Positions 1 to 64,000 of a DNA stretch of 64,000 nt are shown in pieces. The stretch lies in contig LUZY01000010.1 in the NCBI GenBank assembly GCA_001603805.1, forward strand, positions 124,001 through 188,000, given 5' to 3'. Origin of the DNA: Deferribacterales bacterium Deferri_01. GTDB taxonomy: Bacteria; Chrysiogenota; Deferribacteres; Deferribacterales; Geovibrionaceae. The position numbers and the translations under genes are program-made. The notes below the pieces were generated by a model. It did not search any database, was not told the origin of the DNA, and saw only the letters and a program-made list of their open reading frames with translations. Positions within the stretch are counted from its first letter, which is position 1, and each line of letters opens with the position of its first letter.

Positions 1-450
1 AAGAAATATAATAATATTCAGGTTTACCTTGAGCCGGGCGAAGCGGTTGTGCTGAATGCAGGGGTTTTTGTCACTTCCGTGCTGGACACTATCCATAACG
101 GAATGGACATAGCCGTATGTGACTGTTCGGCGGAAACCCATATGCCCGATGTGCTTGCCATGCCGTACAGACCCAAACTCATCGGCGAGCCTGAAACTGG
201 GAAATATACTTACCGCCTCGGCGGAATCTCCTGCCTTTCAGGAGATGTCATAGGCGACTATAAATTCAATGAGCCGCTGAAAAGAGGTGACAGACTTGTT
301 TTCACTGATATGGCTCTGTATTCGTTTGTGAAAAACACAAACTTCAACGGCGTGGAGCTGCCGTCACTCATTACATTCAGTCTGGAAAAAGGCACATTTG
401 AAGTTGTCAGAAAATTTGGCTACGAAGATTATAAAAACAGAATAAGCTGA
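1..450 (+). CDS. nspC: Carboxynorspermidine decarboxylase, C-terminal part (5' end outside window)
   Basis: The reading frame is open from base 1 and ends at 450, so this is the last ~149 residues of a gene that starts upstream. Seen: a YLEPGEAVVLNAG stretch, then CDCSAETHMPDVLAMPYRP and a GDRLVFTDMALYSFVKNT segment near the end. Known: these match the C-terminal half of the alanine-racemase-fold, PLP-dependent decarboxylases. In NspC this half carries the substrate-side cysteine loop (usually SxTCHMPDVLE; here CSAETHMPDVLA). NspC makes norspermidine or spermidine from the carboxy intermediate in the cytoplasm. Inferred: the organism uses the carboxyspermidine polyamine route; the partner dehydrogenase gene probably lies upstream. 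LysA-like or NspC-like paralogues are the only realistic alternatives. Confidence 0.88.
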   Translation, partial: KKYNNIQVYLEPGEAVVLNAGVFVTSVLDTIHNGMDIAVCDCSAETHMPDVLAMPYRPKLIGEPETGKYTYRLGGISCLSGDVIGDYKFNEPLKRGDRLVFTDMALYSFVKNTNFNGVELPSLITFSLEKGTFEVVRKFGYEDYKNRIS

Positions 451-468
451 AAGAAGAAGAAGAAGAAG

Positions 469-731
469 CCCGACAGGACGTACGGGCGTGGAACATTCAA
501 AATAACGTAATCTATACTTATGTTCTCATGGATAGGAACACGCCGTGCGGAGCGAAGACGAACGAAGTTCGACGCGAGCGGTTAGGCAGCCCGACAGGAC
601 GTACGGGCGTGGAATACTCAAAACAACGTAATCTATTCTTATGTTCCCACGGATGGGAACACGCCGTGCGGAGCGAAGGATTGCTCTGCAATCCGCGAGC
701 GGTTAAGGCAGCCCGACAGGACGTACGGGCT
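469..731. repeat. Tandem ~121-bp structured intergenic repeat, 2 full copies plus a partial third
   Basis: Copies start at 469, 590 and 712, each opening with CCCGACAGGACGTACGGGC; full units are 121 and 122 bp and about 85-90% identical by eye. Each unit has nested complementarity. GGCGTG near its start can pair with CACGCC about 55 bp later. An inner GTTC..GAAC hairpin follows, then a GCG-hairpin-CGC near the end whose arm sequence differs between copies but stays complementary (559-571 and 679-693). The partial third copy closes as GCAGCCCG...CGGGCTGC, which could stop transcription from either side. A run of AAG triplets at 451-468 lies between the nspC stop and the first copy. It most resembles a REP/BIME-type repeat. 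Open frames across it are side effects of its GC-rich sequence. Confidence 0.85.
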
Positions 732-741
732 GCCAATATAA

Positions 742-2985
742 TTAGAAATCCATAGTCATAGACAACCAGTAAGATCTTCCCGGTTCATTATAGGTATATG
801 CATTTGCCTTTTCAGCACCGTCTGCGGATGCTGAAGCGGAAGCAGAATTACCTTTACGGTGTATCTGCTTATCAAAAAGGTTGTTTATACCCGCTCTGAA
901 CTTTACATTTTCGATGATCTGATACTGTGCGCTGATTCCCACAAGAGCATAGGGGTCAAGAGTATCCTTCTCAATTTCCCTTTCAGTTCTGATCTCCAGA
1001 GTGGGAGTTTCCTGCTTGCCGTAAAGAGTGGCATTAACACCGAGAGAAAGCTTGTCTGTGGCTCTCCAGTCGATGAAAGTGTTTACAGTATATTCAGGCA
1101 CTATACTGAGAGGCTGACCTGTTCTTTTCAGTTCAGACTCAATCATATATGTTACGTTTGTGTTGAAATCGACATCCTTGCCGAGAGCAACAAACACATT
1201 ACCTTCAACACCTTCAATTACAGCGTCTCCGGCATTTTCCCATTTGTAAACATCTCTGTTGCCGGAAACAGTGGCAACACTTGTTTTGCCTGCGAATACC
1301 TTGTTCTCATAATCGTTATGGAAATAGGTTGCACTTGCCCTGAAACTGTCAGAATCATACGCAAGTCCGATCTCTTTGTTTATGCTTGTTTCGGGGTCAA
1401 GATCATCGTTACCCTGAAGGTAGCACCCGCCGCCCAGTGAGCTTGAACCACCGTAGCATCCTGTTCCCCTGCTGTAAAGCAGGTAGTTGGGGTTGCCTTG
1501 ATAAAGGTTCGGCGCCTTATATGCTTTGGCGATACCGCCTTTTATCGTCCAGTTTTCGTTTATGTCATAGTATGCGTTCAGACTGGGACTTACGTTTGTG
1601 CCGAATTTTTCATGCTCGTCAATGCGGACTCCCGGAGTAACGGTCACGCCGTGTCCGAGGTAGATATTGTCCTCTACATAGAAAGCGTAGCTGTAAACCT
1701 CTTCGTCGGTTTTACCGGGTGTAAAGCCTTCAAGGTCAATATTAAGCCATGTCATCGCAGATGAGTTTCGGAGAGAACCTTTATCGTCAAGCTGCTCGTT
1801 CAGATATTCTGCACCAACGGTAACTGTCTGTGCGAAGCCGAAAATATTAAGAGGAATATCCGCCTGAACAGAAGTGAGGAAGCTGTTAAGCTCTGACTCC
1901 ACCATTCCGGGGTCATAGTTGGGGTTATCTGTAATCTCGCCTTCAAGACCGCCGGCAAGACCTTCATTCATACGGGTATTTGTGGTGCGGTCATAGCTCA
2001 TATCGAAGCGGGAGTGACCCCAGTTCCAATTGCCGAGATGCGTAACGGCAATATTTTTACGGCGTATAACGTTTGTTTCCTCGCCATAAAGAGATTCAGT
2101 AAAGGTGTTGCCGAAGTTCTGCATCGAGTCGCCGGAATAAATATTCCCTTGGCGGCTGTAACCGCCAGTGAGTTCTATAGTCTGCTGTTTATTTACATCC
2201 CATGTAAGAAGAGCGTTAATATCCATATTGCGGTAGCCTTCACGTCCGGCTACATTTTCTGCTCCGCCGTATGCTGCTTCACCTTCGTTTATGCTTTTGG
2301 CGTCAGCGTCTCTGTAGTTCATGCCGCCGTATATGCGAAACGAAACCGCATCATTAACCGGACCGGCAACAGAAAGATTTGTGCGGTATGAATCACCTTC
2401 TGCTGAATCTTCCTGAATATTGCCCATCACAGTCATGGAGCCTGTGAGCTGTTTTTCAGCTTTTTTAGTAATGATGTTAACAACACCGCCCATAGCGCCT
2501 GAACCGTAGCGGGCTGCTGCGGGTCCTCTGAGAACTTCTATGCGCTCAACCATCTCCGCCGGAACCCAGTTTGAGTCTCCTCTGGTGTCTCTCTCCTCTG
2601 TCCAGCCGTAACGCACAGAGTTCCTTGATTTAACCGGGCGTCCGTCAATGAGTATAAGAGTGTTTTCCGGTCCCATGCCTCTGAGGTCTATCTGGCGGTT
2701 GTTGCCTCGGGAGCCTGATGCAGAGTTTCCTGTAAGATTAACGCCGGGCTGGCGGCGGATTATTTCCGAAAGATCATTAACAGGAGGATTTTTTTCTATA
2801 TCCTCCGCTGTTATAATTGAAGAACCAAGCGACTGTTTAACCTGCTCTGCTGCCGTGCCCACGACTTCCACTGTTTCAAGGGTTATTTCCTCATCTGCAG
2901 CCTGTGCGCCTGCTGCCGTCAAAGTAACTGAAAATGCGAGCCCAAGCATAAAGATATGCTTAAGGCTGAAAATACCTTTCCTCAT
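742..2985 (-). CDS. TonB-dependent ferric-siderophore (catecholate/FepA-like) receptor
   Basis: A 747-residue outer-membrane receptor. Seen: a signal peptide ending around AQA-29, a TonB-box-like region (ITLETVEVVG) just after it, a plug domain (about 45-180) with DLSEIIRRQPGVNLTG and RIEVLRGPAAARYGSGAMGG, then a long beta-barrel ending in the expected aromatic residue (MTMDF). The plug segment IDGRPVKSRNSVRYGWTEERDTRGD is very FepA/PfeA-like. A loop near residue 510 has two cysteines (GTGCYGGSS...GGGCYLQ), also typical of enterobactin receptors. Known: such proteins import Fe3+-catecholates using TonB-ExbBD energy. Ligand choice is inferred from similarity only. No periplasmic or ABC partner is adjacent, and no clear Fur box was seen. 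It has its own promoter and a ~130-nt leader. Confidence 0.9.
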   Translation of the reverse strand: MRKGIFSLKHIFMLGLAFSVTLTAAGAQAADEEITLETVEVVGTAAEQVKQSLGSSIITAEDIEKNPPVNDLSEIIRRQPGVNLTGNSASGSRGNNRQIDLRGMGPENTLILIDGRPVKSRNSVRYGWTEERDTRGDSNWVPAEMVERIEVLRGPAAARYGSGAMGGVVNIITKKAEKQLTGSMTVMGNIQEDSAEGDSYRTNLSVAGPVNDAVSFRIYGGMNYRDADAKSINEGEAAYGGAENVAGREGYRNMDINALLTWDVNKQQTIELTGGYSRQGNIYSGDSMQNFGNTFTESLYGEETNVIRRKNIAVTHLGNWNWGHSRFDMSYDRTTNTRMNEGLAGGLEGEITDNPNYDPGMVESELNSFLTSVQADIPLNIFGFAQTVTVGAEYLNEQLDDKGSLRNSSAMTWLNIDLEGFTPGKTDEEVYSYAFYVEDNIYLGHGVTVTPGVRIDEHEKFGTNVSPSLNAYYDINENWTIKGGIAKAYKAPNLYQGNPNYLLYSRGTGCYGGSSSLGGGCYLQGNDDLDPETSINKEIGLAYDSDSFRASATYFHNDYENKVFAGKTSVATVSGNRDVYKWENAGDAVIEGVEGNVFVALGKDVDFNTNVTYMIESELKRTGQPLSIVPEYTVNTFIDWRATDKLSLGVNATLYGKQETPTLEIRTEREIEKDTLDPYALVGISAQYQIIENVKFRAGINNLFDKQIHRKGNSASASASADGAEKANAYTYNEPGRSYWLSMTMDF

Positions 2986-3122
2986 GTTCTCCCCGTTTTA
3001 ATTTTTTTGGAATTCTAAGATTCTCAGGCAAATATTATGGAATGTGTTCTGCGCATATAAACCTCCCACCGGTAAGGAGCTTTCAATGCAATACCGCCCT
3101 GCTTAAGGGCTGATGACACCGG
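2986..3122 (-). other. 5' leader of the TonB receptor with a small hairpin
   Basis: This is the presumed untranslated leader between the promoter at 3123-3151 and the receptor ATG. It holds a GCCCT/AGGGC hairpin at 3096-3110 and a purine-rich GGGAGG at about 3062-3067. The CGGGGAG just before the start codon is the likely ribosome binding site. I compared it by eye with cobalamin (no GCCACTG box), FMN, TPP and fluoride riboswitch cores and it matched none. Its function, if any, is unknown. Confidence 0.4.
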
Positions 3123-3151
3123 ATAGTAGACTAGCGGACTTTGGCTGTCAA
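3123..3151 (-). promoter_or_regulatory. Sigma-70 promoter of the TonB receptor
   Basis: Read on the minus strand: TTGACA (3151-3146), 17-bp spacer, TACTAT (3128-3123). This is a near-consensus housekeeping promoter placing the transcript start at about 3114-3117. The region beyond it, up to 3254, shows no further recognisable site. Confidence 0.75.
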
Positions 3152-3254
3152 TAATTTTTATTCAAGGCATGAAACTTTATTAGATCTTAAGAATTAAATA
3201 ACACACAAGAAACAACTCTATACATTTTTTAACATCTCTTAGCCTCCTCATGTG

Positions 3255-3283
3255 TTGCAACTGCCTTTCCCAAGCCGTATAAT
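3255..3283 (+). promoter_or_regulatory. Sigma-70 promoter driving the LetA/LetB operon, abutting the start codon
   Basis: TTGCAA (3255-3260), 17-bp spacer, TATAAT (3278-3283). The -10 ends one base before an ATG at 3284, and the expected transcript start at about 3290 is the A of a second in-frame ATG. No Shine-Dalgarno sequence is present upstream of either ATG, so the message is probably leaderless. Confidence 0.75.
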
Positions 3284-3289
3284 ATGTTT

Positions 3290-3910
3290 ATGGAAAATTT
3301 AACAGTAACGGCTAAGGTATTCACTGCATGTGCCGCATGCGGTGAAGCTGTTGTCTTTGAAAGCAATTCGGAAGAAAAAATCATATGTACCCGTTGCGGA
3401 AGTACAGTAAAAAAGCACGGCAGAAATTCAGCACTCTTTGTGACGGCTTTCAGTATCTCTGCTTTTATGCTTTTTGTTCCTGCGCTTCTTTATCCCGTTC
3501 TTGATATTTCCGTCAGCAGCCTGAGCAGCTCCGCAACGGTTTTGGGGAGTATAAAGGCTTTATACGAAGAGGGGCTGGGTGCTGTTGGTCTTCTTGTTCT
3601 GCTTACTTCGGTCATTGTTCCTATGGGTTTTCTGCTCACTTGTTTTTATGTGGCAGTATCAGCACTTCTGAGGCGCAGGCTGCCCATGTTCATTCCTGCA
3701 ATGCGGCTTGCAAATTTTTTTCAGGAATGGCACATGGCAGATGTCTTCCTTGTGGGCATACTTGTTTCCATAGTCAAACTCATTGATATGTCTGAACTTA
3801 CTTTTGACTACGGCATATATCTTCTTATGCTTGTATGCACCTTTACAGCAATTACCGAAGTATATTACGACACTCTTTTATTCCGGATAAAAGCAGGAAA
3901 TTATGACTGA
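3290..3910 (+). CDS. PqiA/LetA-family membrane protein, first half
   Basis: About 206 residues. Seen: an N-terminal zinc ribbon (CAACGE ... CTRCGS), then about four membrane helices, including FMLFVPALLYPVLDIS, a typical PqiA-domain segment. Known: LetA/PqiA/YebS proteins usually carry two such modules in one chain of ~420 residues and partner MCE proteins in moving lipids across the periplasm. Here the modules are two separate genes overlapping by 8 bp, so this is the N-terminal half. I chose ATG 3290 rather than 3284: the -10 box ends at 3283 and transcription should begin at about 3290. The tight coupling with the next two genes supports one complex. Confidence 0.85.
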   Translation: MENLTVTAKVFTACAACGEAVVFESNSEEKIICTRCGSTVKKHGRNSALFVTAFSISAFMLFVPALLYPVLDISVSSLSSSATVLGSIKALYEEGLGAVGLLVLLTSVIVPMGFLLTCFYVAVSALLRRRLPMFIPAMRLANFFQEWHMADVFLVGILVSIVKLIDMSELTFDYGIYLLMLVCTFTAITEVYYDTLLFRIKAGNYD

Positions 3911-4517
3911 TATCGAAATGAATGCAGCACTTTGCCTTTCATGCAGGCAGCTTATAGATATGCCAGACACGGACGGCGGGGAAATTATCTGTCCGGTATG
4001 CGGCAGTCCCGTGCATCAAAGGCGCAAAAACAGCCTGCAGAAAACACTGGCACTCACCCTGACTGCACTTCTTTTATATATCCCCGCCAATGTGCTTCCA
4101 GTTATGACAATAGAAACATTTGCCGATACATCCGCCAATACTATTCTTGGCGGAGTTGGTGAACTTTTTAATAACAAAATGTACTTCATAGCGGCAGTGG
4201 TATTTGTGGCAAGCTTTGTAGTGCCGCTTTTCAAAATAGGCAGCATTCTTTACCTGCTCACTGCACTGAGAGTAAGAGACAAACTCCCGAATGCTGCGAA
4301 GACCCGTCTTTTTCATCTTATTGAGCTGATAGGGAAATGGTCTATGCTTGATATATATGTGATAACAATAATGGCAGGGCTGGTTAATATGGGCTTTCTG
4401 ATACAAATTAAAGGCGGAGCGGGTGCAACTTTCTTTGCCGCCACTGTTATAGCGACCATGCTTGCGTCCAAATCTTTTGATACCCGTCTCATATGGGACA
4501 AAAAGGGGGAAAAATGA
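3903..4517 (+). CDS. PqiA/LetA-family membrane protein, second half
   Basis: 204 residues. Seen: a second zinc ribbon (CLSCRQL ... CPVCGSPV), the PqiA-style LYIPANVLPVMTIETF helix, and three more membrane segments including LIELIGKWSMLDIYVITIMAGLV. Known: this is the usual C-terminal module of LetA, thought to feed lipid into the MCE tunnel at the inner membrane. It overlaps the preceding gene by 8 bp and ends in an ATGA overlap with the MCE gene (4514-4517), so the three are translationally coupled. Splitting of LetA into two chains is unusual but leaves both modules intact. Confidence 0.87.
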   Translation: MTDIEMNAALCLSCRQLIDMPDTDGGEIICPVCGSPVHQRRKNSLQKTLALTLTALLLYIPANVLPVMTIETFADTSANTILGGVGELFNNKMYFIAAVVFVASFVVPLFKIGSILYLLTALRVRDKLPNAAKTRLFHLIELIGKWSMLDIYVITIMAGLVNMGFLIQIKGGAGATFFAATVIATMLASKSFDTRLIWDKKGEK

Positions 4518-7500
4518 ACGGAGACCTTCCTAAGGGACTCAAAACAAAGCGGGGGCTGTTCTCTCCCATCTGGCTGACACCGCTGCTGGCTTTGTTCATA
4601 ACCATTTGGCTTTTGTATAACGGCTATGTAAACATCGGCACGGAGATAATAATACAGTTTGATTCAGGTTCGGAGCTTGTGCCGGAGAAAACACCCGTTA
4701 AATATAGAGGAATAACCGTAGGTAAGGTAAAAGACGTACGCATAGCAGAAAGCCCCGACAAGGTTGAGGCGGTTGTGATGCTGTCTAAAGAGGCGGGAAT
4801 ACTGGCAAAAGAAGGAATGATGTTCTGGATAGTGAAACCTCGCCTCGGATTCAATAAAATTACAGGGCTGGAGACCCTTATCTCAGGTTCATACATAGAG
4901 GTTCAGCCACCTACGTTTAATGAGAATAAGCTTGATGAGCTGGCAGAGAAAAACTATTTCATAGGTTTAAGCGAACCGCCGGATACTGAAATAAGCGAGG
5001 ATGCCCTCACCCTTCGCCTTCAGACAGACAGCAACCAGTATCTCATAAAAGGCGTTCCTGTATTTTATAAAGGGATGAATGCGGGACAGGTCACTGCTGT
5101 TAAGTTTGATCCCCAAAGCGGTATATATGATATAGGCGTATCAATAAATAAAGACTACAAGCAGTATGTCACAGACGCAACGGCCTTCTGGGATGTGGGC
5201 GGAATTGACATCAGGTTCGATTCCGCAGGTTTCAGCATGGAGTCAGTACCGTTGGGCAGCCTTATCAGCGGCGGCATATCCTTCGACAACCCCAAAGATG
5301 TTCAGGGAGCGCCGGTTGAAAGCGGGCACCTGTTCAGGCTTTACGGCTCTGAAAGCCGAAGCAGACTGTCGGAAAACATAATCACCGTCCGTATGGAAAA
5401 CTCCGGCGGAATAAAGGCTTGGCGAACGCCCGTAATGTACATGGGGATTCCTGCAGGGCTGGTCACAGACGTAAAGCCGTCCGGTGAGCATAATGAAGTC
5501 ATAGCACAGCTTCAGCTTAATAAGGAGTTCGCCGATCTGGCTAAAAACCGCACAAAGTTTGTACTTATTCAGCCCTCTTTTTCCATAAAAGGAGTTGAAG
5601 GGCTTTCAACTATATTAACCGGAGTTTATCTTGAGATATATCCTGACGGAGACACTCCCGCTTCTGAATTTGCCTTGTCTTCCAATCCTCCGGTTAAAGG
5701 AGAAAAAGGCGGACGTTTAATAACGCTCACCGCTCCTGCCAAGGGCTCTCTGGATTCAATGAGCGGCATATTCTTCAGAAATATTCAGATAGGGCATCTC
5801 ACTGATGTGCGGCTTACAGGCGGCAGCCGTGTGGAGATGGATGCTGTAATATATGCGGACTATAAATCTTTGCTGGACAAAGGACTTTATTTCAGCAGAG
5901 ACGAAGGGCTTGATCTGCGTCTCAACGCCGAGGGGCTCACCATAGACACACAGTCGCTGACAGCACTGATAAAAGGCGGAATAAATGCAGAACATTTCGG
6001 AGCCTCAGCAACTTCCCTCACCTTGTATGACAATTCAGCGGATGCACAAAAAGCCTATTATAAAAATACAGGAATGAAAACCGTCACACTGGCGGCAGAA
6101 ACGGCCGAAGAGCTGACCAAAGGAGATCCACTTTATTTCAGAGGCATAAAAGCAGGCGAAATAGAAGATTTTACTCTGAACGACACAGGCAGCGGGATTC
6201 TGGCTAAAGTTCTTGTTTACCCCCGGTACGCAAAACTGATAACTCCTTTTTCAGTTTTTCATAAATCCGGAGGCATAAATTTTGAGGCAGATGCAGCCGG
6301 ACTCCGGATCCAGACCCCTGCACTTAAAACAGCAATCGGCGGCGGTATCGCTTTTTTCAACCCTGAAGAACAAGGCATAAGCTGTGACAACGGAACATAC
6401 ACCTTGTTTGAAAGCAGAAACGATGCTGAAAAATCCCTGCTCCTTGCTAAAAAAGGAATGGTTTTAACCCTAATTGCCGAAGGCTCTGTGCCGCCGGATG
6501 AAAATTCTGATATTTACTACAAAAATATGAATGCAGGTATGGTAACAAAGGTTAAGCTGAATAAGGACGGAAAACCTGAACTCACTCTGCTCATAAAACC
6601 GGAATTCACAGGTTTTGTGGGAGAAAAAACCCGTTTCTGGCTTGAAGGGGGCATGGAATTCCGTGCAGATGTTTCCGGCGTTACCGTAAAATCAAAACCG
6701 GTTAAAACTTATATCGAAGATGCCATTTATTTTGACAATTTCAAAAAAGCCGCAGGAACAGGAATACTGTACCCCGACCCGGACTCAGCAAAGGAAGCGG
6801 ATATGACAAAAATTCGTATCACTTTCCCCTACCCTGTGGAAATAAGAAACGGCGCACCGCTTACAAACGGCACGGCAAAAGCAGGCTATGCGGTCAACTC
6901 CGTTGTTAAAGACGGCAAAACCATTGTTGAGGCACTTGTTTTTGACCAATTTGAATCAGAACTCACTGAAAATTCAATATTCTGGGCTGAAAACCTTAAA
7001 ATATCAGCAAACGGAATAGAGAACATAGATTCAGTAATTTTCGGCACTATAATAGCTATGAAAAGCGGAAATGGCAGACCGGAAACACATTTCACTGCAC
7101 TGGCGGAAGAACCCTCGCCTTATGAAGGCAGAAAAGGACTGCGGATAACTCTGCTTTCTTCCGCACGTCATTCACTGGAAGCGGGGTCTCCTGTTTACTA
7201 CAGGCAGATTGAAGCAGGAGGAGTGGAGAAAGTTAAGCTCTCAGAAGACGGACGAAACGTGGAAATATCTGTTTTCGTTGATGAAAAATACAGGAAACTG
7301 GTGAGGGGCAATTCTGTTTTCTGGAATTCCGGCGGTATCGGAACAAAAATAAATCTTTTCGGAGTTAAAGTTAAAACAGAATCAATGAAAACTCTCATAA
7401 CCGGAGGAATATCCTTCGCCACGCCGGATGATGCAGGGACACAGGCAAGAGATAAGGAAACATATGTTCTGTACGCTGATCCGAAATCATCATGGCTGAA

Positions 7501-7531
7501 ATGGTCGCCGGATTTAAGCGGAGAACCTTAA
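4514..7531 (+). CDS. LetB/PqiB-like periplasmic MCE protein with eight MCE modules
   Basis: 1005 residues from ATG 4514, which has GGGGG five bases upstream and overlaps the previous stop as ATGA; an upstream in-frame ATG (4493) lacks a ribosome site. Seen: one N-terminal membrane helix (about 15-38: LFSPIWLTPLLALFITIWLLY), then a repeated unit beginning at about residues 39, 159, 287, 399, 520, 647, 764 and 873. Each unit has the MCE signature of a beta strand followed by a (V/L)xYxGIxxGxVxxV-like strand. That makes eight modules; the seventh is the most divergent (NGAPLTNGTAKAGYAV). Known: E. coli PqiB has three and LetB seven, the latter stacking as hexameric rings to make a tunnel between membranes. 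Inferred: an eight-ring lipid tunnel. No PqiC lipoprotein is present. Confidence 0.9.
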   Translation: MNGDLPKGLKTKRGLFSPIWLTPLLALFITIWLLYNGYVNIGTEIIIQFDSGSELVPEKTPVKYRGITVGKVKDVRIAESPDKVEAVVMLSKEAGILAKEGMMFWIVKPRLGFNKITGLETLISGSYIEVQPPTFNENKLDELAEKNYFIGLSEPPDTEISEDALTLRLQTDSNQYLIKGVPVFYKGMNAGQVTAVKFDPQSGIYDIGVSINKDYKQYVTDATAFWDVGGIDIRFDSAGFSMESVPLGSLISGGISFDNPKDVQGAPVESGHLFRLYGSESRSRLSENIITVRMENSGGIKAWRTPVMYMGIPAGLVTDVKPSGEHNEVIAQLQLNKEFADLAKNRTKFVLIQPSFSIKGVEGLSTILTGVYLEIYPDGDTPASEFALSSNPPVKGEKGGRLITLTAPAKGSLDSMSGIFFRNIQIGHLTDVRLTGGSRVEMDAVIYADYKSLLDKGLYFSRDEGLDLRLNAEGLTIDTQSLTALIKGGINAEHFGASATSLTLYDNSADAQKAYYKNTGMKTVTLAAETAEELTKGDPLYFRGIKAGEIEDFTLNDTGSGILAKVLVYPRYAKLITPFSVFHKSGGINFEADAAGLRIQTPALKTAIGGGIAFFNPEEQGISCDNGTYTLFESRNDAEKSLLLAKKGMVLTLIAEGSVPPDENSDIYYKNMNAGMVTKVKLNKDGKPELTLLIKPEFTGFVGEKTRFWLEGGMEFRADVSGVTVKSKPVKTYIEDAIYFDNFKKAAGTGILYPDPDSAKEADMTKIRITFPYPVEIRNGAPLTNGTAKAGYAVNSVVKDGKTIVEALVFDQFESELTENSIFWAENLKISANGIENIDSVIFGTIIAMKSGNGRPETHFTALAEEPSPYEGRKGLRITLLSSARHSLEAGSPVYYRQIEAGGVEKVKLSEDGRNVEISVFVDEKYRKLVRGNSVFWNSGGIGTKINLFGVKVKTESMKTLITGGISFATPDDAGTQARDKETYVLYADPKSSWLKWSPDLSGEP

Positions 7532-7557
7532 GCCCAACAAGTTAACCGGATATCAAC

Positions 7558-7587
7558 AAAGCCCCACCAACACGGGGCTTTGGTTTA
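7558..7587 (+). terminator. Rho-independent terminator after the MCE operon
   Basis: Hairpin AAAGCCCC-accaacac-GGGGCTTT (7558-7581) followed by a T-rich tail (GGTTT). It sits 26 bp after the MCE gene stop and separates that operon from the chemoreceptor gene. Confidence 0.85.
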
Positions 7588-7795
7588 AATACCTATTATG
7601 TCTGATTATTTTTTTTCTTATTTTTAAATAAAAACGTTGACTTGTCACATTTGACGCACATTTTATAGCCTTATACACACTATATAAAAAGGTTATTAAT
7701 AGGATACCTACACAAGATTGTATCCGACTGTTTTTCCCCTTTATTTGTTCTGGGCTACGATAGCTTTTTTATAATTTTTCTGTTTCGGTGATAAA

Positions 7796-9826
7796 ATGAA
7801 AATCAAAAGTATTCGGGTAAAATATTCACTCTTTTTCGGCGGTCCGCTTCTCCTCATTTTTTTCATACTTGCCACAATGACATCAGGCGGAGTGAAAAAA
7901 GAGATGCTTGCAGAAACAAAAAGCCAGCTTTCTTCCACTGCGGTATTGTTAAATGAAACGATATCGCTTTTTTATGATCAGTCTCTAAAAGTAGTTCAGT
8001 CCAATTTCAGTGAGTTTAAAACTGTTCTCTACAACGGAGGAGCGTTTACCCTTGATTCGGACTCAGCGCTTTCTGTAGATGCAGTTAACCAGACAACCGG
8101 CAGCAGAGAAAGTGTCCAGCTGCCTGTAATGCGCTACAACGGCAAAAAGGTTTACGCAAATTTTGATATGGTTGACGGCATTGTAGAGGAAGCAGATATA
8201 GAGGGTCTCACAGCGACTGTTTTTCAGGCGTTTGATAAGGGGCTGCTAAGGGTAACAACCAACGTTCATAAGACTGATGGTGAAAGAGCTGTAAACACTT
8301 ACATACCAAAAGACTCTGAAGTTTACCGCACGGTTTCCGCCGGAAAAACATACAAGGGGCGTGCTTTTGTTGTAAACGCATGGTACTGGACTGTGTATGA
8401 ACCCATAACGGCAAACGGGCAATTCATTGGTGTCCTGTATGTGGGCATATCGGAGAAAGTTCTCCTGAATGATCTCAGAAAAGCTTTTGCCAGTGTCAGA
8501 ATAGGCGAAACAGGTTCCCCTTTCATCCTCAATTCCGACGGGACATACATACTCCACAAAACATCGGAAGGGCAGAAAGGGATAGATGAAAAGGACGATG
8601 ACGGCAGCGAGTACATCAAAACCATGCTCGAAACAAAAAACGGGGATATGGTCTACACTAAAAACGGTGAACGGATGATGTACAGCTACCGCACCTTTGA
8701 CTCAACAGGCTGGGTAATAGCCGCAGGCTCAAAGGAGTATGAGTTCCTTGCACATCAGAGAGCAGTTATGAGCAACCTCGCATGGATTCACGTTACAGCC
8801 CTTGTTCTCCTCTGTTTAGTTGTGGTGGTGATAACAGGGGTCCTCTCAAAAGATATAATTTTCCTGAAGGAAATGATGACAGACGAAAAGGATCTCACCA
8901 AGAAAATTACCCTTAAAAGAGAAGATGAACTGGGCATGCTGGCAAAATTCATGAATGCCTTCATAGAAAACCTGCGGAATATCATTTATCAGGTAAAATC
9001 AAGCACCATAGAGCTTTCAAGCATAAACAATGAGCTTGCCTCCACAACAGAGGAGTTCTCAAGCACATTCACCCAGCAGACAACGGAGCTTAAGGAGATA
9101 AACGGGGAGATTATCACTGTGAGGGAGAACACGGATCAGGTTGAGCAGAACCTGGAGAAAGTTGCCGAGCAGACAGACAGCACAGTGAGCAGAACCAGAG
9201 ACGGCGCTAAGAAGCTTGATGAATCCATGCGGATTATAAATGATATCAAACAGAGGGTGACAGAGCTTGGCGGAACTGTGGGCAATCTCTCAGAATCATC
9301 ACAGGAAATCGGAAACATTATAGGCGTAATAAACGATATAGCAGATCAGACAAACTTACTTGCCCTTAACGCCGCAATAGAAGCAGCAAGGGCAGGTGAA
9401 GCGGGCAGAGGCTTTGCCGTGGTAGCTGACGAAGTTCGCAAACTGGCGGAAAAGACACAAACCGCCACGCATGAAATAGGCGGAATCATCGGCTCTCTGC
9501 AAAACGAAACAAAAACAGTAACCGGAACAATGCAGAATGCCGCTGTAACTGTTGAAAAAGGCGTAAGCATTATTGCAGAGGCAAAGGAAAGCTTCGACGG
9601 CATAGTGAACTCAATGGATCAGATAAAAACAGTAAATGACATCATGGCAGAATCAGTAACATCGCAAACAAATGCACTGGTGAACATAAGCCACAGGCTG
9701 GACAGCGTAACCACAGGGGTTGAGCAGAGCGTTTTTGCCGTGCAGACAGTAAGCGAAACAGTGGCACACCTTCAGAAGCAGGCAAATGACCTCATGCAGA
9801 TGACCTCCGGATTTAAAACAGAATAA
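7796..9826 (+). CDS. Methyl-accepting chemotaxis protein with a Cache-type sensor
   Basis: 676 residues. Seen: first membrane helix about 10-32, a periplasmic region of ~290 residues with Cache features ([30 protein letters not shown], a hallmark of the Cache_3-Cache_2 class), second helix about 325-350, a weak HAMP, then the signalling domain. The conserved hairpin tip lies near 515-545 ([20 protein letters not shown] ... [13 protein letters not shown]). Known: these receptors bind small molecules, often organic acids, and control CheA. The ligand is unknown. There is no C-terminal CheR-binding pentapeptide. The 215-bp region upstream is AT-rich with no strong Shine-Dalgarno; a GGTGAT lies just before the ATG. 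The next gene is a second receptor of a different sensor class. Confidence 0.93.
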
Positions 9827-9837
9827 GAAATAGAACA

Positions 9838-9863
9838 GTCTGCGCTCTTTTCGGAGCGCAGAC
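9838..9863 (+). terminator. Strong hairpin after the first chemoreceptor gene
   Basis: Perfect 10-bp stem GTCTGCGCTC / GAGCGCAGAC with a TTTTCG loop, 11 bp after the stop. The following sequence (CTAAGTTTCAG) is only weakly T-rich, so termination may be partial. Confidence 0.65.
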
Positions 9864-9984
9864 CTAAGTTTCAGTCGATTAACTCTTCCATTTATTATCT
9901 ATTATGTTATTATTCATGGAATATCTCATGGATAATTATTATTTTTTTGTAACATTCAGGGTCAATTTGACTTGAGAGGGGACA

Positions 9985-12270
9985 ATGTTCAAAAATACAT
10001 CAATCAGGCTCAAACTGATCGGGGCTGTTTTTTTCTGCCTCGTTCTTCTCAGCTTCATCATCACTTTTGTTACAGTAAGCAAAAGTTTCCAGTCAGCAGC
10101 AGAAATGAAACTCGCCCAGATGGACTCCGTTAAGGAAGCCAAGAAAAACCATGTGGAGGACTATTTCTCCCAGCTTGCTTCCCTAATAACTTCAACAGCG
10201 GCAGGGACTCAGATGAAGGAAGCTTTTGAAGACTTCAACCGTACCTTTTACACAATTGAAGAGGAGACAGGCATTCTGTATGAATTTATTCAGGAGGATA
10301 CAGAAGAGCATTATGCAAAGCAGTACCTTGATCTGGTAAATTATGACGTCCCCGGAAGCCCCCGCAGAAGAGCGGTTACGGACTATATTCCCGAAAACAC
10401 CAACGCCCGTGCGGCGCAGTACCTATATATAGTTAACAATCCCGAAGAGATCGGCAAAAAAAACAACATGATCAGACCCCTTGGTTTCTACTGCGCTTAT
10501 ACAGATATTCATGACAGATTTCACCCTGAATTCAATCTCATGCTCAAGGAATTCTCGCTCTATGACATTTTCCTCATAAACCCCGACGGTGATCTGGTTT
10601 ACAGTGTTTTCAAGAAGAAAGACTACGCCACAAACCTTTTCAACGGTCCATATGCAGACACCGGGCTGGGTGATGCCTTTCAGAAGGGAATCAAACTGAA
10701 AGAAGGCGAGATGTACATCAATGATTTCAAGCCCTACGAACCAAGCTATAATCACCCCGCCGCTTTCATATCATCTCCTGTTTACCGGAACGGTGTACTC
10801 CTCGGAGTTCTCATCTTCCAGATGCCCATCACAAAAATAGATAATGTAATGAGCTTCGGCGGCAAATACAAAGAAGCAGGGCTCGGAGAAACCGGTGACA
10901 GCTATATAGTGGGTTCCGACTTCACAATGAGGAGCAATAACCGCTTTATGGACTCAAACAATGATCCTCTGGTTAAGAAACTAGGCACAGTTATCGGCTT
11001 TGTCAGCGCAGAAAGTGACTCTGCCCGTATGGCGCTGAAAGGAGAATCAGGTTCACACATAAGCACAAACTACGCAGGTAAAAAAGTGTTAAGCTCATTC
11101 TCTCCGCTGAATATTCCGGGGCTGAACTGGGCAATCCTTGTGGAGATGGACGATGCCGAAGCTCTGAAAGATGCCCGCAGCCTGCGGATAACACTCACAG
11201 TTATCGGCTGCGCCATAACTGCCGGATTTGTGCTGATTATGCTGTTTTTCATCAACAGTATAGTGCTTAAGCCTCTTAAGCTTGTCACTGCCCGCATACA
11301 GGAACTTGTATCCGGTGACGCCGACCTCACAAAGAGAATTGACATTGGCGGAAGCACAAACGGTTCAGACAATGAAATAATGATACTTACCGGATATATA
11401 AATACATTTGTCGGCATGGTGCAGACCATTGTCACTGATGTTAAAGATAAGTCGGGAGAACTTAACTCCGGCTCAAGCGAGATAACAGGCATAGCCGCCG
11501 GACTCTCGGAATCACTTGTGAGGCAGTCCGGCAGAATAGGCGAAATTGCTTCAGCGATGGAGGAAATGTCTGTTACATCGGGCATTGTGCTTGAAAATGT
11601 TAAGGAAGCTCTCACAAAGGCAGACTCCGCAGCAGACATAACCCGTGACGGAATGAGTGCCCTTAAGGAAGTGGTATCAAGCATCCAGCAGATCAGAGGC
11701 GATGTCAACGACCTAGCCAAAATCATAACCGGGCTCGGTGAATCATCCTCTCAGATCGGAGATATTCTTAATGTCATAAGCGATATAGCTGACCAGACAA
11801 ACCTGCTGGCACTGAATGCCGCAATCGAAGCAGCAAGGGCCGGCGAAGCGGGAAGAGGTTTTGCCGTGGTTGCAGACGAGGTCCGCAAGCTCGCCGAACG
11901 CACCCAGTCCGCCACCACAGAGATCGGCAGTATTATCTCCCTCCTCCAGACAGAATCCGGCAGTGCGGCAAAACAGATGCAGCATGCTGAAAGAACTGTT
12001 GGCGAGGGCGAAAAAGTTATCGAAAAAGCCAACGGACTTTTTGTGGAGATCGTTTCGGCAGTTGAAGATATCCACACAGCAAACACCAATATAGAATCCA
12101 CTGTGAATGAGCAGAACAGCGCTGTGCAGTCTGTCACTGAAAGCATACATAAAATTTCCGCTGATGTTGAAAACAGCAGTTCAGACACGGGTTCAGTTTC
12201 AGAAAGTCTCCACGGCTTAAGCAGGCTGGCAGAGGAAATGAACGACTCTGTAAACAGATTCAGAACATAG
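9985..12270 (+). CDS. Methyl-accepting chemotaxis protein with a large dCache-like sensor
   Basis: 761 residues. Seen: helix 1 (about 13-34), a ~370-residue periplasmic sensor with two Cache-like halves ([60 protein letters not shown]), helix 2 (about 405-427), HAMP ([18 protein letters not shown]), then the MA domain with the canonical tip ([19 protein letters not shown]). Known: dCache receptors commonly sense amino acids or other small metabolites. The ligand is not deducible here. Start ATG 9985 has GAGAGGGG 3-10 bp upstream. Two TCATGGA direct repeats 12 bp apart lie in the upstream region (9914 and 9926), significance unknown. Confidence 0.93.
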
Positions 12271-12279
12271 AACATTGAC

Positions 12280-12307
12280 AAGGAAGCCCCCGAGGGGACT
12301 TCCTTTT
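12280..12307 (+). terminator. Rho-independent terminator between convergent genes
   Basis: AAGGAAG-CCCC-CGA-GGGG-A-CTTCC stem followed by TTTT, 10 bp after the chemoreceptor stop. The convergent porin gene ends at 12324, so it may serve both strands; the T-tract favours the plus strand. Confidence 0.85.
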
Positions 12308-12323
12308 AATTAGATGGCTAAAC

Positions 12324-13559
12324 CTACCTGCCGGAAAAAGCAAACTGATAAGTAAGATAGATACGGGTATCAGAGAGGCTCTCACCGCCGCTGACATGCA
12401 TATCCGCATACCTATATCTGACTCCAAGTCCTTCCAGCGCACCTGAGAACGCATACTGAATATTGAAGTCAGTTTCTTCGATATCTTTCACTGTAGCAGT
12501 TTCATCAACATCATAAGACGCATACCACACATAAGCGCTAAGACCTTTCAGACCTATCTTTGAAAAATCATAGCCTGCCTTAAGCCCCCACGCATCTTCA
12601 TCGCCTCTGGTTGCTGATGTCATAACCTGCTGGGCGATAATTTTATCAAATCCCCAAGGGGTTATCATACCGTCATCACCGCTGTTTGAGTATGTTCCCA
12701 TAACATCAAATCCGGCGTATTTTATGCCCGCTCTGAAGCCTATCTGGTGAGTATCCAGCTCCCCGTTGAGTTCATCACCCTGAGATTTCTGGAAAAGCAC
12801 AGACGGAACAAAGTAAAGATTAACAGCACCAAAATCCTTGTTCAAAGATGCTTTCAGATAAGAAATATTGAATATGTCATTGATAGTGTAGTACCAGCCT
12901 TCGATATTTCCTTTCACTGCTTCAAAAGGAAGTTTGTAGTTAGCACCCAGAATCAGCATATCCTTATCTTCGATAAAGCTTGCTCCGCCGGGTTCGTTTG
13001 CCACAGCCTGAGAAATAGATACGAATTCCTCATCGTTCCAGCCCATTGAATCCGTAAGGTAATAAGCAGAAAGAGTGAGAGACTCAAAACTGTTGTTTAC
13101 AACAGACAAACCCTTATAAGTGCGCGGCATCATACGTACATCATCAGTATTCAGATATGGAGTATTTATCTCCTGCGCTCCGTATTTTATAACAGTATTA
13201 AACCAGTTACCCTGAATAAAATACTCCTGCTCACGGGTCACATTCTTGTGATTACCGTTTTCATCCGCTCCGAGAACGCTGTACACGCTGTCATCATCAT
13301 CGCTGTCTATATCATGAGTCGTGCTGAGAGCCACGCCTAAAGAGACACCGTAAAGCTCGGCGGTTCTGTAATACAAAGTACCGCCTACAGCAAAGTCTCT
13401 TCTTGTGTTTGCGGTATCAAAATCTCTGGTGAAGTGCAGGGTTCTTACATTTCCCTTTACGCTTCCCTGAGTAAAAGCATCTTTGAGATTATCTGCAGCG
13501 GCAGCGCCGGCAGCTATACACATTACCATAAAAGAAACCAAATAAAATTTGCGTAACAT
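12324..13559 (-). CDS. Outer-membrane porin, OprD/major-porin-like
   Basis: 411 residues from ATG 13559, which has a GGAGG 7 bp upstream; an in-frame start 11 codons earlier lacks one. Seen: signal peptide (MLRKFYLVSFMVMCIAAGAAAA), then beta-strand-rich sequence with alternating aromatic residues. Examples are GNVRTLHFTRDFDT, RDFAVGGTLYYRTAELYGVSLGVAL and TPYLNTDDVRMMPRTYKGLSVV; the end is IYLTYQFAFSGR. Known: the DDVRMMPRTYKGL region and overall plan are typical of OprD-family channels of anaerobic and epsilonproteobacterial types. It probably lets small solutes through the outer membrane. The neighbouring respiratory reductase and transporter suggest, but do not prove, a shared substrate. 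Confidence 0.82.
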   Translation of the reverse strand: MLRKFYLVSFMVMCIAAGAAAADNLKDAFTQGSVKGNVRTLHFTRDFDTANTRRDFAVGGTLYYRTAELYGVSLGVALSTTHDIDSDDDDSVYSVLGADENGNHKNVTREQEYFIQGNWFNTVIKYGAQEINTPYLNTDDVRMMPRTYKGLSVVNNSFESLTLSAYYLTDSMGWNDEEFVSISQAVANEPGGASFIEDKDMLILGANYKLPFEAVKGNIEGWYYTINDIFNISYLKASLNKDFGAVNLYFVPSVLFQKSQGDELNGELDTHQIGFRAGIKYAGFDVMGTYSNSGDDGMITPWGFDKIIAQQVMTSATRGDEDAWGLKAGYDFSKIGLKGLSAYVWYASYDVDETATVKDIEETDFNIQYAFSGALEGLGVRYRYADMHVSGGESLSDTRIYLTYQFAFSGR

Positions 13560-13621
13560 ACTAACCTCCGAAATTTTAAAAGTTTTGTACAACTCCGCCT
13601 TTTTTGTATTTCAAGGCGTAT

Positions 13622-14764
13622 TCATATTTTTAGTCTAAGTGAAACGATGAATATCGCTGCTGTCAGTGCGGCAAGGGCAAAAGACGCTGCTGCCCATCCG
13701 GCAAACCCGGCTGCTGCGCTGAAGAACACCGGTCCGAAAAACATCCCCGCATATTGCCCGAAAACAACAACAGACATGTACGCACCCGACTCCTCTGCTT
13801 TTCTGCCAAGCTCCGTTGCCGCAGTGAAGATCCCCACCGGCATCATGCCGCCTGCAATGCCAAGCAAAGCCAAGGACACAATAAGCAGCACAGGCGGAGC
13901 ATTGAACATAATCAATACTGCCAAACCAGCCAAAACCCATGCTCCCAGCACAAGCTTTCTGCGTGAGCGTATTCTGTCCGAGATCACTCCCGCTACAGGT
14001 GCAGTAACCATTGATGAAATCATCATAATGGTCATGATGCACGATGCGCCGGAAAGAGAAAATCCATGGATGCTCTCAAGGAATGCCGGCATATATGACT
14101 TCACCGCAATGGTCAGGATATTGAATGCCATGAATATAAACCCCAGAAACCCCGCAGCCTTCAGATTAAATCCGCCTGCTGAAAACGTTTTTTTCTTTTC
14201 ATTCAGCCTGCTCTCATGTGGAGGCATTTTGAAAAAAAGAATAAACAGGCAGAGCATCACAGCAGTGTAGACAGAAGAAAATATCCATGCGTTTTCCCAA
14301 CCGGTTCCGGCAATGAATGGTACAGCAGCAAAGATTACTACATTTCCTGCAGGAACCCACGTTGACCATACCCCCATAGGTATCCCCCTTTCAGAAGGAG
14401 GAAACCATGCGGACAAAGCCGACGGAGCCACAACAGAAAACAGACACATTCCGGCTCCTTCAACGACACGGCTTATAATGAGAAGCAGAAGCGAACCTGC
14501 CGTACAGCCGAGGAGAGAGCCGGCAAGCATACAGCCAAGAGCAGCTGTTCCCAGCGTCTTTACTCCAGTTTTCTGCAAAAGCGCTCCTGAAGGCAGGGCA
14601 CATATAAACCCTGAAAGCGCAAAAGCCGACATCAACCATCCGGAAGCCGCCAGACTTATGTCCAGTTCGCTTATCAGCCTCTGCATCATAGGCGGAACCT
14701 TAAACTGGTTCACGGGCGCAGCAAGACCGGACAGGTATATGAGTGCTAAAATAAAAAATTTCAT
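13622..14764 (-). CDS. Major facilitator superfamily transporter
   Basis: 380 residues from ATG 14764 (MKFFILALIYLSGLAAP); the longer open frame upstream runs into the previous gene and is not needed. Seen: about 12 hydrophobic segments, the MFS motif in the loop after helix 2 (GALLQKTGVKTLG) and its pseudo-repeat (GVISDRIRSRRKLVLG). The conserved-position segment LSAWFPPSERGIPMGVWSTWVPAGN is typical of CynX/NarK-like and related MFS exporters and importers. It lies 43 bp downstream of the DmsB-like gene on the same strand, so it probably moves the substrate or product of that reductase. Substrate unknown. Confidence 0.85.
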   Translation of the reverse strand: MKFFILALIYLSGLAAPVNQFKVPPMMQRLISELDISLAASGWLMSAFALSGFICALPSGALLQKTGVKTLGTAALGCMLAGSLLGCTAGSLLLLIISRVVEGAGMCLFSVVAPSALSAWFPPSERGIPMGVWSTWVPAGNVVIFAAVPFIAGTGWENAWIFSSVYTAVMLCLFILFFKMPPHESRLNEKKKTFSAGGFNLKAAGFLGFIFMAFNILTIAVKSYMPAFLESIHGFSLSGASCIMTIMMISSMVTAPVAGVISDRIRSRRKLVLGAWVLAGLAVLIMFNAPPVLLIVSLALLGIAGGMMPVGIFTAATELGRKAEESGAYMSVVVFGQYAGMFFGPVFFSAAAGFAGWAAASFALAALTAAIFIVSLRLKI

Positions 14765-14807
14765 CTTCACTACCGGAAGGGTGTCCGAAGACACCCTGTA
14801 CAAATGG

Positions 14808-15371
14808 TTATTTACCCAAATAGTAAAGTGACGGACCTGTACCTGCCTCCGGTTTAAGTCGGTAGGTTTTGCCGGAAGCAACAAGTTTTGCCGCTTCGCT
14901 GTTTTTGTCGTTCAGGTCGCCAAATATTCTTGCCTGTGTAGGGCATGACTGAACACAGAAGGGAACATCTCCCCTGTCTACCCTGTCAAAACAAAGGTTG
15001 CATTTATTTGACTGTCCAAGTTCCTCATCCAGAACAGGAACATCATAAGGGCAAGTATCCCTGCATATTCCGCAGCCGATACATGTTTCAAAATTCACGA
15101 ATACTATGCCGTCTGCTCTTTTTCTCATTGAGTTAGTGGGACAGTTCTTAACGCATTCCGGTTTTTCACAGTGATTACACATCAATGTGCGGGAACGCAT
15201 TTTTACATTCGGATACTTCCCTGTGGGCTTGTAAACAATGGGGCTGTCCACTGTTTCCAGTTTTCCCCAGTAAATACCGTCGGGCAGTTCATGGTCAACA
15301 TGACAGCCGACTATACAAGTCTGGCATCCGATACATCTGTCTGTATCTATTACAACACCGTAATGTTTCAT
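14808..15371 (-). CDS. Four-cluster [4Fe-4S] electron-transfer subunit (DmsB/PsrB-like)
   Basis: 187 residues. Seen: cysteine groups CIGCQTCIVGC, CNHCEKPECVKNC, CIGCGICRDTC and CNLC...CVQSC, i.e. four ferredoxin-type clusters in the DmsB/PhsB/NrfC arrangement, with no signal peptide. Known: such subunits pass electrons to a molybdenum subunit and travel with it by the Tat route. It lies 10 bp after the molybdoenzyme gene and has GGAGG 6 bp before its ATG. The usual third, membrane-anchoring subunit (DmsC/NrfD) does not follow; an MFS gene does. Confidence 0.92.
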   Translation of the reverse strand: MKHYGVVIDTDRCIGCQTCIVGCHVDHELPDGIYWGKLETVDSPIVYKPTGKYPNVKMRSRTLMCNHCEKPECVKNCPTNSMRKRADGIVFVNFETCIGCGICRDTCPYDVPVLDEELGQSNKCNLCFDRVDRGDVPFCVQSCPTQARIFGDLNDKNSEAAKLVASGKTYRLKPEAGTGPSLYYLGK

Positions 15372-15381
15372 AATTTCCTCC

Positions 15382-17748
15382 CTACGCCTTCACTACTTCA
15401 ACAAGGTTGTCGTATGCGGCAAAGTTCGATTCACTTACCAGCATTTCCACAGGGTTAATTGTGAGATGTGTGAGGTTCTGATGATGCCCCTCCACAAAAT
15501 ATTCAGGTGTCCACCCCTGGGGTATCGCAATGACTCCGGGCATAATTCCTTCACTGACAAGGGCTTTAACAACGCAATAACCTCTATCGTTAAAGACCTT
15601 CACATTATCGCCGTCTTTAATGCCTCTTTTGTTTGCGTCTTTCGAGCTTATTTCAACCCACGGTTCCTTAAAAACACCGTGTATTGCGGGTATTCCAATG
15701 TGCTGAGTATGAACATTGGTACGGTCGTGGTACTGAATAAACATAAGCGGATATTTTTTGCCCAAGGGACCCTTAGGGTCTTCCAGAAGCGGTGTGTAAA
15801 CAGGCAGCTGATGTCCCACAGGTTTAAGACGTTCTGAGTAGAACTCAAATCTGCCCGTTTTAGTTTTGTACTTCTGATCTGTGAAGGCATTTACGATATC
15901 GAACCTGCCGTCTTTTCTGGCAAAGATTCCTTCCTCAACAAACTTATTCCAGCTAAAGCCTTCCATTGCAGGATGTTTTGACCCTTCAAGATAAACCCTG
16001 AGCCACTCTTCATCTGTTCTGTTCCAGAACTCACCTTTACCAAGTCTTTCTGCAACTCCGGAGAATATCTGTATATCTGATTTGCTCTCTCCCGCCGGTC
16101 TGAGCATCGGCTGCTGAAGCATAAACCATGGAGTTTTATCGAATATATCCCAGTTTTCAAACATGTTTGTTGCAGGAAGAACAAGGTCAGCATACTGGGC
16201 AGTGGATGTCCAGTAGGGGTCTGAATGCACGATGAATGAGAGTTTCGGGAACACCTCATTAATCACTCGGTTTGAATCAGGGCTCTGGTTCAGAAAGCTG
16301 CTGGAGGCTATCCAGAGGAAGTCAATCTTATAGGGATCTGCTTTCTCGACCATATCATAAAGCTTAATACCGGGCATTTCGCTTGCTTTGCTTCCGCCAG
16401 TGTCACTCCATGGCGCACTGTTGAAAACAGGAACATTTACACCGGGAATAGGGTTTACACCGGAAGTTCCGCCTGCGTGAGAAGCTCCGCCGCCGCTTAC
16501 GCCTATATAGCCGCACACAGCAGCAAGGGTTGCCACTGTACGGAAAGGTGAATGTGCATTATAAACACGCTGCATCCCCTGCCCCATACGTATAGCGGAA
16601 GGTTTTTTCAGATAATCTTTTATAAGATCCTTGATTACATCTTCACTTATGCCGGTTGCTTCTGCTGTCCATTTCAGAGTGTATTGCTTCAGGTCTGCCT
16701 CAAGCAGTGAAAAGGATGTGGTGCATTTTTCACCATTATATTCCGCTTTTCCCTCAAGACGGGCAGTAACCCCCTGAGTACCAGCAGGAACAACTTTGCC
16801 TTTCTCATCAATAACGCAGAACTCATCTCCAATGCGGAGGTATTGTCCGTCGCTGTCTTTGATAAGCAGAGGTGAGCAGCTGTTTTTGAGAAGCCATTCC
16901 TTGTCATGCAGATTCTTACCGATAATATAGTTCATCATACCAAGGGCAAGAGCTGTATCTGCACCGGGTTTAATAGGAATCCACTGATCCGCAACCGCTG
17001 CGGTTGAGCTGAAACGGGGGTCAATAACAATAATCTTTGTCCCGTTCTTTCTGGCATTGAGGTAAAAACGCATTTCACTGGTATGAGTATCGGCAACATT
17101 ACGCCCCCATACTATGAGCGTTTTCGATTTCATATAATCTCTGGAGTCGTGAGAACCGCGTTTCTGACCGTAAACAAGGTCCATTCCCATACTTGCGCCG
17201 TGGTCACTCATGATAGCTTCAGGACTGAACGAAGTACCTTCTATGGTTCTTGCGAAACGGAAAGGGGAGTCCCATGCGAATTTTGCAAGATTACCGGTCA
17301 TAACAAAGAAACCAACAGATTTCTTGCCGTATCTTGCCTGACTTTCTTTAATTTTTTCTGTAATAAGATCAAACGCTTCTGTCCACGAAATACGTTTGAA
17401 TCTGCCCTCGCCTCTTTCACCTACACGAAGCATCGGGTATTTTACTCTGTCTTCCGATACTGTTTTGAGAGGAAGAGACATACCCCTGAGACAGGCATTT
17501 GAATAGTCCGGTCTGCCGGGGAGGGGAGTCGGGGTAACACTAAGAATTTTGCCGCCCTGAACATGGCAGTTCAGGTTGCACCGTGATGTACAGTTTACAG
17601 TACAGACAGTGCGAAAAGTTTTGCCGAGACGGTCTGCTTCAGGAGAGGAAGCAGAATACATCTGTGCCAGTACATTGTCAGACAGCATGCCGACGGTTGC
17701 CGCTGCGATACTGCCTTTTAAAAACGTACGCCTTGTGAGTTTGTCCAT
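15382..17748 (-). CDS. Tat-exported molybdopterin oxidoreductase, DmsA-like catalytic subunit
   Basis: 788 residues. I chose ATG 17748 (GGAGG 7 bp upstream) over a TTG two codons earlier. Seen: twin-arginine signal RRTFLKG (6-12), an N-terminal FeS motif with Cys 49, 53, 57 (and 61) and 86, then RMGQGMQRVYNAHSPFR, an HxDPYWTSTAQYADLVLPA segment and a C-terminal pterin-binding domain with HDRTNVHTQH and GDNVKVFNDRG. Known: the CTVNCxSRC plus ACLRG pattern and the RVGERGEGRFKRISWTEA segment are DmsA-like. The family reduces S- or N-oxides, polysulfide, thiosulfate and others, so the substrate is open. The Mo ligand is not certain; a Ser or Asp in SDHGASMG is possible. First structural gene of a three-gene operon behind a MocR-type regulator. 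Confidence 0.9.
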   Translation of the reverse strand: MDKLTRRTFLKGSIAAATVGMLSDNVLAQMYSASSPEADRLGKTFRTVCTVNCTSRCNLNCHVQGGKILSVTPTPLPGRPDYSNACLRGMSLPLKTVSEDRVKYPMLRVGERGEGRFKRISWTEAFDLITEKIKESQARYGKKSVGFFVMTGNLAKFAWDSPFRFARTIEGTSFSPEAIMSDHGASMGMDLVYGQKRGSHDSRDYMKSKTLIVWGRNVADTHTSEMRFYLNARKNGTKIIVIDPRFSSTAAVADQWIPIKPGADTALALGMMNYIIGKNLHDKEWLLKNSCSPLLIKDSDGQYLRIGDEFCVIDEKGKVVPAGTQGVTARLEGKAEYNGEKCTTSFSLLEADLKQYTLKWTAEATGISEDVIKDLIKDYLKKPSAIRMGQGMQRVYNAHSPFRTVATLAAVCGYIGVSGGGASHAGGTSGVNPIPGVNVPVFNSAPWSDTGGSKASEMPGIKLYDMVEKADPYKIDFLWIASSSFLNQSPDSNRVINEVFPKLSFIVHSDPYWTSTAQYADLVLPATNMFENWDIFDKTPWFMLQQPMLRPAGESKSDIQIFSGVAERLGKGEFWNRTDEEWLRVYLEGSKHPAMEGFSWNKFVEEGIFARKDGRFDIVNAFTDQKYKTKTGRFEFYSERLKPVGHQLPVYTPLLEDPKGPLGKKYPLMFIQYHDRTNVHTQHIGIPAIHGVFKEPWVEISSKDANKRGIKDGDNVKVFNDRGYCVVKALVSEGIMPGVIAIPQGWTPEYFVEGHHQNLTHLTINPVEMLVSESNFAAYDNLVEVVKA

Positions 17749-17777
17749 AATCAAACCTCCTTTAAAGTTGCCACAAT

Positions 17778-17802
17778 AACGTTAGGTTTTTATCACAACG
17801 TT
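17778..17802 (-). promoter_or_regulatory. Paired AACGTT motifs upstream of the molybdoenzyme gene
   Basis: Two AACGTT sites (17778-17783 and 17797-17802) with centres 19 bp apart, about two helical turns, lie in the 107-bp gap between the MocR-type regulator gene and the molybdoenzyme ATG. Direct-repeat operators at helical spacing are known for MocR regulators. Assignment to this regulator is inference. Confidence 0.45.
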
Positions 17803-17855
17803 TTAAAGGTCAGTTAGAATGAAAAAAAGGAGTCAGTTTGCAGACTAATGAATTA

Positions 17856-19277
17856 TCAGGATTTCATAAACTTCGCGGCAGATGAGGCGATTACCTTCAC
17901 TGCTTCCTCAAAGTTTTCAATAGTATCAGCAAAAGGTGCGAGGTGGAGACCGTGCAGATCTGTGTTGTCGAAAAAGTAGCCGGGCAGAAACATTATATCC
18001 CTGCATTCCTCATAAATCTTTATTGTATCAATACTTTCAACGAAAGTTACCCAGATGTAGTAGCTGTATCTTTTCTGTAACGGCTGGATAAACGCTCCCA
18101 GATATTTTTCTATGACTGCATAGGCGCGCTCAAGGGTTTCCAAAAACAAAGGACGGGAATTTTCGATGAACTCATCGTAATAACCGTTTTTAAAAAGCTC
18201 ATCGGCGGTTATTTGAAGAAATGTATTTGTGTTTATATCATACTGTGTTTTCACATCCACAAGCCTGCGGATTATATTACGGGACGCAACTATCCACGAA
18301 AGCTTAAACCCTATATTAACCCCTATGGTACAGCCGATATAGATCACAAGCCCGCCTTTATCAAAAGCCTTCATAGGCATAGGATGCGGCTTGTCCAGCC
18401 AGAATTCCCGAAGCATATCGTTCTCCAGCACGGGAACTTTTGCATAGGTACACATGGACATTATCTTGTCCCTGCGTGTCTTTGAATATGAAATTCCCGT
18501 GGGGTACTGGTTAGCGGGGTTGATATAAACAATAGGCAGAAAAGAGTTTTTCAGCGCCTTAGTCAGTGGTTCGATCATCATTCCGTAACTGTCCAGAGGA
18601 ACACGGACTATGTTTACTCCCGATGAGTGGATAAGCTGCATGGAATTCAGCAGAGAAGGTGTATCATGGATAAAGGTCATGCCTGTGCATAAAAACGCAC
18701 GGGTTATTATAGCAAGTGATTCCGACATACCAGTGGTGATCAGAATCTCTTCAGCAGTAACATTAATGCCGTATTTCTCAAGTCTGACACTCAGCGTTTC
18801 CCGAAGAGAATCAAGACCTTTTATGTTGATCTGATTAAGGTCGTTGGTTTTTTCAAGCCTTTTCATAACATGAGGCATAGCCTTGCTTATTACAGAGGCA
18901 TAACCGAAATCAGCACCCACACGGGGGCCGGAAACGTGTATCTTTCTGTTGCTGGAGAGGTCTGTCATTAAACCGAATATTTTATCTTTACTTGGGGTTT
19001 GCTGCCCTTTTTCGAGATAGTTTTTCCAGTCGGGAGTATCACCGTCTTTCAGCAAAAGCCACGGATTATTGGAAACAATTGTGCCGGAACGGGGAGAGGA
19101 CGCAACAAGACCTTCAGCTTCCAGAACAGCCAAGGCATCGTATGCTGTTTTTTTACTTACGTTATACTGTTTGGCGATTATACGCTGAGACAGCTTTGTA
19201 CCCGGTCTCAAATCACCATTCAGAATAAGCTCACGGAGATGATCCGCAATCTTCAGATAAAGTGACTTTTCTCTCAT
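17856..19277 (-). CDS. GntR/MocR-type transcription regulator with a degenerate aminotransferase domain
   Basis: 473 residues. Seen: N-terminal GntR winged helix (1-75; LRPGTKLSQRIIAKQYNVSKKTAYDAL), linker, then a fold-type-I aminotransferase-like domain (about 115-470) with ITTGMSESLAIITRAFL, NPANQYPTGISYS and VLENDMLREFW. The PLP-lysine segment, normally YIGTFSKxLxPGxRxGY, reads YIGCTIGVNIGFKLSW: the lysine is absent. The C-terminal arginine that usually binds the substrate carboxylate (xxLRLxF) is replaced in LHGLHLAPF. Known: MocR/PdxR/TauR regulators need PLP for sensing. Inferred: this one either does not use PLP covalently or senses something else. It lies just upstream of, and in line with, the DmsA-like operon and probably controls it. 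Confidence 0.88.
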   Translation of the reverse strand: MREKSLYLKIADHLRELILNGDLRPGTKLSQRIIAKQYNVSKKTAYDALAVLEAEGLVASSPRSGTIVSNNPWLLLKDGDTPDWKNYLEKGQQTPSKDKIFGLMTDLSSNRKIHVSGPRVGADFGYASVISKAMPHVMKRLEKTNDLNQINIKGLDSLRETLSVRLEKYGINVTAEEILITTGMSESLAIITRAFLCTGMTFIHDTPSLLNSMQLIHSSGVNIVRVPLDSYGMMIEPLTKALKNSFLPIVYINPANQYPTGISYSKTRRDKIMSMCTYAKVPVLENDMLREFWLDKPHPMPMKAFDKGGLVIYIGCTIGVNIGFKLSWIVASRNIIRRLVDVKTQYDINTNTFLQITADELFKNGYYDEFIENSRPLFLETLERAYAVIEKYLGAFIQPLQKRYSYYIWVTFVESIDTIKIYEECRDIMFLPGYFFDNTDLHGLHLAPFADTIENFEEAVKVIASSAAKFMKS

Positions 19278-19400
19278 AAGATTCTGCCGTTATTTAAAAA
19301 AAATTAAAAAATCCGTACCGACCTAAAAAGGCAGATACAGCTACGATTGGGAAATTAAAATAAACAAAAGGGTGCTATAACAGACTTCTGCGAGTTATCA

Positions 19401-20018
19401 TCAAACAGAGTATATTTCAAGGATTATTTCCGCCGCCCGCCCGATGACAGCCTCATCATGCTCTTTTGACGGCATCGGAAAAGCACCCAGAAGCACTGGC
19501 CAGAAAAGGCTTTCTTTAACCATACCCAAATACTGCTGAGAAACAATATCCGGACGATCTGTCTTGAGCATGCCGAGTTCGTTGCATTCGTTGAAATATA
19601 ACGCCAGACCTGTCAGAATTGGTGTAATACCGTTTTTTGAATAAAGCTCCGTGAGTTCGGGAAACCTGCCCGATTCGCCCATAACAAGGCGGAGAAGGCT
19701 TACAAACCTCTCGGAACGGAGAACTGAAAGCAAATGTGATGAAAAATCATGCAGAACACGTCGGATATCACTCCCGCCTGCAGGCGGAAGTTTCGGCATA
19801 TTCATTCCGCTCCATATGAAGCTCACAACCTCACCAAAAAGGATATCTTTCGCCGGAAAATAATTATACAGAGTCCGTTTTGAAATGCCTGCTCCGGCAG
19901 CGATCTCATCCATGCTTACGCTTCCGTAGCCCTTTTCAAGAAACAGATCCGCAGCCGCCTCCAGGGCGGACAGGCGTTTTTTTTCGGCACGGGGACTTAT
20001 AAGCTTTTCCTGAATCAT
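19401..20018 (-). CDS. TetR/AcrR-family repressor
   Basis: 205 residues. Seen: classic TetR helix-turn-helix at about 20-62 (AADLFLEKGYGSVSMDEIAAGAGISKRTLYNYFPAK), then an all-helical ligand domain. Known: such repressors bind short palindromes and release on ligand binding. It is divergent from an aldo-keto reductase gene. A 21-bp palindrome sits between them, 19 bp before the reductase's ATG-side start of the ribosome site. Inferred role: ligand-controlled repressor of the reductase and possibly of itself. The inducer is unknown, probably a reactive aldehyde or xenobiotic. Confidence 0.92.
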   Translation of the reverse strand: MIQEKLISPRAEKKRLSALEAAADLFLEKGYGSVSMDEIAAGAGISKRTLYNYFPAKDILFGEVVSFIWSGMNMPKLPPAGGSDIRRVLHDFSSHLLSVLRSERFVSLLRLVMGESGRFPELTELYSKNGITPILTGLALYFNECNELGMLKTDRPDIVSQQYLGMVKESLFWPVLLGAFPMPSKEHDEAVIGRAAEIILEIYSV

Positions 20019-20100
20019 TCCTTTCTGCTCCTATAAGGGAAAAGTATAGCGGGAAGATTTTAAAAGATAAAGATCATCTTGACATATTCGCTGCATTATA

Positions 20101-20121
20101 TAAACTACACCGTATAGTTTA
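20101..20121. promoter_or_regulatory. Palindromic TetR-type operator in the divergent promoter region
   Basis: TAAACTA-caccgta-TAGTTTA: perfect 7-bp arms about a 7-bp centre, itself flanked by A/T symmetry. It lies downstream of a TTGACA at 20078-20083 and ahead of the GAGGAGG ribosome site (20129-20135) of the aldo-keto reductase gene. Size, symmetry and place fit a TetR-family operator. Confidence 0.7.
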
Positions 20122-20141
20122 CTTTTCTGAGGAGGTCTTTC

Positions 20142-21131
20142 ATGAAGGAACGTATATTGGGTAAAACAGGTTTGAAAGCCGCTGAAATAGGTCTCGGCTG
20201 CATGGGTATGAGCGAGTTTTACGGTCAGGCAGACGAGGCAGATTCCATCAGAGTTATCCGAACTGCTGTTGAAAAAGGCGTCACCATGCTCGACACGGCG
20301 GACATGTACGGACGGGGACATAATGAACAGCTTGTGGGCAAAGCCATACAGGGAATACGTGACAAAATAGTTCTGGCGACCAAGTTCGGCGTGGTACGTT
20401 CTGACGATCCTGAAAAAAGAGGGGTAAACGGCAGACCTGAGTATGTTAAACAAGCCTGCGAAGACAGCCTGAACCGTCTCGGAGTTGAGGTCATAGATCT
20501 TTACTACATGCACAGAAAAGACCCCGGCACACCCATTGAAGAGACGGTCGGCGCAATGGCAGAACTGATTAAAGAAGGCAAAGTGCGCCATATCGGCTTA
20601 TCTGAAGTAAGCCCGCAAAACCTCAGGAGAGCCCACGCAGTGCATCCTATTACCGCATTGCAGATTGAGTATTCTCTCTGGACAAGGGACATCGAAGAGA
20701 ACGGACTCCTTGAAGCATGCAGGGAGCTGGGCACAGGCATAGTCGCCTACAGCCCCCTCGGCAGAGGATTTCTTTCAGGAAATATAGAATCGGCTGACTC
20801 CCTTGCGCCGGATGATTTCCGCAGATACAACCCCCGCTTTATGGGTGAAAATATGCGGAAAAACTCAATGATACTTGCGGATTATAAAGAGATGGCGGCG
20901 GAAATAGGCTGCACACCTGCGCAGCTTGCAATAGCATGGACCCTCGCAAAAGGGGACGATATAATCCCCATTCCCGGTACGAAACGATTGAAATATCTGG
21001 AAGACAATATAAATGCGGCAAACTTCCCCCTCAGTAAAGAGCAGGTTGAACGCCTTGAAAAAATCATAGACTGGAGAAATATAGCAGGTGACAGATACGG
21101 TGCAGAAGGAATGAAAACTCTGGATAAATAA
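20142..21131 (+). CDS. Aldo/keto reductase (NADPH-dependent, YakC/AKR13-like)
   Basis: 329 residues. Seen: the (beta/alpha)8 reductase pattern with the catalytic tetrad D51, Y56 (MLDTADMYG), K81 (LATKFG) and H124 (LYYMHRKD), and the NADP-binding [15 protein letters not shown] near the C-terminus. Known: this subgroup reduces aldehydes and ketones in the cytoplasm and is often under a divergent repressor. A strong GAGGAGG lies 6 bp before the ATG. Regulation by the adjacent TetR is inferred from the palindrome. Physiological substrate unknown. Confidence 0.93.
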
Positions 21132-21136
21132 CAGAA

Positions 21137-21158
21137 GGCGGGGTTTTGTCTCCCCGCC
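21137..21158. terminator. Hairpin between convergent genes
   Basis: GGCGGGG-ttttgtct-CCCCGCC directly after the aldo-keto reductase stop and before the end of the convergent alcohol dehydrogenase gene. It is followed by ATTTTT on the plus strand, so it terminates the reductase and may block read-through both ways. Confidence 0.8.
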
Positions 21159-21167
21159 GCAACATTT

Positions 21168-22208
21168 TTAATCCGCTTCGATAATCACCTTAAGTGCTTT
21201 GGTATCGGCTGCTTTGCCGAAGACCTCATAAGCCTTCATAATATCCGAAAGCTTGAATCTGTGGGTGATAAGAAGTTTGGGGTCAATCTTCTCCGCCTGA
21301 ACAGTTTTAAGCAGCATAGGCGTGCTTACAGTGTCCACCAGCCGGGTGGTGATTGTGATATTATGCGACCAGAGATCTTCAAGGTGAAGATCAGCCTTCA
21401 CACCGTGTACGCCTATGTTGGCGATTGTTCCGCCCGCACCAACTATCTTCTGGCACAGCACAAAAGTTGCGGGAATGCCCACTGCCTCTATGGCAGTGTC
21501 AACACCTTTGCCGCCTGTTATTTCCATGAGTTTTTCAACCGCCTTGCCGTCACCGCTGTTTATGGTGTGTGTTGCCCCGAAATGTTTGGCAACTGCCAAA
21601 CGGTTGTCATCAAGGTCTATAACAATGATCTGCGAGGGTGAGTAGAACTTTGCAGTAAGCAGAGCCGCAAGCCCGATGGGACCCGCACCGACTATGGCAA
21701 CGGTACTTCCCGGAGCCACACGCCCGTTAAGAACACCGCACTCAAACCCTGTGGGAAGGATATCACTGAGCATCACCAGAGCCTCTTCGTCCACACCATC
21801 CGGAATATGATACAGGCTGGTTTCCGCATGGGGAGTCCGCACATACTCCGCCTGAGTGCCGTCAATTGTATTACCGAGAATCCACCCGCCTGTGGTGCAG
21901 TGGGAGAACATGCCTTTACGGCAGAATTCGCATCTTCCGCAAGCTGAAATGCAGGAAATAAGCACACGGTCGCCTTTTTTGAACGATGCAACACCGCTGC
22001 CGACTTTCTCCACAATTCCCACACCTTCATGACCCAAAACACGTCCGGGGGTGCATGTCGGGACATCGCCTTTGAGAATATGCAGATCTGTTCCGCAAAT
22101 AGTTGTTTTAGTGATTCTGACCACCGCATCTCCTGCCGACTGAATGTCGGGCACAGGGCGGTCTTCCAGAGCCTTTTTGCCGGGACCGTTGTAAATAAGA
22201 GCCTTCAT
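21168..22208 (-). CDS. Zinc-dependent alcohol dehydrogenase (MDR family)
   Basis: 346 residues. Seen: catalytic zinc ligands C38, H60 and E61 (TICGTDLH; LGHEGVG), the structural zinc quartet C90, C93, C96 and C104, and a Rossmann motif (GAGPIGLAA) near 174. Known: this set defines medium-chain Zn alcohol dehydrogenases. The layout with ICGTDLHI and GGWILGNTIDGTQAEYVR is like secondary-alcohol or short-chain alcohol dehydrogenases. It oxidises or reduces alcohols with NAD(P). GGAGG lies 6 bp before the ATG, and a LacI-like palindrome lies just upstream. Exact substrate unknown. Confidence 0.92.
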   Translation of the reverse strand: MKALIYNGPGKKALEDRPVPDIQSAGDAVVRITKTTICGTDLHILKGDVPTCTPGRVLGHEGVGIVEKVGSGVASFKKGDRVLISCISACGRCEFCRKGMFSHCTTGGWILGNTIDGTQAEYVRTPHAETSLYHIPDGVDEEALVMLSDILPTGFECGVLNGRVAPGSTVAIVGAGPIGLAALLTAKFYSPSQIIVIDLDDNRLAVAKHFGATHTINSGDGKAVEKLMEITGGKGVDTAIEAVGIPATFVLCQKIVGAGGTIANIGVHGVKADLHLEDLWSHNITITTRLVDTVSTPMLLKTVQAEKIDPKLLITHRFKLSDIMKAYEVFGKAADTKALKVIIEAD

Positions 22209-22228
22209 GCTGTTCCTCCGTAATTATG

Positions 22229-22244
22229 TTGAAACGCGCTTCAA
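22229..22244 (-). promoter_or_regulatory. Palindrome upstream of the alcohol dehydrogenase gene
   Basis: TTGAAACGCGCTTCAA, near-perfect dyad 21 bp before the ATG. It resembles the GAAANCGNTTTC core used by LacI/GalR regulators. A possible TTGACA -35 (minus strand, 22323-22318) lies further upstream with a weak -10. No LacI-type gene is in the window. Confidence 0.4.
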
Positions 22245-22435
22245 GCTTTTCAGAAAAAGGACTGCAAAGTCCGAATAACAGTGTTTATATTATTAATAAT
22301 TGGCTTTGGTAATATAGGTGTCAAGGAAGATCAAACAAAATTTGAAAAACGTAAGTTTTAAGAAATGTAAACTGCTGTTCATTTGGTTTTAAGAAGGCTT
22401 CCGGCAGTTTTGATCCCCGCCGGAAACATATACTA

Positions 22436-22777
22436 TTATCCTTTTTTAACGAATTCGGATTTCAACTTCATTGCTCCGATGCCGTCTATTTTACAGTCGA
22501 TGTTATGATCGCCGTCAACAAGGCGGATATTCTTCACTTTTGTTCCGACTTTAACCACAGAGGATGAACCTTTGATTTTAAGGTCTTTGATAACAGTTAC
22601 GCTGTCACCTTCCTGAAGCTCGTTGCCATAAGCGTCTTTCACCGCTGACTCCTGCGGCGCTGCTTCAGCCTCAGCTTCTGCACTCCATTCATGGGCGCAT
22701 TCGGGGCAAATCAGCAAAGCCCCGTCTTCGTATGTGTATTCTGACCCGCATTGCGGACATTCAGGCAGTTTTGGCAT
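22436..22777 (-). CDS. YjdM/PhnA-family zinc-ribbon protein
   Basis: 113 residues. Seen: N-terminal zinc ribbon C7, C10, C24, C27 (CPQC ... CPEC), a short acidic linker, and the C-terminal PhnA domain ([25 protein letters not shown] ... IKGVGxK-type ending in KSEFVKKG). Known: the family was named from the phn neighbourhood but is not a phosphonoacetate hydrolase in most genomes; its function is unsettled. It lies alone, 22 bp after the Fic gene on the same strand, and may share its transcript. A TTCCGGC/GCCGGAA hairpin at about 22399-22428 follows the stop. Confidence 0.9.
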
Positions 22778-22798
22778 TTGACTCTCTCTTATTTTTAT

Positions 22799-23968
22799 TT
22801 AGTTTTTTAAAGGTTCAGTACCTTCATTAAGTATACTTATATAATCTTTGTAAATATAGATCCGATGACGCTCTCTCCCTGTAATCTCTTTCACAATACC
22901 CATAGATTCCAGGATACCCAAACTTCTTAACACGGTAGGCAGTGTCAAATCACAGGCATCTTTCAGCTTAGTAGTGCTGACAACCGGATGACTCTGCATA
23001 TACTTGTGGATAACCAAAACAGATGTACTTGATTTATCAGATGTTTCAATTTTTTTTCGATCTGAGTCAAAAAGGGCAATAATTCTTCGAGCTGTTTCTG
23101 TAGCCTGTTCAGAAGTCAGGACAACCCCTTCCAGAAAAAACTTTATCCACTCTTCCCATTCTCCTTTTTCACGCACATTCTGTAAATGGCTGTAATACTC
23201 ATCTCTACGATTTTTAAAGAATAAACTTAAATAAAGCAGAGGTTTTTTCAACAATCCGGCAGCACATAAAAGAAAAGTAATCAACAGCCTTCCCAAACGA
23301 CCGTTTCCATCAAGAAAAGGGTGTATAGTTTCAAACTGAACGTGTATTAAAGCTGCCTTTATCAAGGTAGGCATGGCAATATTTTCATCATGTATAAATT
23401 TTTCAAGATTATCCAGACATTCCATTAAATATTCAGGTGGAGGAGGAACAAATACTGCATTCCCCGGTCTGCTCCCACCTATCCAGTTCTGGGTTGTACG
23501 GAACTCACCCGGTTGTTTTGTACTCCCTCTTGAATTTCTCATGAGAATTTCGTGTATCTCTCTGATAAGACGAAGAGAGAGCGGCAAATCGTTTAAGCGT
23601 TCCAAACCATAGTTCATAGATGCAACGTAGCTTGATACCTCTGCCACATCATCAATAGGAACTCCCGGAGTTCCGTTATTTTCATAAATAAGCAGATCTG
23701 AGAAGGAGGACTGTGTGCCTTCAATCTGAGAAGACAGCAGGGCTTCTTTCCTCACATACATATACAGAAAAAGCTCCGTGTCCGGCAAAACAACACTAAG
23801 ACCATCAAGCCTGCCCACAGCAACAGAAGCCTTGTCAAGCAATGGATATATTTGCTGCATATTTATAGGTGGTTCAGGGGGAAGAGGTTTAGGCAAATAC
23901 GCCGTATAGTATTCCCCGCCCACAACCGAACTCTTAATGTACCTGCCGATTCTCTTATTTTTATCCAA
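22799..23968 (-). CDS. Fic-family AMPylase-type protein with C-terminal winged helix
   Basis: 389 residues. Seen: N-terminal Fic_N domain, an inhibitory-helix motif S79-xxx-E83-G84 (SSQIEG), the complete Fic core HPFLDGNGRLGR near 216-227, and a C-terminal winged-helix region (about 320-385; SHPVVSTTKLKDACDLTLPTVLRSLGILE). Known: Fic enzymes transfer AMP to protein hydroxyls and are held off by the S/TxxxEG glutamate; this class II form often autoregulates. The start is TTG 23968 with AGGTG 6 bp upstream. Six TAACTAA/TTACTTA half-site-like motifs precede it. The gene is more AT-rich than its neighbours, suggesting acquisition. The target is unknown. Confidence 0.92.
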   Translation of the reverse strand: MDKNKRIGRYIKSSVVGGEYYTAYLPKPLPPEPPINMQQIYPLLDKASVAVGRLDGLSVVLPDTELFLYMYVRKEALLSSQIEGTQSSFSDLLIYENNGTPGVPIDDVAEVSSYVASMNYGLERLNDLPLSLRLIREIHEILMRNSRGSTKQPGEFRTTQNWIGGSRPGNAVFVPPPPEYLMECLDNLEKFIHDENIAMPTLIKAALIHVQFETIHPFLDGNGRLGRLLITFLLCAAGLLKKPLLYLSLFFKNRRDEYYSHLQNVREKGEWEEWIKFFLEGVVLTSEQATETARRIIALFDSDRKKIETSDKSSTSVLVIHKYMQSHPVVSTTKLKDACDLTLPTVLRSLGILESMGIVKEITGRERHRIYIYKDYISILNEGTEPLKN

Positions 23969-23977
23969 AAAAGCACC

Positions 23978-24088
23978 TAACTAAAGAAAATGCACTTTAT
24001 TTTACTTAAAGAATATTAACTAACGTGTGCGTTACTTACAACAGGAAAACACACATTAACTAACAAAAATGGCAAAAAATTTTACTTA
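23978..24088. promoter_or_regulatory. Array of six short direct/inverted motifs upstream of the Fic gene
   Basis: Motif TAACTAA occurs at 23978, 24017 and 24057. TTACTTA occurs at 24002, 24032 and 24082, interleaved. The TAACTAA copies are 39 and 40 bp apart. The first copy overlaps the Fic ribosome-binding region and the last overlaps the stop codon of the HIT gene. The composition is AT-rich, but the regular alternation is more than expected by eye. Likely operator sites for the Fic protein's own winged helix or another repressor. Confidence 0.5.
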
Positions 24089-24496
24089 AATCTCTTTGGC
24101 TATTTTGGCAGCGAACTCCTGCATGGCTTCAGGTGTTTCATAGCTCACATGCTTTGCTGCAAAGCGCACCTCATCCCCTTCATATCTGGGAACAATGTGC
24201 AGGTGTGCATGGAAAACTTCCTGCCCGGCGGCTGCCCCGTTGTTCTGATAAATATTCACACCGTCACAGTTGAGAGATTTTTTCATCCCGTTGGCTATCT
24301 TTGTGAGAACAGGATAAATCTTAGCAGCAACATCAAGGGGCGCATCAAAAACATTTACAAAATATTTTTTGGGGATAAGCAGGGTATGCCCGAAGTTTAC
24401 AGGACGTATGTCCAGTATCGCCAGAAAGTCTTCATCCTCGTAAACCTTCGCACTGGGAATTTCGCCTTTTATAATTTTAGTAAAAAGAGTTTCCAT
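24086..24496 (-). CDS. HIT-family nucleotide hydrolase (Hint-like)
   Basis: 136 residues from ATG 24496 (AGGAGG about 6 bp upstream; a TTG one codon earlier is less likely). Seen: the histidine triad HAHLH (H96, H98, H100) in FHAHLHIVPR, and the N-terminal FTKIIKGEIPSAKVYEDEDFLAILDI typical of the family. Known: Hint-type enzymes cleave nucleoside phosphoramidates and related AMP conjugates in the cytoplasm. Its place just upstream of an AMP-transferring Fic protein is suggestive but could be chance. Convergence of the motif array with its stop codon suggests separate control of the two genes. Confidence 0.94.
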   Translation of the reverse strand: METLFTKIIKGEIPSAKVYEDEDFLAILDIRPVNFGHTLLIPKKYFVNVFDAPLDVAAKIYPVLTKIANGMKKSLNCDGVNIYQNNGAAAGQEVFHAHLHIVPRYEGDEVRFAAKHVSYETPEAMQEFAAKIAKEI

Positions 24497-24574
24497 CAAG
24501 CCCTCCTGATTAGTATCATCATTTACTTACGCATATTAAAGCAAAGCATCTTTACCTGCAACCCCGTAAATTCA

Positions 24575-24602
24575 TTGAAAATACGGATGAATACTTTATA
24601 AT
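24575..24602 (+). promoter_or_regulatory. Sigma-70 promoter of the signalling operon
   Basis: TTGAAA (24575-24580), 16-bp spacer, consensus TATAAT (24597-24602), 37 bp before the ATG at 24639, which has AAGGAG 8 bp upstream. This probably drives the phosphotransferase, receiver, HDOD and SpoIIE genes. Confidence 0.75.
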
Positions 24603-24638
24603 CTTATTATCTCTCTTTTTAACGCAAGGAGCCCGGGA

Positions 24639-25250
24639 ATGAGTGAAAACCACAGAGAATGCAATACTGACCTGCTTTTGGTTTATAAATATTTCTCACA
24701 TAATATACGCACATCCACCTCAACCATAGTAGCAATGATGGAGGCGGTTAAAGACGGCTTCGACGATGACACCGGAGAAATGATGGAACTTGTGGCGCAG
24801 TCGGGCTTTCTGCTTGATCTTTTTGACAGAGGAATGAGCGCTACCTTCAGGTACATTGTTGCCGGAGAAATAGAAAAACGTGACGATGAAATAGAAATAG
24901 GCAAGCTCACGGAACATCTGCTTGAAAAAACATGTGTTCTCAGCGAAACTCCGGAGACGGATCTTGAGCTTGATATAGATGAAAAATTCAAGGTGAAAAA
25001 TAACGCATACCTGCTGAAAAGCATATTTCTTATAATACTTTACGAAGCAGTCAAAACCTCATCGGGCAAACTCGAAATAACAGGGGCATTCCCCCTGCTA
25101 ACGATTAAATGCAGCAACGGATTTACCGGTCTTCCGGAAATTATACAAATTTTCTCCGAAATGTTTGCAAAAGTCGGTATATTATTAAAATATGACTCAA
25201 ATTCCATATCCATGAGGTTTGACTATGAAAATCTTGATTGCAGACGATGA
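24639..25250 (+). CDS. Histidine-kinase-like protein lacking an ATP-binding site (Spo0B/ChpT-type phosphotransferase candidate)
   Basis: 203 residues. Seen: an H-box-like helix YFSHNIRTSTSTIV with H21, where canonical kinases have SHELRTPL. A second helix (about 40-65: MMELVAQSGFLLDLFDR) completes a DHp-like hairpin. The ~110-residue remainder resembles a kinase catalytic fold (LLKSIFLIILYEAVKTS ... LLTIKCSN ... FSEMFAKVGILLKYDSNSISMRFDY) but has no DxGxG or GxGxG ATP motifs. Known: Spo0B and ChpT have this plan, a dimeric four-helix bundle plus degenerate catalytic domain, and relay phosphate between receivers. Inferred: a histidine phosphotransferase serving the receiver encoded next, which it overlaps by 26 bp. 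A kinase-derived scaffold without phosphotransfer is the alternative. Confidence 0.7.
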   Translation: MSENHRECNTDLLLVYKYFSHNIRTSTSTIVAMMEAVKDGFDDDTGEMMELVAQSGFLLDLFDRGMSATFRYIVAGEIEKRDDEIEIGKLTEHLLEKTCVLSETPETDLELDIDEKFKVKNNAYLLKSIFLIILYEAVKTSSGKLEITGAFPLLTIKCSNGFTGLPEIIQIFSEMFAKVGILLKYDSNSISMRFDYENLDCRR

Positions 25251-25587
25251 GCTGCGGCTGCGGAAGGTGGTTGCTCTTCATCTGAAAAAAGCGGGATTTG
25301 CCGTTCTGGAGGCGGGAAACGGCAAACAGGCTATGACATTGGCGAAAGAGCATAAACCTGATGTCATTGTTCTTGATATTATGATGCCGGAGATGGACGG
25401 GTTGGAAGCCTGTGAGGCTATAAAGGCTGACCCTGAACTTGCGGGCATCCCCATAATACTGCTTACTGCCATGGCTGAAGCGGATGATATTGAAAAAGGC
25501 AACGCCGCAGGAGCGGAGTATTACCTTACCAAGCCTTTCAGCCCTAAGGAATTAATAGATAAAATAAACAGCAACCTTAAAAACTAG
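25225..25587 (+). CDS. Single-domain CheY-like response regulator
   Basis: 120 residues from ATG 25225 (GAGG 7 bp upstream; a TTG two codons earlier is weaker). Seen: acidic pair D7-D8, phosphoacceptor D51 (VIVLDIMMPEMDG), T81 and K103 (YYLTKPFSP). Known: receivers of this DIMMPEMDG type act in relays or bind partner proteins; there is no output domain. It overlaps the 3' end of the phosphotransferase-like gene, so the two are coupled. The likely partners are that protein upstream and the HDOD/SpoIIE proteins downstream. Confidence 0.93.
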   Translation: MKILIADDELRLRKVVALHLKKAGFAVLEAGNGKQAMTLAKEHKPDVIVLDIMMPEMDGLEACEAIKADPELAGIPIILLTAMAEADDIEKGNAAGAEYYLTKPFSPKELIDKINSNLKN

Positions 25588-25599
25588 GAGGCGCAAGCC

Positions 25600-26700
25600 T
25601 TGAAAAAAATCGCCTACAGAGGCTCCAAGGACAATTTAAAACAGTTTATCCTCATCCTGAAAGATGAGTATCAGTTTGTTCCCGAAGGGGATGAGGATCT
25701 TGTCATAATCGAGATAGACAGCCTTGAAACCCTCTTCCGTCTGCCGAAGAAATTCAGCATCCCTGCTTTTTTCTTCATCACCACTAAAGACAGACGGGTA
25801 GTGGAATCAATACGCCAGTATTACATATCGGGTATTTTCACTCCCCCTCTTAAGCAGGACGATATTGTAAAAAAACTGTCAGTTGCCCTCGCCTCCTCAA
25901 ACAAAGGCAAAACCAGCGGCGAGTATGACACCCTTAAGGCAAAGGTACTGGCAAAAGCAGAAAGCATTCCCGCACTCCCTGCACTGGCAAAAGAACTTTT
26001 AAGGCTTTCCAGAAGCGACAATTCGCAAATTAAAGACTTCATTGTTAAGATAAAAAAGGATCAGGGGATCTCATCCAAGATCATAAAGCTGGTTAATTCA
26101 CCGTTTTACGGGCTAAGACAGGAGATAAGCAGTATCGACCGTGCAACGGTTCTTCTCGGAATCAACACAGTTAAGAACCTTGCCCTCGCAGTATCCACCG
26201 AAGGCTACTACAACAAACATTTCAACCTTTATAAATCCACAGGACAGCGAATATGGGAACATTCTGTGGCAGTTGCCATGCTGTCTGAATCTATGGCGGA
26301 GATGATGGGAGAGGACGCAGATGCGCTCTACCTCGCAGGACTCATGCACGATATAGGCAAGTCTATCCTTGTGGATTTCCTCGTAAAAGAGGTGGACACC
26401 ACAGAAGATGAGCTTGCGCAGTTAGGCATAGACCACACCACAGTCGGCGGAACAATTCTGAAAAAATGGTCAGTTGCGGACGGAATAGCCACAGCAGTCA
26501 TGAACCATCATGAGAAAGCGGAAGATACATACTCAAAAATAGTCTATTATGCAAATAAGATAGAAAAACAAAGAAGCGACAGGCAGGCGATAATAGGCGA
26601 AATAGCTCAGGACTTCGGTAAGAGCTATAACGAAGTTAACAACGCCGTTGCAGAAATACTCGACACAAAATCGGATGAAATGAATGCTGATACTCAATAA
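25600..26700 (+). CDS. HDOD-domain protein with an N-terminal receiver-like module
   Basis: 366 residues, TTG start at 25600 with AGGAGG 8 bp upstream. Seen: residues 1-105 look like a degenerate receiver (EDLVIIEIDS ... AFFFITTKDRRVVESIRQYYISGIFTPPLKQDDIVKKL) with the phosphorylation aspartate region altered. The HDOD domain spans about 115-320 (IPALPALAKELLRLSRS; IKLVNSPFYGLRQEISSIDRATVLLG), followed by an HD-like part with LMHDIGK and MNHHEKAED. Known: HDOD proteins are signal-output scaffolds in sensory and stress pathways. Inferred: it may read the state of the neighbouring receiver. It overlaps the SpoIIE gene by 17 bp. Confidence 0.9.
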   Translation: MKKIAYRGSKDNLKQFILILKDEYQFVPEGDEDLVIIEIDSLETLFRLPKKFSIPAFFFITTKDRRVVESIRQYYISGIFTPPLKQDDIVKKLSVALASSNKGKTSGEYDTLKAKVLAKAESIPALPALAKELLRLSRSDNSQIKDFIVKIKKDQGISSKIIKLVNSPFYGLRQEISSIDRATVLLGINTVKNLALAVSTEGYYNKHFNLYKSTGQRIWEHSVAVAMLSESMAEMMGEDADALYLAGLMHDIGKSILVDFLVKEVDTTEDELAQLGIDHTTVGGTILKKWSVADGIATAVMNHHEKAEDTYSKIVYYANKIEKQRSDRQAIIGEIAQDFGKSYNEVNNAVAEILDTKSDEMNADTQ

Positions 26701-28258
26701 ACAGCTTTTTGACACTTTTTTCTCCCAGAGTTCGGGGGAATTCTTCACAAGACTGTACAATTTCCTCGAGTCGGAGGAATCCGGAGCGTTTACCATATGG
26801 AAGTGCGACGGCAACCTCTGCGAGCCAGTCTCAGGGAGACACTCCCGCACTGCCGCCACTTTTGACATATTTGACCTGGGTTTTGAAGGCGGCTCTGTAT
26901 CTGAAAACAGCAAAACCGTGGATTTTTTTGATGAAACAATCGTCATAGACTCCTCCTTCTTTCTCGCCAGCAGAGGAAATGTAATGGCGTGCATCACTTT
27001 CCACGAAGAAGCAGGGAGAGACGCACTCACAATGCTTGAGCCGTATTCACAATATCTGGGAAGCAGGCTGGACGAACTGAAAGCCCGTGACAACAGTATG
27101 GACACATACGTCAATTATCAGAAAAAGATAGATTTTGTGAAAAAAGGCAGCATGATCTTCAAGGCAATAGAGCTGGAAGAGGTTCTGGCTGTTTCCCTTA
27201 ACTTTTTCATGGAGGTGTTCTCCGCAGAGGCGGCATGTGCCATCCATAAGGAAAATTTCAATGCTATCGGACTTGAGGAAGCATCTGTCCGGCAGTTTAT
27301 TAAAATAGACAATATGCCGCTGTATGACTATGTGATGGAAAACCGAAGGACGGAATTCATCGAATACGGCATAGACGCCGGAGAATACAACGTAAAAAAC
27401 CTGTTTGTGGTTTTTGAGCCGGCGCAGGACATAATCATCCTGCTGTTCAATATCCAGTTTGATATTGTTCCCGATAAAGAATTTTCGGATATTGTTTCCT
27501 CTATAGTCTCAATTGCGGTGGAAAACGCCCTGAATCATGAAACAACAACCCGCCTCAAGATGGAAGAGATGGAAATGCGAACCACCGGAGACATTCTTAA
27601 CAAGTTTGTTCAGCGTGATGTTCGGGTTTACGGCGATATTGAGATTCAGGGGATAAGCTATCCTGCAAGAACGGCAGGGGGCGATTTCTTTTATATCAGC
27701 GATGTTGACGGAAAAACCTTCCTCTGTGTGGCGGATGTCTGCGGTAAAGGATACTCCGCTGCGGTGTTCACTGTAGTGTTAAGTGTTTACGTATCGCTCT
27801 GCTCGGCATTTGAGGGGCAGGATAACATACTGGAAAAGCTTGTGCAGTCGCTAAACAGGTTTCTCATCGGCAAAAGCTTCGGCGACCGCTTCATCACTGC
27901 ATTTTTCGCACTGTATGATCCGGAAACGAAGACCCTTGAATACATCTCCTGCGGGCATGAGCCAGCCGTGCTTTTTAACGGAGAGGAAAAAGATGAGCTT
28001 TCATCCGGCTTTCTCCCTCTGGGAATAATGGAAGATGAATACAGGCACACCTCCGTTACTGTACCGGAGGAATCGTCTTTATTTATATACACAGACGGGG
28101 TGATAGAGTACATTCCCCATGAAAAGCTTGTGCCGGAAGTGGAAAAACTGATAAAAGATAATTGCAAAGATATTGTTAATAACCTATATAACGAACTTGT
28201 GACGGACAAGGACTCCCAGAAGGATGACTTTACCTGCATGTTCGTCCGCTTCAGATAA
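26684..28258 (+). CDS. SpoIIE/RsbU-type PP2C serine phosphatase with GAF-like sensor region
   Basis: 524 residues. Seen: an N-terminal ~130-residue unidentified region, a GAF-like region about 150-290 (KAIELEEVLAVSLNFFMEVFSAEAACAIHKE), and a C-terminal SpoIIE PP2C domain (about 305-524). The metal-binding aspartates lie in AGGDFFYISDVDG and LCVADVCGKGYSAAVF, with later FIYTDGVIEY and DDFTCMFVRF. Known: such phosphatases dephosphorylate anti-anti-sigma factors or similar partners. No STAS or RsbW-like gene is in the window, so the target is unknown. It is the last signalling gene before ubiE; spacing to ubiE is 21 bp. Confidence 0.92.
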   Translation: MLILNKQLFDTFFSQSSGEFFTRLYNFLESEESGAFTIWKCDGNLCEPVSGRHSRTAATFDIFDLGFEGGSVSENSKTVDFFDETIVIDSSFFLASRGNVMACITFHEEAGRDALTMLEPYSQYLGSRLDELKARDNSMDTYVNYQKKIDFVKKGSMIFKAIELEEVLAVSLNFFMEVFSAEAACAIHKENFNAIGLEEASVRQFIKIDNMPLYDYVMENRRTEFIEYGIDAGEYNVKNLFVVFEPAQDIIILLFNIQFDIVPDKEFSDIVSSIVSIAVENALNHETTTRLKMEEMEMRTTGDILNKFVQRDVRVYGDIEIQGISYPARTAGGDFFYISDVDGKTFLCVADVCGKGYSAAVFTVVLSVYVSLCSAFEGQDNILEKLVQSLNRFLIGKSFGDRFITAFFALYDPETKTLEYISCGHEPAVLFNGEEKDELSSGFLPLGIMEDEYRHTSVTVPEESSLFIYTDGVIEYIPHEKLVPEVEKLIKDNCKDIVNNLYNELVTDKDSQKDDFTCMFVRFR

Positions 28259-28279
28259 ACTTTGAGCAAGGACTTAATC

Positions 28280-28960
28280 TTGGAAAAAAAATCAAAAGAC
28301 ATTCAGCAGATGTTCGATGACATAGCCCCTAAATACGACTTCCTCAACCGTGCATTGAGCTTCCGCACTGATGTTGCATGGCGTAAAAAAGCCATAAAGC
28401 TCATGGATGTGCGAGACGGGCAGACAGTGCTTGATCTCGCCTGCGGTACAGCGGATATGATGATAGAGCTGACAAAAACAGGTAAAAACGTCACTATAAT
28501 AGGCGGTGATTTCAGCCACAATATGATGAAAATCGGCAAGCAGAAAATGCCCGAAGGCATATTCAGTGTAAGTGATGCGCACTGCCTGCCGTTTAAGGAT
28601 AAATCCTTCGACCGTATAATGATAGCCTTCGGCTTCCGCAATGTAACTGACAAAGCGCAGGGTCTGAGAGAGATGCACCGTGTCCTCAAGGACGGCGGAT
28701 GCGCCTGTATCCTTGAGTTCAGCCAGCCCCAGAACCCGTTTTTCGCTTGGGTCTACAGGCTGTACTTCACCCGGATACTTCCTTTCATCGGCGGAATAAT
28801 CTCCGGCAACAGAAAAGCTTACGAATACCTGCCCGACTCTGTTTACAAATTCCCTAAAAGAGACGTTTACCGCAAGATGATCCTCGACGCCGGTTTCACC
28901 AAGGCGGAGTTCAACCCCTTCACCTTCGGAATCTGCGACGCCACAATCTGCCGCAAATAG
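28280..28960 (+). CDS. ubiE: Demethylmenaquinone C-methyltransferase
   Basis: 226 residues from TTG 28280 with AAGGA 7 bp upstream; an earlier TTG at 28262 has no ribosome site. Seen: the UbiE start VQxMFDDIAPKYDFLN-like (MFDDIAPKYDFLNRALSF), SAM motif I VLDLACGTADM, FDRIMIAFGFRNVTD and LEFSQPQNP, all diagnostic. Known: UbiE/MenG adds the final methyl group to demethylmenaquinone using SAM, in the cytoplasm at the membrane. It is followed 11 bp later by a UbiD-type decarboxylase gene, so quinone synthesis genes are grouped and apparently co-transcribed with the signalling genes. Confidence 0.95.
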   Translation: MEKKSKDIQQMFDDIAPKYDFLNRALSFRTDVAWRKKAIKLMDVRDGQTVLDLACGTADMMIELTKTGKNVTIIGGDFSHNMMKIGKQKMPEGIFSVSDAHCLPFKDKSFDRIMIAFGFRNVTDKAQGLREMHRVLKDGGCACILEFSQPQNPFFAWVYRLYFTRILPFIGGIISGNRKAYEYLPDSVYKFPKRDVYRKMILDAGFTKAEFNPFTFGICDATICRK

Positions 28961-28971
28961 GCGGATGCTCC

Positions 28972-30237
28972 ATGGAACGGGACTCACTGAAAGGATTCTT
29001 ACGCCTTCTTGCATGCACCGGAAGGCTTGAAGCGTCTTCCGAGCAAGTGTCCTGTGATCTGGAGGCGGCGGAAATAGCCAGACGTGCCGCAGGGATAACC
29101 GCCCTCGCCTTTGATAAGCCTGTAGATGCTGACTTCACACTCGTAATGAACGCATTCTGCACAAAAGAAGCGGCTCTGGAATCAATAGGCATGAAGTCGG
29201 TGCATGATGCTCCGGACTGTCTGCTTGATGAAAAACTTCCCGCCAGCTTAAAGCCTGAAACAGTTAATAACCCCCCCTTTTTTTATAAAGAGTTTTCAGA
29301 CCTCACCTCCCTGCCTGCCATCAGAACATGGAAGCATGACGGCGGTTTCGCCCTGACCCTTCCCTGTGTTATCACAAAAGGAAAAGAGCAGAACTGCGGG
29401 ATGTACCGCATGCAGATACTGGACAGCAGGCGTGCAATAATCCACTGTTACCCCGAAAGCGGGGCAGCGGAACATATGCGGCAGGCAAAAGAGCGTGGAG
29501 ACACGGATATAGAAGCTGCAATATGCCTCGGTGCGCCGCCGTCGGTTATTTTTTCTTCCGTAATGCCTGTCAGGGCTGATGAATTTGAAATATCCGCTGC
29601 TCTCACTGGTCAGCCTCTTAAAACAGCGCAGATAGGCGGACTGTTTGTTCCGGCATATTCTGAAATTATACTCCACGGCAGAATATCTTTCACTGAAACT
29701 GCTTTTGAAGGTCCGTTCGGCAACTATACGGGCGGATACTCCAAATGCGAACCTTACCCGGTGTTTACCCTTGAAAAAGCTTATCACACAAAGGATGCTT
29801 TCTGCCTGAACACTGCTGCCGGAGCGCCTTTTTCTGAGAATGCTATTCTGGCAGACACCGCTTTCAGGCTCATGACAAACTCAATCAAAAAAGAACTCCC
29901 CGGGCTAATCTCCTTTGGCTTTCCACCCTTCGGCGTATTCGGAAAAATGATATTTGTCTCCCTGAAAAGCGGAACAGACATAAAAAAAGTGACAGACAAT
30001 TTTTTCTTCCGCAAATACGCAAACATCTGCATCTTTGATGAAAATACGGACACCGAAAATACCGCCGAATGTCTCCGGCTTTTTGCCAACGGCAGGCTAA
30101 TATCCTGTGAAAAAAGCAGAATATACGACTGTACACTAAAAGATACACTTCATATTTCAACAGATGAAGCTATAATAAAAAAGGTTGATGAAAACGCTTA
30201 CGGGTTCGGGGAATGGATAAAAAAGCAAAAGTATTAA
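28972..30237 (+). CDS. UbiD-family prenylated-FMN decarboxylase, probably menaquinone biosynthesis
   Basis: 421 residues. Seen: UbiD hallmarks NCGMYRMQILDSRRAIIH, AAICLGAPPSVIFSSVMPV and EIILHGRISFTETAFEGPFGNYTGGY; the last carries the acidic residues that act in decarboxylation. Known: UbiD enzymes need prenyl-FMN from UbiX and remove carboxylates in quinone pathways; the futalosine pathway uses such a decarboxylase (MqnL). Inferred: a menaquinone decarboxylase, from the family and the ubiE neighbour. At 421 residues it is shorter than E. coli UbiD (497). It overlaps nth by 25 bp. A different aryl-acid substrate cannot be ruled out. Confidence 0.85.
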   Translation: MERDSLKGFLRLLACTGRLEASSEQVSCDLEAAEIARRAAGITALAFDKPVDADFTLVMNAFCTKEAALESIGMKSVHDAPDCLLDEKLPASLKPETVNNPPFFYKEFSDLTSLPAIRTWKHDGGFALTLPCVITKGKEQNCGMYRMQILDSRRAIIHCYPESGAAEHMRQAKERGDTDIEAAICLGAPPSVIFSSVMPVRADEFEISAALTGQPLKTAQIGGLFVPAYSEIILHGRISFTETAFEGPFGNYTGGYSKCEPYPVFTLEKAYHTKDAFCLNTAAGAPFSENAILADTAFRLMTNSIKKELPGLISFGFPPFGVFGKMIFVSLKSGTDIKKVTDNFFFRKYANICIFDENTDTENTAECLRLFANGRLISCEKSRIYDCTLKDTLHISTDEAIIKKVDENAYGFGEWIKKQKY

Positions 30238-30866
30238 AATTCATAGAGTTTCTGGACAGCAGATACGCAGATGCAGAGTGTTCACTGCGGCACGAAAACC
30301 CCTTTCAGCTCATAACCGCAACCATACTTAGCGCTCAATGCACAGACGCACGGGTAAATATCGTCACAGAGACTTTGTTTAAAAAATACCCGACACCGGA
30401 AGCACTTGCAAATGCAGAAATGGAAGAACTGTGCGGGGTGATCAAGCCAACGGGGTTCTTCCGCAATAAAGCCAAGAGCCTCATAGGCATGGCGCAGAAA
30501 CTCATAAGCGAACACAACGGCGAAGTACCGGACACGATGGAAAAACTGATCAAGCTGCCCGGTGTGGGACGTAAAACAGCGAATGTAATCCTCGGCAACT
30601 GCTTCGGCAGCCCCGCTGTAGTGGTAGACACACACGTTAAGAGGATATCTTTCCGCCTGGGGCTCACCAAAAACACCGACCCCGAAAAGATTGAGCAGGA
30701 TCTTATAAAAATTGTTCCTCCTGAGCGCAGCGCGGAATGGTCTCATCAGGTAATACTCTTCGGGCGTGATATATGCACGGCACGTTCACCTAAGTGCAGT
30801 GAATGCCCCATAAACGGCATCTGCGAAGATTATGCAGCCAGAGTTAAAAAGCATCTTAAGCCTTGA
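30213..30866 (+). CDS. nth: Endonuclease III, DNA glycosylase/AP lyase
   Basis: 217 residues. Seen: helix-hairpin-helix LPGVGRKTANVIL with catalytic K121, catalytic D139 (VVDTHVKRIS), and the [4Fe-4S] loop C188-x6-C195-x2-C198-x5-C204, all one residue from the E. coli numbering. Known: it removes oxidised pyrimidines and nicks abasic sites. It overlaps the decarboxylase gene by 25 bp and is probably the last gene of that transcript. Identity is secure. Confidence 0.97.
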   Translation: MDKKAKVLKFIEFLDSRYADAECSLRHENPFQLITATILSAQCTDARVNIVTETLFKKYPTPEALANAEMEELCGVIKPTGFFRNKAKSLIGMAQKLISEHNGEVPDTMEKLIKLPGVGRKTANVILGNCFGSPAVVVDTHVKRISFRLGLTKNTDPEKIEQDLIKIVPPERSAEWSHQVILFGRDICTARSPKCSECPINGICEDYAARVKKHLKP

Positions 30867-30918
30867 ACATACGCTTTATTTAGTTATCTTATTATGAAAA
30901 TGCACGGAGATTTTTATT

Positions 30919-31443
30919 ATGACGCTGAATCGGGGATTTGTGCAGATCTATACGGGCAAAGGAAAAGGCAAGACCACAGCCGCTCTCGGTCTGGCTTTAC
31001 GTGGTGCTGGAGCAGGGCTGAAGGTGTATATCGGGCAGTTTCTTAAAAGCGGCAAATACTCCGAAAATATTTCCGTTCACTCCCTTGAAAAAAATATCGT
31101 GATGGAAGCTTACGGCAATGACCGCTTTATCTGCGGCATCCCCTGCACTGAAGAGATACGCCTCGCTGAAGAAGGGCTCAAAAAAGCACGGGAAGCTATT
31201 TTCTCCGGTAAATACGATATTGTTATCCTTGATGAGATAAACGTCGCCCTGTCTCTCGGGCTGCTGGAGGAGACTGAAGTAACCGAAATGATAAAAGCCC
31301 GCCCCAAAACATCGGAGCTTGTACTCACAGGCAGAAACGCTCCTGCTTCCGTTATGGAGCTTGCCGATCTCATCACCGAAATGAAAGAGATCAAGCATTA
31401 TTATTCCTGTGGAGTCGAAGCCAGAGAAGGAATCGAAAAATAG
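30919..31443 (+). CDS. cobO: Cob(I)alamin/cob(I)yrinate adenosyltransferase (CobA/BtuR type)
   Basis: 174 residues. Seen: P-loop near the start (GFVQIYTGKGKGKTTAALG), GQFLKSGKYSEN, the LDEINVALSLGLL Walker-B-like segment and LVLTGRNAP, then MKEIKHYY. Known: this is the CobA/CobO/BtuR family that adds the adenosyl group to reduced corrinoids in the cytoplasm. The organism also has methylmalonyl-CoA epimerase (59.4 kb), whose partner mutase needs adenosylcobalamin. No cobalamin riboswitch was found upstream; GGAG lies 9 bp before the ATG. Confidence 0.94.
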   Translation: MTLNRGFVQIYTGKGKGKTTAALGLALRGAGAGLKVYIGQFLKSGKYSENISVHSLEKNIVMEAYGNDRFICGIPCTEEIRLAEEGLKKAREAIFSGKYDIVILDEINVALSLGLLEETEVTEMIKARPKTSELVLTGRNAPASVMELADLITEMKEIKHYYSCGVEAREGIEK

Positions 31444-31477
31444 CACATCTCTGATCTGACAAATCATTAACAAACAT

Positions 31478-31508
31478 TTGTCACCCTTTTTACATATCGA
31501 AATATAAT
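31478..31508 (+). promoter_or_regulatory. Possible promoter of the EAL-CBS-GGDEF gene
   Basis: TTGTCA (31478-31483) and a consensus TATAAT (31503-31508) with a rather long 19-bp spacer, 51 bp before the ATG. The -10 is good; the -35 assignment is uncertain. Confidence 0.4.
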
Positions 31509-31558
31509 AATGATTTATGCGGATGTTTGCCGTGAATATTATATGAAAAGGTGTGCAA

Positions 31559-33346
31559 ATGCTCCCTGAACACTGGAAAGAAAATTTATCAAAAGTCGAA
31601 CATGCTTTTCAGCCCATCGTAAACCCCTTTTCCGGCGTAACTTTTGCAGTGGAAGCGCTCCTTAGAGGCTGGGAAAAATGCGGTTTCGACTCCATAGCCG
31701 ACTTTTTCGACACTGCATTCAGAGAAAACCTGCTGTTTGAAGTGGATCTGGAACTGCGCCGTATGGCTATGAAAAAATTCCGTTCCATTGAGGGCTTCCG
31801 TAAAATGAAGCTTTTCTATAACTACGACATCCGCATAGTAAACATGCCCGATTTTGAGAAGGGGCGCACCAAGGCTCTTTTAATCGCAAACGATCTTGAG
31901 CCGGACGCCTTCTGCTTTGAGATATCCGAACGCCACAAGCACAGCTTCATCAAAAATTCCAAAAACATCTTTGAGAATGTTAAACAGTACGGATGCCGCA
32001 TAGCCATAGACGATTTCGGAGCGGGCTTCGCCAATTTTGAGCTTTTCTATTACTCTGAGCCGAACTTCCTCAAAATTGATAAATTCCTCATTCAGGGGAT
32101 AGATGAAGACATCAAAAAGAAAAAATATTGCAGCAATCTAACAGGTCTTGCCCATTTCTTCGGTATAACTATTGTGGCGGAAGGGGTGGAAACCAAGAAA
32201 GAGTTCCTCACCTGCAAGGAACTTGGATTTGATCTGATTCAGGGCTACTTCATCCAGCGTCCTTCCGTGGATGTCAAAGATATCTCACCCGTGTACGGCT
32301 CTGTTCAGCAGATAGACCAGACAGACAAAAGGGATTTCAGCGAGGATGCCTACCTGATTTCAAATGAGATTGTTAAGCTGAATCCTGTGAATGTGGGCGA
32401 ATCCGCCGAAAAGGTGCTGGAAAACATCCGCAACCACATGAACGTTCCTGTGGTTCCCATTGTTGATGATACGGATATGCCCCTCGGCATAATCAGCGAA
32501 CGCAACCTCAAAGAATATCTGTACCACCCGTTCGGAAAGGAGCTTCTCCACAATAGATCCCTCACTGTAAATATACGGAAATTCATCACCTCCTGCCCCA
32601 TTGTGGAGATAAATGTTCCTGTAGAAAAAATCCTTGAACTGTTTGTGGCTAATAAGGAATCGGACGGAGTGATAATAACCCGAGGACTGAAATATTTCGG
32701 TTTTCTCACTGCTCAGTCACTCCTTAACACGCTGAATGAAAAAAACCTCGCCTTCGCCAGGGACATGAACCCATTAACCAAACTTTCAGGAAACAGCCTG
32801 ATAAACGGCTACCTCAATGATGCATTCAGGGATGAACACAGCCAGTATTTCCTTGTATATTTCGACTTTGACAACTTCAAGCCGTTCAACGACCGTTTCG
32901 GTTTCCGTCAGGGAGACAGGGCAATTGTACTTTTCTCTGATATTCTTAAAAAAGATTTCAGCGGGAAAAACGAATTCATAGGACACATCGGCGGAGACGA
33001 TTTCTTCGGCGGAATAAGCTGCAACGGAATGGCATGCTCCCTCGCTGTGGAAAAAATAAGGAAGACAATCAAGAAATTTACCGATTCAGTCATATCTTTC
33101 TACTCCCCCGCAGAGGTTAAGCAGGGCTATTACACAGGCAAGGACAGACAGGGGAATGATTCTGTTTTCCCTCTTCTCAGCATAAGCGCAGCCATAATAG
33201 AACTGCCGGCAGGCAGACGTGAGCATACACCGGATGAAATAGCCAATATACTGGCAGATCTGAAGAAAAAGGCGAAGTCATCCTCCGAGAAGATAGCAGT
33301 TGCCTCAATAAGCGAGGCTCTGGCGCAGACTGCTCACTCTCACTGA
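31559..33346 (+). CDS. Bifunctional cyclic-di-GMP protein: EAL, CBS pair, GGDEF
   Basis: 595 residues from ATG 31559 (AAAGG 7 bp upstream; a GTG two codons earlier lacks spacing). Seen, in order: EAL domain (about 10-240) with EALLRG, FYNYDIR, FEISER, IAIDDFGAGF, LKIDKFLIQGI, EGVET and LIQGYFIQRP, i.e. the metal and catalytic residues are present. Two CBS motifs follow (about 265-400; VPVVPIVDDTDMPLGIISERNL, ESDGVIITRGLKYFGFLT). The GGDEF domain comes last (about 405-580) with FDFDNFKPFNDRFGFRQGD and the active-site variant GGDDF. Known: EAL degrades and GGDEF makes c-di-GMP; CBS pairs bind adenine nucleotides. Inferred: nucleotide-tuned switching. There is no membrane segment. Confidence 0.94.
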   Translation: MLPEHWKENLSKVEHAFQPIVNPFSGVTFAVEALLRGWEKCGFDSIADFFDTAFRENLLFEVDLELRRMAMKKFRSIEGFRKMKLFYNYDIRIVNMPDFEKGRTKALLIANDLEPDAFCFEISERHKHSFIKNSKNIFENVKQYGCRIAIDDFGAGFANFELFYYSEPNFLKIDKFLIQGIDEDIKKKKYCSNLTGLAHFFGITIVAEGVETKKEFLTCKELGFDLIQGYFIQRPSVDVKDISPVYGSVQQIDQTDKRDFSEDAYLISNEIVKLNPVNVGESAEKVLENIRNHMNVPVVPIVDDTDMPLGIISERNLKEYLYHPFGKELLHNRSLTVNIRKFITSCPIVEINVPVEKILELFVANKESDGVIITRGLKYFGFLTAQSLLNTLNEKNLAFARDMNPLTKLSGNSLINGYLNDAFRDEHSQYFLVYFDFDNFKPFNDRFGFRQGDRAIVLFSDILKKDFSGKNEFIGHIGGDDFFGGISCNGMACSLAVEKIRKTIKKFTDSVISFYSPAEVKQGYYTGKDRQGNDSVFPLLSISAAIIELPAGRREHTPDEIANILADLKKKAKSSSEKIAVASISEALAQTAHSH

Positions 33347-33378
33347 CTCCCATTGCAAATTTGAGCCCTTTTTGGTAA

Positions 33379-33437
33379 CCTGATTAATCCGGAAACACTG
33401 CCCTAAACGCTTAGTTTTCCGCATTTCTCAAATCAGG
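33379..33437 (+). promoter_or_regulatory. Inverted repeat overlapping the aldehyde dehydrogenase ribosome site
   Basis: CCTGATT (33379-33385) and AATCAGG (33431-33437) are perfectly complementary, with an inner CGGAAA/TTTCCG pair (33390-33395, 33416-33421). The last bases of the 3' arm are part of the AGGAGG ribosome site. If transcribed, this would fold over that site. A possible TTGCAA-17-TAACCT promoter (33353-33381) would start too late to include the 5' arm, so it might instead be a DNA operator. Confidence 0.35.
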
Positions 33438-33446
33438 AGGGCAACA

Positions 33447-34871
33447 ATGGGTTTCAAGAAACTGTTCATAGACTGCAAATGGACTGACACAGGGAAATAT
33501 CTCGAAGTAAAAAAACCTTATGACGGCACGCCGGCAGGAACAGTATGCTCGGCAGACAGAGAGCTTACAGAAAAAGCTATTCAGGCGGCTTTTGACTCCA
33601 GAAAAGCCATGGCATCGCTCACTGCAAAACAGAAAGGCGATATCCTCGACAAAACCGGCTCACTCATCGAAAAATATTCAGAAGATTTCGCACAGATTAT
33701 CACCGCAGAAGCGGGCAAAGGCATCATCTTTTCCAGAGGGGAAGCGGTGAGAACCGCAGAAAACTTCCATTTTGCTGCGGATGAGGCAAGGCGTCTCGGC
33801 GGAGAGCTTATCCCTTACGACGCATCAGCCTCCGGCGCTAACCGCTTCGGTTATTATAAACGTTACCCCATCGGCGTGGTGGGAGCGATCACTCCCTTTA
33901 ACTTCCCGCTGAACCTTGTGGCGCATAAAGTCGGACCTGCCATAGCAGCAGGATGCCCCATCGTACTTAAGCCAGCATCATCCACACCGCTCACCGCTGT
34001 GCGTCTCACAGAGGTGCTTCTTGAGGCAGGGCTTCCGGAATGCGGCATAAACCTCGTTGTGGGCTCCGGTTCAGTTGTGGGTAATGCCATGGTGGAATCA
34101 CCTCTTATAAACATGCTCACCTTCACAGGCTCGCCCTCTGTGGGACTTGATATAAAAGCCAAAGCCGGGATAAAGAAAGTTACTCTTGAACTCGGTTCAA
34201 ACTCCGCAGCGGTAATCCATGAGGACGCAGATATAGCTTACGCAGTGCCCAAGTGCGTGGTGGGCGGATTTGCAAATTCGGGTCAGGTCTGCATAAGCAT
34301 CCAGAGAATATACATCCATGAAAAACGCTATGATGAATTCCGTGACATGTTTGTGAAAAGCGTCAAGGCAAGCGGTTTCGGCGATCCGTCTGATGAAAAG
34401 GTTCTTGTGGGTCCCATGATTCAGGAATCCGAAGCAGCAAGGGTGGAAGGATGGATAAAAGACGCAGTGAGCAAGGGCGCAAAGGTTCTTGCGGGCGGCG
34501 GAAGAAAAGGAACAATGCTTGAACCCACAGTGCTTGAAAATGTTGATGAAACAATGACGGTGGTAAGCGAGGAGGCATTTGCCCCCCTTGTCTGCCTTAT
34601 GAAATACAAAACCCTTGAGGAAGCTGTGGAAAGAGTTAACAATTCCCAATTCGGTCTTCAGGCGGGTATATTCACAAACGATATAAAAAACGCCTTCTAC
34701 GCCATTGAACATATGGAGGTCGGCGGTGTCATGGTGAATGACATGCCCACATTCAGGGTAGACCAGATGCCTTACGGCGGCGTGAAGCTCAGTGGAACAG
34801 GCAGAGAGGGTCCAAAGTTCGCAGTTGAAGAAATGACTGAACTTAAAACCGTGATGTTTAATCTTAACTAG
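33447..34871 (+). CDS. NAD(P)-dependent aldehyde dehydrogenase
   Basis: 474 residues. Seen: ITPFNFPLN with the catalytic Asn near 152, LELGSNS with the general-base Glu near 249, the catalytic Cys near 282 in NSGQVCIS, and the C-terminal PYGGVKLSGTGREG. Known: ALDH superfamily; the sequence style (GIIFSRGEAVRTAENF; KPASSTPLTAVRLTEVL) is closest to the lactaldehyde/glyceraldehyde-3-phosphate/sulfoacetaldehyde group. Substrate not decided. AGGAGG lies 7 bp upstream of the ATG, and the upstream inverted repeat may regulate it. The following secreted-protein gene starts 7 bp after its stop, so the two are probably co-transcribed. Confidence 0.93.
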   Translation: MGFKKLFIDCKWTDTGKYLEVKKPYDGTPAGTVCSADRELTEKAIQAAFDSRKAMASLTAKQKGDILDKTGSLIEKYSEDFAQIITAEAGKGIIFSRGEAVRTAENFHFAADEARRLGGELIPYDASASGANRFGYYKRYPIGVVGAITPFNFPLNLVAHKVGPAIAAGCPIVLKPASSTPLTAVRLTEVLLEAGLPECGINLVVGSGSVVGNAMVESPLINMLTFTGSPSVGLDIKAKAGIKKVTLELGSNSAAVIHEDADIAYAVPKCVVGGFANSGQVCISIQRIYIHEKRYDEFRDMFVKSVKASGFGDPSDEKVLVGPMIQESEAARVEGWIKDAVSKGAKVLAGGGRKGTMLEPTVLENVDETMTVVSEEAFAPLVCLMKYKTLEEAVERVNNSQFGLQAGIFTNDIKNAFYAIEHMEVGGVMVNDMPTFRVDQMPYGGVKLSGTGREGPKFAVEEMTELKTVMFNLN

Positions 34872-34877
34872 GTGATT

Positions 34878-36956
34878 ATGAAGAAACTTTTAATACTTTT
34901 TGTTCTCCTGCTCTCTGTGGTTTCAGGGGCAGAGGCGAAGCTAAAGCTTGATGAAACAGTAAAGGCGTTCTTTCCGAAACCGGCAAAGCTTACCGGAGGG
35001 GAGGAACGCTGGCTTGGAACAGGAATAACCGAAGCCAAAACGGCAAACGGCTTCACCTATTCCACCGCCTATTCCTATTACTCGCCGGATGTTCAGCAGA
35101 TAATGAACATACGCCGCAAGAAAACCTTTGATGTTAAGGCGTCTGTTCATGCTTTCAACAACTATGTATCCGCCTTTGACAAATACGAGGAGCTCTCAAA
35201 AAAAGCTCCTAAGGGCAAAGTCCAGGAGATAGGCTTCGGCGACAGGGGCGTATTCTACTATGTTCCCAAGTCCTCTTACATAAACGATGCCGACTTCACA
35301 ATAGTGTTCATAAACAAGATATTCGTTGCGGAAATCCATGCGGATGACGGCTTTGCCCTGATGGATGCAGCAGCGAATATGAATGCAAACATACAGAGAT
35401 TTATCCTCTCAAACATAGAGTTTTTCCTTGTGCGGAATGTGAGCCTTTCTGTCACGGCAAAGGGCTTTGAGCGTTCAACAGACATCCTCGGTTTCACAGA
35501 AGAAGAACCCAAAGAAGTTACTGTCACAGGAAAGATTTTTACTGAAGACATGAAGCCTCTTGCCGGAGCGGAAGTAATGATCCTCGAAGCGGGAAAATCA
35601 GTAAAAACCGCAGAGGACGGCAGCTATAAATACTCCATGAAGATGGGCGGCAAAAAGAACGTCAGCATCGCTAAAAACTTTTACCTCAAAGAACTGAAAC
35701 AGACAAAAGCCTTGCCCCCCTCCATTGAGGACGGAGTGTTCAGCGTAAGCACTCTTACTTCGGATGGAAAACAGGAAGCAGACACAGTCTGGAAGCTTGC
35801 GTTTTACGGCGATACCGTCCACGGTAAAGCGCTGATGGGTGAAGAAGGCAGGCAGAGGCTCTACCCCCTTAAGGGAACTTTTGAAAACGGCAGATTATCC
35901 CTTTCGCTGGACTGCCGTGCGAGCGGTTCATCTTTCAAATGCTCCAGAAATTACGAAGGTACACTCTCAGCCGGTTCTGTCAGCGGTGCATGGACAGGCA
36001 CAGGCGGCGGCGGAACATGGAAACTGAAACTTAATTCATATTCCGAAATAACCGACTATATATACCTGACTGCAGACAATTCCGAGTTTTCCCGTTTTGT
36101 AAAACAGGCCGGTAAAACCCGCACGGAAAAAGGTGCTTTAACAGTATCAGCCAACGATGAAGCAGTAACGGGAATCCTCTTCTCACTGAAAAAGGACAGA
36201 CCTGAGTTTAATGAAGTATTCATAAAAAGTGCCAATCTGGTTCTTACCCATGTCTCCCAGCAGCAGTCAGGCTCTATGCGTCTTTTCAGATATATCACGG
36301 CTGATGATAACGGAAAAACGACTCCTGTTCCCCCTACAATGACCTATGCAGGGGACGCTGTGATGAAAACGGATACATACGAAATTGAAGCGGACATAAC
36401 CGACTACCTCTTCTCCTCTGCCAGAAGCGGTGTTTTGATCTCCCCGCTTTTGCAGGGAACAGTTTCAGCCGGAAGCCACACCTTTGCCGGACATAATGTC
36501 AAGCCTGCGGCTTATGCGCCGAAGCTGAAAACAGTGCGCTACGTTCCGGCGGATGAGGCCGACAAAATAGCGCCCGTCACAGTGCGTATTAAAAACCTCT
36601 CCGGCAAAGACATAGTGGGAAATAAGAACACAGTGCGCCCTGACGGTGAGGCGGACACAGTGTTTGAAGCGGTGTTCCGTCTGCCTGGTAAAACCATAAC
36701 ATCAATGGAAATATACGGCGAGGGCACAGTTACCAGGAAACGCAATACCGACCCGCTTGACATTTATCCGGTTATAGCATTTATTAAAAACGGCATACCG
36801 ATGAACGACACAAGCGGCGGAGTTAAGCTCCTTCTGGAACAGACGACAGAAAAGTTTGATCTGCATATATCGCCAATAAAGGAAGTTCCCGCCGATAAGC
36901 TCCGCTACCGCATTGTTATAAGCGGCGAGGTCTTTGAAGGCGTCATTGAAAAATAA
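34878..36956 (+). CDS. Secreted protein of unknown function, with a carboxypeptidase-regulatory-like segment
   Basis: 692 residues from ATG 34878 (AGGTG just upstream). Seen: signal peptide MKKLLILFVLLLSVVSGAEA, then a ~190-residue N-terminal part with no recognised fold (FSTVFINKIFVAEIHADDGF region contains a repeated hydrophobic-acidic pattern). A short beta-rich segment at about 213-255 (VTVTGKIFTEDMKPLAGAEV ... TAEDGSYKYSM) fits the transthyretin-like CarboxypepD_reg pattern. A glycine-rich strand region near 375 and a long beta-rich C-terminus follow. I do not recognise the protein as a whole. It probably acts in the periplasm or outer membrane. It follows an aldehyde dehydrogenase and precedes kdsA; neither tells its job. 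Confidence 0.8.
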   Translation: MKKLLILFVLLLSVVSGAEAKLKLDETVKAFFPKPAKLTGGEERWLGTGITEAKTANGFTYSTAYSYYSPDVQQIMNIRRKKTFDVKASVHAFNNYVSAFDKYEELSKKAPKGKVQEIGFGDRGVFYYVPKSSYINDADFTIVFINKIFVAEIHADDGFALMDAAANMNANIQRFILSNIEFFLVRNVSLSVTAKGFERSTDILGFTEEEPKEVTVTGKIFTEDMKPLAGAEVMILEAGKSVKTAEDGSYKYSMKMGGKKNVSIAKNFYLKELKQTKALPPSIEDGVFSVSTLTSDGKQEADTVWKLAFYGDTVHGKALMGEEGRQRLYPLKGTFENGRLSLSLDCRASGSSFKCSRNYEGTLSAGSVSGAWTGTGGGGTWKLKLNSYSEITDYIYLTADNSEFSRFVKQAGKTRTEKGALTVSANDEAVTGILFSLKKDRPEFNEVFIKSANLVLTHVSQQQSGSMRLFRYITADDNGKTTPVPPTMTYAGDAVMKTDTYEIEADITDYLFSSARSGVLISPLLQGTVSAGSHTFAGHNVKPAAYAPKLKTVRYVPADEADKIAPVTVRIKNLSGKDIVGNKNTVRPDGEADTVFEAVFRLPGKTITSMEIYGEGTVTRKRNTDPLDIYPVIAFIKNGIPMNDTSGGVKLLLEQTTEKFDLHISPIKEVPADKLRYRIVISGEVFEGVIEK

Positions 36957-36980
36957 AATACATTCAAAAGAAGATAAGCT

Positions 36981-37781
36981 ATGAAAGAATTATACGCAAA
37001 ACTGAAAACTGAGCCCTTTATAATAGCCGGACCCTGCGTTATCGAAAGCAGAGAGATGATAATGAACCTCTGCGGGAAGCTGAAAGAGATCACCGAAAAA
37101 GAAGGGTACACTTTCATTTTCAAAGCATCCTTTGACAAGGCAAACCGCACATCCATTACCTCATACAGAGGACCGGGAATTGAAGAAGGGCTTGATATAC
37201 TGGCAGAAGCTAAGGCAAGGTTCAATGTCCCCGTTACAACAGATATCCACGAAGCATCACAAGCGGAAGCCGCAGGCAAAGTGGTTGATATAGTGCAGAT
37301 ACCCGCTTTTCTCTGCAGACAGACAGACCTGCTGACCGCAGCAGCGAAGACAGGAAAAATAATTAACATCAAGAAAGCCCAGTTTCTTTCCGGTGCGGAT
37401 ATGGAGCATCCGGTTCAGAAAGTGGCAGATTCCGGCAACAGCAGAATAATGCTTACAGAAAGAGGAAGCATGTTCGGATACAACAACCTTGTGGTTGACT
37501 ACAGAAACCTCATAGATATGGCGGAGTTCGGGTATCCCGTGATAATGGACGCCACCCACTCAGTGCAGAGACCGGGCGGACTCGCCGGGAAAAGCGGCGG
37601 TGACGGCAGGCTTGCTCCCCAGATGGCGTATGCCGCTGCGGCAGTGGGCGTGAGGGGCTTCTTCTTTGAAGTTCATGAAAACCCCGCCGAAGCGAAATCG
37701 GACGGACCTAACATGATACCCCTGAACGAATTCTCAGACGTGCTTCAGAAGCTCAGAAGAGTGATGAACGCCGTAAGATAA
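36981..37781 (+). CDS. kdsA: 3-deoxy-8-phosphooctulonate synthase (Kdo-8-phosphate synthase)
   Basis: 266 residues. Seen: FIIAGPCVIESREMIM, FKASFDKANRTS, GPGIEEGLDILAEAK, TDIHEASQ, IPAFLCRQTDLL, MDATHSVQRPGG and FFEVHENPAEAKSDGPN, a complete KdsA signature. It has the metal-type ligand positions (GPC near residue 18, His in ATHS, EVHE, and D near 250). Known: it condenses arabinose-5-phosphate with PEP on the way to Kdo of LPS, so the cell is Gram-negative. Followed by a terminator at 37795. Identity is secure. Confidence 0.97.
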   Translation: MKELYAKLKTEPFIIAGPCVIESREMIMNLCGKLKEITEKEGYTFIFKASFDKANRTSITSYRGPGIEEGLDILAEAKARFNVPVTTDIHEASQAEAAGKVVDIVQIPAFLCRQTDLLTAAAKTGKIINIKKAQFLSGADMEHPVQKVADSGNSRIMLTERGSMFGYNNLVVDYRNLIDMAEFGYPVIMDATHSVQRPGGLAGKSGGDGRLAPQMAYAAAAVGVRGFFFEVHENPAEAKSDGPNMIPLNEFSDVLQKLRRVMNAVR

Positions 37782-37794
37782 AAAAATATACCTG

Positions 37795-37826
37795 CCCCCT
37801 TTTCTCAGCGGAGAGGGGGTTTCTTT
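37795..37826 (+). terminator. Rho-independent terminator after kdsA
   Basis: CCCCCT ... CTC-agcg-GAG-AGGGGG hairpin followed by TTTCTTTTTAT, 14 bp after the kdsA stop. Its T-tail abuts the stop codon of the convergent pseudopilin gene. Confidence 0.9.
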
Positions 37827-38444
37827 TTATCTGTCGTAATAGTAAAGCACAGTGCCGACAGTACCGTCAGTGAGGTTGGCATCGCACAGTCCTTCTGCTG
37901 TCCATGCAGAATTCCCTGCTGTTCCCGCTTTTATCTTTCCCTTTGTTCCGTCAAGGGTTTTGTCTATGGCAGTATCAAGGCTCACTGCCGCATAGCATGG
38001 CACATTACGCAGAACAATCACGTTCTTTCCTTCTGCATCCTGTGCAAAATAGGCAAAGCCGAAACCGCCTTTCATTGTGGAATGTGCCGAATTACTTTCA
38101 TCGGACAGCATATCCACTGCCTTGAGTTCGCTGAAGGCCGCATCAGGATCATCCTGTGCCGTTCCTGCTGTGCATAAGCCGGTGGGAGTTCCGTCCAGAG
38201 ATGTCTGAGCAAGGTTGAGTTCCTTCTCATCCACCAGTCCGTCATTATCGCAGTCTCCGGCAAACCTTCCGAAACGGTCATAAAATGTATACTGCATATT
38301 TTCAAGGTTTTTAACATCAACTATAAAACTCTTGGTTTTTGCTCCCTGAACAAGCTCTCTTCCCTTCACAACCATGCCTAGAATTATTCCGATAATAACC
38401 AGAACAACAGCCATTTCCACCAGTGTAAAACCTTTTCTGTTCAT
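37827..38444 (-). CDS. Type IV pilin-like/pseudopilin protein
   Basis: 205 residues from ATG 38444 (AGGT 8 bp upstream). A longer open frame to 38840 exists, but its first 132 codons lie over the divergent gene and before the pilin leader, so I reject it. Seen: class III leader with cleavage at MNRKG|FTLVEM, hydrophobic helix MAVVLVIIGIILGMVVKG, and a C-terminal domain with cysteine residues (GLC, VPCYA, EGLC). Residues about 64-75 (DCDNDGLVDEKE) match an EF-hand-like calcium loop. Known: GspH/PulG/MshA-type prepilins assemble into short pili. It faces away from the assembly operon at 38.6 kb and shares that region, which supports a joint function. Confidence 0.88.
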   Translation of the reverse strand: MNRKGFTLVEMAVVLVIIGIILGMVVKGRELVQGAKTKSFIVDVKNLENMQYTFYDRFGRFAGDCDNDGLVDEKELNLAQTSLDGTPTGLCTAGTAQDDPDAAFSELKAVDMLSDESNSAHSTMKGGFGFAYFAQDAEGKNVIVLRNVPCYAAVSLDTAIDKTLDGTKGKIKAGTAGNSAWTAEGLCDANLTDGTVGTVLYYYDR

Positions 38445-38565
38445 ATGAATACCTGCGTTTTTTCTCAAAACCATCATATCAGCATTAGTGCAGCTAAACA
38501 ATAAAATCGTTCCACATGCATTTTTTCCTGTTTGTCTTCCGTTCCATGTTGTTGTATTTTTGTTC

Positions 38566-39909
38566 ATGAAGTTTTTATCCGCAGAATTTGAAGGAAACCG
38601 GACAAACACCCCCACACGCTGTGCCGTATTCGAGAGGAAAAAAGGAATTTTTTCACTTGAAAGCAGGCTTGACAGCGGAACGGATGATTTATTGTCTTTA
38701 AAAGGGAGCGCTTCTCTTGTTGCGGTCTGCGGCTGCCCAGATTTTTCTGTTGAAACTGTCCATGTACCTGCATCGCTGAAAGGTTCATCCCTCAGGCTTT
38801 TTCTAAGGTCAAAGACAGCCGGAAACAGAGAGAAAAGCACAGTTCGTTTCGGAGCGTGCAGCCAGCCGGAAGGCTCCGGCGAAAAAGAGTGTCAGGCATA
38901 CATAATGCCTGACAGAGCGTATGAGAAAGAGAGCGGGCTTGACGCCGAAGAACGTGACGCGGCTGATATCTTCACCCTGTCTCCGCTTGCCCTATGCGGA
39001 ATAACTTCAGCGCTGTATCCAGACAGGCTTGTTCTCCATGCCTATGCCGATGAGAGCAAGCTGATAATAACTATTTCAAAGAGTGACGAGGTTTTCTACG
39101 CCAGAACGGCTCCCGCAACTGACAGAGCAATGCTTGCAGGTGAACTGGAACTCACACTCACCCATACCGCAAAAAGCAGAAACCTGCGCCCCGATCTCAT
39201 TCTTCTTTCAGGTCTCTACGCAACAGACGGGCACACTTCCGATCAGATCAGATCCAGACAGGCTGTCCAGACTGTTCTTGCCGCCCCTGACGGTATCCTT
39301 GCTGAGTGCCCCTTTGATGTGTTTCATAAAATTATTATTCCTTTCGGCGCTGTGCTGAACGGAAGAAAACTTGACTTCACACCGGAAAAATACAGAAAAA
39401 AGAAAATTTTTTCAAAAACCATGTCTGCGCTCAATTCTGCACTGCTGGTCATTCTTGTTGCACTCACAGCGGTTAATCTGCATTTTTTCTCATCGTATAA
39501 ATCAAAAACCGAAGAACTGGCAAAGGCAGCCTCTGCCCTCCGTGCCGACAGGGAGCTGACATCCGAAATCCTTTCCGCATCACCATCCTCCGGCTACCTC
39601 CTCTCATATCTTAATCTTCTGAATGAAAGGGATAAAAACCCCGTGAGGCTTCTGGCAGATGTTGAACCTCTTATAATGCACATCGGTTTTGACAGAGTAA
39701 TATTAAGCAGGACAGAACCCACAGTAATTGCCGCATCCAAGGAGTTCGGCACCCTGAACTCCCTCACGGAGTTTGAAGAGGAGATAAAAGCGGAGATAAC
39801 CCGTCTGGAATCCAAAAAATACACAGTGCAGAACGACAGCCGGTTCGGCTATGACAGCCTTGTGGCAAATATTAAGCTGAACATAAGCAGACGGGGAGCA
39901 GCAGAATGA
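38566..39909 (+). CDS. Fused PilM-PilN-like (GspL/MshI-like) pilus-assembly protein
   Basis: 447 residues from ATG 38566; 26 further codons upstream are open but would lie in the divergent promoter region, and no good ribosome site decides the start. Seen: a ~300-residue cytoplasmic part with actin-fold-like character (CGCPDFSVETVHVPASLKGSS ... GITSALYPDRLVLHAYADESKLIITISKS), one membrane helix (about 310-332, ALLVILVALTAVNLHFF), then a ~110-residue periplasmic PilN-like domain. Known: PilM and PilN are usually separate; GspL and MshI-type proteins fuse the two roles. It starts a five-gene run with overlapping ends. Identification rests on order and topology more than on motifs. Confidence 0.7.
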   Translation: MKFLSAEFEGNRTNTPTRCAVFERKKGIFSLESRLDSGTDDLLSLKGSASLVAVCGCPDFSVETVHVPASLKGSSLRLFLRSKTAGNREKSTVRFGACSQPEGSGEKECQAYIMPDRAYEKESGLDAEERDAADIFTLSPLALCGITSALYPDRLVLHAYADESKLIITISKSDEVFYARTAPATDRAMLAGELELTLTHTAKSRNLRPDLILLSGLYATDGHTSDQIRSRQAVQTVLAAPDGILAECPFDVFHKIIIPFGAVLNGRKLDFTPEKYRKKKIFSKTMSALNSALLVILVALTAVNLHFFSSYKSKTEELAKAASALRADRELTSEILSASPSSGYLLSYLNLLNERDKNPVRLLADVEPLIMHIGFDRVILSRTEPTVIAASKEFGTLNSLTEFEEEIKAEITRLESKKYTVQNDSRFGYDSLVANIKLNISRRGAAE

Positions 39910-40415
39910 AGATACTCTCCGGATATAAACTGTTTCTTCTGCTCCTTGCCGCATGTTCCGCCACGGCGGGAATAGGGCTCACAGCATTCAGGCTGAATAA
40001 CACGGCAGACAAGGCATTGGCAGATATACACTCAAGAACAAAGTATTTCCGCGCAGAAACTGTGGATAAAAAACTCAACAAGCTGAACAATGCCGCTGAA
40101 GATGCGGATATTTTCATTTTCTCCGAGAATGATGCCCGCAAATGGTTTCTGGATGCTCTGGATAACTTTCTCAAAAAATACGAAGCTAAGGTGATTTCAC
40201 CCATGCAGAAGAAAGACGGCGCATTCCGAAGCACAGTCTCATTCCGTTTTACTCCCAAGACCCCTTCGGAGCTTGCTCTTCTTCTGGAATATATGGAAAA
40301 CTCCGCCGCCCCTGTGTTCATAGTGGAAAGTACCGCCTTTATCAACACAGACAGAGAAAAATACATCAATGTTACTGCGGAGATTGTGCAGCCCTTTTAC
40401 GGCGGTGCCGAATGA
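39906..40415 (+). CDS. PilO/MshJ-like inner-membrane assembly protein
   Basis: 169 residues. Seen: one N-terminal membrane helix (LFLLLLAACSATAGIGLTAF), a helical linker, then a small alpha/beta domain (about 80-165; RKWFLDALDNFLKKYEAKVISPM ... ELALLLEYMENSAAPVFIVESTAF) matching the ferredoxin-like PilO/GspM plan. Known: it forms a periplasmic ring with the PilN part and links to the secretin partner. It overlaps both neighbours by 4 bp (ATGA-type), so translation is coupled. Confidence 0.7.
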   Translation: MKILSGYKLFLLLLAACSATAGIGLTAFRLNNTADKALADIHSRTKYFRAETVDKKLNKLNNAAEDADIFIFSENDARKWFLDALDNFLKKYEAKVISPMQKKDGAFRSTVSFRFTPKTPSELALLLEYMENSAAPVFIVESTAFINTDREKYINVTAEIVQPFYGGAE

Positions 40416-40924
40416 AGCATGTTCTCATGATAATCATTCCTTTTATTCTGGCAGCAGGAGCGGTTTACGGTGTATCTCTCGGAGGAGAGTATATTGTTAT
40501 GCCTGCTGAAAAACGCATAACATCCCTCCCGTCATCCGCTGACAGTGCATTAAAAAAGCGTGAACAGGCACTGGCTCTTATAAGCTCAATACCGACAGTA
40601 AAAAGAGATGGCTTCACTATGCGCCCCATTGATGACAGCGGTCTGATAGCCCAATTTGATAATTCCGCAGTTTATGAAAAGCTTGCAGAGCTGGAAAACT
40701 CACAGGGCGGCTCAGTTTCCCTTAAGGAAGACACGGACAACCCCCCGCAATACAAAATAAACTCCATTCTCAAAGGAGAAGACAGGACATTCGCTGTAAT
40801 AAACGGTAAGATATACCACAGAGGCGATAAAATATCTGAAGATGAAAAGATAGCCCGTATTGAAACAAGACGAATACTTCTGAAAGGCAAATGGGGTGAA
40901 AGATGGATTGCCGTAAATTTCTGA
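40412..40924 (+). CDS. PilP/MshK-like periplasmic protein
   Basis: 170 residues. Seen: N-terminal hydrophobic helix (MKHVLMIIIPFILAAGAVYGV), a mid region with low similarity to anything, and a C-terminal beta-rich HR-type domain (YKINSILKGEDRTFAVINGKIYHRGDKI ... RIETRRILLKGKWGERW). This is the pattern of PilP/GspC/MshK domains that touch the secretin. Known: these connect the inner-membrane ring with the secretin. It overlaps the secretin gene by 22 bp. Confidence 0.72.
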   Translation: MKHVLMIIIPFILAAGAVYGVSLGGEYIVMPAEKRITSLPSSADSALKKREQALALISSIPTVKRDGFTMRPIDDSGLIAQFDNSAVYEKLAELENSQGGSVSLKEDTDNPPQYKINSILKGEDRTFAVINGKIYHRGDKISEDEKIARIETRRILLKGKWGERWIAVNF

Positions 40925-42423
40925 TAATTTTTCTGACAGTGTCTTTCCTTTTCTCATGCACGGCAAAACAGCCCGTTCATAATGAGGAGCCCCTGCCGGT
41001 TAAAAACGATAACCTTACCAAAAAGCAGGAACAGTCCCTTTTGCCTCCTCCCCCTCCTCCGGTTTTTCAGGCGGAGCTTAAAAAGCCCGATCCCTTAGAG
41101 GGACGCTATGTAAGCATAAGCGCCGTTGATGCTCCGCTCTCCTCTGTGCTTTACATGGCAGCCTCCGAATCAGGCATGAACCTTGTAATCAGCCCCGAAA
41201 TAGACATAAACAAACCGGTAACCCTTAACCTGAACAGCCTGCCCGCAAGGGAAGCCCTTAACATTATCACCGAAACCGCAGGAATATACTTTGAAACTGA
41301 CGGGAACATACTGCGGGTAAAACCGCTTATGACAAAAACCTATAAAATACCCTACATACACACAGTAACAGGCTACACCTCCAGACTCGGAGGAGACATA
41401 ATAGGCGGAGCCTCTGAAACATCAGGGACAATGGCAGGCTCATACAATCTCGAATTCATAAACCCCGGTGAAAGAAACGATCTTTATAAACAGATAGCAG
41501 AAGGGATCAGAAGCATTATCTTCCACGGCAGATCAGACGGAACAGACACAAAGACCGCTGAATTCTCATCCTCCGGAGAGGGCTACAGTCTCAACATGTT
41601 CACAGGGATACTGACCGTTCAGGCAGGCAGAAACAAAATCAGACTCATAGACAGATATATGGAGTCTGTCCTTAAAGAAACCTCCAAGCAGGTTCTCATA
41701 GAAGCAAAAATGGTGGAAGTAACCCTGAGTGACACCAACTCATACGGAATAAACTGGGACAACTTCTTCTTTAACGACCAACTCCGCTACAAACAAAACT
41801 TTGCTTCATCAAGTGCATCCATGCTTGAAAACATCGGGCTTGTTCCCATAGCCTCTGTCACGTATGCGGCGGGCGGAGCAAACGGACTCTTAAATCTGCT
41901 TGCCCAGCAGGGAAAGATAGAAACACTCAGCAATCCCCGTATCAGAGTAATAAACGGTCAGAGTGCCATAATTTCATCCGGCAGTCTGATACCCTACTGG
42001 GAAAAAAATGTTGAAGACGGCGAGGATCTGAGAAGGGTGGTCAGCTACAACAGAATAACCATACTCGATGGTATAATGCTCGGAGTAACCCCTTACATAC
42101 ATGACGACGGAACAATTACACTTAACATTATACCTGTCTCCACAATGGCTGAAAAAGATAAAATTCAGCTCGGAGAAGAAGGGGAAATAGTAGCAAGCTT
42201 CCCTATTCTTAATCTGAAAGAGGCAGGCACAGTGCTTAACGTCCGCAACGGTGAAACTGTTGTCCTTGGCGGAATGATAGATAATTATGAAGAAGATACA
42301 GAACAGAGAGTGCCTTTTATCGGCGATATTCCCTTGGTGGGAAATCTGTTTAAATCTGTAAACAAGCGCAAAATTAAGAAAGAACTCGTAATTTTCATTA
42401 AAACATCGGTAATGAGCATTTGA
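40903..42423 (+). CDS. Secretin lipoprotein (PilQ/MshL-like)
   Basis: 506 residues. Seen: lipoprotein signal MDCRKFLIIFLTVSFLFSC with Cys 19, a proline-rich linker (LLPPPPPPVFQ), an N-terminal secretin/TonB short domain (YVSISAVDAPLSSVLYMAASESGM ... ALNIITETAGIYFE) and a secretin core. The core has KQVLIEAKMVEVTLSDTNSYGINW, ETLSNPRIRVINGQSA, VLNVRNGETVVLGG and the C-terminal VPFIGDIPLVGNLFKS ... ELVIFIKT. Known: it makes the multimeric outer-membrane gate of type IV pili or type II secretion. The MSHA-type arrangement (lipoprotein, no AMIN domain) is the best match. GGGGTG lies 5 bp upstream. Confidence 0.92.
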   Translation: MDCRKFLIIFLTVSFLFSCTAKQPVHNEEPLPVKNDNLTKKQEQSLLPPPPPPVFQAELKKPDPLEGRYVSISAVDAPLSSVLYMAASESGMNLVISPEIDINKPVTLNLNSLPAREALNIITETAGIYFETDGNILRVKPLMTKTYKIPYIHTVTGYTSRLGGDIIGGASETSGTMAGSYNLEFINPGERNDLYKQIAEGIRSIIFHGRSDGTDTKTAEFSSSGEGYSLNMFTGILTVQAGRNKIRLIDRYMESVLKETSKQVLIEAKMVEVTLSDTNSYGINWDNFFFNDQLRYKQNFASSSASMLENIGLVPIASVTYAAGGANGLLNLLAQQGKIETLSNPRIRVINGQSAIISSGSLIPYWEKNVEDGEDLRRVVSYNRITILDGIMLGVTPYIHDDGTITLNIIPVSTMAEKDKIQLGEEGEIVASFPILNLKEAGTVLNVRNGETVVLGGMIDNYEEDTEQRVPFIGDIPLVGNLFKSVNKRKIKKELVIFIKTSVMSI

Positions 42424-43307
42424 AAAAGATATTGTTCCTCATACCCGCAGCTTTGTATTTAGGCTTTTTAGCAGGCAGATACGGCGCTCCGCAGAAGGTG
42501 ACGGCTGCTGCCCCTGCTGAACAGCCGGTTCGGGAGCTTGTATTTGCGGATTCAGAAGTGCGGAAAAAAACATTTTCATCTGCTGTAAACACAGATATTC
42601 TCCCCGATGACCTTTACGTCAGGCTGAAAAATGAGGCAGAAGCAAAAGAATCACCGGAACAGACCCAAAAGCCCTCTGCTGAAGAGAAAACTATTAAGCC
42701 TGAACTGTCAGTCAGAGAAGATAATACCTCAAAAGCTCACAGGGAGGCCTCAGCAGGAGTGAAAGCTCTGGAAAGAGGGAATTGCTCACTGGCGTCAGAA
42801 CATCTGGAAAGAGCGTTTACCCTGAAAAATGATAAGGATATTTTATCCAACTATGCAGCCTCCCTTGTTATATGCGGTGAGGCAGAGAAAGCTGCGGATG
42901 CTGTTTCCGGCAATATCCTCAGCACAGACGGTGCAAGACTTGGTGATATCATTGAGACAGCAGTAAAAAAAGGCAGACATACAGATGCGCTGATCTTCTT
43001 TGAAACGCTTAATATAAAGGAAAACGGCAGGCTGATGAACGCTGCCGGACTCGCTTATGAAGCAGCAGGCAATATGGAAAAAGCACTTATAAGCTATAAA
43101 AAGGCTTATCTCCTTGAGCCGGAAAACCCGTTTATATCCTTCTCCCGTGCCAGAGCAGCAGACATGGAAAGGGATTATGCACAGGCTGTCATTCTTTATG
43201 AAAAAACAGCCTCGACCGCCTCAGATGCCAACCTGAAAAGATATTCTGTCAGCAGAAGCGCCGAAATCAGGGAGCATCTGACCGGCGGAAGTCTCCAAAT
43301 GCCTTGA
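42420..43307 (+). CDS. TPR-repeat membrane-anchored assembly protein (MshN/PilF-like)
   Basis: 295 residues, TTG start at 42420 overlapping the secretin stop. Seen: one N-terminal anchor helix (KKILFLIPAALYLGFLAGRYG), a charged linker, then TPR-like helical repeats (about 110-290; LERGNCSLASEHLERAFTLKNDKDIL, AAGNMEKALISYKKAYLLEPENP, RDYAQAVILYEKTASTA). Known: MSHA loci place a TPR protein (MshN) after the secretin. Here the ATPase and platform genes expected next are missing. Its last 41 bp overlap the 3' end of the convergent glycosyltransferase gene. Confidence 0.8.
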   Translation: MKKILFLIPAALYLGFLAGRYGAPQKVTAAAPAEQPVRELVFADSEVRKKTFSSAVNTDILPDDLYVRLKNEAEAKESPEQTQKPSAEEKTIKPELSVREDNTSKAHREASAGVKALERGNCSLASEHLERAFTLKNDKDILSNYAASLVICGEAEKAADAVSGNILSTDGARLGDIIETAVKKGRHTDALIFFETLNIKENGRLMNAAGLAYEAAGNMEKALISYKKAYLLEPENPFISFSRARAADMERDYAQAVILYEKTASTASDANLKRYSVSRSAEIREHLTGGSLQMP

Positions 43308-44223
43308 TCTCCTTTACGCTGTACGGTTTTTTATCCTGACTCTCAAAATATGTCCTCAAAACCTGTTCGGCGATAAAGCCTGAGGAAATAAGCTGTATCC
43401 CGCCGAGAGTAAGCACAACACCCAGAAGCAGAAGAGGCCTGCCCCATATGTTCTGCCCGAATATTTTCAGAATAACCATGTAAATATTTATTATCATGCC
43501 GAAAAACAATCCGAAAAAACCTAATGTGCCGAAAAGATGCATAGGGCGCTGTGAGTACTTCTTCAAAAAGAGAACAAGCATCAAGTCGCTTATGACTTTT
43601 GTTGTTCTGGCTATGGTATATTTGGATTCCCCGTATTTTCTAGAGTGGTGGCGTACATCCATCTCGTCAATTTTTGCACCCTGCAAAACAGCAAGAACAG
43701 GTATAAATCTGTGCATCTCCCCGTAAAGGTCAAGGTTCTTAGCAATATCCTTCTTAAAAAGCTTCAGGGTACAGCCGTAGTCATGTATGTAAACCCCGGT
43801 CAGGCGGGCAATCAGCTTGTTTGCTATGGAGCTTGGTAGTTTACGCAGAATGAATCCGTCCTGCCTTTTGACTCTTCTTCCCGCCACAACATCAAGCCCT
43901 TCTCTCTCAAGCTTTTCTATCATTGCGGGTATGTCGTCCGGGTCATTCTGCAAGTCCCCGTCTATGGTGACTATGTAATCCCCTTCGGCGTAGTCAATCC
44001 CCGCAGCCAGAGCAGGTGTCTGCCCGAAGTTACGCTTAAAGCGGATAAGCTTTGTACGCTCATCCGCATGCTGTTCCACCATCTTCACGGTATCGTCCCT
44101 TGAGCCGTCATCAACCATAATTATCTCATAGTCAATGTCTTTCAGGGCATTTCTGACCTTTTCAAAGAACGGTTCTATACTTTCCTCTTCGTTGTAAAGA
44201 GGCACCACCACGGAAAGCTTCAT
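43267..44223 (-). CDS. Family 2 glycosyltransferase with C-terminal membrane helices (polyprenyl-phosphate type)
   Basis: 318 residues from ATG 44223 (GGAGG 7 bp upstream), overlapping the preceding gene's stop as ATGA. Seen: KLSVVVPLYNEEESIEPF, the metal-binding VDDGSRDDT, ITIDGDLQNDPDDIPAMI with the DGD motif, RRVKRQDGFILRKLPSS, and two C-terminal membrane helices (about 235-300). Known: this is the DPM1/ArnC/GtrB-like group that charges undecaprenyl phosphate with a sugar. Inferred: it makes a lipid-linked sugar for the ArnT-like enzyme encoded just upstream. Convergent with the TPR gene, with a 41-bp overlap of coding ends. Confidence 0.92.
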   Translation of the reverse strand: MKLSVVVPLYNEEESIEPFFEKVRNALKDIDYEIIMVDDGSRDDTVKMVEQHADERTKLIRFKRNFGQTPALAAGIDYAEGDYIVTIDGDLQNDPDDIPAMIEKLEREGLDVVAGRRVKRQDGFILRKLPSSIANKLIARLTGVYIHDYGCTLKLFKKDIAKNLDLYGEMHRFIPVLAVLQGAKIDEMDVRHHSRKYGESKYTIARTTKVISDLMLVLFLKKYSQRPMHLFGTLGFFGLFFGMIINIYMVILKIFGQNIWGRPLLLLGVVLTLGGIQLISSGFIAEQVLRTYFESQDKKPYSVKEIKAFGDFRRSDAP

Positions 44224-45752
44224 TTTTCCTCCGCAACCTGTATCAAACGATAGCCCGACCACTTTCTTATTGTAACATAGGCACGGTCTGTTTTGCCTGC
44301 TTTGTCAGCATCAATAAAAACAAAACCGCTGTCAGAGGGAAGGTTTCTGTCAGCATTCCTGCCGTAATACACACTGAAAGACGGAACATTTGAAGTCCAG
44401 ACATTAACCTTAATATTATGTTCGGCCGCATAAAGTGCCGCTTCCTTAACCGGAGCCTGCTTAACATCCGCAATGAGGGGAAGATACTGGACATTGAGTG
44501 AAATTACTGTAAAGAATGCCATCACAGCAGCAAAGGTTCTGTAACTCAGCGTTCGTATCAGGCTCATCGCAACTCCCACCGCAAGCATTGATGCGGCAGG
44601 CACTATGTAATACACAGCACTGAGCCTGCTTCCCGCTTCAAGGAGCATCTCCGCCGCCGCAACGCTGTTAACCTTGGCAGCAACAGACGGAATTATAAAA
44701 GGCAGACACAGAAGAAGCCCGAAAAACATAAATACAGGCAGCCCGAAAAGGATCTTCTTTCTGTGGTTGTTGAAAACATAAGCGCACAGAATAAAAAGCG
44801 GGGTCATTCCGCTTAAAATAAGATGAGGAAGCTTTGTACCGCTCAAAGCAAAAAAGAGGAAAACAAAGAAAAACCAGATCATCATATATCTGGAAAAAAA
44901 GTCATTCCAAAGAGGGCGCAGACGCTTAAGCACACTGAAAAGAAGAGATGTGCCAGGCAGAAGCCCTGCAAGAAGAAGAGGAATATAGTAGGCAAACCCG
45001 CCGCCTTCGGTTGTTATGCCTAGTTTCTCTGGATTGTTCGCCGCAAGGAAGCCGACAGCAAACTCATTGCCGTACTGCGCATACTGAACAGCATACCACG
45101 GCAGTGCGATAATAAGCATAATGCCAAGCCCGACAGGACAGAACGCTGCTTTCAGCCACTGCCTGATCCGCCCGGCTGAAAGAAAAAACAAACCGCTTAC
45201 AACAAAAGGAACAAGAGCCGCAGCAGGACCCTTTGTCACCGCACCAAGTCCGGCAGCGGCAAAAGCAATATAAACGTATTTTCTTCTTCCCGTCTCAAAG
45301 TGCCTGTAAACGGCAAACATTGACGCCGCCAGAAACATATTTAGCAGAACATCCGCCACGGCAAGTTTGGCAAAAGCGGACACCAGCACAGATGAACAGG
45401 CTATGAAAACAGAATTAAAAGCCATCTCCTCACCCCTTGTGTCCTTCACAAAGAAGAATATAAGGAGCATCCAGAAACACGCAGAAAGAAGTGAGGGGAG
45501 GCGGAAAGAAAACTCGCTCATACCGAAAAGTTTTACACTTGCCGCCTGAAGCCAGAAAGTCAGGGGCGGATTATCAAAGTCGGGCTTGCCGTCAAGATGC
45601 GGAGTAAGAATATCCCCGCCATGCGCCATAAAAGCCGAACTCTGTGCAAAAGAGCCTTCCGCTGTATCAAACAGCGGAGTTGACGCCGCTCCGTAAAAAA
45701 AGCTGAAAAAAATAAGCAGACATAGCAGCAGGTATTTCAGTGCGCCTTTCAA
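44220..45752 (-). CDS. GT39/GT83-like membrane mannosyl/arabinosyl-type glycosyltransferase (ArnT/PMT family)
   Basis: 510 residues, TTG start with GGTGGTG just upstream. Seen: about 10-12 membrane helices and the PMT motif early in the chain (FDTAEGSFAQSSAFMAHGGDILTPHLDGKPDFDNPPLTFWLQA, with DTAE holding the catalytic acidic residue and HLDGKPDFDNPPL typical of the family). Known: these transfer a sugar from a polyprenyl-phosphate donor to lipid A, protein or another lipid on the outer side of the inner membrane. The coupled GT2 gene would make the donor. The acceptor is unknown; lipid A or a glycoprotein are options. Confidence 0.9.
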   Translation of the reverse strand: MKGALKYLLLCLLIFFSFFYGAASTPLFDTAEGSFAQSSAFMAHGGDILTPHLDGKPDFDNPPLTFWLQAASVKLFGMSEFSFRLPSLLSACFWMLLIFFFVKDTRGEEMAFNSVFIACSSVLVSAFAKLAVADVLLNMFLAASMFAVYRHFETGRRKYVYIAFAAAGLGAVTKGPAAALVPFVVSGLFFLSAGRIRQWLKAAFCPVGLGIMLIIALPWYAVQYAQYGNEFAVGFLAANNPEKLGITTEGGGFAYYIPLLLAGLLPGTSLLFSVLKRLRPLWNDFFSRYMMIWFFFVFLFFALSGTKLPHLILSGMTPLFILCAYVFNNHRKKILFGLPVFMFFGLLLCLPFIIPSVAAKVNSVAAAEMLLEAGSRLSAVYYIVPAASMLAVGVAMSLIRTLSYRTFAAVMAFFTVISLNVQYLPLIADVKQAPVKEAALYAAEHNIKVNVWTSNVPSFSVYYGRNADRNLPSDSGFVFIDADKAGKTDRAYVTIRKWSGYRLIQVAEEK

Positions 45753-45814
45753 TATTCACCACCGTTTTATATTCAAACGTAAGATTAACATAACAGACGC
45801 ATTATGAAAACATT

Positions 45815-46528
45815 TCAGTGTTTCTGCGGTTGGTATCCGGATGTCTTCATAATTTCAAGCTGCTTTTCCACATAGTTCATATGCTCAAGCATATAATCAT
45901 ACGCCTTATCAGGTTCTCTGTCTCTGATTGCCTCGAATATTTTTCTATGGAGGCTGTCAACTTCCCTTATTCCGCCTTCAAGGCGTATGTGCCTGCGCAC
46001 TTCGTAGGTTACCTTGGTAATCCATTCATAAATTGTATTCATTACATGTACTATAAGGATGTTATGGGAGGCATAGGAAATAAGGGCATGGAAGCTGGCA
46101 TCACTTTCGTAATCCCGTTCGGAATCTTCCATTTCATCAAGGAACTCCTCAAGCTGCTCTATCTCTTCATCTGTTGCACGCGTTGCAGCAGCTTTCGCCG
46201 CCCATGTTTCCAGAATCCTCCGGAGCTCCATCAGATCACCCATTGCTTCGCCTTTATTCATCATTTCTGTGAATGCCTGAGATAAAACAGGCGAAGCGGC
46301 AGACTGGACGTAGGTTCCGTCACCTTGAATCTGTTTGAGAAAGCCGTGTGCCTCAAGTTTTTGCAGAGCTTCTCTGAGGGTCGGACGGCTCACGCCCATC
46401 TGTACGGCAAGCTCTCTCTCCGAAGGAAGTTTTTCACCCGGTTTGAGTTCACCGTCAAGAACGAGTTCCTTGAGCTGTCTGTATATTTCGTCACTTACTC
46501 TTTTCGGTTTAATTTTCTGAAATCTCAT
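45815..46528 (-). CDS. FadR/GntR-family regulator with FCD domain
   Basis: 237 residues. Seen: N-terminal winged helix (RVSDEIYRQLKELVLDGELKPGEKLPSERELAVQMGVSRPTLREALQKLEAHGFL) and a helical FCD domain (about 90-220). In FCD proteins three histidines and an aspartate usually bind a metal; His and Asp occur in DASFHALISYASH and SLHRKIFEAI. Known: LldR/LutR/PdhR-like regulators of this type sense carboxylates such as lactate. It stands alone and no obvious target is next to it. GGAG lies about 12 bp before the ATG. Confidence 0.93.
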   Translation of the reverse strand: MRFQKIKPKRVSDEIYRQLKELVLDGELKPGEKLPSERELAVQMGVSRPTLREALQKLEAHGFLKQIQGDGTYVQSAASPVLSQAFTEMMNKGEAMGDLMELRRILETWAAKAAATRATDEEIEQLEEFLDEMEDSERDYESDASFHALISYASHNILIVHVMNTIYEWITKVTYEVRRHIRLEGGIREVDSLHRKIFEAIRDREPDKAYDYMLEHMNYVEKQLEIMKTSGYQPQKH

Positions 46529-46993
46529 GCGCCCGTCTCCGTCATAAAAACAATAATAAAACAGCGATATGACATAAACAAAACAGACAGAAACAAAAGA
46601 ACCAATGCGGAAATCCTACTCAGGATAATGATTAATCCTTTCTGAAACAGTCATATTCCAAAATCTGCATCTATCAAAGGTCTTACCCTTTAAACATCTT
46701 GCCGTTTCTTAACATATACTACAAAATAAACCCGCATGGCAATGACTGAATACGCTGTTTTGAAATTTGAAAAAATTATTTTGCACCTGCGAAGAAATTT
46801 CCTTAAAGATGTTGTGCTTACAGATATAAAAAAACTCATGCCGTTTGATGAGCAAATTAGTATGGAATATCCGAAAATTTGTGTATATAATTCTCTGATT
46901 ATTTACCTGCTGCACACGCCGACAAAATGTAAAGTTTATTAAGAAAACTAGATTTGCTGCAATTTTCCGAAATTCCGATCTATAAAGGTTGCA
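46529..46993. other. 465-bp AT-rich gap with no supported gene
   Basis: It holds weak open frames on both strands (for example 46736-46942 plus, 68 codons) with no ribosome site and no recognisable sequence. A small AGGAT...ATCCT dyad lies at about 46620-46637. I see no tRNA, no clear promoter pair and no repeat. It probably carries the regulatory regions of the two divergent genes. Confidence 0.5.
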
Positions 46994-48844
46994 ATGAACT
47001 GTTCTGCCAAAACCATTGCGGGGATCTGTTCCGCACTCATTTTTCTGTATGCCGTTAATATTTTCTGTGCCCATGCAGTTCTCACAAATTACGCAGAGAA
47101 ACGATTCACCGCCGAAACAGCATCTAGGGCGGATGCAGCAGCATTGAGAATATCCCGCACTCTCGAAGGCATCCGCTCTGAGTCTTTGCTCATTATAGAA
47201 AGCATAACAGAATACAACGAGATAGAACGCACAGCTGCACTATCCTCCTTTATGCGGGCAAAACCTGAAATAATCCAGATAATAGCGACAGACACAAAAG
47301 GTTATTCATGGTTTGCTGTGGGGCGTACAACTACTCCGCCCATTGGCGCTGACTTTTCTGCGCAAGAATCAGTATCATCTCCCCTTGAAACAAATCAATC
47401 CTACACCGGGCAGATAATGTCTGACGCATCAAGCAGCATGCCTTTTGTTGAAATCTCCGCGCCTATTCTTAATCCGGCAACCAGAAACACTGAAGGTGTT
47501 GTGTGCCTCAAGATATCTCTGGATCTGCTCAAGGACACTACAGGCGTGTCTGCCCCAGCAGGGATGAAAACTGCTCTTCTCATAGGTGAGAACGGCAGCA
47601 TGATAACCGGTTACAACATAAGCCCCTCAGAAAAAACAATGCTCACAGCTTCTGCTCGTTTTTCCGGAACAAATTCATCCTCCCTTTCTACCGGCGAATA
47701 TATTGCCTCATATAAAATGTTCAGTTTTGAAAACAACATGCTCACTGCTGGGGTTTATATGCCCGTCAAAAACATCTCGGCGGAAGTTTCACCCTATTTA
47801 AAAAGCTATACTTCAGTATCTCTGGTGCTTTTTCTTCTTTCAGTTCCTTTTGTAGCATTCATTGTGAGAAGATACAGATCACCCTATGAAAGATGTGGGG
47901 CACGCATGCTAAAAACCGAGAAAATTCTCGAACCGACATATATTGAAAGACTCAGCGGCAAAAGCGGTGCTGAATATGCCTCATGCTTTCTTGAAGCGTG
48001 TGAGGCAACCATAACCGACCTGCGGCGGATTGCAGCGGATTCAGGAAAAAATTTAACAGAAGCTGTTGAGAAACGCACAGAGGATCTCAAAACAGAGATA
48101 AATGAGCTTCAGCGCAAACTCAAAGAGGAATACACCAAAAATACCAAAAAGGATCAAATGATGATCCGCCAGAGCCGTCTTGCGGCAATGGGAGAGATGA
48201 TCTCAAACATCGCCCACCAGTGGCGCCAGCCGCTCAATGCTCTTGCCCTTACCATTCAAGATATTGAAGACTCATACCGCCACAATGAAATAGACGATAC
48301 ATACATCGCTGATACAGTAGAAAAATCGATGGAGCTTATTCAACACATGTCTGTCACGATTGATGATTTTCGTAATTTTTATAAAACGAACAAAGATATT
48401 GTCGAATTCAGCCTCAAGCGCTCCATTGACGAAGCAATGAAAATTATCAGTGCAAGTCTGAAAAACTCAAGCATAGATGTGCAGATTGAGTGCATACAGG
48501 ACGTCGTTGTACACGGATACCCTAATGAGTTTTCACAGGTTATCCTGAACATATTAAGCAACTCAAAAGACGCTCTCATAGATAACCGCCCCACAGACAG
48601 ACAGATAAAGATATCTATTGAGTCTGTTAACGGTAAAGGAAGAATCGTCATTATCGACAACGGCGGAGGTATCCCTCCGAACGTGATAGAGAATGTTTTC
48701 GACCCTTATTTCACAACAAAAGAACAGGGCAGAGGCACAGGCATAGGGCTTTATATGTCCAAAACCATCATAGAGAGCAACATGGGCGGCAAAATCGACA
48801 TTGCCAACATCGGCGACAGAACAAGGGTAACAATAGAACTGTGA
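46994..48844 (+). CDS. Membrane sensor histidine kinase
   Basis: 616 residues. Seen: membrane helix about 8-32, a ~235-residue periplasmic sensor (probably a PDC/Cache fold; STDTKGYSWFAVGRTTTPP, EISAPILNPATRNTEGVVCLKIS), second helix about 272-294, a short cytoplasmic linker with a coiled-coil (ELQRKLKEEYTKNTKKDQMM), DHp with His near 406 in SNIAHQWRQPLNALAL, and an HATPase domain with NILSNSKDALIDN, IIDNGGGIPP, and GTGIGLYMSK. Known: the HQWRQPLNA box marks a group common in Deferribacterota and epsilonproteobacteria. No response regulator is adjacent. AAAGG lies just upstream of the ATG. Confidence 0.93.
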   Translation: MNCSAKTIAGICSALIFLYAVNIFCAHAVLTNYAEKRFTAETASRADAAALRISRTLEGIRSESLLIIESITEYNEIERTAALSSFMRAKPEIIQIIATDTKGYSWFAVGRTTTPPIGADFSAQESVSSPLETNQSYTGQIMSDASSSMPFVEISAPILNPATRNTEGVVCLKISLDLLKDTTGVSAPAGMKTALLIGENGSMITGYNISPSEKTMLTASARFSGTNSSSLSTGEYIASYKMFSFENNMLTAGVYMPVKNISAEVSPYLKSYTSVSLVLFLLSVPFVAFIVRRYRSPYERCGARMLKTEKILEPTYIERLSGKSGAEYASCFLEACEATITDLRRIAADSGKNLTEAVEKRTEDLKTEINELQRKLKEEYTKNTKKDQMMIRQSRLAAMGEMISNIAHQWRQPLNALALTIQDIEDSYRHNEIDDTYIADTVEKSMELIQHMSVTIDDFRNFYKTNKDIVEFSLKRSIDEAMKIISASLKNSSIDVQIECIQDVVVHGYPNEFSQVILNILSNSKDALIDNRPTDRQIKISIESVNGKGRIVIIDNGGGIPPNVIENVFDPYFTTKEQGRGTGIGLYMSKTIIESNMGGKIDIANIGDRTRVTIEL

Positions 48845-48923
48845 TCTCACAAATCTACGACACAGGCATATCCATAAAAAACTTTGCATTGACTATAGCT
48901 CCCCTCTAATTTAAAAATCATAT

Positions 48924-50588
48924 ATGTCTTATCTTGCTTTAGCCCGAAAACTCAGACCCCAGAATTTTGATGAAATAGTGGCACAGGAATTTGTAGTCAC
49001 TACCCTCAAGAATGCCATAGAGCTGGACAGGCTTGTCCATGCCTATCTTTTCACCGGTCCCAGAGGGGTTGGCAAAACCAGTACGGCGAGAATTTTTGCA
49101 AAAGCGCTTAACTGCCTTGACCCCCAGGGAGTCAACCCCTGCAATAAATGCGAAAACTGCCGTGAGATAACCGACGGCACATCCATGGACGTAATCGAGA
49201 TAGACGGCGCATCCAACAGGGGCATTGACGAAATACGGGATCTCCGTGAGGCTGTGCGTTTTTTCCCTGTAAAGTGCCGTAAAAAAGTCTACATCATAGA
49301 CGAGGTTCACATGCTTACGGAGCAGGCGTTTAATGCTCTGCTCAAAACCCTTGAGGAACCTCCTTCCCATGTGGCGTTTATCCTCGCCACAACAGACGCA
49401 CAGAGGATACCGGCAACAATCATATCAAGATGCCAGAAGTATGACTTCCGCAAGATCCCTTTTGAAAAAATGCATGAATCTCTCACCGATGTGCTTAATA
49501 AAGAAAAGCTGGAATATGAGGATGACGCATTAAGCCTCATCATACGCAATTCCGACGGCTGCATGAGAGACTCCCTCTCCATGCTCGATCAGATAATAGC
49601 CTTCACCGGAGGCAAGGTTGATGAGGCAAACACTGCATTCCTTCTGGGCTTTTCAGATACAAACTTAATTGAAGACCTTCTCAAAACCATCCTTGAGGAA
49701 AACACCGCAGAAATACCTGCCATAGTTGAGGAAATATGTGCCAAAGGCATAAGCCTCCGTTTCGCAGCCGAATCCCTCATTGAACATACACGCAACCTGC
49801 TTTTCTATATATCCACAGGCGGAAAAAACACCAAGGAACTCACCAGCCACGAGGAAGAGCTTTATAAATCTCTTTCGGCAAAAGTCACAGAACACAGGCT
49901 TTTCGCACTGTTTCAAGTTTTTCAAAAACTGCTGAACGACCTTAAATTTTTCAGCTTTGAGCAGTATGTTTTTGAATTTGCCGCATACAAAGCCGCTTCC
50001 CTGTCTTCTGTTCTGCCTGTTTCATGCAGCACGGCAGCACTTACACAGGCTCCCGCAGCACCTGTTAAGCATAAAACTGCGGCGGAAAAGCCTAAACAGC
50101 AGGAACACAAAGAAACCCCCGCACATGCAGAACGTCAGGAAGAGCCGTCAGCAGGTGACGACCCATGGAAAAGCATGGTCCGCCACGCTGCCAGAGAAAA
50201 CGGAAAGGTTGCCGGATATCTGGAAAATGTATTCCTCTCCGGTGTGGCAGGCGATGAACTCCGCATAGGCACGACAGAAGAAAAAAAGTTTTATTTCAGA
50301 ATGCTTAATCAGCCGGAGCATCTTAAATATCTATCAGAGATAGCTGGAAAATTCTTCCCCGGTGTGACTAAAGTTAAAATGGCTCTGGAAAACGAGCCTA
50401 AAAAAAAAACTATAACTGAAACAAAAAAAGAAGCCGAAACCTACTATGATCGCAAAACCAGAAAAGAAGCGGAAGACAACGATCTTGTAAAAAAACTTCA
50501 AAAAGAATTCGGCGCTAAAATTGTTGATATAGAAGTAATTAAGGACATACCTGAGGAAGATATAGAACAGGAAGAAAGCCAGGATTAG
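48924..50588 (+). CDS. dnaX: DNA polymerase III subunits gamma/tau
   Basis: 554 residues. Seen: start MSYLALARKLRPQNFDEIV, Walker A GPRGVGKTSTARIFAKALNC, zinc-binding cysteines (C64 and CNKCENC), Walker B YIIDEVHML, SRC motif ISRCQKYDF, collar domain, then a charged linker rich in A, E, K, P and a C-terminal polymerase-binding part. Known: clamp-loader ATPase and polymerase coupling subunit. Odd: an A10 run at 50400-50409 (codons 493-496) with stops close behind in both other frames, like Thermus dnaX. There is no Shine-Dalgarno before the ATG, and candidate -35/-10 boxes (48884-48912) end about 12 bp before it, so the message may be nearly leaderless. Confidence 0.96.
   Translation: MSYLALARKLRPQNFDEIVAQEFVVTTLKNAIELDRLVHAYLFTGPRGVGKTSTARIFAKALNCLDPQGVNPCNKCENCREITDGTSMDVIEIDGASNRGIDEIRDLREAVRFFPVKCRKKVYIIDEVHMLTEQAFNALLKTLEEPPSHVAFILATTDAQRIPATIISRCQKYDFRKIPFEKMHESLTDVLNKEKLEYEDDALSLIIRNSDGCMRDSLSMLDQIIAFTGGKVDEANTAFLLGFSDTNLIEDLLKTILEENTAEIPAIVEEICAKGISLRFAAESLIEHTRNLLFYISTGGKNTKELTSHEEELYKSLSAKVTEHRLFALFQVFQKLLNDLKFFSFEQYVFEFAAYKAASLSSVLPVSCSTAALTQAPAAPVKHKTAAEKPKQQEHKETPAHAERQEEPSAGDDPWKSMVRHAARENGKVAGYLENVFLSGVAGDELRIGTTEEKKFYFRMLNQPEHLKYLSEIAGKFFPGVTKVKMALENEPKKKTITETKKEAETYYDRKTRKEAEDNDLVKKLQKEFGAKIVDIEVIKDIPEEDIEQEESQD
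50400..50409 (+). promoter_or_regulatory. A10 slippage site in dnaX
   Basis: Ten adenines after codon CCT, read as AAA AAA AAA A(CT). Losing one A gives ...AAA CTA TAA (stop); gaining one gives ...AAC TAT AAC TGA (stop). Products would be about 496 or 498 residues instead of 554. A second run, AAAAAAA at 50423-50429, follows with A_AAA_AAA in frame. Function is inferred from the known Thermus case. Confidence 0.6.
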
Positions 50589-50660
50589 TTTTTTTTTAAT
50601 TTTATTATTCCATTTTGAACCGAAATGATCTAAAACGTCAACCTTCAAACAAAAGGACGT

Positions 50661-52430
50661 ATGAATACTGAAAAACTAAAGGCTAGCCTTTCCAAATTCA
50701 GCCTGAGACGATATCTAGACGGACACGAAGATCTCTACATGCTTCTGACCGCCGTGGTTATAGGTCTGCTCGCAGGCGGCGGAAACATCATCTTCCGCCA
50801 TATGATCAGCTTCTTTCAGGGAATTTTCTACGGAGACACCTCCGAATTCGCACTTGAGACATTCAAAAACGCACCCATATGGAAAATTGTTCTTATCCCT
50901 GCTGCCGGCGGACTGATGGTCGGCTTAATCTCCATATCATTCAAATTTGCCAAAGGGCACGGCGTTCCTGATGTTATGCGTGCCATGGCTCTCAACCGCA
51001 ACATATCGCCCCTTGTGGCTCTTATAAAAACAGTTTCATCCGCAATAACCCTCGGTTCCGGCGGCTCGGCGGGACGTGAAGGTCCCATCGTGCAGATAGG
51101 TGCCGCCATAGGCTCCGGCGTGGGAAAGCTGTTAAGCTTTTCATCCAACAGGATGCGCACAGTTGCGGCATGCGGTGCGGCTGGCGGTCTGGCAGCCACT
51201 TTCAACGCTCCCATAGGCGGGGCTATGTTTGCGGCGGAAGTGCTTCTCGGTGAATTCGGGCTCAAGACATTCAGCCCGATCATTATCTCATCGGTAATAG
51301 CAACAGCCATATCAAGAGCATATCTGGGACATGAGGTAACATTCGACGCTCCGATATACGAACTGGTCAGCATCTTTGAACTTCCCCTTTACGGAGTTCT
51401 GGGGCTTGTTTGCGCAGTTGTGGGCGTTGTATTCATCCGCACTTTCTACTTTATAGAGGGCAAGTTTGAGCATCTTGCCATACCTTCATGGACAAAACCC
51501 GCCATAGGCGGACTGATGATGGGTTGTGTCGCCCTTGCCTCACCGGAAGTAATGGGAGTTGGGTATGACACAATAATGAACGTACTCCATGGGCACCAGT
51601 TGGGCGCTTTTCTAATAATTATTGTAGCACTCAAAATAATCGCAACATCCTTCACTCTGGGTTCAGGGGGAAGCGGCGGTCTCTTTGTCCCCTCCCTTTT
51701 CATAGGCGCTGTTACCGGCGGTTTCTTCGGATGGGCGGCTCACATAATATTTCCTGCAAGCACCGCAGGCAGCGGCGCATACGCTCTAGTGGCGATGAGC
51801 GCCATGCTTTCCGCCACACTGCGTGCGCCCATGACAGCAATACTTATAATATTTGAAATAACACAGTCATATACGGTAATTCTGCCCCTTATGCTTACGG
51901 CTATAGTCGCCAACCTCGCCGCAGAAAAGCTTGAGAAGGAATCTATATTCACATGGGTTCTCACCAAACAGGGAGTACGTATTAAGAAAGGGGTTGAGGA
52001 AAAAATCCTCGAATCGATTCATGTAAAAGACGTTATGTTCACTGGTGTAACATCCTTCAGAGAGAATACACCTTTCCGGGATATTCTCGCAGGGATACAG
52101 TCCGCCCCGCATATGCATTTCCCTGTTCTGGACAGCAACAACTGCCTCATCGGTATGATCTCCCTTGTTGATATCAAAGAAGTGCTGTTTGAGCAGGGGC
52201 TTGAGGATATTGTTGTGGCGGGGGACATCTGCACAAGGGAAAACGTTATCTATCTTGAGCCTGAAAACACCCTGACGGAAGCCATGGAAAAACTCGGCAA
52301 GAAGGATCTGGAAGCTCTCCCTGTTGTGGAAAACACACCTGAAGGATTGAAGTTTCTGGGACTTCTCCGCAGAGGGGATCTTATAATAGCCTACAACAAG
52401 CGTGCCGGACTGGCGGAAGCCTCCGCATAA
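50661..52430 (+). CDS. ClC-family chloride/proton exchanger with C-terminal CBS pair
   Basis: 589 residues. Seen: about 430-residue ClC core with KGHGVPDVMRAMA (the usual GSGIP filter has Ser replaced by His), GSGGSAGREGPIVQIGA carrying the external gate Glu, and GSGGSGGLFVPSL; then two CBS motifs (about 450-585; VKDVMFTGVTSFRENTPFRDI, LEALPVVENTPEGLKFLGLLRR). Known: the retained gating Glu (REGP) marks exchangers more than plain channels. CBS pairs sense adenine nucleotides. AAGGA lies 5 bp before the ATG. It is followed by the convergent rsgA gene's terminator. Confidence 0.94.
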   Translation: MNTEKLKASLSKFSLRRYLDGHEDLYMLLTAVVIGLLAGGGNIIFRHMISFFQGIFYGDTSEFALETFKNAPIWKIVLIPAAGGLMVGLISISFKFAKGHGVPDVMRAMALNRNISPLVALIKTVSSAITLGSGGSAGREGPIVQIGAAIGSGVGKLLSFSSNRMRTVAACGAAGGLAATFNAPIGGAMFAAEVLLGEFGLKTFSPIIISSVIATAISRAYLGHEVTFDAPIYELVSIFELPLYGVLGLVCAVVGVVFIRTFYFIEGKFEHLAIPSWTKPAIGGLMMGCVALASPEVMGVGYDTIMNVLHGHQLGAFLIIIVALKIIATSFTLGSGGSGGLFVPSLFIGAVTGGFFGWAAHIIFPASTAGSGAYALVAMSAMLSATLRAPMTAILIIFEITQSYTVILPLMLTAIVANLAAEKLEKESIFTWVLTKQGVRIKKGVEEKILESIHVKDVMFTGVTSFRENTPFRDILAGIQSAPHMHFPVLDSNNCLIGMISLVDIKEVLFEQGLEDIVVAGDICTRENVIYLEPENTLTEAMEKLGKKDLEALPVVENTPEGLKFLGLLRRGDLIIAYNKRAGLAEASA

Positions 52431-52457
52431 AAAAAGCGCACCCTTTAAGAGTGCGCC
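52429..52457 (-). terminator. Terminator after rsgA
   Basis: On the minus strand: GCGCAC-tcttaaagg-GTGCGC hairpin (52456-52436) followed by a T7 run (52435-52429). It lies 11 bp after the rsgA stop and also sits between the convergent ClC and rsgA genes. Confidence 0.85.
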
Positions 52458-52467
52458 TTATATGTAG

Positions 52468-53544
52468 CTATTTTCCTTTATTTTTTACATGCCGTTTCAT
52501 CTGCTTCATCTCGCCTTTTCCGCCGAACATTCTCTTTAGCTTCTCTTGTTCAGCCTGACGGAAGTTCAAACTGCCGTAGGTTATTTCACGCTGAAGCTTA
52601 AAATAATTTTTCAGGCGGTTTTCGGAAAGGCTGCCGTTCTCCACAGCGTTCAGCACGGCGCATCCCGGCTCTTTTGTATGTGTGCAGTCACGAAAGCGGC
52701 AGTCCGCAGCCAGAGCTTCTATATCACCAAAGGCTTTCGCCGTGTCGCCAGTGTAAAGATGCAGCTCACGCATACCCGGAGTATCTATAACCGCCCCGCC
52801 CTGCGGAAGCAGAAGAAGATGTCTGCCTGTTGTGGTGTGTCTCCCTCTGCCGTCACTTTCCCTGATTTCGTTAACGTCCATGACGTCTCTGCCCATCAGC
52901 CTGTTTATCAGGGTGGATTTTCCTACTCCGGACGAGCCGATGAAGGCAACAGTCTCACTATCTGCGATGAACTGGTTAAGGGCCTGCCATCCGTTTTCCT
53001 CAACACCGGAGCAGATAACAGTGTCAATCCCTTCACTCGCGGACGAGACATCGCCCAGCTTTTCTATAAGGTCAGTGCAGAGATCCGCCTTTGTCAGAAC
53101 AATGACGGGCTTCGCCCTGCTTTCCCATGCGGTTGTGAGATAACGCTCAAGCCTTCTCAGGTTGAAGTCGGCATTGACTGACATGCAGATAAACAAAGTA
53201 TCAACATTCGCCGCCACTGCCTGCGTATCGGCGGATGTTCCTGCCGCTCTGCGGACAAAAAGACTCCTGCGGGTGAGAACATGCTTTATCACCGCATCAC
53301 CAGATGCGCTGTCCTCACGGTCGGTCATAACCCAGTCGCCCACGGCTGGAAAGTCAATATTGCCTTCGGCTGTATGACGGAACTTCCCTGATACGGAAGC
53401 CTGTACCTCGCCGTTTTCCGTAACAACCCTGTATAAGCTGTGGCTCTGCCACGTTACTCTGCCTAGAAACAGTCCTTCAAAGCCTGAAGCCTCTTCTTCC
53501 GTCCGGTGATCCAGACCGTATTTTTTCAAATTAGTATAATTCAT
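52468..53544 (-). CDS. rsgA: Ribosome small-subunit-dependent GTPase A
   Basis: 358 residues from ATG 53544, with AGGAGG 5 bp upstream; a start 7 codons earlier is less likely. Seen: OB-fold N-terminus (GRVTWQSHSLYRVVTENGEVQASVSGKF), circularly permuted GTPase order with VLTKADL before the P-loop (GSSGVGKSTLINRLMG), DTPGMRELHL, and the zinc finger CRFRDCTHTKEPGC. Known: it checks late 30S assembly in the cytoplasm and is inhibited by (p)ppGpp. It is preceded by a probable 12-codon leader peptide with overlapping RNA helices, which suggests translation-linked control. Confidence 0.96.
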   Translation of the reverse strand: MNYTNLKKYGLDHRTEEEASGFEGLFLGRVTWQSHSLYRVVTENGEVQASVSGKFRHTAEGNIDFPAVGDWVMTDREDSASGDAVIKHVLTRRSLFVRRAAGTSADTQAVAANVDTLFICMSVNADFNLRRLERYLTTAWESRAKPVIVLTKADLCTDLIEKLGDVSSASEGIDTVICSGVEENGWQALNQFIADSETVAFIGSSGVGKSTLINRLMGRDVMDVNEIRESDGRGRHTTTGRHLLLLPQGGAVIDTPGMRELHLYTGDTAKAFGDIEALAADCRFRDCTHTKEPGCAVLNAVENGSLSENRLKNYFKLQREITYGSLNFRQAEQEKLKRMFGGKGEMKQMKRHVKNKGK

Positions 53545-53572
53545 TTCATCCTCCTGATTATGCACTGCATAC

Positions 53573-53623
53573 GGAGGGTAAGGAGATTATCTTCTGCACC
53601 CTCCTCAGGCTGGCGCAATCTCC
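53573..53623 (-). promoter_or_regulatory. Overlapping RNA helices in the rsgA leader
   Basis: Minus-strand order: GGAGATT (53623-53617, inside the leader peptide), GGAGGGT (53604-53598, just after its stop), AATCTCC (53588-53582), ACCCTCC (53579-53573). Arms 1 and 3 pair perfectly (7 bp) and arms 2 and 4 pair perfectly (7 bp), in a-b-a'-b' order. The two helices therefore form a pseudoknot or exclude each other. CCTCC of the last arm could instead pair with the rsgA ribosome site (AGGAGG, 53554-53549). Confidence 0.6.
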
Positions 53624-53643
53624 GTCTGATGTTTAAGTCTCAT
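53605..53643 (-). CDS. Probable 12-residue leader peptide of rsgA
   Basis: ATG at 53643 with a perfect AAAGGAG (53657-53651) 7 bp upstream, coding MRLKHQTEIAPA and a TGA stop at 53607-53605. It lies 60 bp before the rsgA ATG, on the same strand. Its codons 7-9 contain the first arm of one helix, and its stop directly precedes the arm of another. So a ribosome on it would change the folding of the rsgA leader. It is too short for homology; support is the ribosome site, spacing and position. Confidence 0.55.
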   Translation of the reverse strand: MRLKHQTEIAPA

Positions 53644-53763
53644 AAAACTTCTCCTTTGCTCATATTGATACCTGTTTATACCATATCATCAAAAAAAGGG
53701 TTCTTTTAATCTGCAGTTTTCCTTATAATTGAGCCTAATTAATTAAAAGGTGTCCGAATTATA

Positions 53764-55905
53764 ATGATCAATTACAAAAATGAACTCAATCAAGGTCAGT
53801 ATGAAGCTGTAGTGCGGACTGAAAGTCCTCTTCTTGTCCTTGCCGGAGCAGGTACAGGGAAGACAAGGGTTATCACCTACCGCATAGCTTATCTCATAAA
53901 TGAAATAGGCATAGAGCCCGAACGTATCCTCGCTGTTACATTTACAAATAAAGCGGCAGAGGAGATGAAACACCGACTCAGAGGGCTTGTGGGCCCTGCA
54001 TCAGGCTCTGTGTGGATGGGAACATTCCACAGCATATCCTTACGAATTCTCCGCAGGGACGGATCAGCAGTGGGTCTTAAGCCCGGCTTCGGGGTAATCG
54101 ATCAGGATGACCGCATGGCGCTGTTCCGTGAAGTAATAAAAACCCTGAAAATTGACCATAAAAAATACCCGCCCAAGCAGTACATGAACAAGATAAGCTG
54201 GTTTAAGAACACTCCGCAGTATGTGGAGCGCCAGATTCCCGATGCAGGTTCATTCCACAGGATTGACGAGGTATTCAGGGAATACCAGAAACGCCTTAAT
54301 GAGCAGTTCCTCATAGACTTTGACGACATGCTCAGTCTCACCATCCGCATGTTTGAAGTGTCCGAAGAGGTGCGTCAGTATTATTCATCCATGTTTGAGC
54401 ATATACTTGTGGACGAGTATCAGGATACAAACGCTATTCAGTTTATGTTCCTCCGCCTCCTTGCAGGCAGGAGCGGCAGAATATGTGTTGTTGGTGATGA
54501 TGATCAGTCGATCTACGGCTGGCGGGGAGCGGATATACGCAATATCCTCGAATTTGACAAGCACTTTGAAGATGTGGAAGTTGTCAAACTCACCGAAAAC
54601 TACCGCAGCACAGCGGATATAATAGCCAGAGCAAATACTCTGATCAAAAACAACGCCATGAGAAGGGGCAAGGAGCTTACCGCTCACCTTGAGGTCGAGG
54701 GAGCCCTTGAGCATCATTCCCTCCTGAATGAGACATCCGAGGCGGATTTCGTTACAAAAATGATCTCCAAGTACGCTGATGAAGGCGTAAGCTACGGTGA
54801 CATGGCGGTTCTTTACCGCACCAACGCCCAGTCACGTAACTTTGAAGTAAACCTTAACAAAGTCGGCATACCTTACAAGGTTGTGGGCGGCACGGCTTTC
54901 TACCAGAGGCGTGAAATCAAGGATCTTTTAAGCTATCTGCGTTTCTTTGACAACAGCTTTGACAGCGTCTCCTTTTCCAGAAGCCTCACCACCCCCTCAA
55001 GGGGAATAGGCACAACAACCATAGATAAAGTAAGAGACTTCGCATCCAGGAACGCCGTAAGTCTAATCGAAGCAGTGAAGCAGATGTTCCCCTCATTCAG
55101 CAGAAACCAGCAGGAGGGCTTCCGGCAGTACGTGGGAATGATGGATTACCTTGCCTCCTTTACCAAGGTCAGCGACATGGTGAACGGAGTCATAGAACGC
55201 ACAGGCTATAAAGACTATGTACTTGCGAACGAAAGTGAAGAGGAAGCGAAGAAAAGGATTGAAAACATCCACGAGCTTTACAACGCATCAGTGGCTTTTG
55301 AGGAAACATCACCCGAAGGCACACTCACAGACTTTCTCGCCAGCACATCCTTAAGCACATCAACGGATGAGGCATCAGGGGACAGGGTAAGCCTTATGAC
55401 GATCCACTCGGCAAAAGGGCTTGAGTTTGACACTGTGTTTCTTACAGGGCTTGAAAACGGGCTTTTTCCCCTTTACGGCAGTATAGATGAGCCGGAACAG
55501 CTTGAGGAGGAACGCAGACTCTGCTATGTGGGAATCACCAGAGCGAAGCGCAATCTTTACGTAACCTGCGCCGAATCCCGCATAATGTACGGTAACAGGA
55601 CAGTAAGCGCACGCTCCTACTTTCTGGAGGAGATGGGCTTTGCCAAGGCTAAGGCATCCTTTACACCGTCCACACGCCAGTTTGACCGTTTTCAGCCGAA
55701 GGCAAGAAAACCTATGCAACCTCAAGGTAAGGAAGCATCATCAAATTCAAAAGCAGGAAAAAAAGTCCGCCATGAGAAATTCGGTGACGGTATAGTGATA
55801 AGCACCAGCGGTGAAGGCGCTTCGGAGAAAGCAGAAGTTTTCTTTAAAAACGCCGGAGGGCTTAAAAAAATCGTCACAGCCTTCCTGACCTTCGTTGATG
55901 AATGA
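53764..55905 (+). CDS. pcrA: UvrD/PcrA-type DNA helicase
   Basis: 713 residues. Seen: NELNQGQYEAV Q-motif, Walker A LAGAGTGKTRVITYRIAYLI, FTNKAAEEMKHRL, the DEYQDTN Walker B, DDDQSIYGWRGAD, LTENYRST, MTIHSAKGLEF, RRLCYVGITRAK, and a C-terminal segment (KVRHEKFGDGIVISTSGEG) typical of PcrA-group proteins. Known: 3'-5' superfamily 1 helicase in repair and in removing bound proteins. PcrA versus UvrD naming is by convention; length and C-terminus fit PcrA/UvrD-like proteins. Its upstream region also carries the divergent rsgA leader. Confidence 0.94.
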   Translation: MINYKNELNQGQYEAVVRTESPLLVLAGAGTGKTRVITYRIAYLINEIGIEPERILAVTFTNKAAEEMKHRLRGLVGPASGSVWMGTFHSISLRILRRDGSAVGLKPGFGVIDQDDRMALFREVIKTLKIDHKKYPPKQYMNKISWFKNTPQYVERQIPDAGSFHRIDEVFREYQKRLNEQFLIDFDDMLSLTIRMFEVSEEVRQYYSSMFEHILVDEYQDTNAIQFMFLRLLAGRSGRICVVGDDDQSIYGWRGADIRNILEFDKHFEDVEVVKLTENYRSTADIIARANTLIKNNAMRRGKELTAHLEVEGALEHHSLLNETSEADFVTKMISKYADEGVSYGDMAVLYRTNAQSRNFEVNLNKVGIPYKVVGGTAFYQRREIKDLLSYLRFFDNSFDSVSFSRSLTTPSRGIGTTTIDKVRDFASRNAVSLIEAVKQMFPSFSRNQQEGFRQYVGMMDYLASFTKVSDMVNGVIERTGYKDYVLANESEEEAKKRIENIHELYNASVAFEETSPEGTLTDFLASTSLSTSTDEASGDRVSLMTIHSAKGLEFDTVFLTGLENGLFPLYGSIDEPEQLEEERRLCYVGITRAKRNLYVTCAESRIMYGNRTVSARSYFLEEMGFAKAKASFTPSTRQFDRFQPKARKPMQPQGKEASSNSKAGKKVRHEKFGDGIVISTSGEGASEKAEVFFKNAGGLKKIVTAFLTFVDE

Positions 55906-55910
55906 AAAAC

Positions 55911-55940
55911 TTGAAAATACAGCACAGATAAGGGTATAAT
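55911..55940 (+). promoter_or_regulatory. Promoter of the gatCAB operon
   Basis: TTGAAA (55911-55916), 18-bp spacer, consensus TATAAT (55935-55940), immediately after the helicase stop and about 97 bp before gatC. A GGGG precedes the gatC ATG by about 9 bp. Confidence 0.7.
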
Positions 55941-56036
55941 GCTGTTTTTGCGGTATTATAAAGAGCGGTCTGCCCTTAAAGCGGCACCGCAGAATTGCAG
56001 AAAATAATAAACTAACCATAACAAGGGGTTATACAG

Positions 56037-56324
56037 ATGTCCATAACCGATAAAGACGTAAGGCACATAGCCAAGCTTGCCCGTCTGAAAGTTGAAGACG
56101 GTGAAGTGGAGAAGCTTGCCGGAGAACTCGGCTCGATTCTCAATTACATACAGAAGCTTGAAGAACTTGACGTAACCGGTGTTGAACCCACTTCCCACGT
56201 TCTTGATCTCTACAGCGTAACAAGAGCAGACGAGGCTAAACCCTCTCTCGGTACAGAAAAAGCCCTCGCAAATGCTCCGGAAGCCGAACACGGCCACTTC
56301 AAGGTTCCAAGGGTGATAGAATGA
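56037..56324 (+). CDS. gatC: Asp/Glu-tRNA amidotransferase subunit C
   Basis: 95 residues. Seen: ITDKDVRHIAKLARLKVEDGEVEKLAGELGSILNYIQKLEELDVTGVEPTSHV, the full GatC pattern, ending HGHFKVPRVIE. Known: it stabilises GatA in the enzyme that amidates mischarged Glu-tRNAGln or Asp-tRNAAsn. Its last codons contain GGTGATAGAATGA, which is repeated before gatA, so the native arrangement was probably an ATGA overlap with gatA. Confidence 0.96.
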   Translation: MSITDKDVRHIAKLARLKVEDGEVEKLAGELGSILNYIQKLEELDVTGVEPTSHVLDLYSVTRADEAKPSLGTEKALANAPEAEHGHFKVPRVIE

Positions 56325-56449
56325 TTGGTTCTGCTGAAAAAAACAAAAAATCCGGTTTCTTTGGAAGGAGTCTGAGAAAACCTTTCTTTTCCGTTAAAGA
56401 AAGGTTTTTTCAGAAAAAGAGCCTTACTTTCAACATGGTGATAGAATGA
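56312..56449 (+). repeat. 13-bp direct repeat flanking a 112-bp insert between gatC and gatA
   Basis: GGTGATAGAATGA occurs at 56312-56324 (containing the gatC stop) and again at 56437-56449 (containing the gatA ATG), 125 bp apart. Between them lies a 112-bp sequence with a 19-bp-stem hairpin. Each copy reads ATGA at its end, so one copy can serve as stop of gatC and start of gatA together. This has the form of an insertion with target duplication or a slipped duplication. Confidence 0.7.
56371..56414 (+). terminator. Terminator-like hairpin between gatC and gatA
   Basis: TCTGAGAAAACCTTTCTTT (56371-56389) pairs with AAAGAAAGGTTTTTTCAGA (56396-56414), one G-T wobble, TCCGTT loop. The T6 on the 3' side gives it bidirectional intrinsic-terminator form. 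Inside an operon it should reduce gatAB transcription relative to gatC unless read through. Confidence 0.6.
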
Positions 56450-57909
56450 ACATTATAAACATGACATTAAAAGAAATGAGTGCTGCTCTTCAGGAAAAGA
56501 AGCTTTCCTCTAAGGAGCTTGTCTCATTTTATCTGGATAGGATAAAGAAATATGACGGCGATGTGCAGGCATTTCTTCATGTGAATGAAAATGCCGTCAA
56601 ACAGGCAGAAGAGATTGACGCAAGAAGAGCGAATGGAGAAGCTCTCCCTGCCCTTGCGGGTATTCCCATTGCACTGAAGGATCTTATAGTCACCGATGAT
56701 ATGCCTACCACATGCTCATCACGCATATTGAAAGACTTCCGTGCGCCTTATAACGCCACAGTAACAGACCTTATCAAAAAAGAAGGGATGATTGTCCTCG
56801 GCAAACTCAGCATGGATGAATTTGCCATGGGTTCATCAAACGAAACCTCATACTATAAACAAACCCGCAACCCGTGGGATCTAACCCGTGTTCCGGGCGG
56901 CTCAAGCGGCGGCTCTGCGGCATCTGTTGCAGCAGGGCTCACCCCTGTTGCACTGGGGAGCGACACAGGCGGCTCAATACGCCAGCCCGCATCACTCTGC
57001 GGTGTTGTGGGGCTTAAACCCACATACGGAACAGTTTCCCGTTTCGGGCTCATCGCCTTCGCCTCCAGCCTTGACCAGATAGGCACATTCTCCCGCACTG
57101 CGGAGGACGGAGCTTTGGTTCTTTCTGCAATAGCAGGGCATGACCCCAAGGATTCCACATCCGCACCCGTTGCCAAGAAAGACTACACAGCGGAACTGAC
57201 AGGGGACATAAAAGGGCTGAAAATAGGCATACCCACGGAATTCTTCGCTGAAGGGCTTGACCCTGTTGTGAAGGAGCGTGTGGAAGCAGGAATAGCAAAG
57301 CTTAAAGAGCTTGGCTGCGAACCTGTGGAAATCAGCATGCCCCATACGGACTATGCTGTTTCAGTTTACTACATAATAGCCACCGCAGAAGCATCAAGCA
57401 ACCTTGCCCGCTTTGACGGTGTGAAGTACGGCTACAGAGCCGAAAGCGAAAACCTGTACGACATGTACACTGCAACCCGCTCCGAAGGCTTCGGACCGGA
57501 AGTAAAGCGCAGAATCATGCTCGGGACATATGTTCTCAGTGCCGGATACTATGACGCTTACTACATAAAAGCCCAGAAGGTTCGTACACTTATCAAGCAG
57601 GATTTTGAAAAGGCATTCGAGAAAGTGGACGCCATAATATGCCCCACCTCTCCATCCACTGCGTTTAAATTCGGCGAAAAATCATCCAACCCGCTTGAGA
57701 TGTATTTGAGCGACATATACACCATCTCCCTGAACCTCTACGGCGGCTGCGGGCTCTCAGTCCCCTGCGGATTTGACAACAGCGATCTTCCCGTGGGGAT
57801 GCAGATCCTCGGCAAATACTTTGAGGAAGGGAAAATAATGAATATAGCCCACGCTTTCCAGCAGGCTTCCGGCGTATCAACAGATGTACCCGAAGGATTT
57901 AAAGGATAG
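56446..57909 (+). CDS. gatA: Asp/Glu-tRNA amidotransferase subunit A (amidase)
   Basis: 487 residues. Seen: amidase signature with the Ser-cisSer-Lys triad: Lys in GIPIALKDLIVT, the glycine/serine-rich GGSSGGSAASVAAGLTPVALGSDTGGSIRQPA carrying the two serines, and the C-terminal LNLYGGCGLSVPCGFD. Known: it releases ammonia from glutamine and channels it to GatB. The ATG is in the second copy of the 13-bp repeat; GGTGA 5 bp upstream may be the ribosome site. gatB follows 3 bp later. Confidence 0.97.
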   Translation: MNIINMTLKEMSAALQEKKLSSKELVSFYLDRIKKYDGDVQAFLHVNENAVKQAEEIDARRANGEALPALAGIPIALKDLIVTDDMPTTCSSRILKDFRAPYNATVTDLIKKEGMIVLGKLSMDEFAMGSSNETSYYKQTRNPWDLTRVPGGSSGGSAASVAAGLTPVALGSDTGGSIRQPASLCGVVGLKPTYGTVSRFGLIAFASSLDQIGTFSRTAEDGALVLSAIAGHDPKDSTSAPVAKKDYTAELTGDIKGLKIGIPTEFFAEGLDPVVKERVEAGIAKLKELGCEPVEISMPHTDYAVSVYYIIATAEASSNLARFDGVKYGYRAESENLYDMYTATRSEGFGPEVKRRIMLGTYVLSAGYYDAYYIKAQKVRTLIKQDFEKAFEKVDAIICPTSPSTAFKFGEKSSNPLEMYLSDIYTISLNLYGGCGLSVPCGFDNSDLPVGMQILGKYFEEGKIMNIAHAFQQASGVSTDVPEGFKG

Positions 57910-57912
57910 ATT

Positions 57913-59352
57913 ATGAAATACGAAGCTGTCATAGGGCTTGAGGTACATGCTCAGCTCTCAACAAAATCAAAGATATTCTGCTCCTGCTCCACTGCCTTCG
58001 GAGCTGAAGCAAACTCTCAGGTATGCCCCATATGCCTCGGAATGCCCGGCACACTTCCGGTGCTGAACGAAAAGGTTGTGGAATACACAGTTAAGGCGGG
58101 ACTCGCCGTTGGCTGCCGCATTGCAGAAAAAAGCATATTTGCACGCAAGAACTACTTTTATCCGGATCTGCCCAAAAACTACCAGATTTCCCAGTACGAG
58201 CTGCCCACCTGCATAGGCGGTGAGATAAATGTTGAGCTTGAAGACGGAACAAAGAAAACAATAGGTCTTACCCGAATCCACATAGAAGAAGACGCCGGAA
58301 AATCGATACACGGTGAAAACCTCGGTTCAGCAGGCAACAGCTTTATCGATCTCAACCGTACCGGAACGCCCCTTATGGAGATAGTTTCCGAGCCGGACAT
58401 GAGATCAGGTGAAGAGGCAAGAGCCTACCTCACCAAACTTAAATCTGTTTTGAAATACCTTGATATAGCAGACTGCAACATGGAAGAGGGCTCTCTCCGC
58501 TGTGATGCTAACGTATCTATCCGTCCTGTTGGTCAGAAAGAACTCGGCACAAAGGCAGAGATCAAAAACATGAACTCCTTCCGCAATGTGCAGAAGGCTA
58601 TTGAATATGAAATCCGCCGTCAGGAAAAGCTGCTGAACGAAGGCGGACGTGTTGTTCAGGAAACAAGGCTCTGGGACGCCGCCAAAGGCATCACAGTGTC
58701 CATGAGGAGCAAGGAAGAGGCTAACGACTACCGTTACTTCCCCGACCCTGACCTTGTGCCTATAGTGCTTGATGAGAAATATGTCGAAGCTGTCCGTGCC
58801 ACCCTGCCGGAACTTCCTGACGCTAAGATGGCACGCTTCATGAGTGAATATGCCCTGCCGGAGCATGACGCCATAGCGCTCACCGCAGAAAAAGCATACG
58901 CCGACTACTTTGAGGAAGCTCTCAAAGGGTTCAGCAACCCTAAAATGATCGCAAACTGGATTCTCTCCGAGGTATTAAGCACCCTGAATGAGAAACAGTG
59001 CGGAATATTTGAGTCGGGCATCAGTCCCCTTCAGCTTGCAGAACTTGTCAGCCTCATAGACAGCGGCAAAATCAGCGGCAAGATAGCGAAAGATGTTTAT
59101 AAAGCCGTGATAGATTCGGGCAAAAACCCTGCGAAGATCGTTGAAGAGCAGGGGCTCGTGCAGAACTCAGACTCCGGCGAGCTTGAAAAGATCGTACAAC
59201 AGGTTATAGACTCAAGCCCCGCAGAAGCTGAACGTTATAAAAACGGCGAAAAGCGCCTTCAGGGCTTCTTTGTCGGTCAGGTTATGAAGCTTTCCAAAGG
59301 GAAAGCAAACCCTCAGATGGTTAACGAGATTATCGCAAAACTTCTGGGCTAG
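57913..59352 (+). CDS. gatB: Asp/Glu-tRNA amidotransferase subunit B
   Basis: 479 residues. Seen: [20 protein letters not shown], zinc-type cysteines (CSC ... CPICLGMPG), [51 protein letters not shown], and a C-terminal YqeY/GatB tail ([24 protein letters not shown]). Known: it phosphorylates and amidates the mischarged tRNA. No separate GlnRS- or AsnRS-type evidence is in the window. A long hairpin follows the stop. Confidence 0.97.
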
Positions 59353-59362
59353 ATAACAGGTT

Positions 59363-59397
59363 TTCAGGGGATCTTTTCACGTAAAAGTTCCCCTGAA
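59363..59397 (+). terminator. Long hairpin after gatB
   Basis: TTCAGGGGA-T-CTTTT / AAAAG-T-TCCCCTGAA: 14 bp with one T-T mismatch around a CACGT loop, 10 bp after the gatB stop. It is nearly symmetric, and there is no T-run after the stem, so it may be a processing or stability hairpin or a weak terminator. Confidence 0.6.
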
Positions 59398-59445
59398 GAA
59401 GTACATAAAAAAACTCACTGCAAATAAAACCACACAGGTGATTTT

Positions 59446-59850
59446 ATGCTGGAAAAGATTGATCACATCGGAATAGCGGTTAAGAGTCTGGACGATGCCC
59501 TGAAGTTTTACGGCGTTATGGGTGCGGGAGCCGACCACTTTGAAGAGGTTCCCACGCAGAAGGTTAAGGTTGCGTTCATCAATGTGGGCGGAGTAAATAT
59601 CGAACTTCTCGAACCCACATCAGATGAAAGCCCCATCGCAAAGTATATCGAGAAAAAGGGCGAAGGCATCCATCACATAGCCTACAGGGTTCCCTGTGTA
59701 AAGACAGCCCTGGATAAGCTCAAGTCAGAAGGGATCAAGCTCATTGATGAAGAGCCCAAACCCGGCGCTCACGGCATGCAGATCGCCTTTGTTCACCCGA
59801 AAAGTGTAAACGGTGTGCTTACAGAGCTTTCCGAAGAGGGTGCGCATTAA
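59446..59850 (+). CDS. mce: Methylmalonyl-CoA epimerase
   Basis: 134 residues. Seen: the VOC-fold pattern with metal ligands in EKIDHIGIAVKSLDDAL (His), GVNIELLEP (Glu) and GEGIHHIAYRV (His), and the final GVLTELSE (Glu). Known: it interconverts (R)- and (S)-methylmalonyl-CoA in propionate/succinate metabolism, upstream of the B12-dependent mutase, which fits the cobalamin gene at 30.9 kb. AGGTGATTTT precedes the ATG. It is followed 3 bp later by the LysO-like genes. Confidence 0.94.
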   Translation: MLEKIDHIGIAVKSLDDALKFYGVMGAGADHFEEVPTQKVKVAFINVGGVNIELLEPTSDESPIAKYIEKKGEGIHHIAYRVPCVKTALDKLKSEGIKLIDEEPKPGAHGMQIAFVHPKSVNGVLTELSEEGAH

Positions 59851-59853
59851 TCT

Positions 59854-60126
59854 ATGCTGTATTACATTCTGGCTGTTATCGCCGGGCTGATCCCGTCTCT
59901 TTTCCTGCCCGAAGGCTATCACGGGCAGGTGCGGAGGCATCTTTTCACATTCAGTTTGGTGGGTTTATTGTTTTTTATGGGTGTTAATCTTGGTAAAGAC
60001 CCGCATATCCTTGAAAAACTGGCGGATTTCGGACTTACGTCCTTTCTGATATCTGTATTTGTAATAGTTTTCAGTGTGGTTTTCGTGCTGATATTTGTTC
60101 GTTTATTCGGAAAAAAAGAATGCTGA
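59854..60126 (+). CDS. LysO-family lysine exporter, N-terminal part
   Basis: 90 residues. Seen: three membrane helices with the LysO/DUF340 start (LYYILAVIAGLIPSLFLPEG, TFSLVGLLFFMGVNLGKDPHILEKL). Known: LysO (YbjE) exports lysine and is one chain of ~299 residues in E. coli; two-gene versions occur in other groups. This gene ends 7 bp into the next. The join is at an A7 run (60111-60117) in A_AAA_AAA frame, and a -1 shift there would fuse it in frame to the second part. GAGGGTG lies about 8 bp before the ATG. Confidence 0.85.
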   Translation: MLYYILAVIAGLIPSLFLPEGYHGQVRRHLFTFSLVGLLFFMGVNLGKDPHILEKLADFGLTSFLISVFVIVFSVVFVLIFVRLFGKKEC

Positions 60127-60713
60127 TAATGCTTATTGCCTCCGTTTTCGCAGGGGCTTTTCTATCGTTCAACGGTCTGCTTCCTGATGTGCTTGTGAAT
60201 AACAACGGCATACTTGTTGAGGCTATGCTCTACCTTATGCTGTTCCTCATCGGCTTTGATCTGGGAACCTCCAGAGCTGGGCTGAAAGCTACTCTCAAGC
60301 CGGACAGGTATCTGATCATTGTTCCCGCAGGAACAATAGTGGGAACAATAGCCGGCGGTTTTCTCTGCTCGTTTGTAATCGATCTTTCCGCTATGGATTC
60401 GATGGCGGTGGCATCAGGCTTCGGGTGGTATTCTTTCTCTGCTGTTATTTTAGCCAAGGTAAAAAGCGCCGAACTGGGCGCAATCGCTTTTTTATCCAAC
60501 GTCATAAGAGAGAGCCTGACGCTTGTAAGTGTTCCGTTTATCGCCAAATACTTTGGTCAGTACGCAGCTATAGCACCGGGCGGCGCAACCACTATGGACG
60601 TGACCCTTCCTGTCATAGAAAAGTTCGCCGGACGGCGTGCCGCTCTCATCGGCTTTGTGCAGGGTGTTCTGCTCACAACCCTGACGCCTTTTATTATCCA
60701 GCTTTTTATTTAA
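60120..60713 (+). CDS. LysO-family lysine exporter, C-terminal part
   Basis: 197 residues. Seen: about five membrane helices with MLYLMLFLIGFDLGTSRAGLK, FGWYSFSAVILAKVKSAELGAIAFLSNVIRE and GGATTMDVTLPVIEKFAGRRAALIGFVQGVLLT, the diagnostic LysO body. It overlaps the N-terminal gene by 7 bp (ATGCTGA). No strong ribosome site precedes ATG 60120, so it needs coupling or frameshifting from upstream. Together the two give about 287 residues, matching a full LysO. Confidence 0.88.
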   Translation: MLIMLIASVFAGAFLSFNGLLPDVLVNNNGILVEAMLYLMLFLIGFDLGTSRAGLKATLKPDRYLIIVPAGTIVGTIAGGFLCSFVIDLSAMDSMAVASGFGWYSFSAVILAKVKSAELGAIAFLSNVIRESLTLVSVPFIAKYFGQYAAIAPGGATTMDVTLPVIEKFAGRRAALIGFVQGVLLTTLTPFIIQLFI

Positions 60714-60805
60714 AAGCTAAACTTTTATTCAGCTAATGTAATTATTCACATACGTTCCATAAACATCTCTGTTAGAATTATTTATATATCTAATAGAGGT
60801 GTGCT

Positions 60806-61738
60806 ATGAAACTCTTCAGAATTTTATTTATAACCCTGCTGACATCATTACTTTTCGGCTGCGGCGGAAGCAGCTCTTCAGACAGCAGCGATGAAGGCAG
60901 CGGAAACTCGATCTATTCCATAAGCGACTTCGATGGCGAATGGTTTACAGCAGGCATCAAATCAACCGGCGGCGGACCTGCGCTTGTGAGCGGATACACT
61001 GTAATAAATGAGCAAGGTCAAGCTACCGCCACCACTGTTCCGGACAGAATAACAGGAGAAACACCGATTTACAGTCTTGAATTCCATGAAGATTTCTCCA
61101 TTGTGTTCACTTCTCAAGAGCTTGAACACTACTATTCAGTCATGGACAGCAGCGGAAAAAGCGTCTTGCCCTTCTCCGGCTATGAAAACGGATATATTGG
61201 CGGGCTTGATGTCAGGCTGGGTGCATCATATAATCTGGCTGATCTGACAGGAGCATGGTCTCTTATCTCAATGAGTACGGACTATAACTGGCAGCTTAAA
61301 GGCACTATGACAATAACCGGTAATAGTTTCACCTTTACCGGAACAGAAACAGGGGATAATCCTGTTACAGTTTCCGGCACTCTGAACATAAGCAGTGACG
61401 GCGCTGTTACTTTGGATGGTTACGGCACATTCACAGGGGCGCTGGATGCGGGAAAAACTGTAATAGCTGCCGTTAGCGAACATGACCCGTTCAAAGCTTC
61501 CACAGACAAAGCAGTGTACCTTCTCAAAACACCTTCATCAATAAACGGTTCCGATTTCGCAGGCAAATGGGGACATGTTTACACCTATTTCAAAGGCGAC
61601 CACACATTCAGAATGTTCTACGGCGAGACAACCACAGGTTATGACTATGATCCTGCGGCATGTGCAGCCGATTCACACAAGAGCGTTGTGATATGTATGT
61701 ACGAAGAATATATGGAGTTCCGCACTAAAGGACATTAG
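60806..61738 (+). CDS. Lipoprotein of unknown function
   Basis: 310 residues. Seen: lipoprotein signal LLTSLLFGCGGSSSS with lipobox Cys near 19, a Ser-rich linker (SSSSDSSDEGSGN), then two or more beta-rich repeats with FDGEWFTAG..., LTGAWSLISMSTDYNWQLKGTMTITGNSFTFTG, and FAGKWGHVYTYFKGDHTF. The DxxGxW start of each unit suggests a small repeated lipocalin-like or beta-barrel unit. I do not recognise a family. GAGGTG lies 6 bp before the ATG. Downstream, a hairpin separates it from the convergent collagen-like gene. Confidence 0.8.
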   Translation: MKLFRILFITLLTSLLFGCGGSSSSDSSDEGSGNSIYSISDFDGEWFTAGIKSTGGGPALVSGYTVINEQGQATATTVPDRITGETPIYSLEFHEDFSIVFTSQELEHYYSVMDSSGKSVLPFSGYENGYIGGLDVRLGASYNLADLTGAWSLISMSTDYNWQLKGTMTITGNSFTFTGTETGDNPVTVSGTLNISSDGAVTLDGYGTFTGALDAGKTVIAAVSEHDPFKASTDKAVYLLKTPSSINGSDFAGKWGHVYTYFKGDHTFRMFYGETTTGYDYDPAACAADSHKSVVICMYEEYMEFRTKGH

Positions 61739-61750
61739 TAATAAATATGA

Positions 61751-61775
61751 CTGATGCGGTGATGAGCCGCATCAG
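61751..61775. terminator. Hairpin between convergent lipoprotein genes
   Basis: CTGATGCGG-tgatgag-CCGCATCAG, perfect 9-bp stem, 12 bp after one stop and 9 bp before the other gene's end. It lacks a good T-run on either strand but is positioned as a bidirectional terminator. Confidence 0.6.
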
Positions 61776-61783
61776 CCGTTATA

Positions 61784-62464
61784 TCAGTTTCTTGAAACGC
61801 TCAGAGCGATTGTTCCGTCTGAGCTGTTTATCATCATATGAGCATTAGGTGAGACATCCGCAAGCTGAACTTCATTGCTGGAATCATTTATAAGCGAGAG
61901 AGTCACGGGGGCTGCAACAACATCGATTATTCCGAATCCGCTTATCTGTCCTGTACTCAAGAGACTTACTACAGGATGAGAGTCCCCCTGGGATGAACTG
62001 AGAGTAAAGCCCACATCGGCTGTTGCAGTATTTATCGCTCCGATAAGCCCGTCAGTGGATACATCCCAGTGAATTATATATCTGTTTGCCTCATTAAAAG
62101 TCACAACACCTGTAACAGGGTTATAGCTTATATTTCCGGATAAGTAAGAAGCAGTATTAAACACAACATTGGAACTCACCGCCACACTCGCACCGCTTGA
62201 ATAAGCCGGAGCAGCCAGAACATATGTGGCGCCATCCGAGCCGTCAGCACCTGCCGTACCCTGCGGACCCTGTGGGCCCTGCGCTCCTGCGACTCCCTGT
62301 ATTCCCTGCTCACCCTGCGGACCTGCCGGTCCCTGTTCACCTTGCGGTCCTGCGGGTCCCTGAATACCTGTTATCCCCTGAGCGCCGTCACTTCCGTCGT
62401 CACCCGTGCAACCGAAAACCAATAAGGTCAGAAGAACAAATAGAGCTATTGTTAATTTCCTCAT
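61784..62464 (-). CDS. Collagen-like lipoprotein with a C1q/TNF-type C-terminal domain
   Basis: 226 residues. Seen: lipobox LLVFGC (Cys near 19), then about 18 Gly-X-Y triplets (residues about 30-80; [20 protein letters not shown]) and a ~140-residue beta-rich domain with [28 protein letters not shown]. The latter resembles the BclA-type C-terminal jelly roll that trimerises collagen stalks. Known: bacterial collagen-like proteins are surface fibres. Inferred: lipid-anchored, trimeric stalk at the outer membrane. GGAGG lies 5 bp before the ATG. A TTGCTA/TAGCAA dyad and an extended -10 promoter lie upstream. Confidence 0.9.
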
Positions 62465-62479
62465 AAATGCCTCCGTTAT

Positions 62480-62510
62480 TTGCTAACCAAATAGCAATAA
62501 TTAGATCATA
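62480..62510 (-). promoter_or_regulatory. Extended -10 promoter and dyad before the collagen-like gene
   Basis: Minus strand: TGGTATGAT (extended -10, TATGAT at 62510-62505) with no clear -35, then a TTGCTA-accaaa-TAGCAA dyad (62497-62480) just after the likely start of transcription, 16 bp before the ATG. It could be an operator or a 5' hairpin. Confidence 0.45.
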
Positions 62511-62576
62511 CCATGTCTATGAGAAAATTGATCGCTGATAAAGAAAAAAAAGACTATATGAATTGATTAAAAAGCA

Positions 62577-62604
62577 AAGGCGGCACATTTATATGCGCCG
62601 CCTT
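62577..62604 (-). terminator. Terminator after rpsU
   Basis: Minus strand: AAGGCGGC-gcatataaat-GTGCCGCCTT-type hairpin (62604-62577) followed by TGCTTTTTAATC. It lies 31 bp after the rpsU stop. Confidence 0.8.
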
Positions 62605-62634
62605 AGGTATAAAGACCGTTCTACAACGGAAACT

Positions 62635-62853
62635 TTAATAGTACTTATACTTTTCCTGAAGCTTTCTCTGAAGCTTCTGCTGCTTCCTTCTGGCTTTGAG
62701 AAGTTTCTTCCTGCGGACTTCCGTAGGTTTCTCATAGTAGGTGTGTTTTTTGATCTCTCTGATAAGACCTTCACGCTCTACTTTCTTCTTCAGAAGTTTG
62801 AGTGCGTAATCAACGTTATCGCCCTCAACCCTAACTGCTGCGTTAGTAGCCAA
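62635..62853 (-). CDS. rpsU: 30S ribosomal protein S21
   Basis: About 72 residues. Seen: the S21 pattern (AVRVEGDNVDYALKLLKKKVEREGLIREIKKHTYYEKPTEVRRKK) with a very basic tail. I chose TTG 62853 because AAGGA lies about 10 bp upstream; a GTG at 62862 has the ribosome site only 2 bp away. Known: S21 joins late to the 30S and favours translation start. It lies just after lon on the same strand, and its ribosome site lies in the short gap after lon, so the two are probably transcribed together. Confidence 0.92.
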   Translation of the reverse strand: MATNAAVRVEGDNVDYALKLLKKKVEREGLIREIKKHTYYEKPTEVRRKKLLKARRKQQKLQRKLQEKYKYY

Positions 62854-62869
62854 AGTAATCACATCCTTT

Positions 62870-64000
62870 TTATTTGATAATTACGGTTTCAAGCACCTGA
62901 TCAATATTATCGACAAGATGGAACCGAGTTTCGTTTTTAACATCAGCCGGAATATCTGTCAAGTCCTTTTCATTAGCGGAAGGAAGGACTATCTCCTTCA
63001 CACCTGCCCTGTGAGCTGCAAGGACTTTCTCTTTTATTCCGCCGACGGGAAGAACTCTTCCTCTCAGAGTTATCTCTCCGGTCATGGCTATGCGGCAGTT
63101 TACATCAAGTCCCGAAAGGGCTGACATAAGCGCCGTGGTCATTGTTATCCCTGCGGAGGGTCCGTCCTTCGGCACTGCGCCTTCCGGCACATGAAGATGT
63201 ATGTCGTTATCTTTGAACATATAAGCGGGGATTCCGAATTTATCGGCCCTGCTTTTAACAACAGACAAAGCAGTTCTGGCAGATTCGCTCATAACCTCGC
63301 CGAGCTTTCCGGTTAGCTCAAGCTTACCGCCGCCGGGGAAGACTGATACCTCTATCTGAAGTATATCGCCCCCGTAAGGTGTCCATGCAAGCCCTGTCGC
63401 TATGCCTTTATCTCTGTCCTCTCGCAGCTGTTCATGGCGGAATTTCTTCTTGCCGAGCATTTTTTCAATCTCTGCTGCATTTATCTTAACTGTTTTTCTT
63501 TTTTTATTCTGAACAAGTATCCTCGCCGCCTTGCGGATGACAGACGCTATCTCTCTTTCAAGGGTACGAACCCCCGCCTCACGGGTGTAGCTTCTGATAA
63601 TCTCCGTAACTGCGGAATCGGCTATCTTCACCTGCCCTGCATCGAGGCTGTGTTCCTCAAGCTGTTTGGGAACAAGGAAGTTTTTTGCTATGCTGAACTT
63701 TTCTTTCTCTGTGTAGCCTGCAAGACCGATTATCTCCATCCTGTCCAGAAGAGGAGCAGGGATGCTTTCAACACTGTTTGCCGTTGTGATAAACAGCACT
63801 TTTGAAAGATCAAATTCGACCTCCATATAGTGATCCATAAAGGTGGAGTTCTGTTCAGGATCAAGTGTCTCAAGAAGAGCGCTTGACGGATCGCCCCTGT
63901 AGTCAGAGCCAAGCTTATCTATCTCATCCAGCAGGAAAACAGGGTTCATACTGCCGGATTTCTTAATTGACTGAATTATCTTTCCGGGCAAAGCGCCTAC
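62870..64000 (-). CDS. lon: ATP-dependent Lon protease, C-terminal part (5' end outside window)
   Basis: 376 residues visible, continuing beyond 64000. Seen: [14 protein letters not shown], Walker [12 protein letters not shown], sensor segment NYMEV-like ([22 protein letters not shown]), arginine finger region ([14 protein letters not shown]) and the protease domain with the catalytic Ser in [11 protein letters not shown] and Lys in [14 protein letters not shown]. Known: cytoplasmic AAA+ quality-control protease. The Walker A and N-domain are outside the window. Identity is secure; the frame is open to the window end. Confidence 0.97.

Follow-up and report, generated by a model that had tools for sequence, protein, structure and literature searches.

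A conserved run of nine to ten adenines with two close off-frame stops marks a probable transcriptional slippage site in dnaX of the Deferribacterota

Introduction

Can a single dnaX gene in the Deferribacterota supply two subunits of the replisome? The question is raised by a run of ten adenines (A10) in the dnaX gene of Deferribacterales bacterium Deferri_01, which lies in the stretch of 64,000 nucleotides analyzed here and called the window. In Escherichia coli, dnaX is recoded by a ribosomal shift of -1 at A AAA AAG. The dnaX of Thermus thermophilus makes use of transcriptional slippage on a run of nine adenines (A9), the work of Larsen et al. 2000 as recounted in later papers (PMC1088944, PMC5009743, PMC4320859). 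A sequence-only reading of the window had proposed that the A10 is a slippage signal of the Thermus type. We argue below that, with a probability of roughly 0.8, the run is a site of programmed slippage during transcription that would give both tau and a shorter, gamma-like DnaX.

The dnaX gene and its A10 run

The gene belongs to DnaX by virtue of an AAA+ core together with domain III (TIGR02397, PF12169, PF22608). Its reading frame starts with the ATG at 48924 and ends, stop codon included, at 50588. The match to TIGR02397 (dnaX_nterm) scores 442 bits against a cut-off of 250; in Pfam terms, domain III (PF12169) is present and the match to tau domain V (PF12170) is weak, covering residues 394-533. 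The gene and the elements of the candidate site are as follows.

48924-50588, + strand: dnaX, the full-length tau reading frame of 554 aa (TIGR02397 dnaX_nterm, PF12169, PF12170)
50400-50409, + strand: A10, the putative slippage run, codons 493-496; homologous A9-A10 in relatives, slip-site lysine columns 100% AAA
50413-50415, + strand: TAA reached after loss of one A (or gain of two), giving 496 aa; same-place stop in relatives is TAA, TGA or TAG
50417-50419, + strand: TGA reached after gain of one A (or loss of two), giving 498 aa; in relatives xxT-GAA, xxT-GAG or GTT-AAA

The run is read as AAA AAA AAA A|CT (residues 493-496) and begins at codon 493 of 554, toward the 3' end of the one continuous tau reading frame. 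The TAA follows it at a distance of 6 nt and the TGA at 10 nt; both non-zero frames are thus closed shortly after the run, as at a Thermus-type site, and the slipped products would end in ...KKKL with one A fewer and in ...KKKNYN with one A more. When the sequence was read again, the position of the run, the 554-residue DnaX, the 496-498 residues of the slipped products and the close stops in both frames all proved to be exactly as first described.

Immediately 3' of the dnaX stop there is a run of nine T (50589-50597), where a scan found no terminator-like hairpin, and a gene for a ClC-type chloride channel lies 3' of dnaX at 50661-52430 of the window. The gene after dnaX is ybaB in most of the phylum, a linkage that is broken in family f1.

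What a single genome can tell

The weight of this arrangement was gauged by a simulation in which the protein sequence was kept fixed and each codon was drawn anew from its synonyms according to the usage of dnaX itself. Nine or more consecutive A appeared in 43% of the draws (P = 0.43), both close stops had P = 0.20 once the run was given, and the run together with both stops, in the window genome alone and with the protein as given, had P of about 0.085. A/T runs of nine or more occur 45 times in the genome; nine have a length of exactly 10, and few of the 45 lie well inside long ORFs. From a single genome, the A10 and its stops are weak to modest evidence. They could be the outcome of chance, that is, of lysine-rich, A-rich coding with incidental stops and no programmed slippage, and three consecutive lysines under AAA-biased usage do readily yield an A9. 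The two tight stops had been considered the strongest point of the proposal; within the single genome they are modest evidence, and they become strong only across genera, as described in the next section.

Another in-frame A10 was seen at codon 314 of a 635-aa CheW-like ORF (L097; G000:C9:114592-114601), where the off-frame stops follow at 3 and 11 nt.

Conservation across the phylum

A search of 51 genomes of the phylum gave a strong dnaX match in 48, and the dnaX of 46 were aligned; the named relatives within the family of the source genome are Seleniivibrio and Denitrovibrio, which places the window in the Deferribacterota, its genus probably being Geovibrio. All 12 genomes of family f1 have the A10 in the same phase (A9 in one species), and an A9 or A10 occupies the homologous place in families f2, f3, f7 and f8 and in parts of f4 and f6. 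The phase of the run differs in some relatives, for example GAA AAA AAA AGC in f2 and CTA AAA AAA AAA TCC in G014. Where the site is present, in relatives near or far, no synonymous change was found to break the A9-A10, and the stops are kept in codons that differ.

The choice of lysine codons follows the same pattern. Among 23 dnaX genes from five families, AAA is used at columns 493, 494 and 495 in 20/20, 23/23 and 23/23 of the sequences with lysine there, and these slip-site columns are the only conserved lysine columns without AAG in the 23 genes; the next best is residue 9, with AAA in 21/23, and most of the others are clearly mixed. The dnaX gene L005 has AAG at 25 of its 38 lysines, yet only AAA at the core site: Lys-Lys-Lys is spelled AAA AAA AAA there and AAG AAG AAG five codons downstream.

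The stops are equally persistent. In almost every genus that has the site, the one reached by loss of an A falls 5-8 nt past the run, and it is spelled through CTATAA, CTCTGA, CGGTAA, GCATAA, GTATAG, GCCTGA or GGGTGA; the one reached by gain of an A falls 9-17 nt past the run in most genera with the site, through ACTGAA, ATTGAA, GTTGAA, AGTGAG or GTTAAA. In G016 and G027, at least one of the two stops lies less close to the run. For the ten genera that have the homologous site, with one gene taken per genus, the protein taken as given and the genera that lost the site standing outside the product, the run is present in 10/10 (3.1 expected), the one-A-lost stop in 10/10 (4.8 expected), the one-A-gained stop in 10/10 (4.1 expected) and both stops given the run in 10/10 (1.9 expected). 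The joint log10 P for the run and both stops over these ten genera, treated as independent, is -14.1. It is because of this conservation in relatives, with 10/10 genera keeping the run and both stops, that a case for a slippage site can be made. The comparison indicates that the run is maintained by selection in relatives, as in the Thermus type, and that both stops are selectively maintained with it.

The other long A runs of the genome behave differently. In relatives of the same genus, AAG already interrupts the A9 of coaD and that of cheR; the Lys-Lys-Lys of cheR persists at the protein level in nearly all relatives, and nearly all of them spell it with AAG. Chance is thus very improbable as an account of the dnaX site: it would have to produce ten conserved genera with differing stop codons (log10 P of about -14) next to unconserved control runs, and an all-AAA core site in genes as rich in AAG as L005. 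The conserved run, the stops in differing codons and the failed control runs together support the proposal that this lineage uses dnaX slippage.

The long A runs of coaD and cheR were also considered as further slippage genes, and rejected since the runs are unconserved. In 30 dnaX genes of the Aquificota, a conserved run with two close stops was not found; an A9 occurs in 7/30, at varying positions and, one weak case excepted, with no two close stops.

What the short form would lose

An AlphaFold model of DnaX residues 398-554, built on a 33-sequence alignment, has a mean pLDDT of 71.5 and places the run between two predicted features.

50163-50387, + strand: predicted folded core of domain V, residues 414-488, retained in the short product (model; weak structural matches)
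50442-50510, + strand: two predicted C-terminal helices, residues 507-529, absent from the short product (AlphaFold model)

The core is predicted as helix-helix-strand-strand-helix-helix-strand, with pLDDT of about 86-88 over most of it, and the C-terminal helices cover residues 507-517 and 520-529. The run itself (residues 493-495) falls inside a low-confidence linker, residues 94-107 of the model. None of the matches in a fold search of the model fell below E 0.001; the weak ones include E. coli tau domain V (5fku, 5fkv, 2aya), with E of about 0.1, which agrees with the weak PF12170 match in Pfam.

It had been claimed that a loss of about 57 residues removes the polymerase-binding end. The C-terminal helical segment and tail, which correspond to the alpha-binding end of E. 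coli tau, would indeed be lost, and the claim is refined in that the predicted domain-V core stays. E. coli tau without its last 25 residues binds alpha no better than gamma does (PMC11470591). The same source describes E. coli gamma (431 aa) as lacking domain V completely and domain IV almost completely; in comparison, the short form here would lose only the last 56-58 residues.

The preferred mechanism can be put together from these elements. RNA polymerase would slip on the A10 and release mRNAs with fewer or more A. Transcripts with 10 +/- 3n A would be translated into tau, 554 aa give or take a lysine. In the others, translation would end at the TAA or the TGA, at most 10 nt past the run, and the product would be a gamma-like DnaX of 496 or 498 aa. 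This form would have the ATPase and collar domains and the domain-V core without the C-terminal helical segment and tail, and by analogy it would probably load clamps but not hold polymerase III alpha.

Slippage in RNA or a shift on the ribosome

A shorter DnaX of 498 aa could also be made, as in E. coli, by a programmed -1 ribosomal frameshift on A AAA AAA, from transcripts that are uniform. Every run does contain this heptamer in frame, and the stop that a -1 ribosomal shift would reach, which is the one-A-gained stop, lies 9-17 nt away in most genera. The ribosomal explanation, however, leaves two things unexplained: the stop in the opposite direction, kept in 10/10 genera against 4.8 expected, and the retention of the whole run of 9-10 A. 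It would also leave the more shift-prone A AAA AAG unused at the core site. As to the usual ribosomal stimulators, folding of the 60 and 100 nt downstream of the run in 23 genes gave z-scores scattered around 0, with no sign of a hairpin, consistent structure was not found in the upstream 60 nt of these genes, and neither was a conserved purine-rich Shine-Dalgarno-like element in their upstream 30 nt. We therefore regard ribosomal frameshifting as unlikely, though with a probability that is not negligible.

RNA-polymerase slippage is favored over it because the stops are kept in both directions, because 9-10 A are retained though a ribosomal heptamer needs only 7, and because the hairpin and the conserved Shine-Dalgarno-like element were not found. 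The source genome has a gene for tRNA-Lys(CUU), the presence of which has been tied to slippage rather than to ribosomal shifting in Thermus (PMC5009743).

Relatives with a moved, lost or reversed site

The site is widespread in the phylum; it lies after the domain-V core in most families, and some relatives have it elsewhere or have lost it. Family f10 (G031-G033, three genera), the most distant family of the phylum, which we infer to be the Chrysiogenia, has an A9 in the linker after domain III, at codons 387-396, in dnaX genes of 52-58% GC, each with at least one close stop. The run is likewise in the linker after domain III in G037 (g15) and in g16. The dnaX of G037 (L042) is 448 aa long and without the domain-V core; its A10 and both close stops are kept at codon 402. 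A run at the homologous site is absent in at least five members of the phylum (G021, G038, G015, G035 and G026), so that in these members either slippage at this site would be dispensable as a source of gamma or gamma would be made in another way.

In the four species of g16 (G039-G042), the template polarity is reversed. Their A10 lies at codon 398 and the zero frame ends at 401 aa (KKKR-stop); one extra A would lead into the frame of the tau part, which is 152 aa long. Pairs of these genes differ by 20-28 synonymous and 7-18 nonsynonymous codon changes in the tau ORF, which indicates that it is under purifying selection, and it would be reached only by recoding; judged from their reading frames, some dnaX genes of this phylum thus depend on recoding for their tau. 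As annotations, the split genes of g16 (L037, L039, L040, L041) are likely to be mislabeled as frameshifted or truncated.

The reversed polarity also bears on an explanation in which the run is kept for some other reason, such as a property at the DNA level, and the stops serve to limit the products of accidental slippage. Near off-frame stops would be useful after any slippery run. Known DNA-level properties, however, do not account for an in-frame A10 at this codon, the long coding A runs of coaD and cheR are interrupted in relatives, and in g16 tau itself would need recoding, which makes such damage control improbable.

Polarity may have changed elsewhere as well. Two A9 tracts are found in the dnaX of G043, G045 and G047. 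In the single-contig genome G023 (L026), about 31 nt between two such tracts are missing in comparison with L038, L035 and L036; one A9 is left, the zero-frame stop comes at 508 aa and the tau frame is reached by one extra A. This loss seems to have flipped a gene with tau in frame to one with gamma in frame, from which tau would still be reachable. The dnaX of G009 has an A9 too, and its zero frame stops at 483 aa; a single assembly error is possible there. In most lineages it is tau that the template frame spells, and in g16 and at least one further lineage it is gamma. Tentatively, and at somewhat less than even odds, gamma made by slippage would be ancestral to the phylum, the device being retained while the position of the run and the template polarity shift.

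Comparison with known systems and significance

The closest parallel is the Thermus dnaX, where tau is likewise the product of a single template ORF, off-frame stops lie near the run and two gamma sizes are predicted. The two differ in the length of the run (ten A here, nine in Thermus) and in its stops, 6 and 10 nt after the run here and 2 and 16 codons on in Thermus (PMC4320859); the likeness in location is one of relative position alone, about 7/8 along the gene (PMC1088944). In the Deferribacterota, slippage and gamma are predictions.

Antonov et al. 2013 (PMC3711429) give 17 two-ORF dnaX genes, nine of them with an A10, and regard a mixed direction of shift among orthologs as a sign of transcriptional realignment. 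These genes resemble the present ones in having a poly-A recoding site between the gamma and tau parts, and g16, possibly with G009 and G023, has this arrangement: gamma in the zero frame and tau by recoding. The window dnaX has the opposite polarity, with tau in the template frame, and a search for disrupted ORFs would therefore miss it.

What is shared with E. coli dnaX is the result, a shortened DnaX that lacks the end which binds alpha; this result is a prediction here. Unlike in E. coli, AAG is absent from the core site in all 23 sequences (the window reads AAA AAA AAA), the run is longer, and the hairpin and conserved Shine-Dalgarno-like element were not found.

Among the open-licence papers searched, none on dnaX slippage in the Deferribacterota was found. 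Slippage of the Thermus type in dnaX is already known, poly-A dnaX genes in other phyla were proposed in 2013, and the case of the Deferribacterota is apparently new, with comparative support that is unusually clear. It would add one more phylum to the short list of lineages in which slippage lets one gene supply two subunits of the replisome, and here the comparison of relatives indicates that both the run and its two stops are kept by selection. There is also a warning for annotation, since a dnaX of this phylum that appears "frameshifted" at the poly-A run is probably intact. The natural variants, in which the site is relocated, flipped in polarity or lost, could be used to test why bacteria make gamma at all. 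If the ancestral device has indeed been retained in this way, the mixture of tau and gamma in these bacteria would be set by RNA polymerase, whichever of the two forms the DNA spells.

Follow-up and report, generated by a model that had tools for sequence, protein, structure and literature searches.

The accessory GTPase gene rsgA2 of Deferribacterales bacterium Deferri_01 appears to be controlled by a translational attenuator at positions 53549-53657 (minus strand) of the window, by which we mean the whole 64,000-nucleotide stretch of contig LUZY01000010.1 (positions 124,001 to 188,000) analyzed here. We put the probability at roughly two in three that this leader is an erm-like attenuator with three arms, that the same switch sits on genes for RNHCP-domain proteins and GNAT acetyltransferases, and that the set answers to ribosome blockage. 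The leader open reading frame (ORF), both helices, their conservation, and the target genes are read from the sequences themselves, and from these we infer the stall, its trigger, the polarity of the switch, and the function of the proteins. The mechanism is a variant of leader-peptide translational attenuation. Searches of the open PMC literature found no description of an rsgA leader peptide, and to the extent of these searches four things are new: the switch, the three-arm form it takes, the genes it targets, and the connection of RsgA2 with RNHCP and GNAT. The parts of the locus are as follows.

53651-53657, minus strand: Shine-Dalgarno (SD) sequence AAAGGAG of the leader ORF, read from the sequence; an SD-led leader is also present in relatives.
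53605-53643, minus strand: leader ORF, MRLKHQTEIAPA-stop, 12 codons plus TGA, read from the sequence and included in the alignment of 35 hand-picked leaders.
53614-53622, minus strand: E-I-A codons, the local form of a conserved [DE]-I-[VA] motif and a candidate stall site.
53598-53604, minus strand: region 2, GGAGGGT, 5' arm of the predicted antisequestor helix P1, immediately 3' of the leader stop.
53582-53588, minus strand: AATCTCC, arm a' of the earlier note, whose partner GGAGATT (53617-53623) is found in the window genome only; probably not functional.
53573-53579, minus strand: region 3, ACCCTCC, which serves as 3' arm of P1 or, in the alternative fold, as 5' arm in the predicted SD sequestor P2.
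53559-53571, minus strand: TATGC-AGT-GCATA hairpin within P2 (fold of 53545-53578, -10.6 kcal/mol, z = -2.55).
53550-53555, minus strand: region 4, AGGAGG, the SD of rsgA, predicted to be sequestered in P2 (from the sequence, the P2 tests, and the fold).
52468-53544, minus strand: rsgA2, an accessory RsgA-type GTPase of 358 aa (TIGR00157, E = 5e-47; PF03193, RsgA_GTPase, E = 5e-52; tree).
52433-52459, minus strand: terminator-like hairpin 3' of rsgA2, weak by itself (2 in the region against 1.9 expected from shuffles).

The leader starts with the ATG at 53643, separated from AAAGGAG by 7 nt, its stop codon occupies 53607-53605, and the rsgA start codon is the ATG at 53544; an earlier note on this DNA, which described the SD, the 7-nt spacing, the ATG, and a 12-codon frame ending directly before a 7-nt arm, had read these elements correctly. 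No sigma-70-like promoter was seen in a simple scan of the region. A helicase-like gene (53764-55905, plus strand), presumably of the UvrD/PcrA type, diverges from rsgA2 and is the upstream neighbor in two same-genus genomes as well. Folded by itself, the single window leader is only slightly more stable than expected by chance, with z = -2.0 over its full length, -2.5 for a 72-nt part, and -2.6 for the SD-sequestering hairpin. If these were chance hairpins beside a chance ORF in a single genome, a single-sequence z of only about -2 would be in keeping, but this reading is contradicted by all of the cross-species results and, already refuted by conservation, retains next to no probability. It is because the feature is conserved, and not because of its single-sequence fold, that we consider it more than chance.

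The protein encoded by the controlled gene scores 160.5 bits against the TIGR00157 cut-off of 100, and in a quick tree of 100 rows (four of the 104 intended, L005, L140, L257, and L258, are absent) it lies outside the canonical RsgA clade, with separating branches of SH-aLRT 99 between 14 canonical and 86 other rows. In the same quick tree, the three rows from the window's genus fall within a Clostridia/Synergistota clade, apart from seven other rows of the same family. At least two RsgA proteins above the cut-off, canonical and accessory, are present in 19 of the 21 genomes behind the relatives' loci (mostly Bacillota), the remaining two, both Synergistaceae, having one; in the window genome, rsgA2 is the sole RsgA above the cut-off. 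Because of its tree position and the second-copy pattern in relatives, we conclude from sequence comparison that the gene in the window encodes an accessory RsgA acquired by horizontal transfer, and name it rsgA2.

The distribution of rsgA2 is patchy. A protein search of 39 genomes gave a match at E = 3e-51 or better in 11 of 12 members of the window's family (the window's own genome included), and one short match only in the other families of its order. When 50 genomes of the phylum were searched with the family profile, 13 had a protein above the cut-off, 11 from the window's family and 2 from a distant one. The best relatives outside are in Bacillota and Synergistota, and matches at E = 1e-50 or better are present in Clostridia (48 of 245 genomes), Synergistota (23 of 120), and Bacilli (108 of 250). 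Plasmids contribute 183 records with any match, all below 60% identity; on a Lysinibacillus fusiformis plasmid (L168, 2492-5102), the accessory rsgA adjoins a metG gene and a gene for fosfomycin resistance. An excerpt of PMC7278804 mentions an rsgA2 from Lactobacillus plantarum.

Short SD-led ORFs are strongly enriched upstream of these genes. Counting ORFs of 9-26 codons at non-redundant accessory loci in three similarity classes, we found one before 29 of the 38 closest RsgA loci (shuffles: mean 5.0, maximum 10) and before 24 of 43 and 19 of 57 in the other two classes (shuffle means 6.8 and 5.3); canonical rsgA genes have one at 5 of 18 loci (shuffles: mean 2.0, maximum 5). All 11 rsgA-bearing members of the window's family carry such an ORF upstream of rsgA. 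Outside the window's genus, the family has other peptides, such as MFTNISRNPIV-stop and MKLTTQPKKVIASGR-stop, and other hairpins, which are missed by R1, a covariance model that we built from 33 leaders. These leaders from the family's other genera (L004-L011) often start with TTG or GTG and end in ...IASAL, ...PIV, or ...PIA before the stop, followed by long hairpins, and their rsgA genes belong to a different RsgA lineage.

Within the clade formed by Clostridia, Synergistota, and the window's genus, the pattern is uniform: M-x(5-7)-[DE]-I-[VA]-x(3)-[GRK]-E-V-x(3-6)-stop, where the E-V codons are the GGGAGG arm; in the window's genus, the stop lies directly upstream of the arm. This leader architecture is present in 32 of 41 rows of the wider tree clade and absent from 9. 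Of the 12 rows grouped around the window, six have the leader and six lack it, and one of the leaderless genes (L172) adjoins a switch-bearing RNHCP gene.

The earlier note had asked whether leader frame and arms persist in relatives, and they do: the ORF, a GGAGG/CCTCC helix (P1), and a CCTCC/SD helix (P2) all recur across 35 hand-picked leaders, with region 2 starting 38-44 nt past the leader start in every one. Because the cores were located through the patterns GGAGG and CCTCC, their pairing is no independent evidence, and the permutation of arms therefore concerned the bases beside the cores, comparing pairing with an arm's own partner to pairing with another species' partner in 33 non-redundant leaders (the near-identical L216 and L219 being excluded from tests of this size). 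Flank pairing of region 3 with the gene's SD in P2 gave z = -6.0 (0 of 5000 permutations) against z = -0.6 for a reversed-arm control. Conservation of the ACCCTCC-SD pairing described in the earlier note extends far beyond the window's genus. For P1, flank pairing of region 2 with region 3 gave z = -6.3, but since the reversed-arm control still reached z = -4.3, part of this signal is composition or palindromy. Pairs flanking the P1 core vary in a compensatory way across the 33 leaders, both on its outer side (GC 19, CG 3, AT 3) and on its inner side (GC 4, TA 10, TG 10, CG 4). RNAalifold on a MAFFT alignment recovered the six-pair P1 core only, since region 3 is out of register in several rows.

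P1 (2:3) and P2 (3:4) are predicted to be mutually exclusive through their common region 3, with P1 the more stable by folding in 33 of 33 leaders. The conserved ORF and helices accordingly support the earlier note's proposal of a leader that is translated and whose mutually exclusive pairings, of the ermC/cat type, govern access to the rsgA SD. Its arrangement of two 7-bp helices in a-b-a'-b' order fared less evenly: GGAGGGT/ACCCTCC is conserved, while GGAGATT/AATCTCC exceeds chance in a single leader of the 33, that of the window, and does no better than chance in the two same-genus species. For this reason the pseudoknot order is probably an accident of the window genome, and we have dropped GGAGATT/AATCTCC both as a pseudoknot and as a mutually exclusive helix. 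A 1:2 helix, joining the early leader to region 2, likewise exceeds chance in only 1 of the 33 leaders, and the classical four-arm erm scheme was dropped with it. In one Clostridia genome (G227), two rsgA copies (L176 and L321) keep the leader start and lack region 2, a natural variant of the switch in which the SD sequestor alone remains.

The peptide is conserved at a defined place. Among 86 leaders from three gene families, for which all figures are descriptive, the related sequences not being independent and the rows found with R1 favoring the model's spacing, [DE]x[VA] occurs near region 2 in 65 (codon-shuffled mean 6.8, maximum 13) and [DE][ILV][VA] in 49 (mean 1.7, maximum 6), and in 63 of the 65 the first base of the motif's third codon is 11-12 nt before region 2 (12 nt for E-I-A in the window). 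The leader stop varies, lying upstream of region 2 in 20 of the 86, as in the window, and downstream in 66. This set does not include L284, L295, L351, and L352, the later-fetched L353-L356, a further nine leaders from genomes already counted (L303-L306, L308-L311, L321), and L333, a near-copy of L057; the start codons of L338 and L342 were misparsed in it. To our knowledge, [DE]-I-[VA] matches no known arrest motif. The usual reach of a halted ribosome is about 15-16 nt, so that if the Ile codon occupied its P site, the leading edge would lie just at region 2.

Two other readings of the conserved stretch have to be weighed against a stalling peptide. It could be mainly an RNA element that binds a protein or ligand, with the ORF incidental, and both the good conservation of the GGAGATTG letters themselves and the predominance of ATT at the second motif position (36 of 49 codons) would suit this. 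However, SD and start codon are conserved while the stop codon is free to move, the D/E, I/L/V, and V/A exchanges are conservative amino-acid substitutions, all four third bases occur at the last position, and no Rfam family matched above its gathering score in 50000-58000, all of which makes an RNA element improbable. An attenuator responding to amino-acid starvation, for example of isoleucine, would be in line with the single Ile codon common within the motif; we consider it very improbable, since many leaders have Leu, Val, Thr, Ser, or Asn in place of Ile and the three target families are not biosynthetic.

If the motif does arrest ribosomes, the switch would operate through the position of the ribosome on the leader. 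Ribosomes would translate the 12 codons and, on reaching the stop codon, the terminating ribosome would sit on region 2 (GGAGGGT) and block P1, leaving region 3 (ACCCTCC) to pair with the rsgA SD as P2, the OFF state. A ribosome halted with [DE]-I-[VA] at its P and A sites would instead have its leading edge just short of region 2; with region 2 free, the more stable P1 would form, occupy region 3, and expose the rsgA SD, the ON state. An untranslated leader would also be expected to be ON because a competing upstream 1:2 helix is absent.

This last property invites a different account, in which the leader senses translation globally and without peptide-specific arrest: efficient leader translation would keep P1 open (OFF), and a drop in initiation or elongation would let P1 form (ON), so that rsgA2 would answer to ribosome supply, close to the feedback idea of the earlier note. 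The greater stability of P1 in all 33 leaders and the missing 1:2 helix mean that lack of leader translation alone should switch the gene on, and the window genome has no other RsgA above the cut-off. Such a sensor, however, would have no reason to keep [DE]-I-[VA] codons at a fixed spacing, and the RNHCP and GNAT genes under the same switch also speak against it; we regard it as unlikely, if by no means negligible.

For the arrest-based attenuator, the most likely trigger is ribosome blockage, caused by a compound resembling an antibiotic or by some related stress on translation. A response to translation inhibitors is favored because the gene is accessory and mobile and because of two precedents, Listeria hflXr in the excerpts of PMC6310831 and a WblC-activated Streptomyces paralog in those of PMC7157823. 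An inducible stress- or resistance-like factor also fits better than assembly feedback, given the separate clade, the absence from other families of the order, and the switch common to RNHCP and GNAT genes. The suggestion in the earlier note that rsgA is governed by feedback thus stands insofar as a response to the state of translating ribosomes is concerned; as feedback on a housekeeping assembly gene it is not favored, for the same reasons and because relatives carry second RsgA copies. A WblC-type promoter motif (regular expression taken from an excerpt of PMC7157823) was found before 0 of 18 actinobacterial copies, several of these loci being the same place fetched twice, and the idea of such a promoter was dropped.

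Searches with R1 show how far the switch extends. Among 39 Deferribacterota genomes, it found only the three rsgA leaders of the window's genus, one per genome. The earlier note had proposed a comparison within Deferribacterota; the closest relatives are in fact in Bacillota and Synergistota. In 120 Synergistota genomes, 42 matches were found, one per genome, with 18 before rsgA2 and 24 elsewhere. On inspection of all 24, 22 lie directly before genes for RNHCP-domain proteins of about 135 aa (PF12647, E = 4e-37 and 2e-39 in two tested proteins), and the last two are a tandem degenerate copy and a match without an ORF (E = 0.035). At one Synergistota locus (L295), several tandem degenerate CCTCC...AGGAGG units precede a broken RNHCP-like frame. 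The 240 Clostridia gave 21 matches: 10 before rsgA2 (one partly masked and one a 179-aa frame, both called by the RsgA N-terminus), 6 before RNHCP genes, and 5 before GNAT acetyltransferase genes (about 208 aa). In 398 genomes of the same phylum as the Clostridia, R1 gave 26 new loci, comprising 18 rsgA2, 3 RNHCP, 3 GNAT, 1 orphan copy, and 1 false match. The GNAT gene of a Selenomonas plasmid has the same leader, LRNNTLEIAG-stop. That one switch is common to rsgA2, RNHCP, and GNAT genes across distant bacteria suggests a shared response to blocked ribosomes.

The three families are also linked independently of the leader. RsgA is fused to RNHCP in Enterococcus malodoratus and to GNAT on a Roseburia plasmid, with a second GNAT-RsgA frame read off the translation of a Lachnospiraceae MAG; RNHCP and rsgA overlap as a gene pair on a Vibrio coralliilyticus plasmid, and in two Clostridia genomes leader-RNHCP units adjoin rsgA2. 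On a Streptomyces plasmid (L326, 2045-3515), two RNHCP genes are neighbored by an FBP_C gene and by a short frame for an aminoglycoside phosphotransferase; we take FBP_C to be the zinc-finger family that includes the fusidic-acid protein FusB. No PDB homolog of RNHCP was found, nor any paper on it in the open PMC literature, and a single-sequence structure model of one RNHCP domain (L108) was poor (mean pLDDT 51.7). Tentatively, and at clearly less than even odds, rsgA2, RNHCP, and GNAT may form a mobile ribosome-defense set that clears or repairs inhibitor-blocked ribosomes and is turned on, in three phyla or more, by one attenuator family in which the [DE]-I-[VA] peptide encoded by the leader arrests the inhibitor-bound ribosome.

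The closest known design is ermC-type translational attenuation, which combines a leader peptide with sequestration of the SD. Both systems have a short SD-led leader ORF, competing helices of which one masks the downstream SD, and a candidate arrest site just 5' of the switching arm, with the peptide at a fixed distance from it (11-12 nt in 63 of 65 leaders here). They differ in that ermC-type leaders have four arms and the rsgA2 switch three, without the protecting 1:2 helix, which is why the untranslated leader should be ON here; the targets are different too, as is the peptide, [DE]I[VA] not being a known Erm motif. ermC-type attenuation is described in passing in the excerpts of PMC6310831, whose own subject, Listeria hflXr (lmo0762) behind the rli80 leader, is a further likeness: there, too, the second copy of a ribosome-associated GTPase, and not the housekeeping copy, is under a small ORF and alternative RNA structures. 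As described in those excerpts, hflXr is controlled by transcription attenuation with an RLR peptide and is reported to confer lincomycin and erythromycin resistance; the rsgA2 switch, in contrast, is predicted to be translational, has another peptide, and serves an RsgA-type GTPase (30S side). An HflXr-like paralogy may hold for the 19 of 21 sampled genomes with at least two RsgA copies, but the window genome has this copy only. In Streptomyces, one of the two RsgA/EngC paralogs SCO6149 and SCO5211 is reported, in the excerpts of PMC7157823, to be activated by WblC under tetracycline; by this description, the WblC/WhiB7-regulon member resembles rsgA2 as one of two paralogs, and, unlike rsgA2 with its leader switch, it is controlled by a transcription factor.

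These results turn a one-genome curiosity into a testable regulon, in which a widespread second RsgA, the RNHCP family, and an acetyltransferase share a leader-peptide switch and are joined by fusions. Should the switch be flipped by a ribosome inhibitor, then the regulon would protect or rescue ribosomes through a type of pathway for which we found no description in the open PMC literature, and the arrest peptide could serve directly as a reporter in the search for the inducer.

Other leader designs occur before accessory rsgA genes. In Planococcus (L074 and L077), the leaders end in ...SPSVYR-stop followed by a terminator-like hairpin, and these genes seem to be under transcription attenuation. 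In Brevibacillus-like Bacilli (L236, L237, L248, and L067), three of four leaders contain EIV or EIA, and the RNA downstream has another design, in which GGAATCCTCC in the leader faces GAGGATTC and the rsgA SD GGAGGAATCC.
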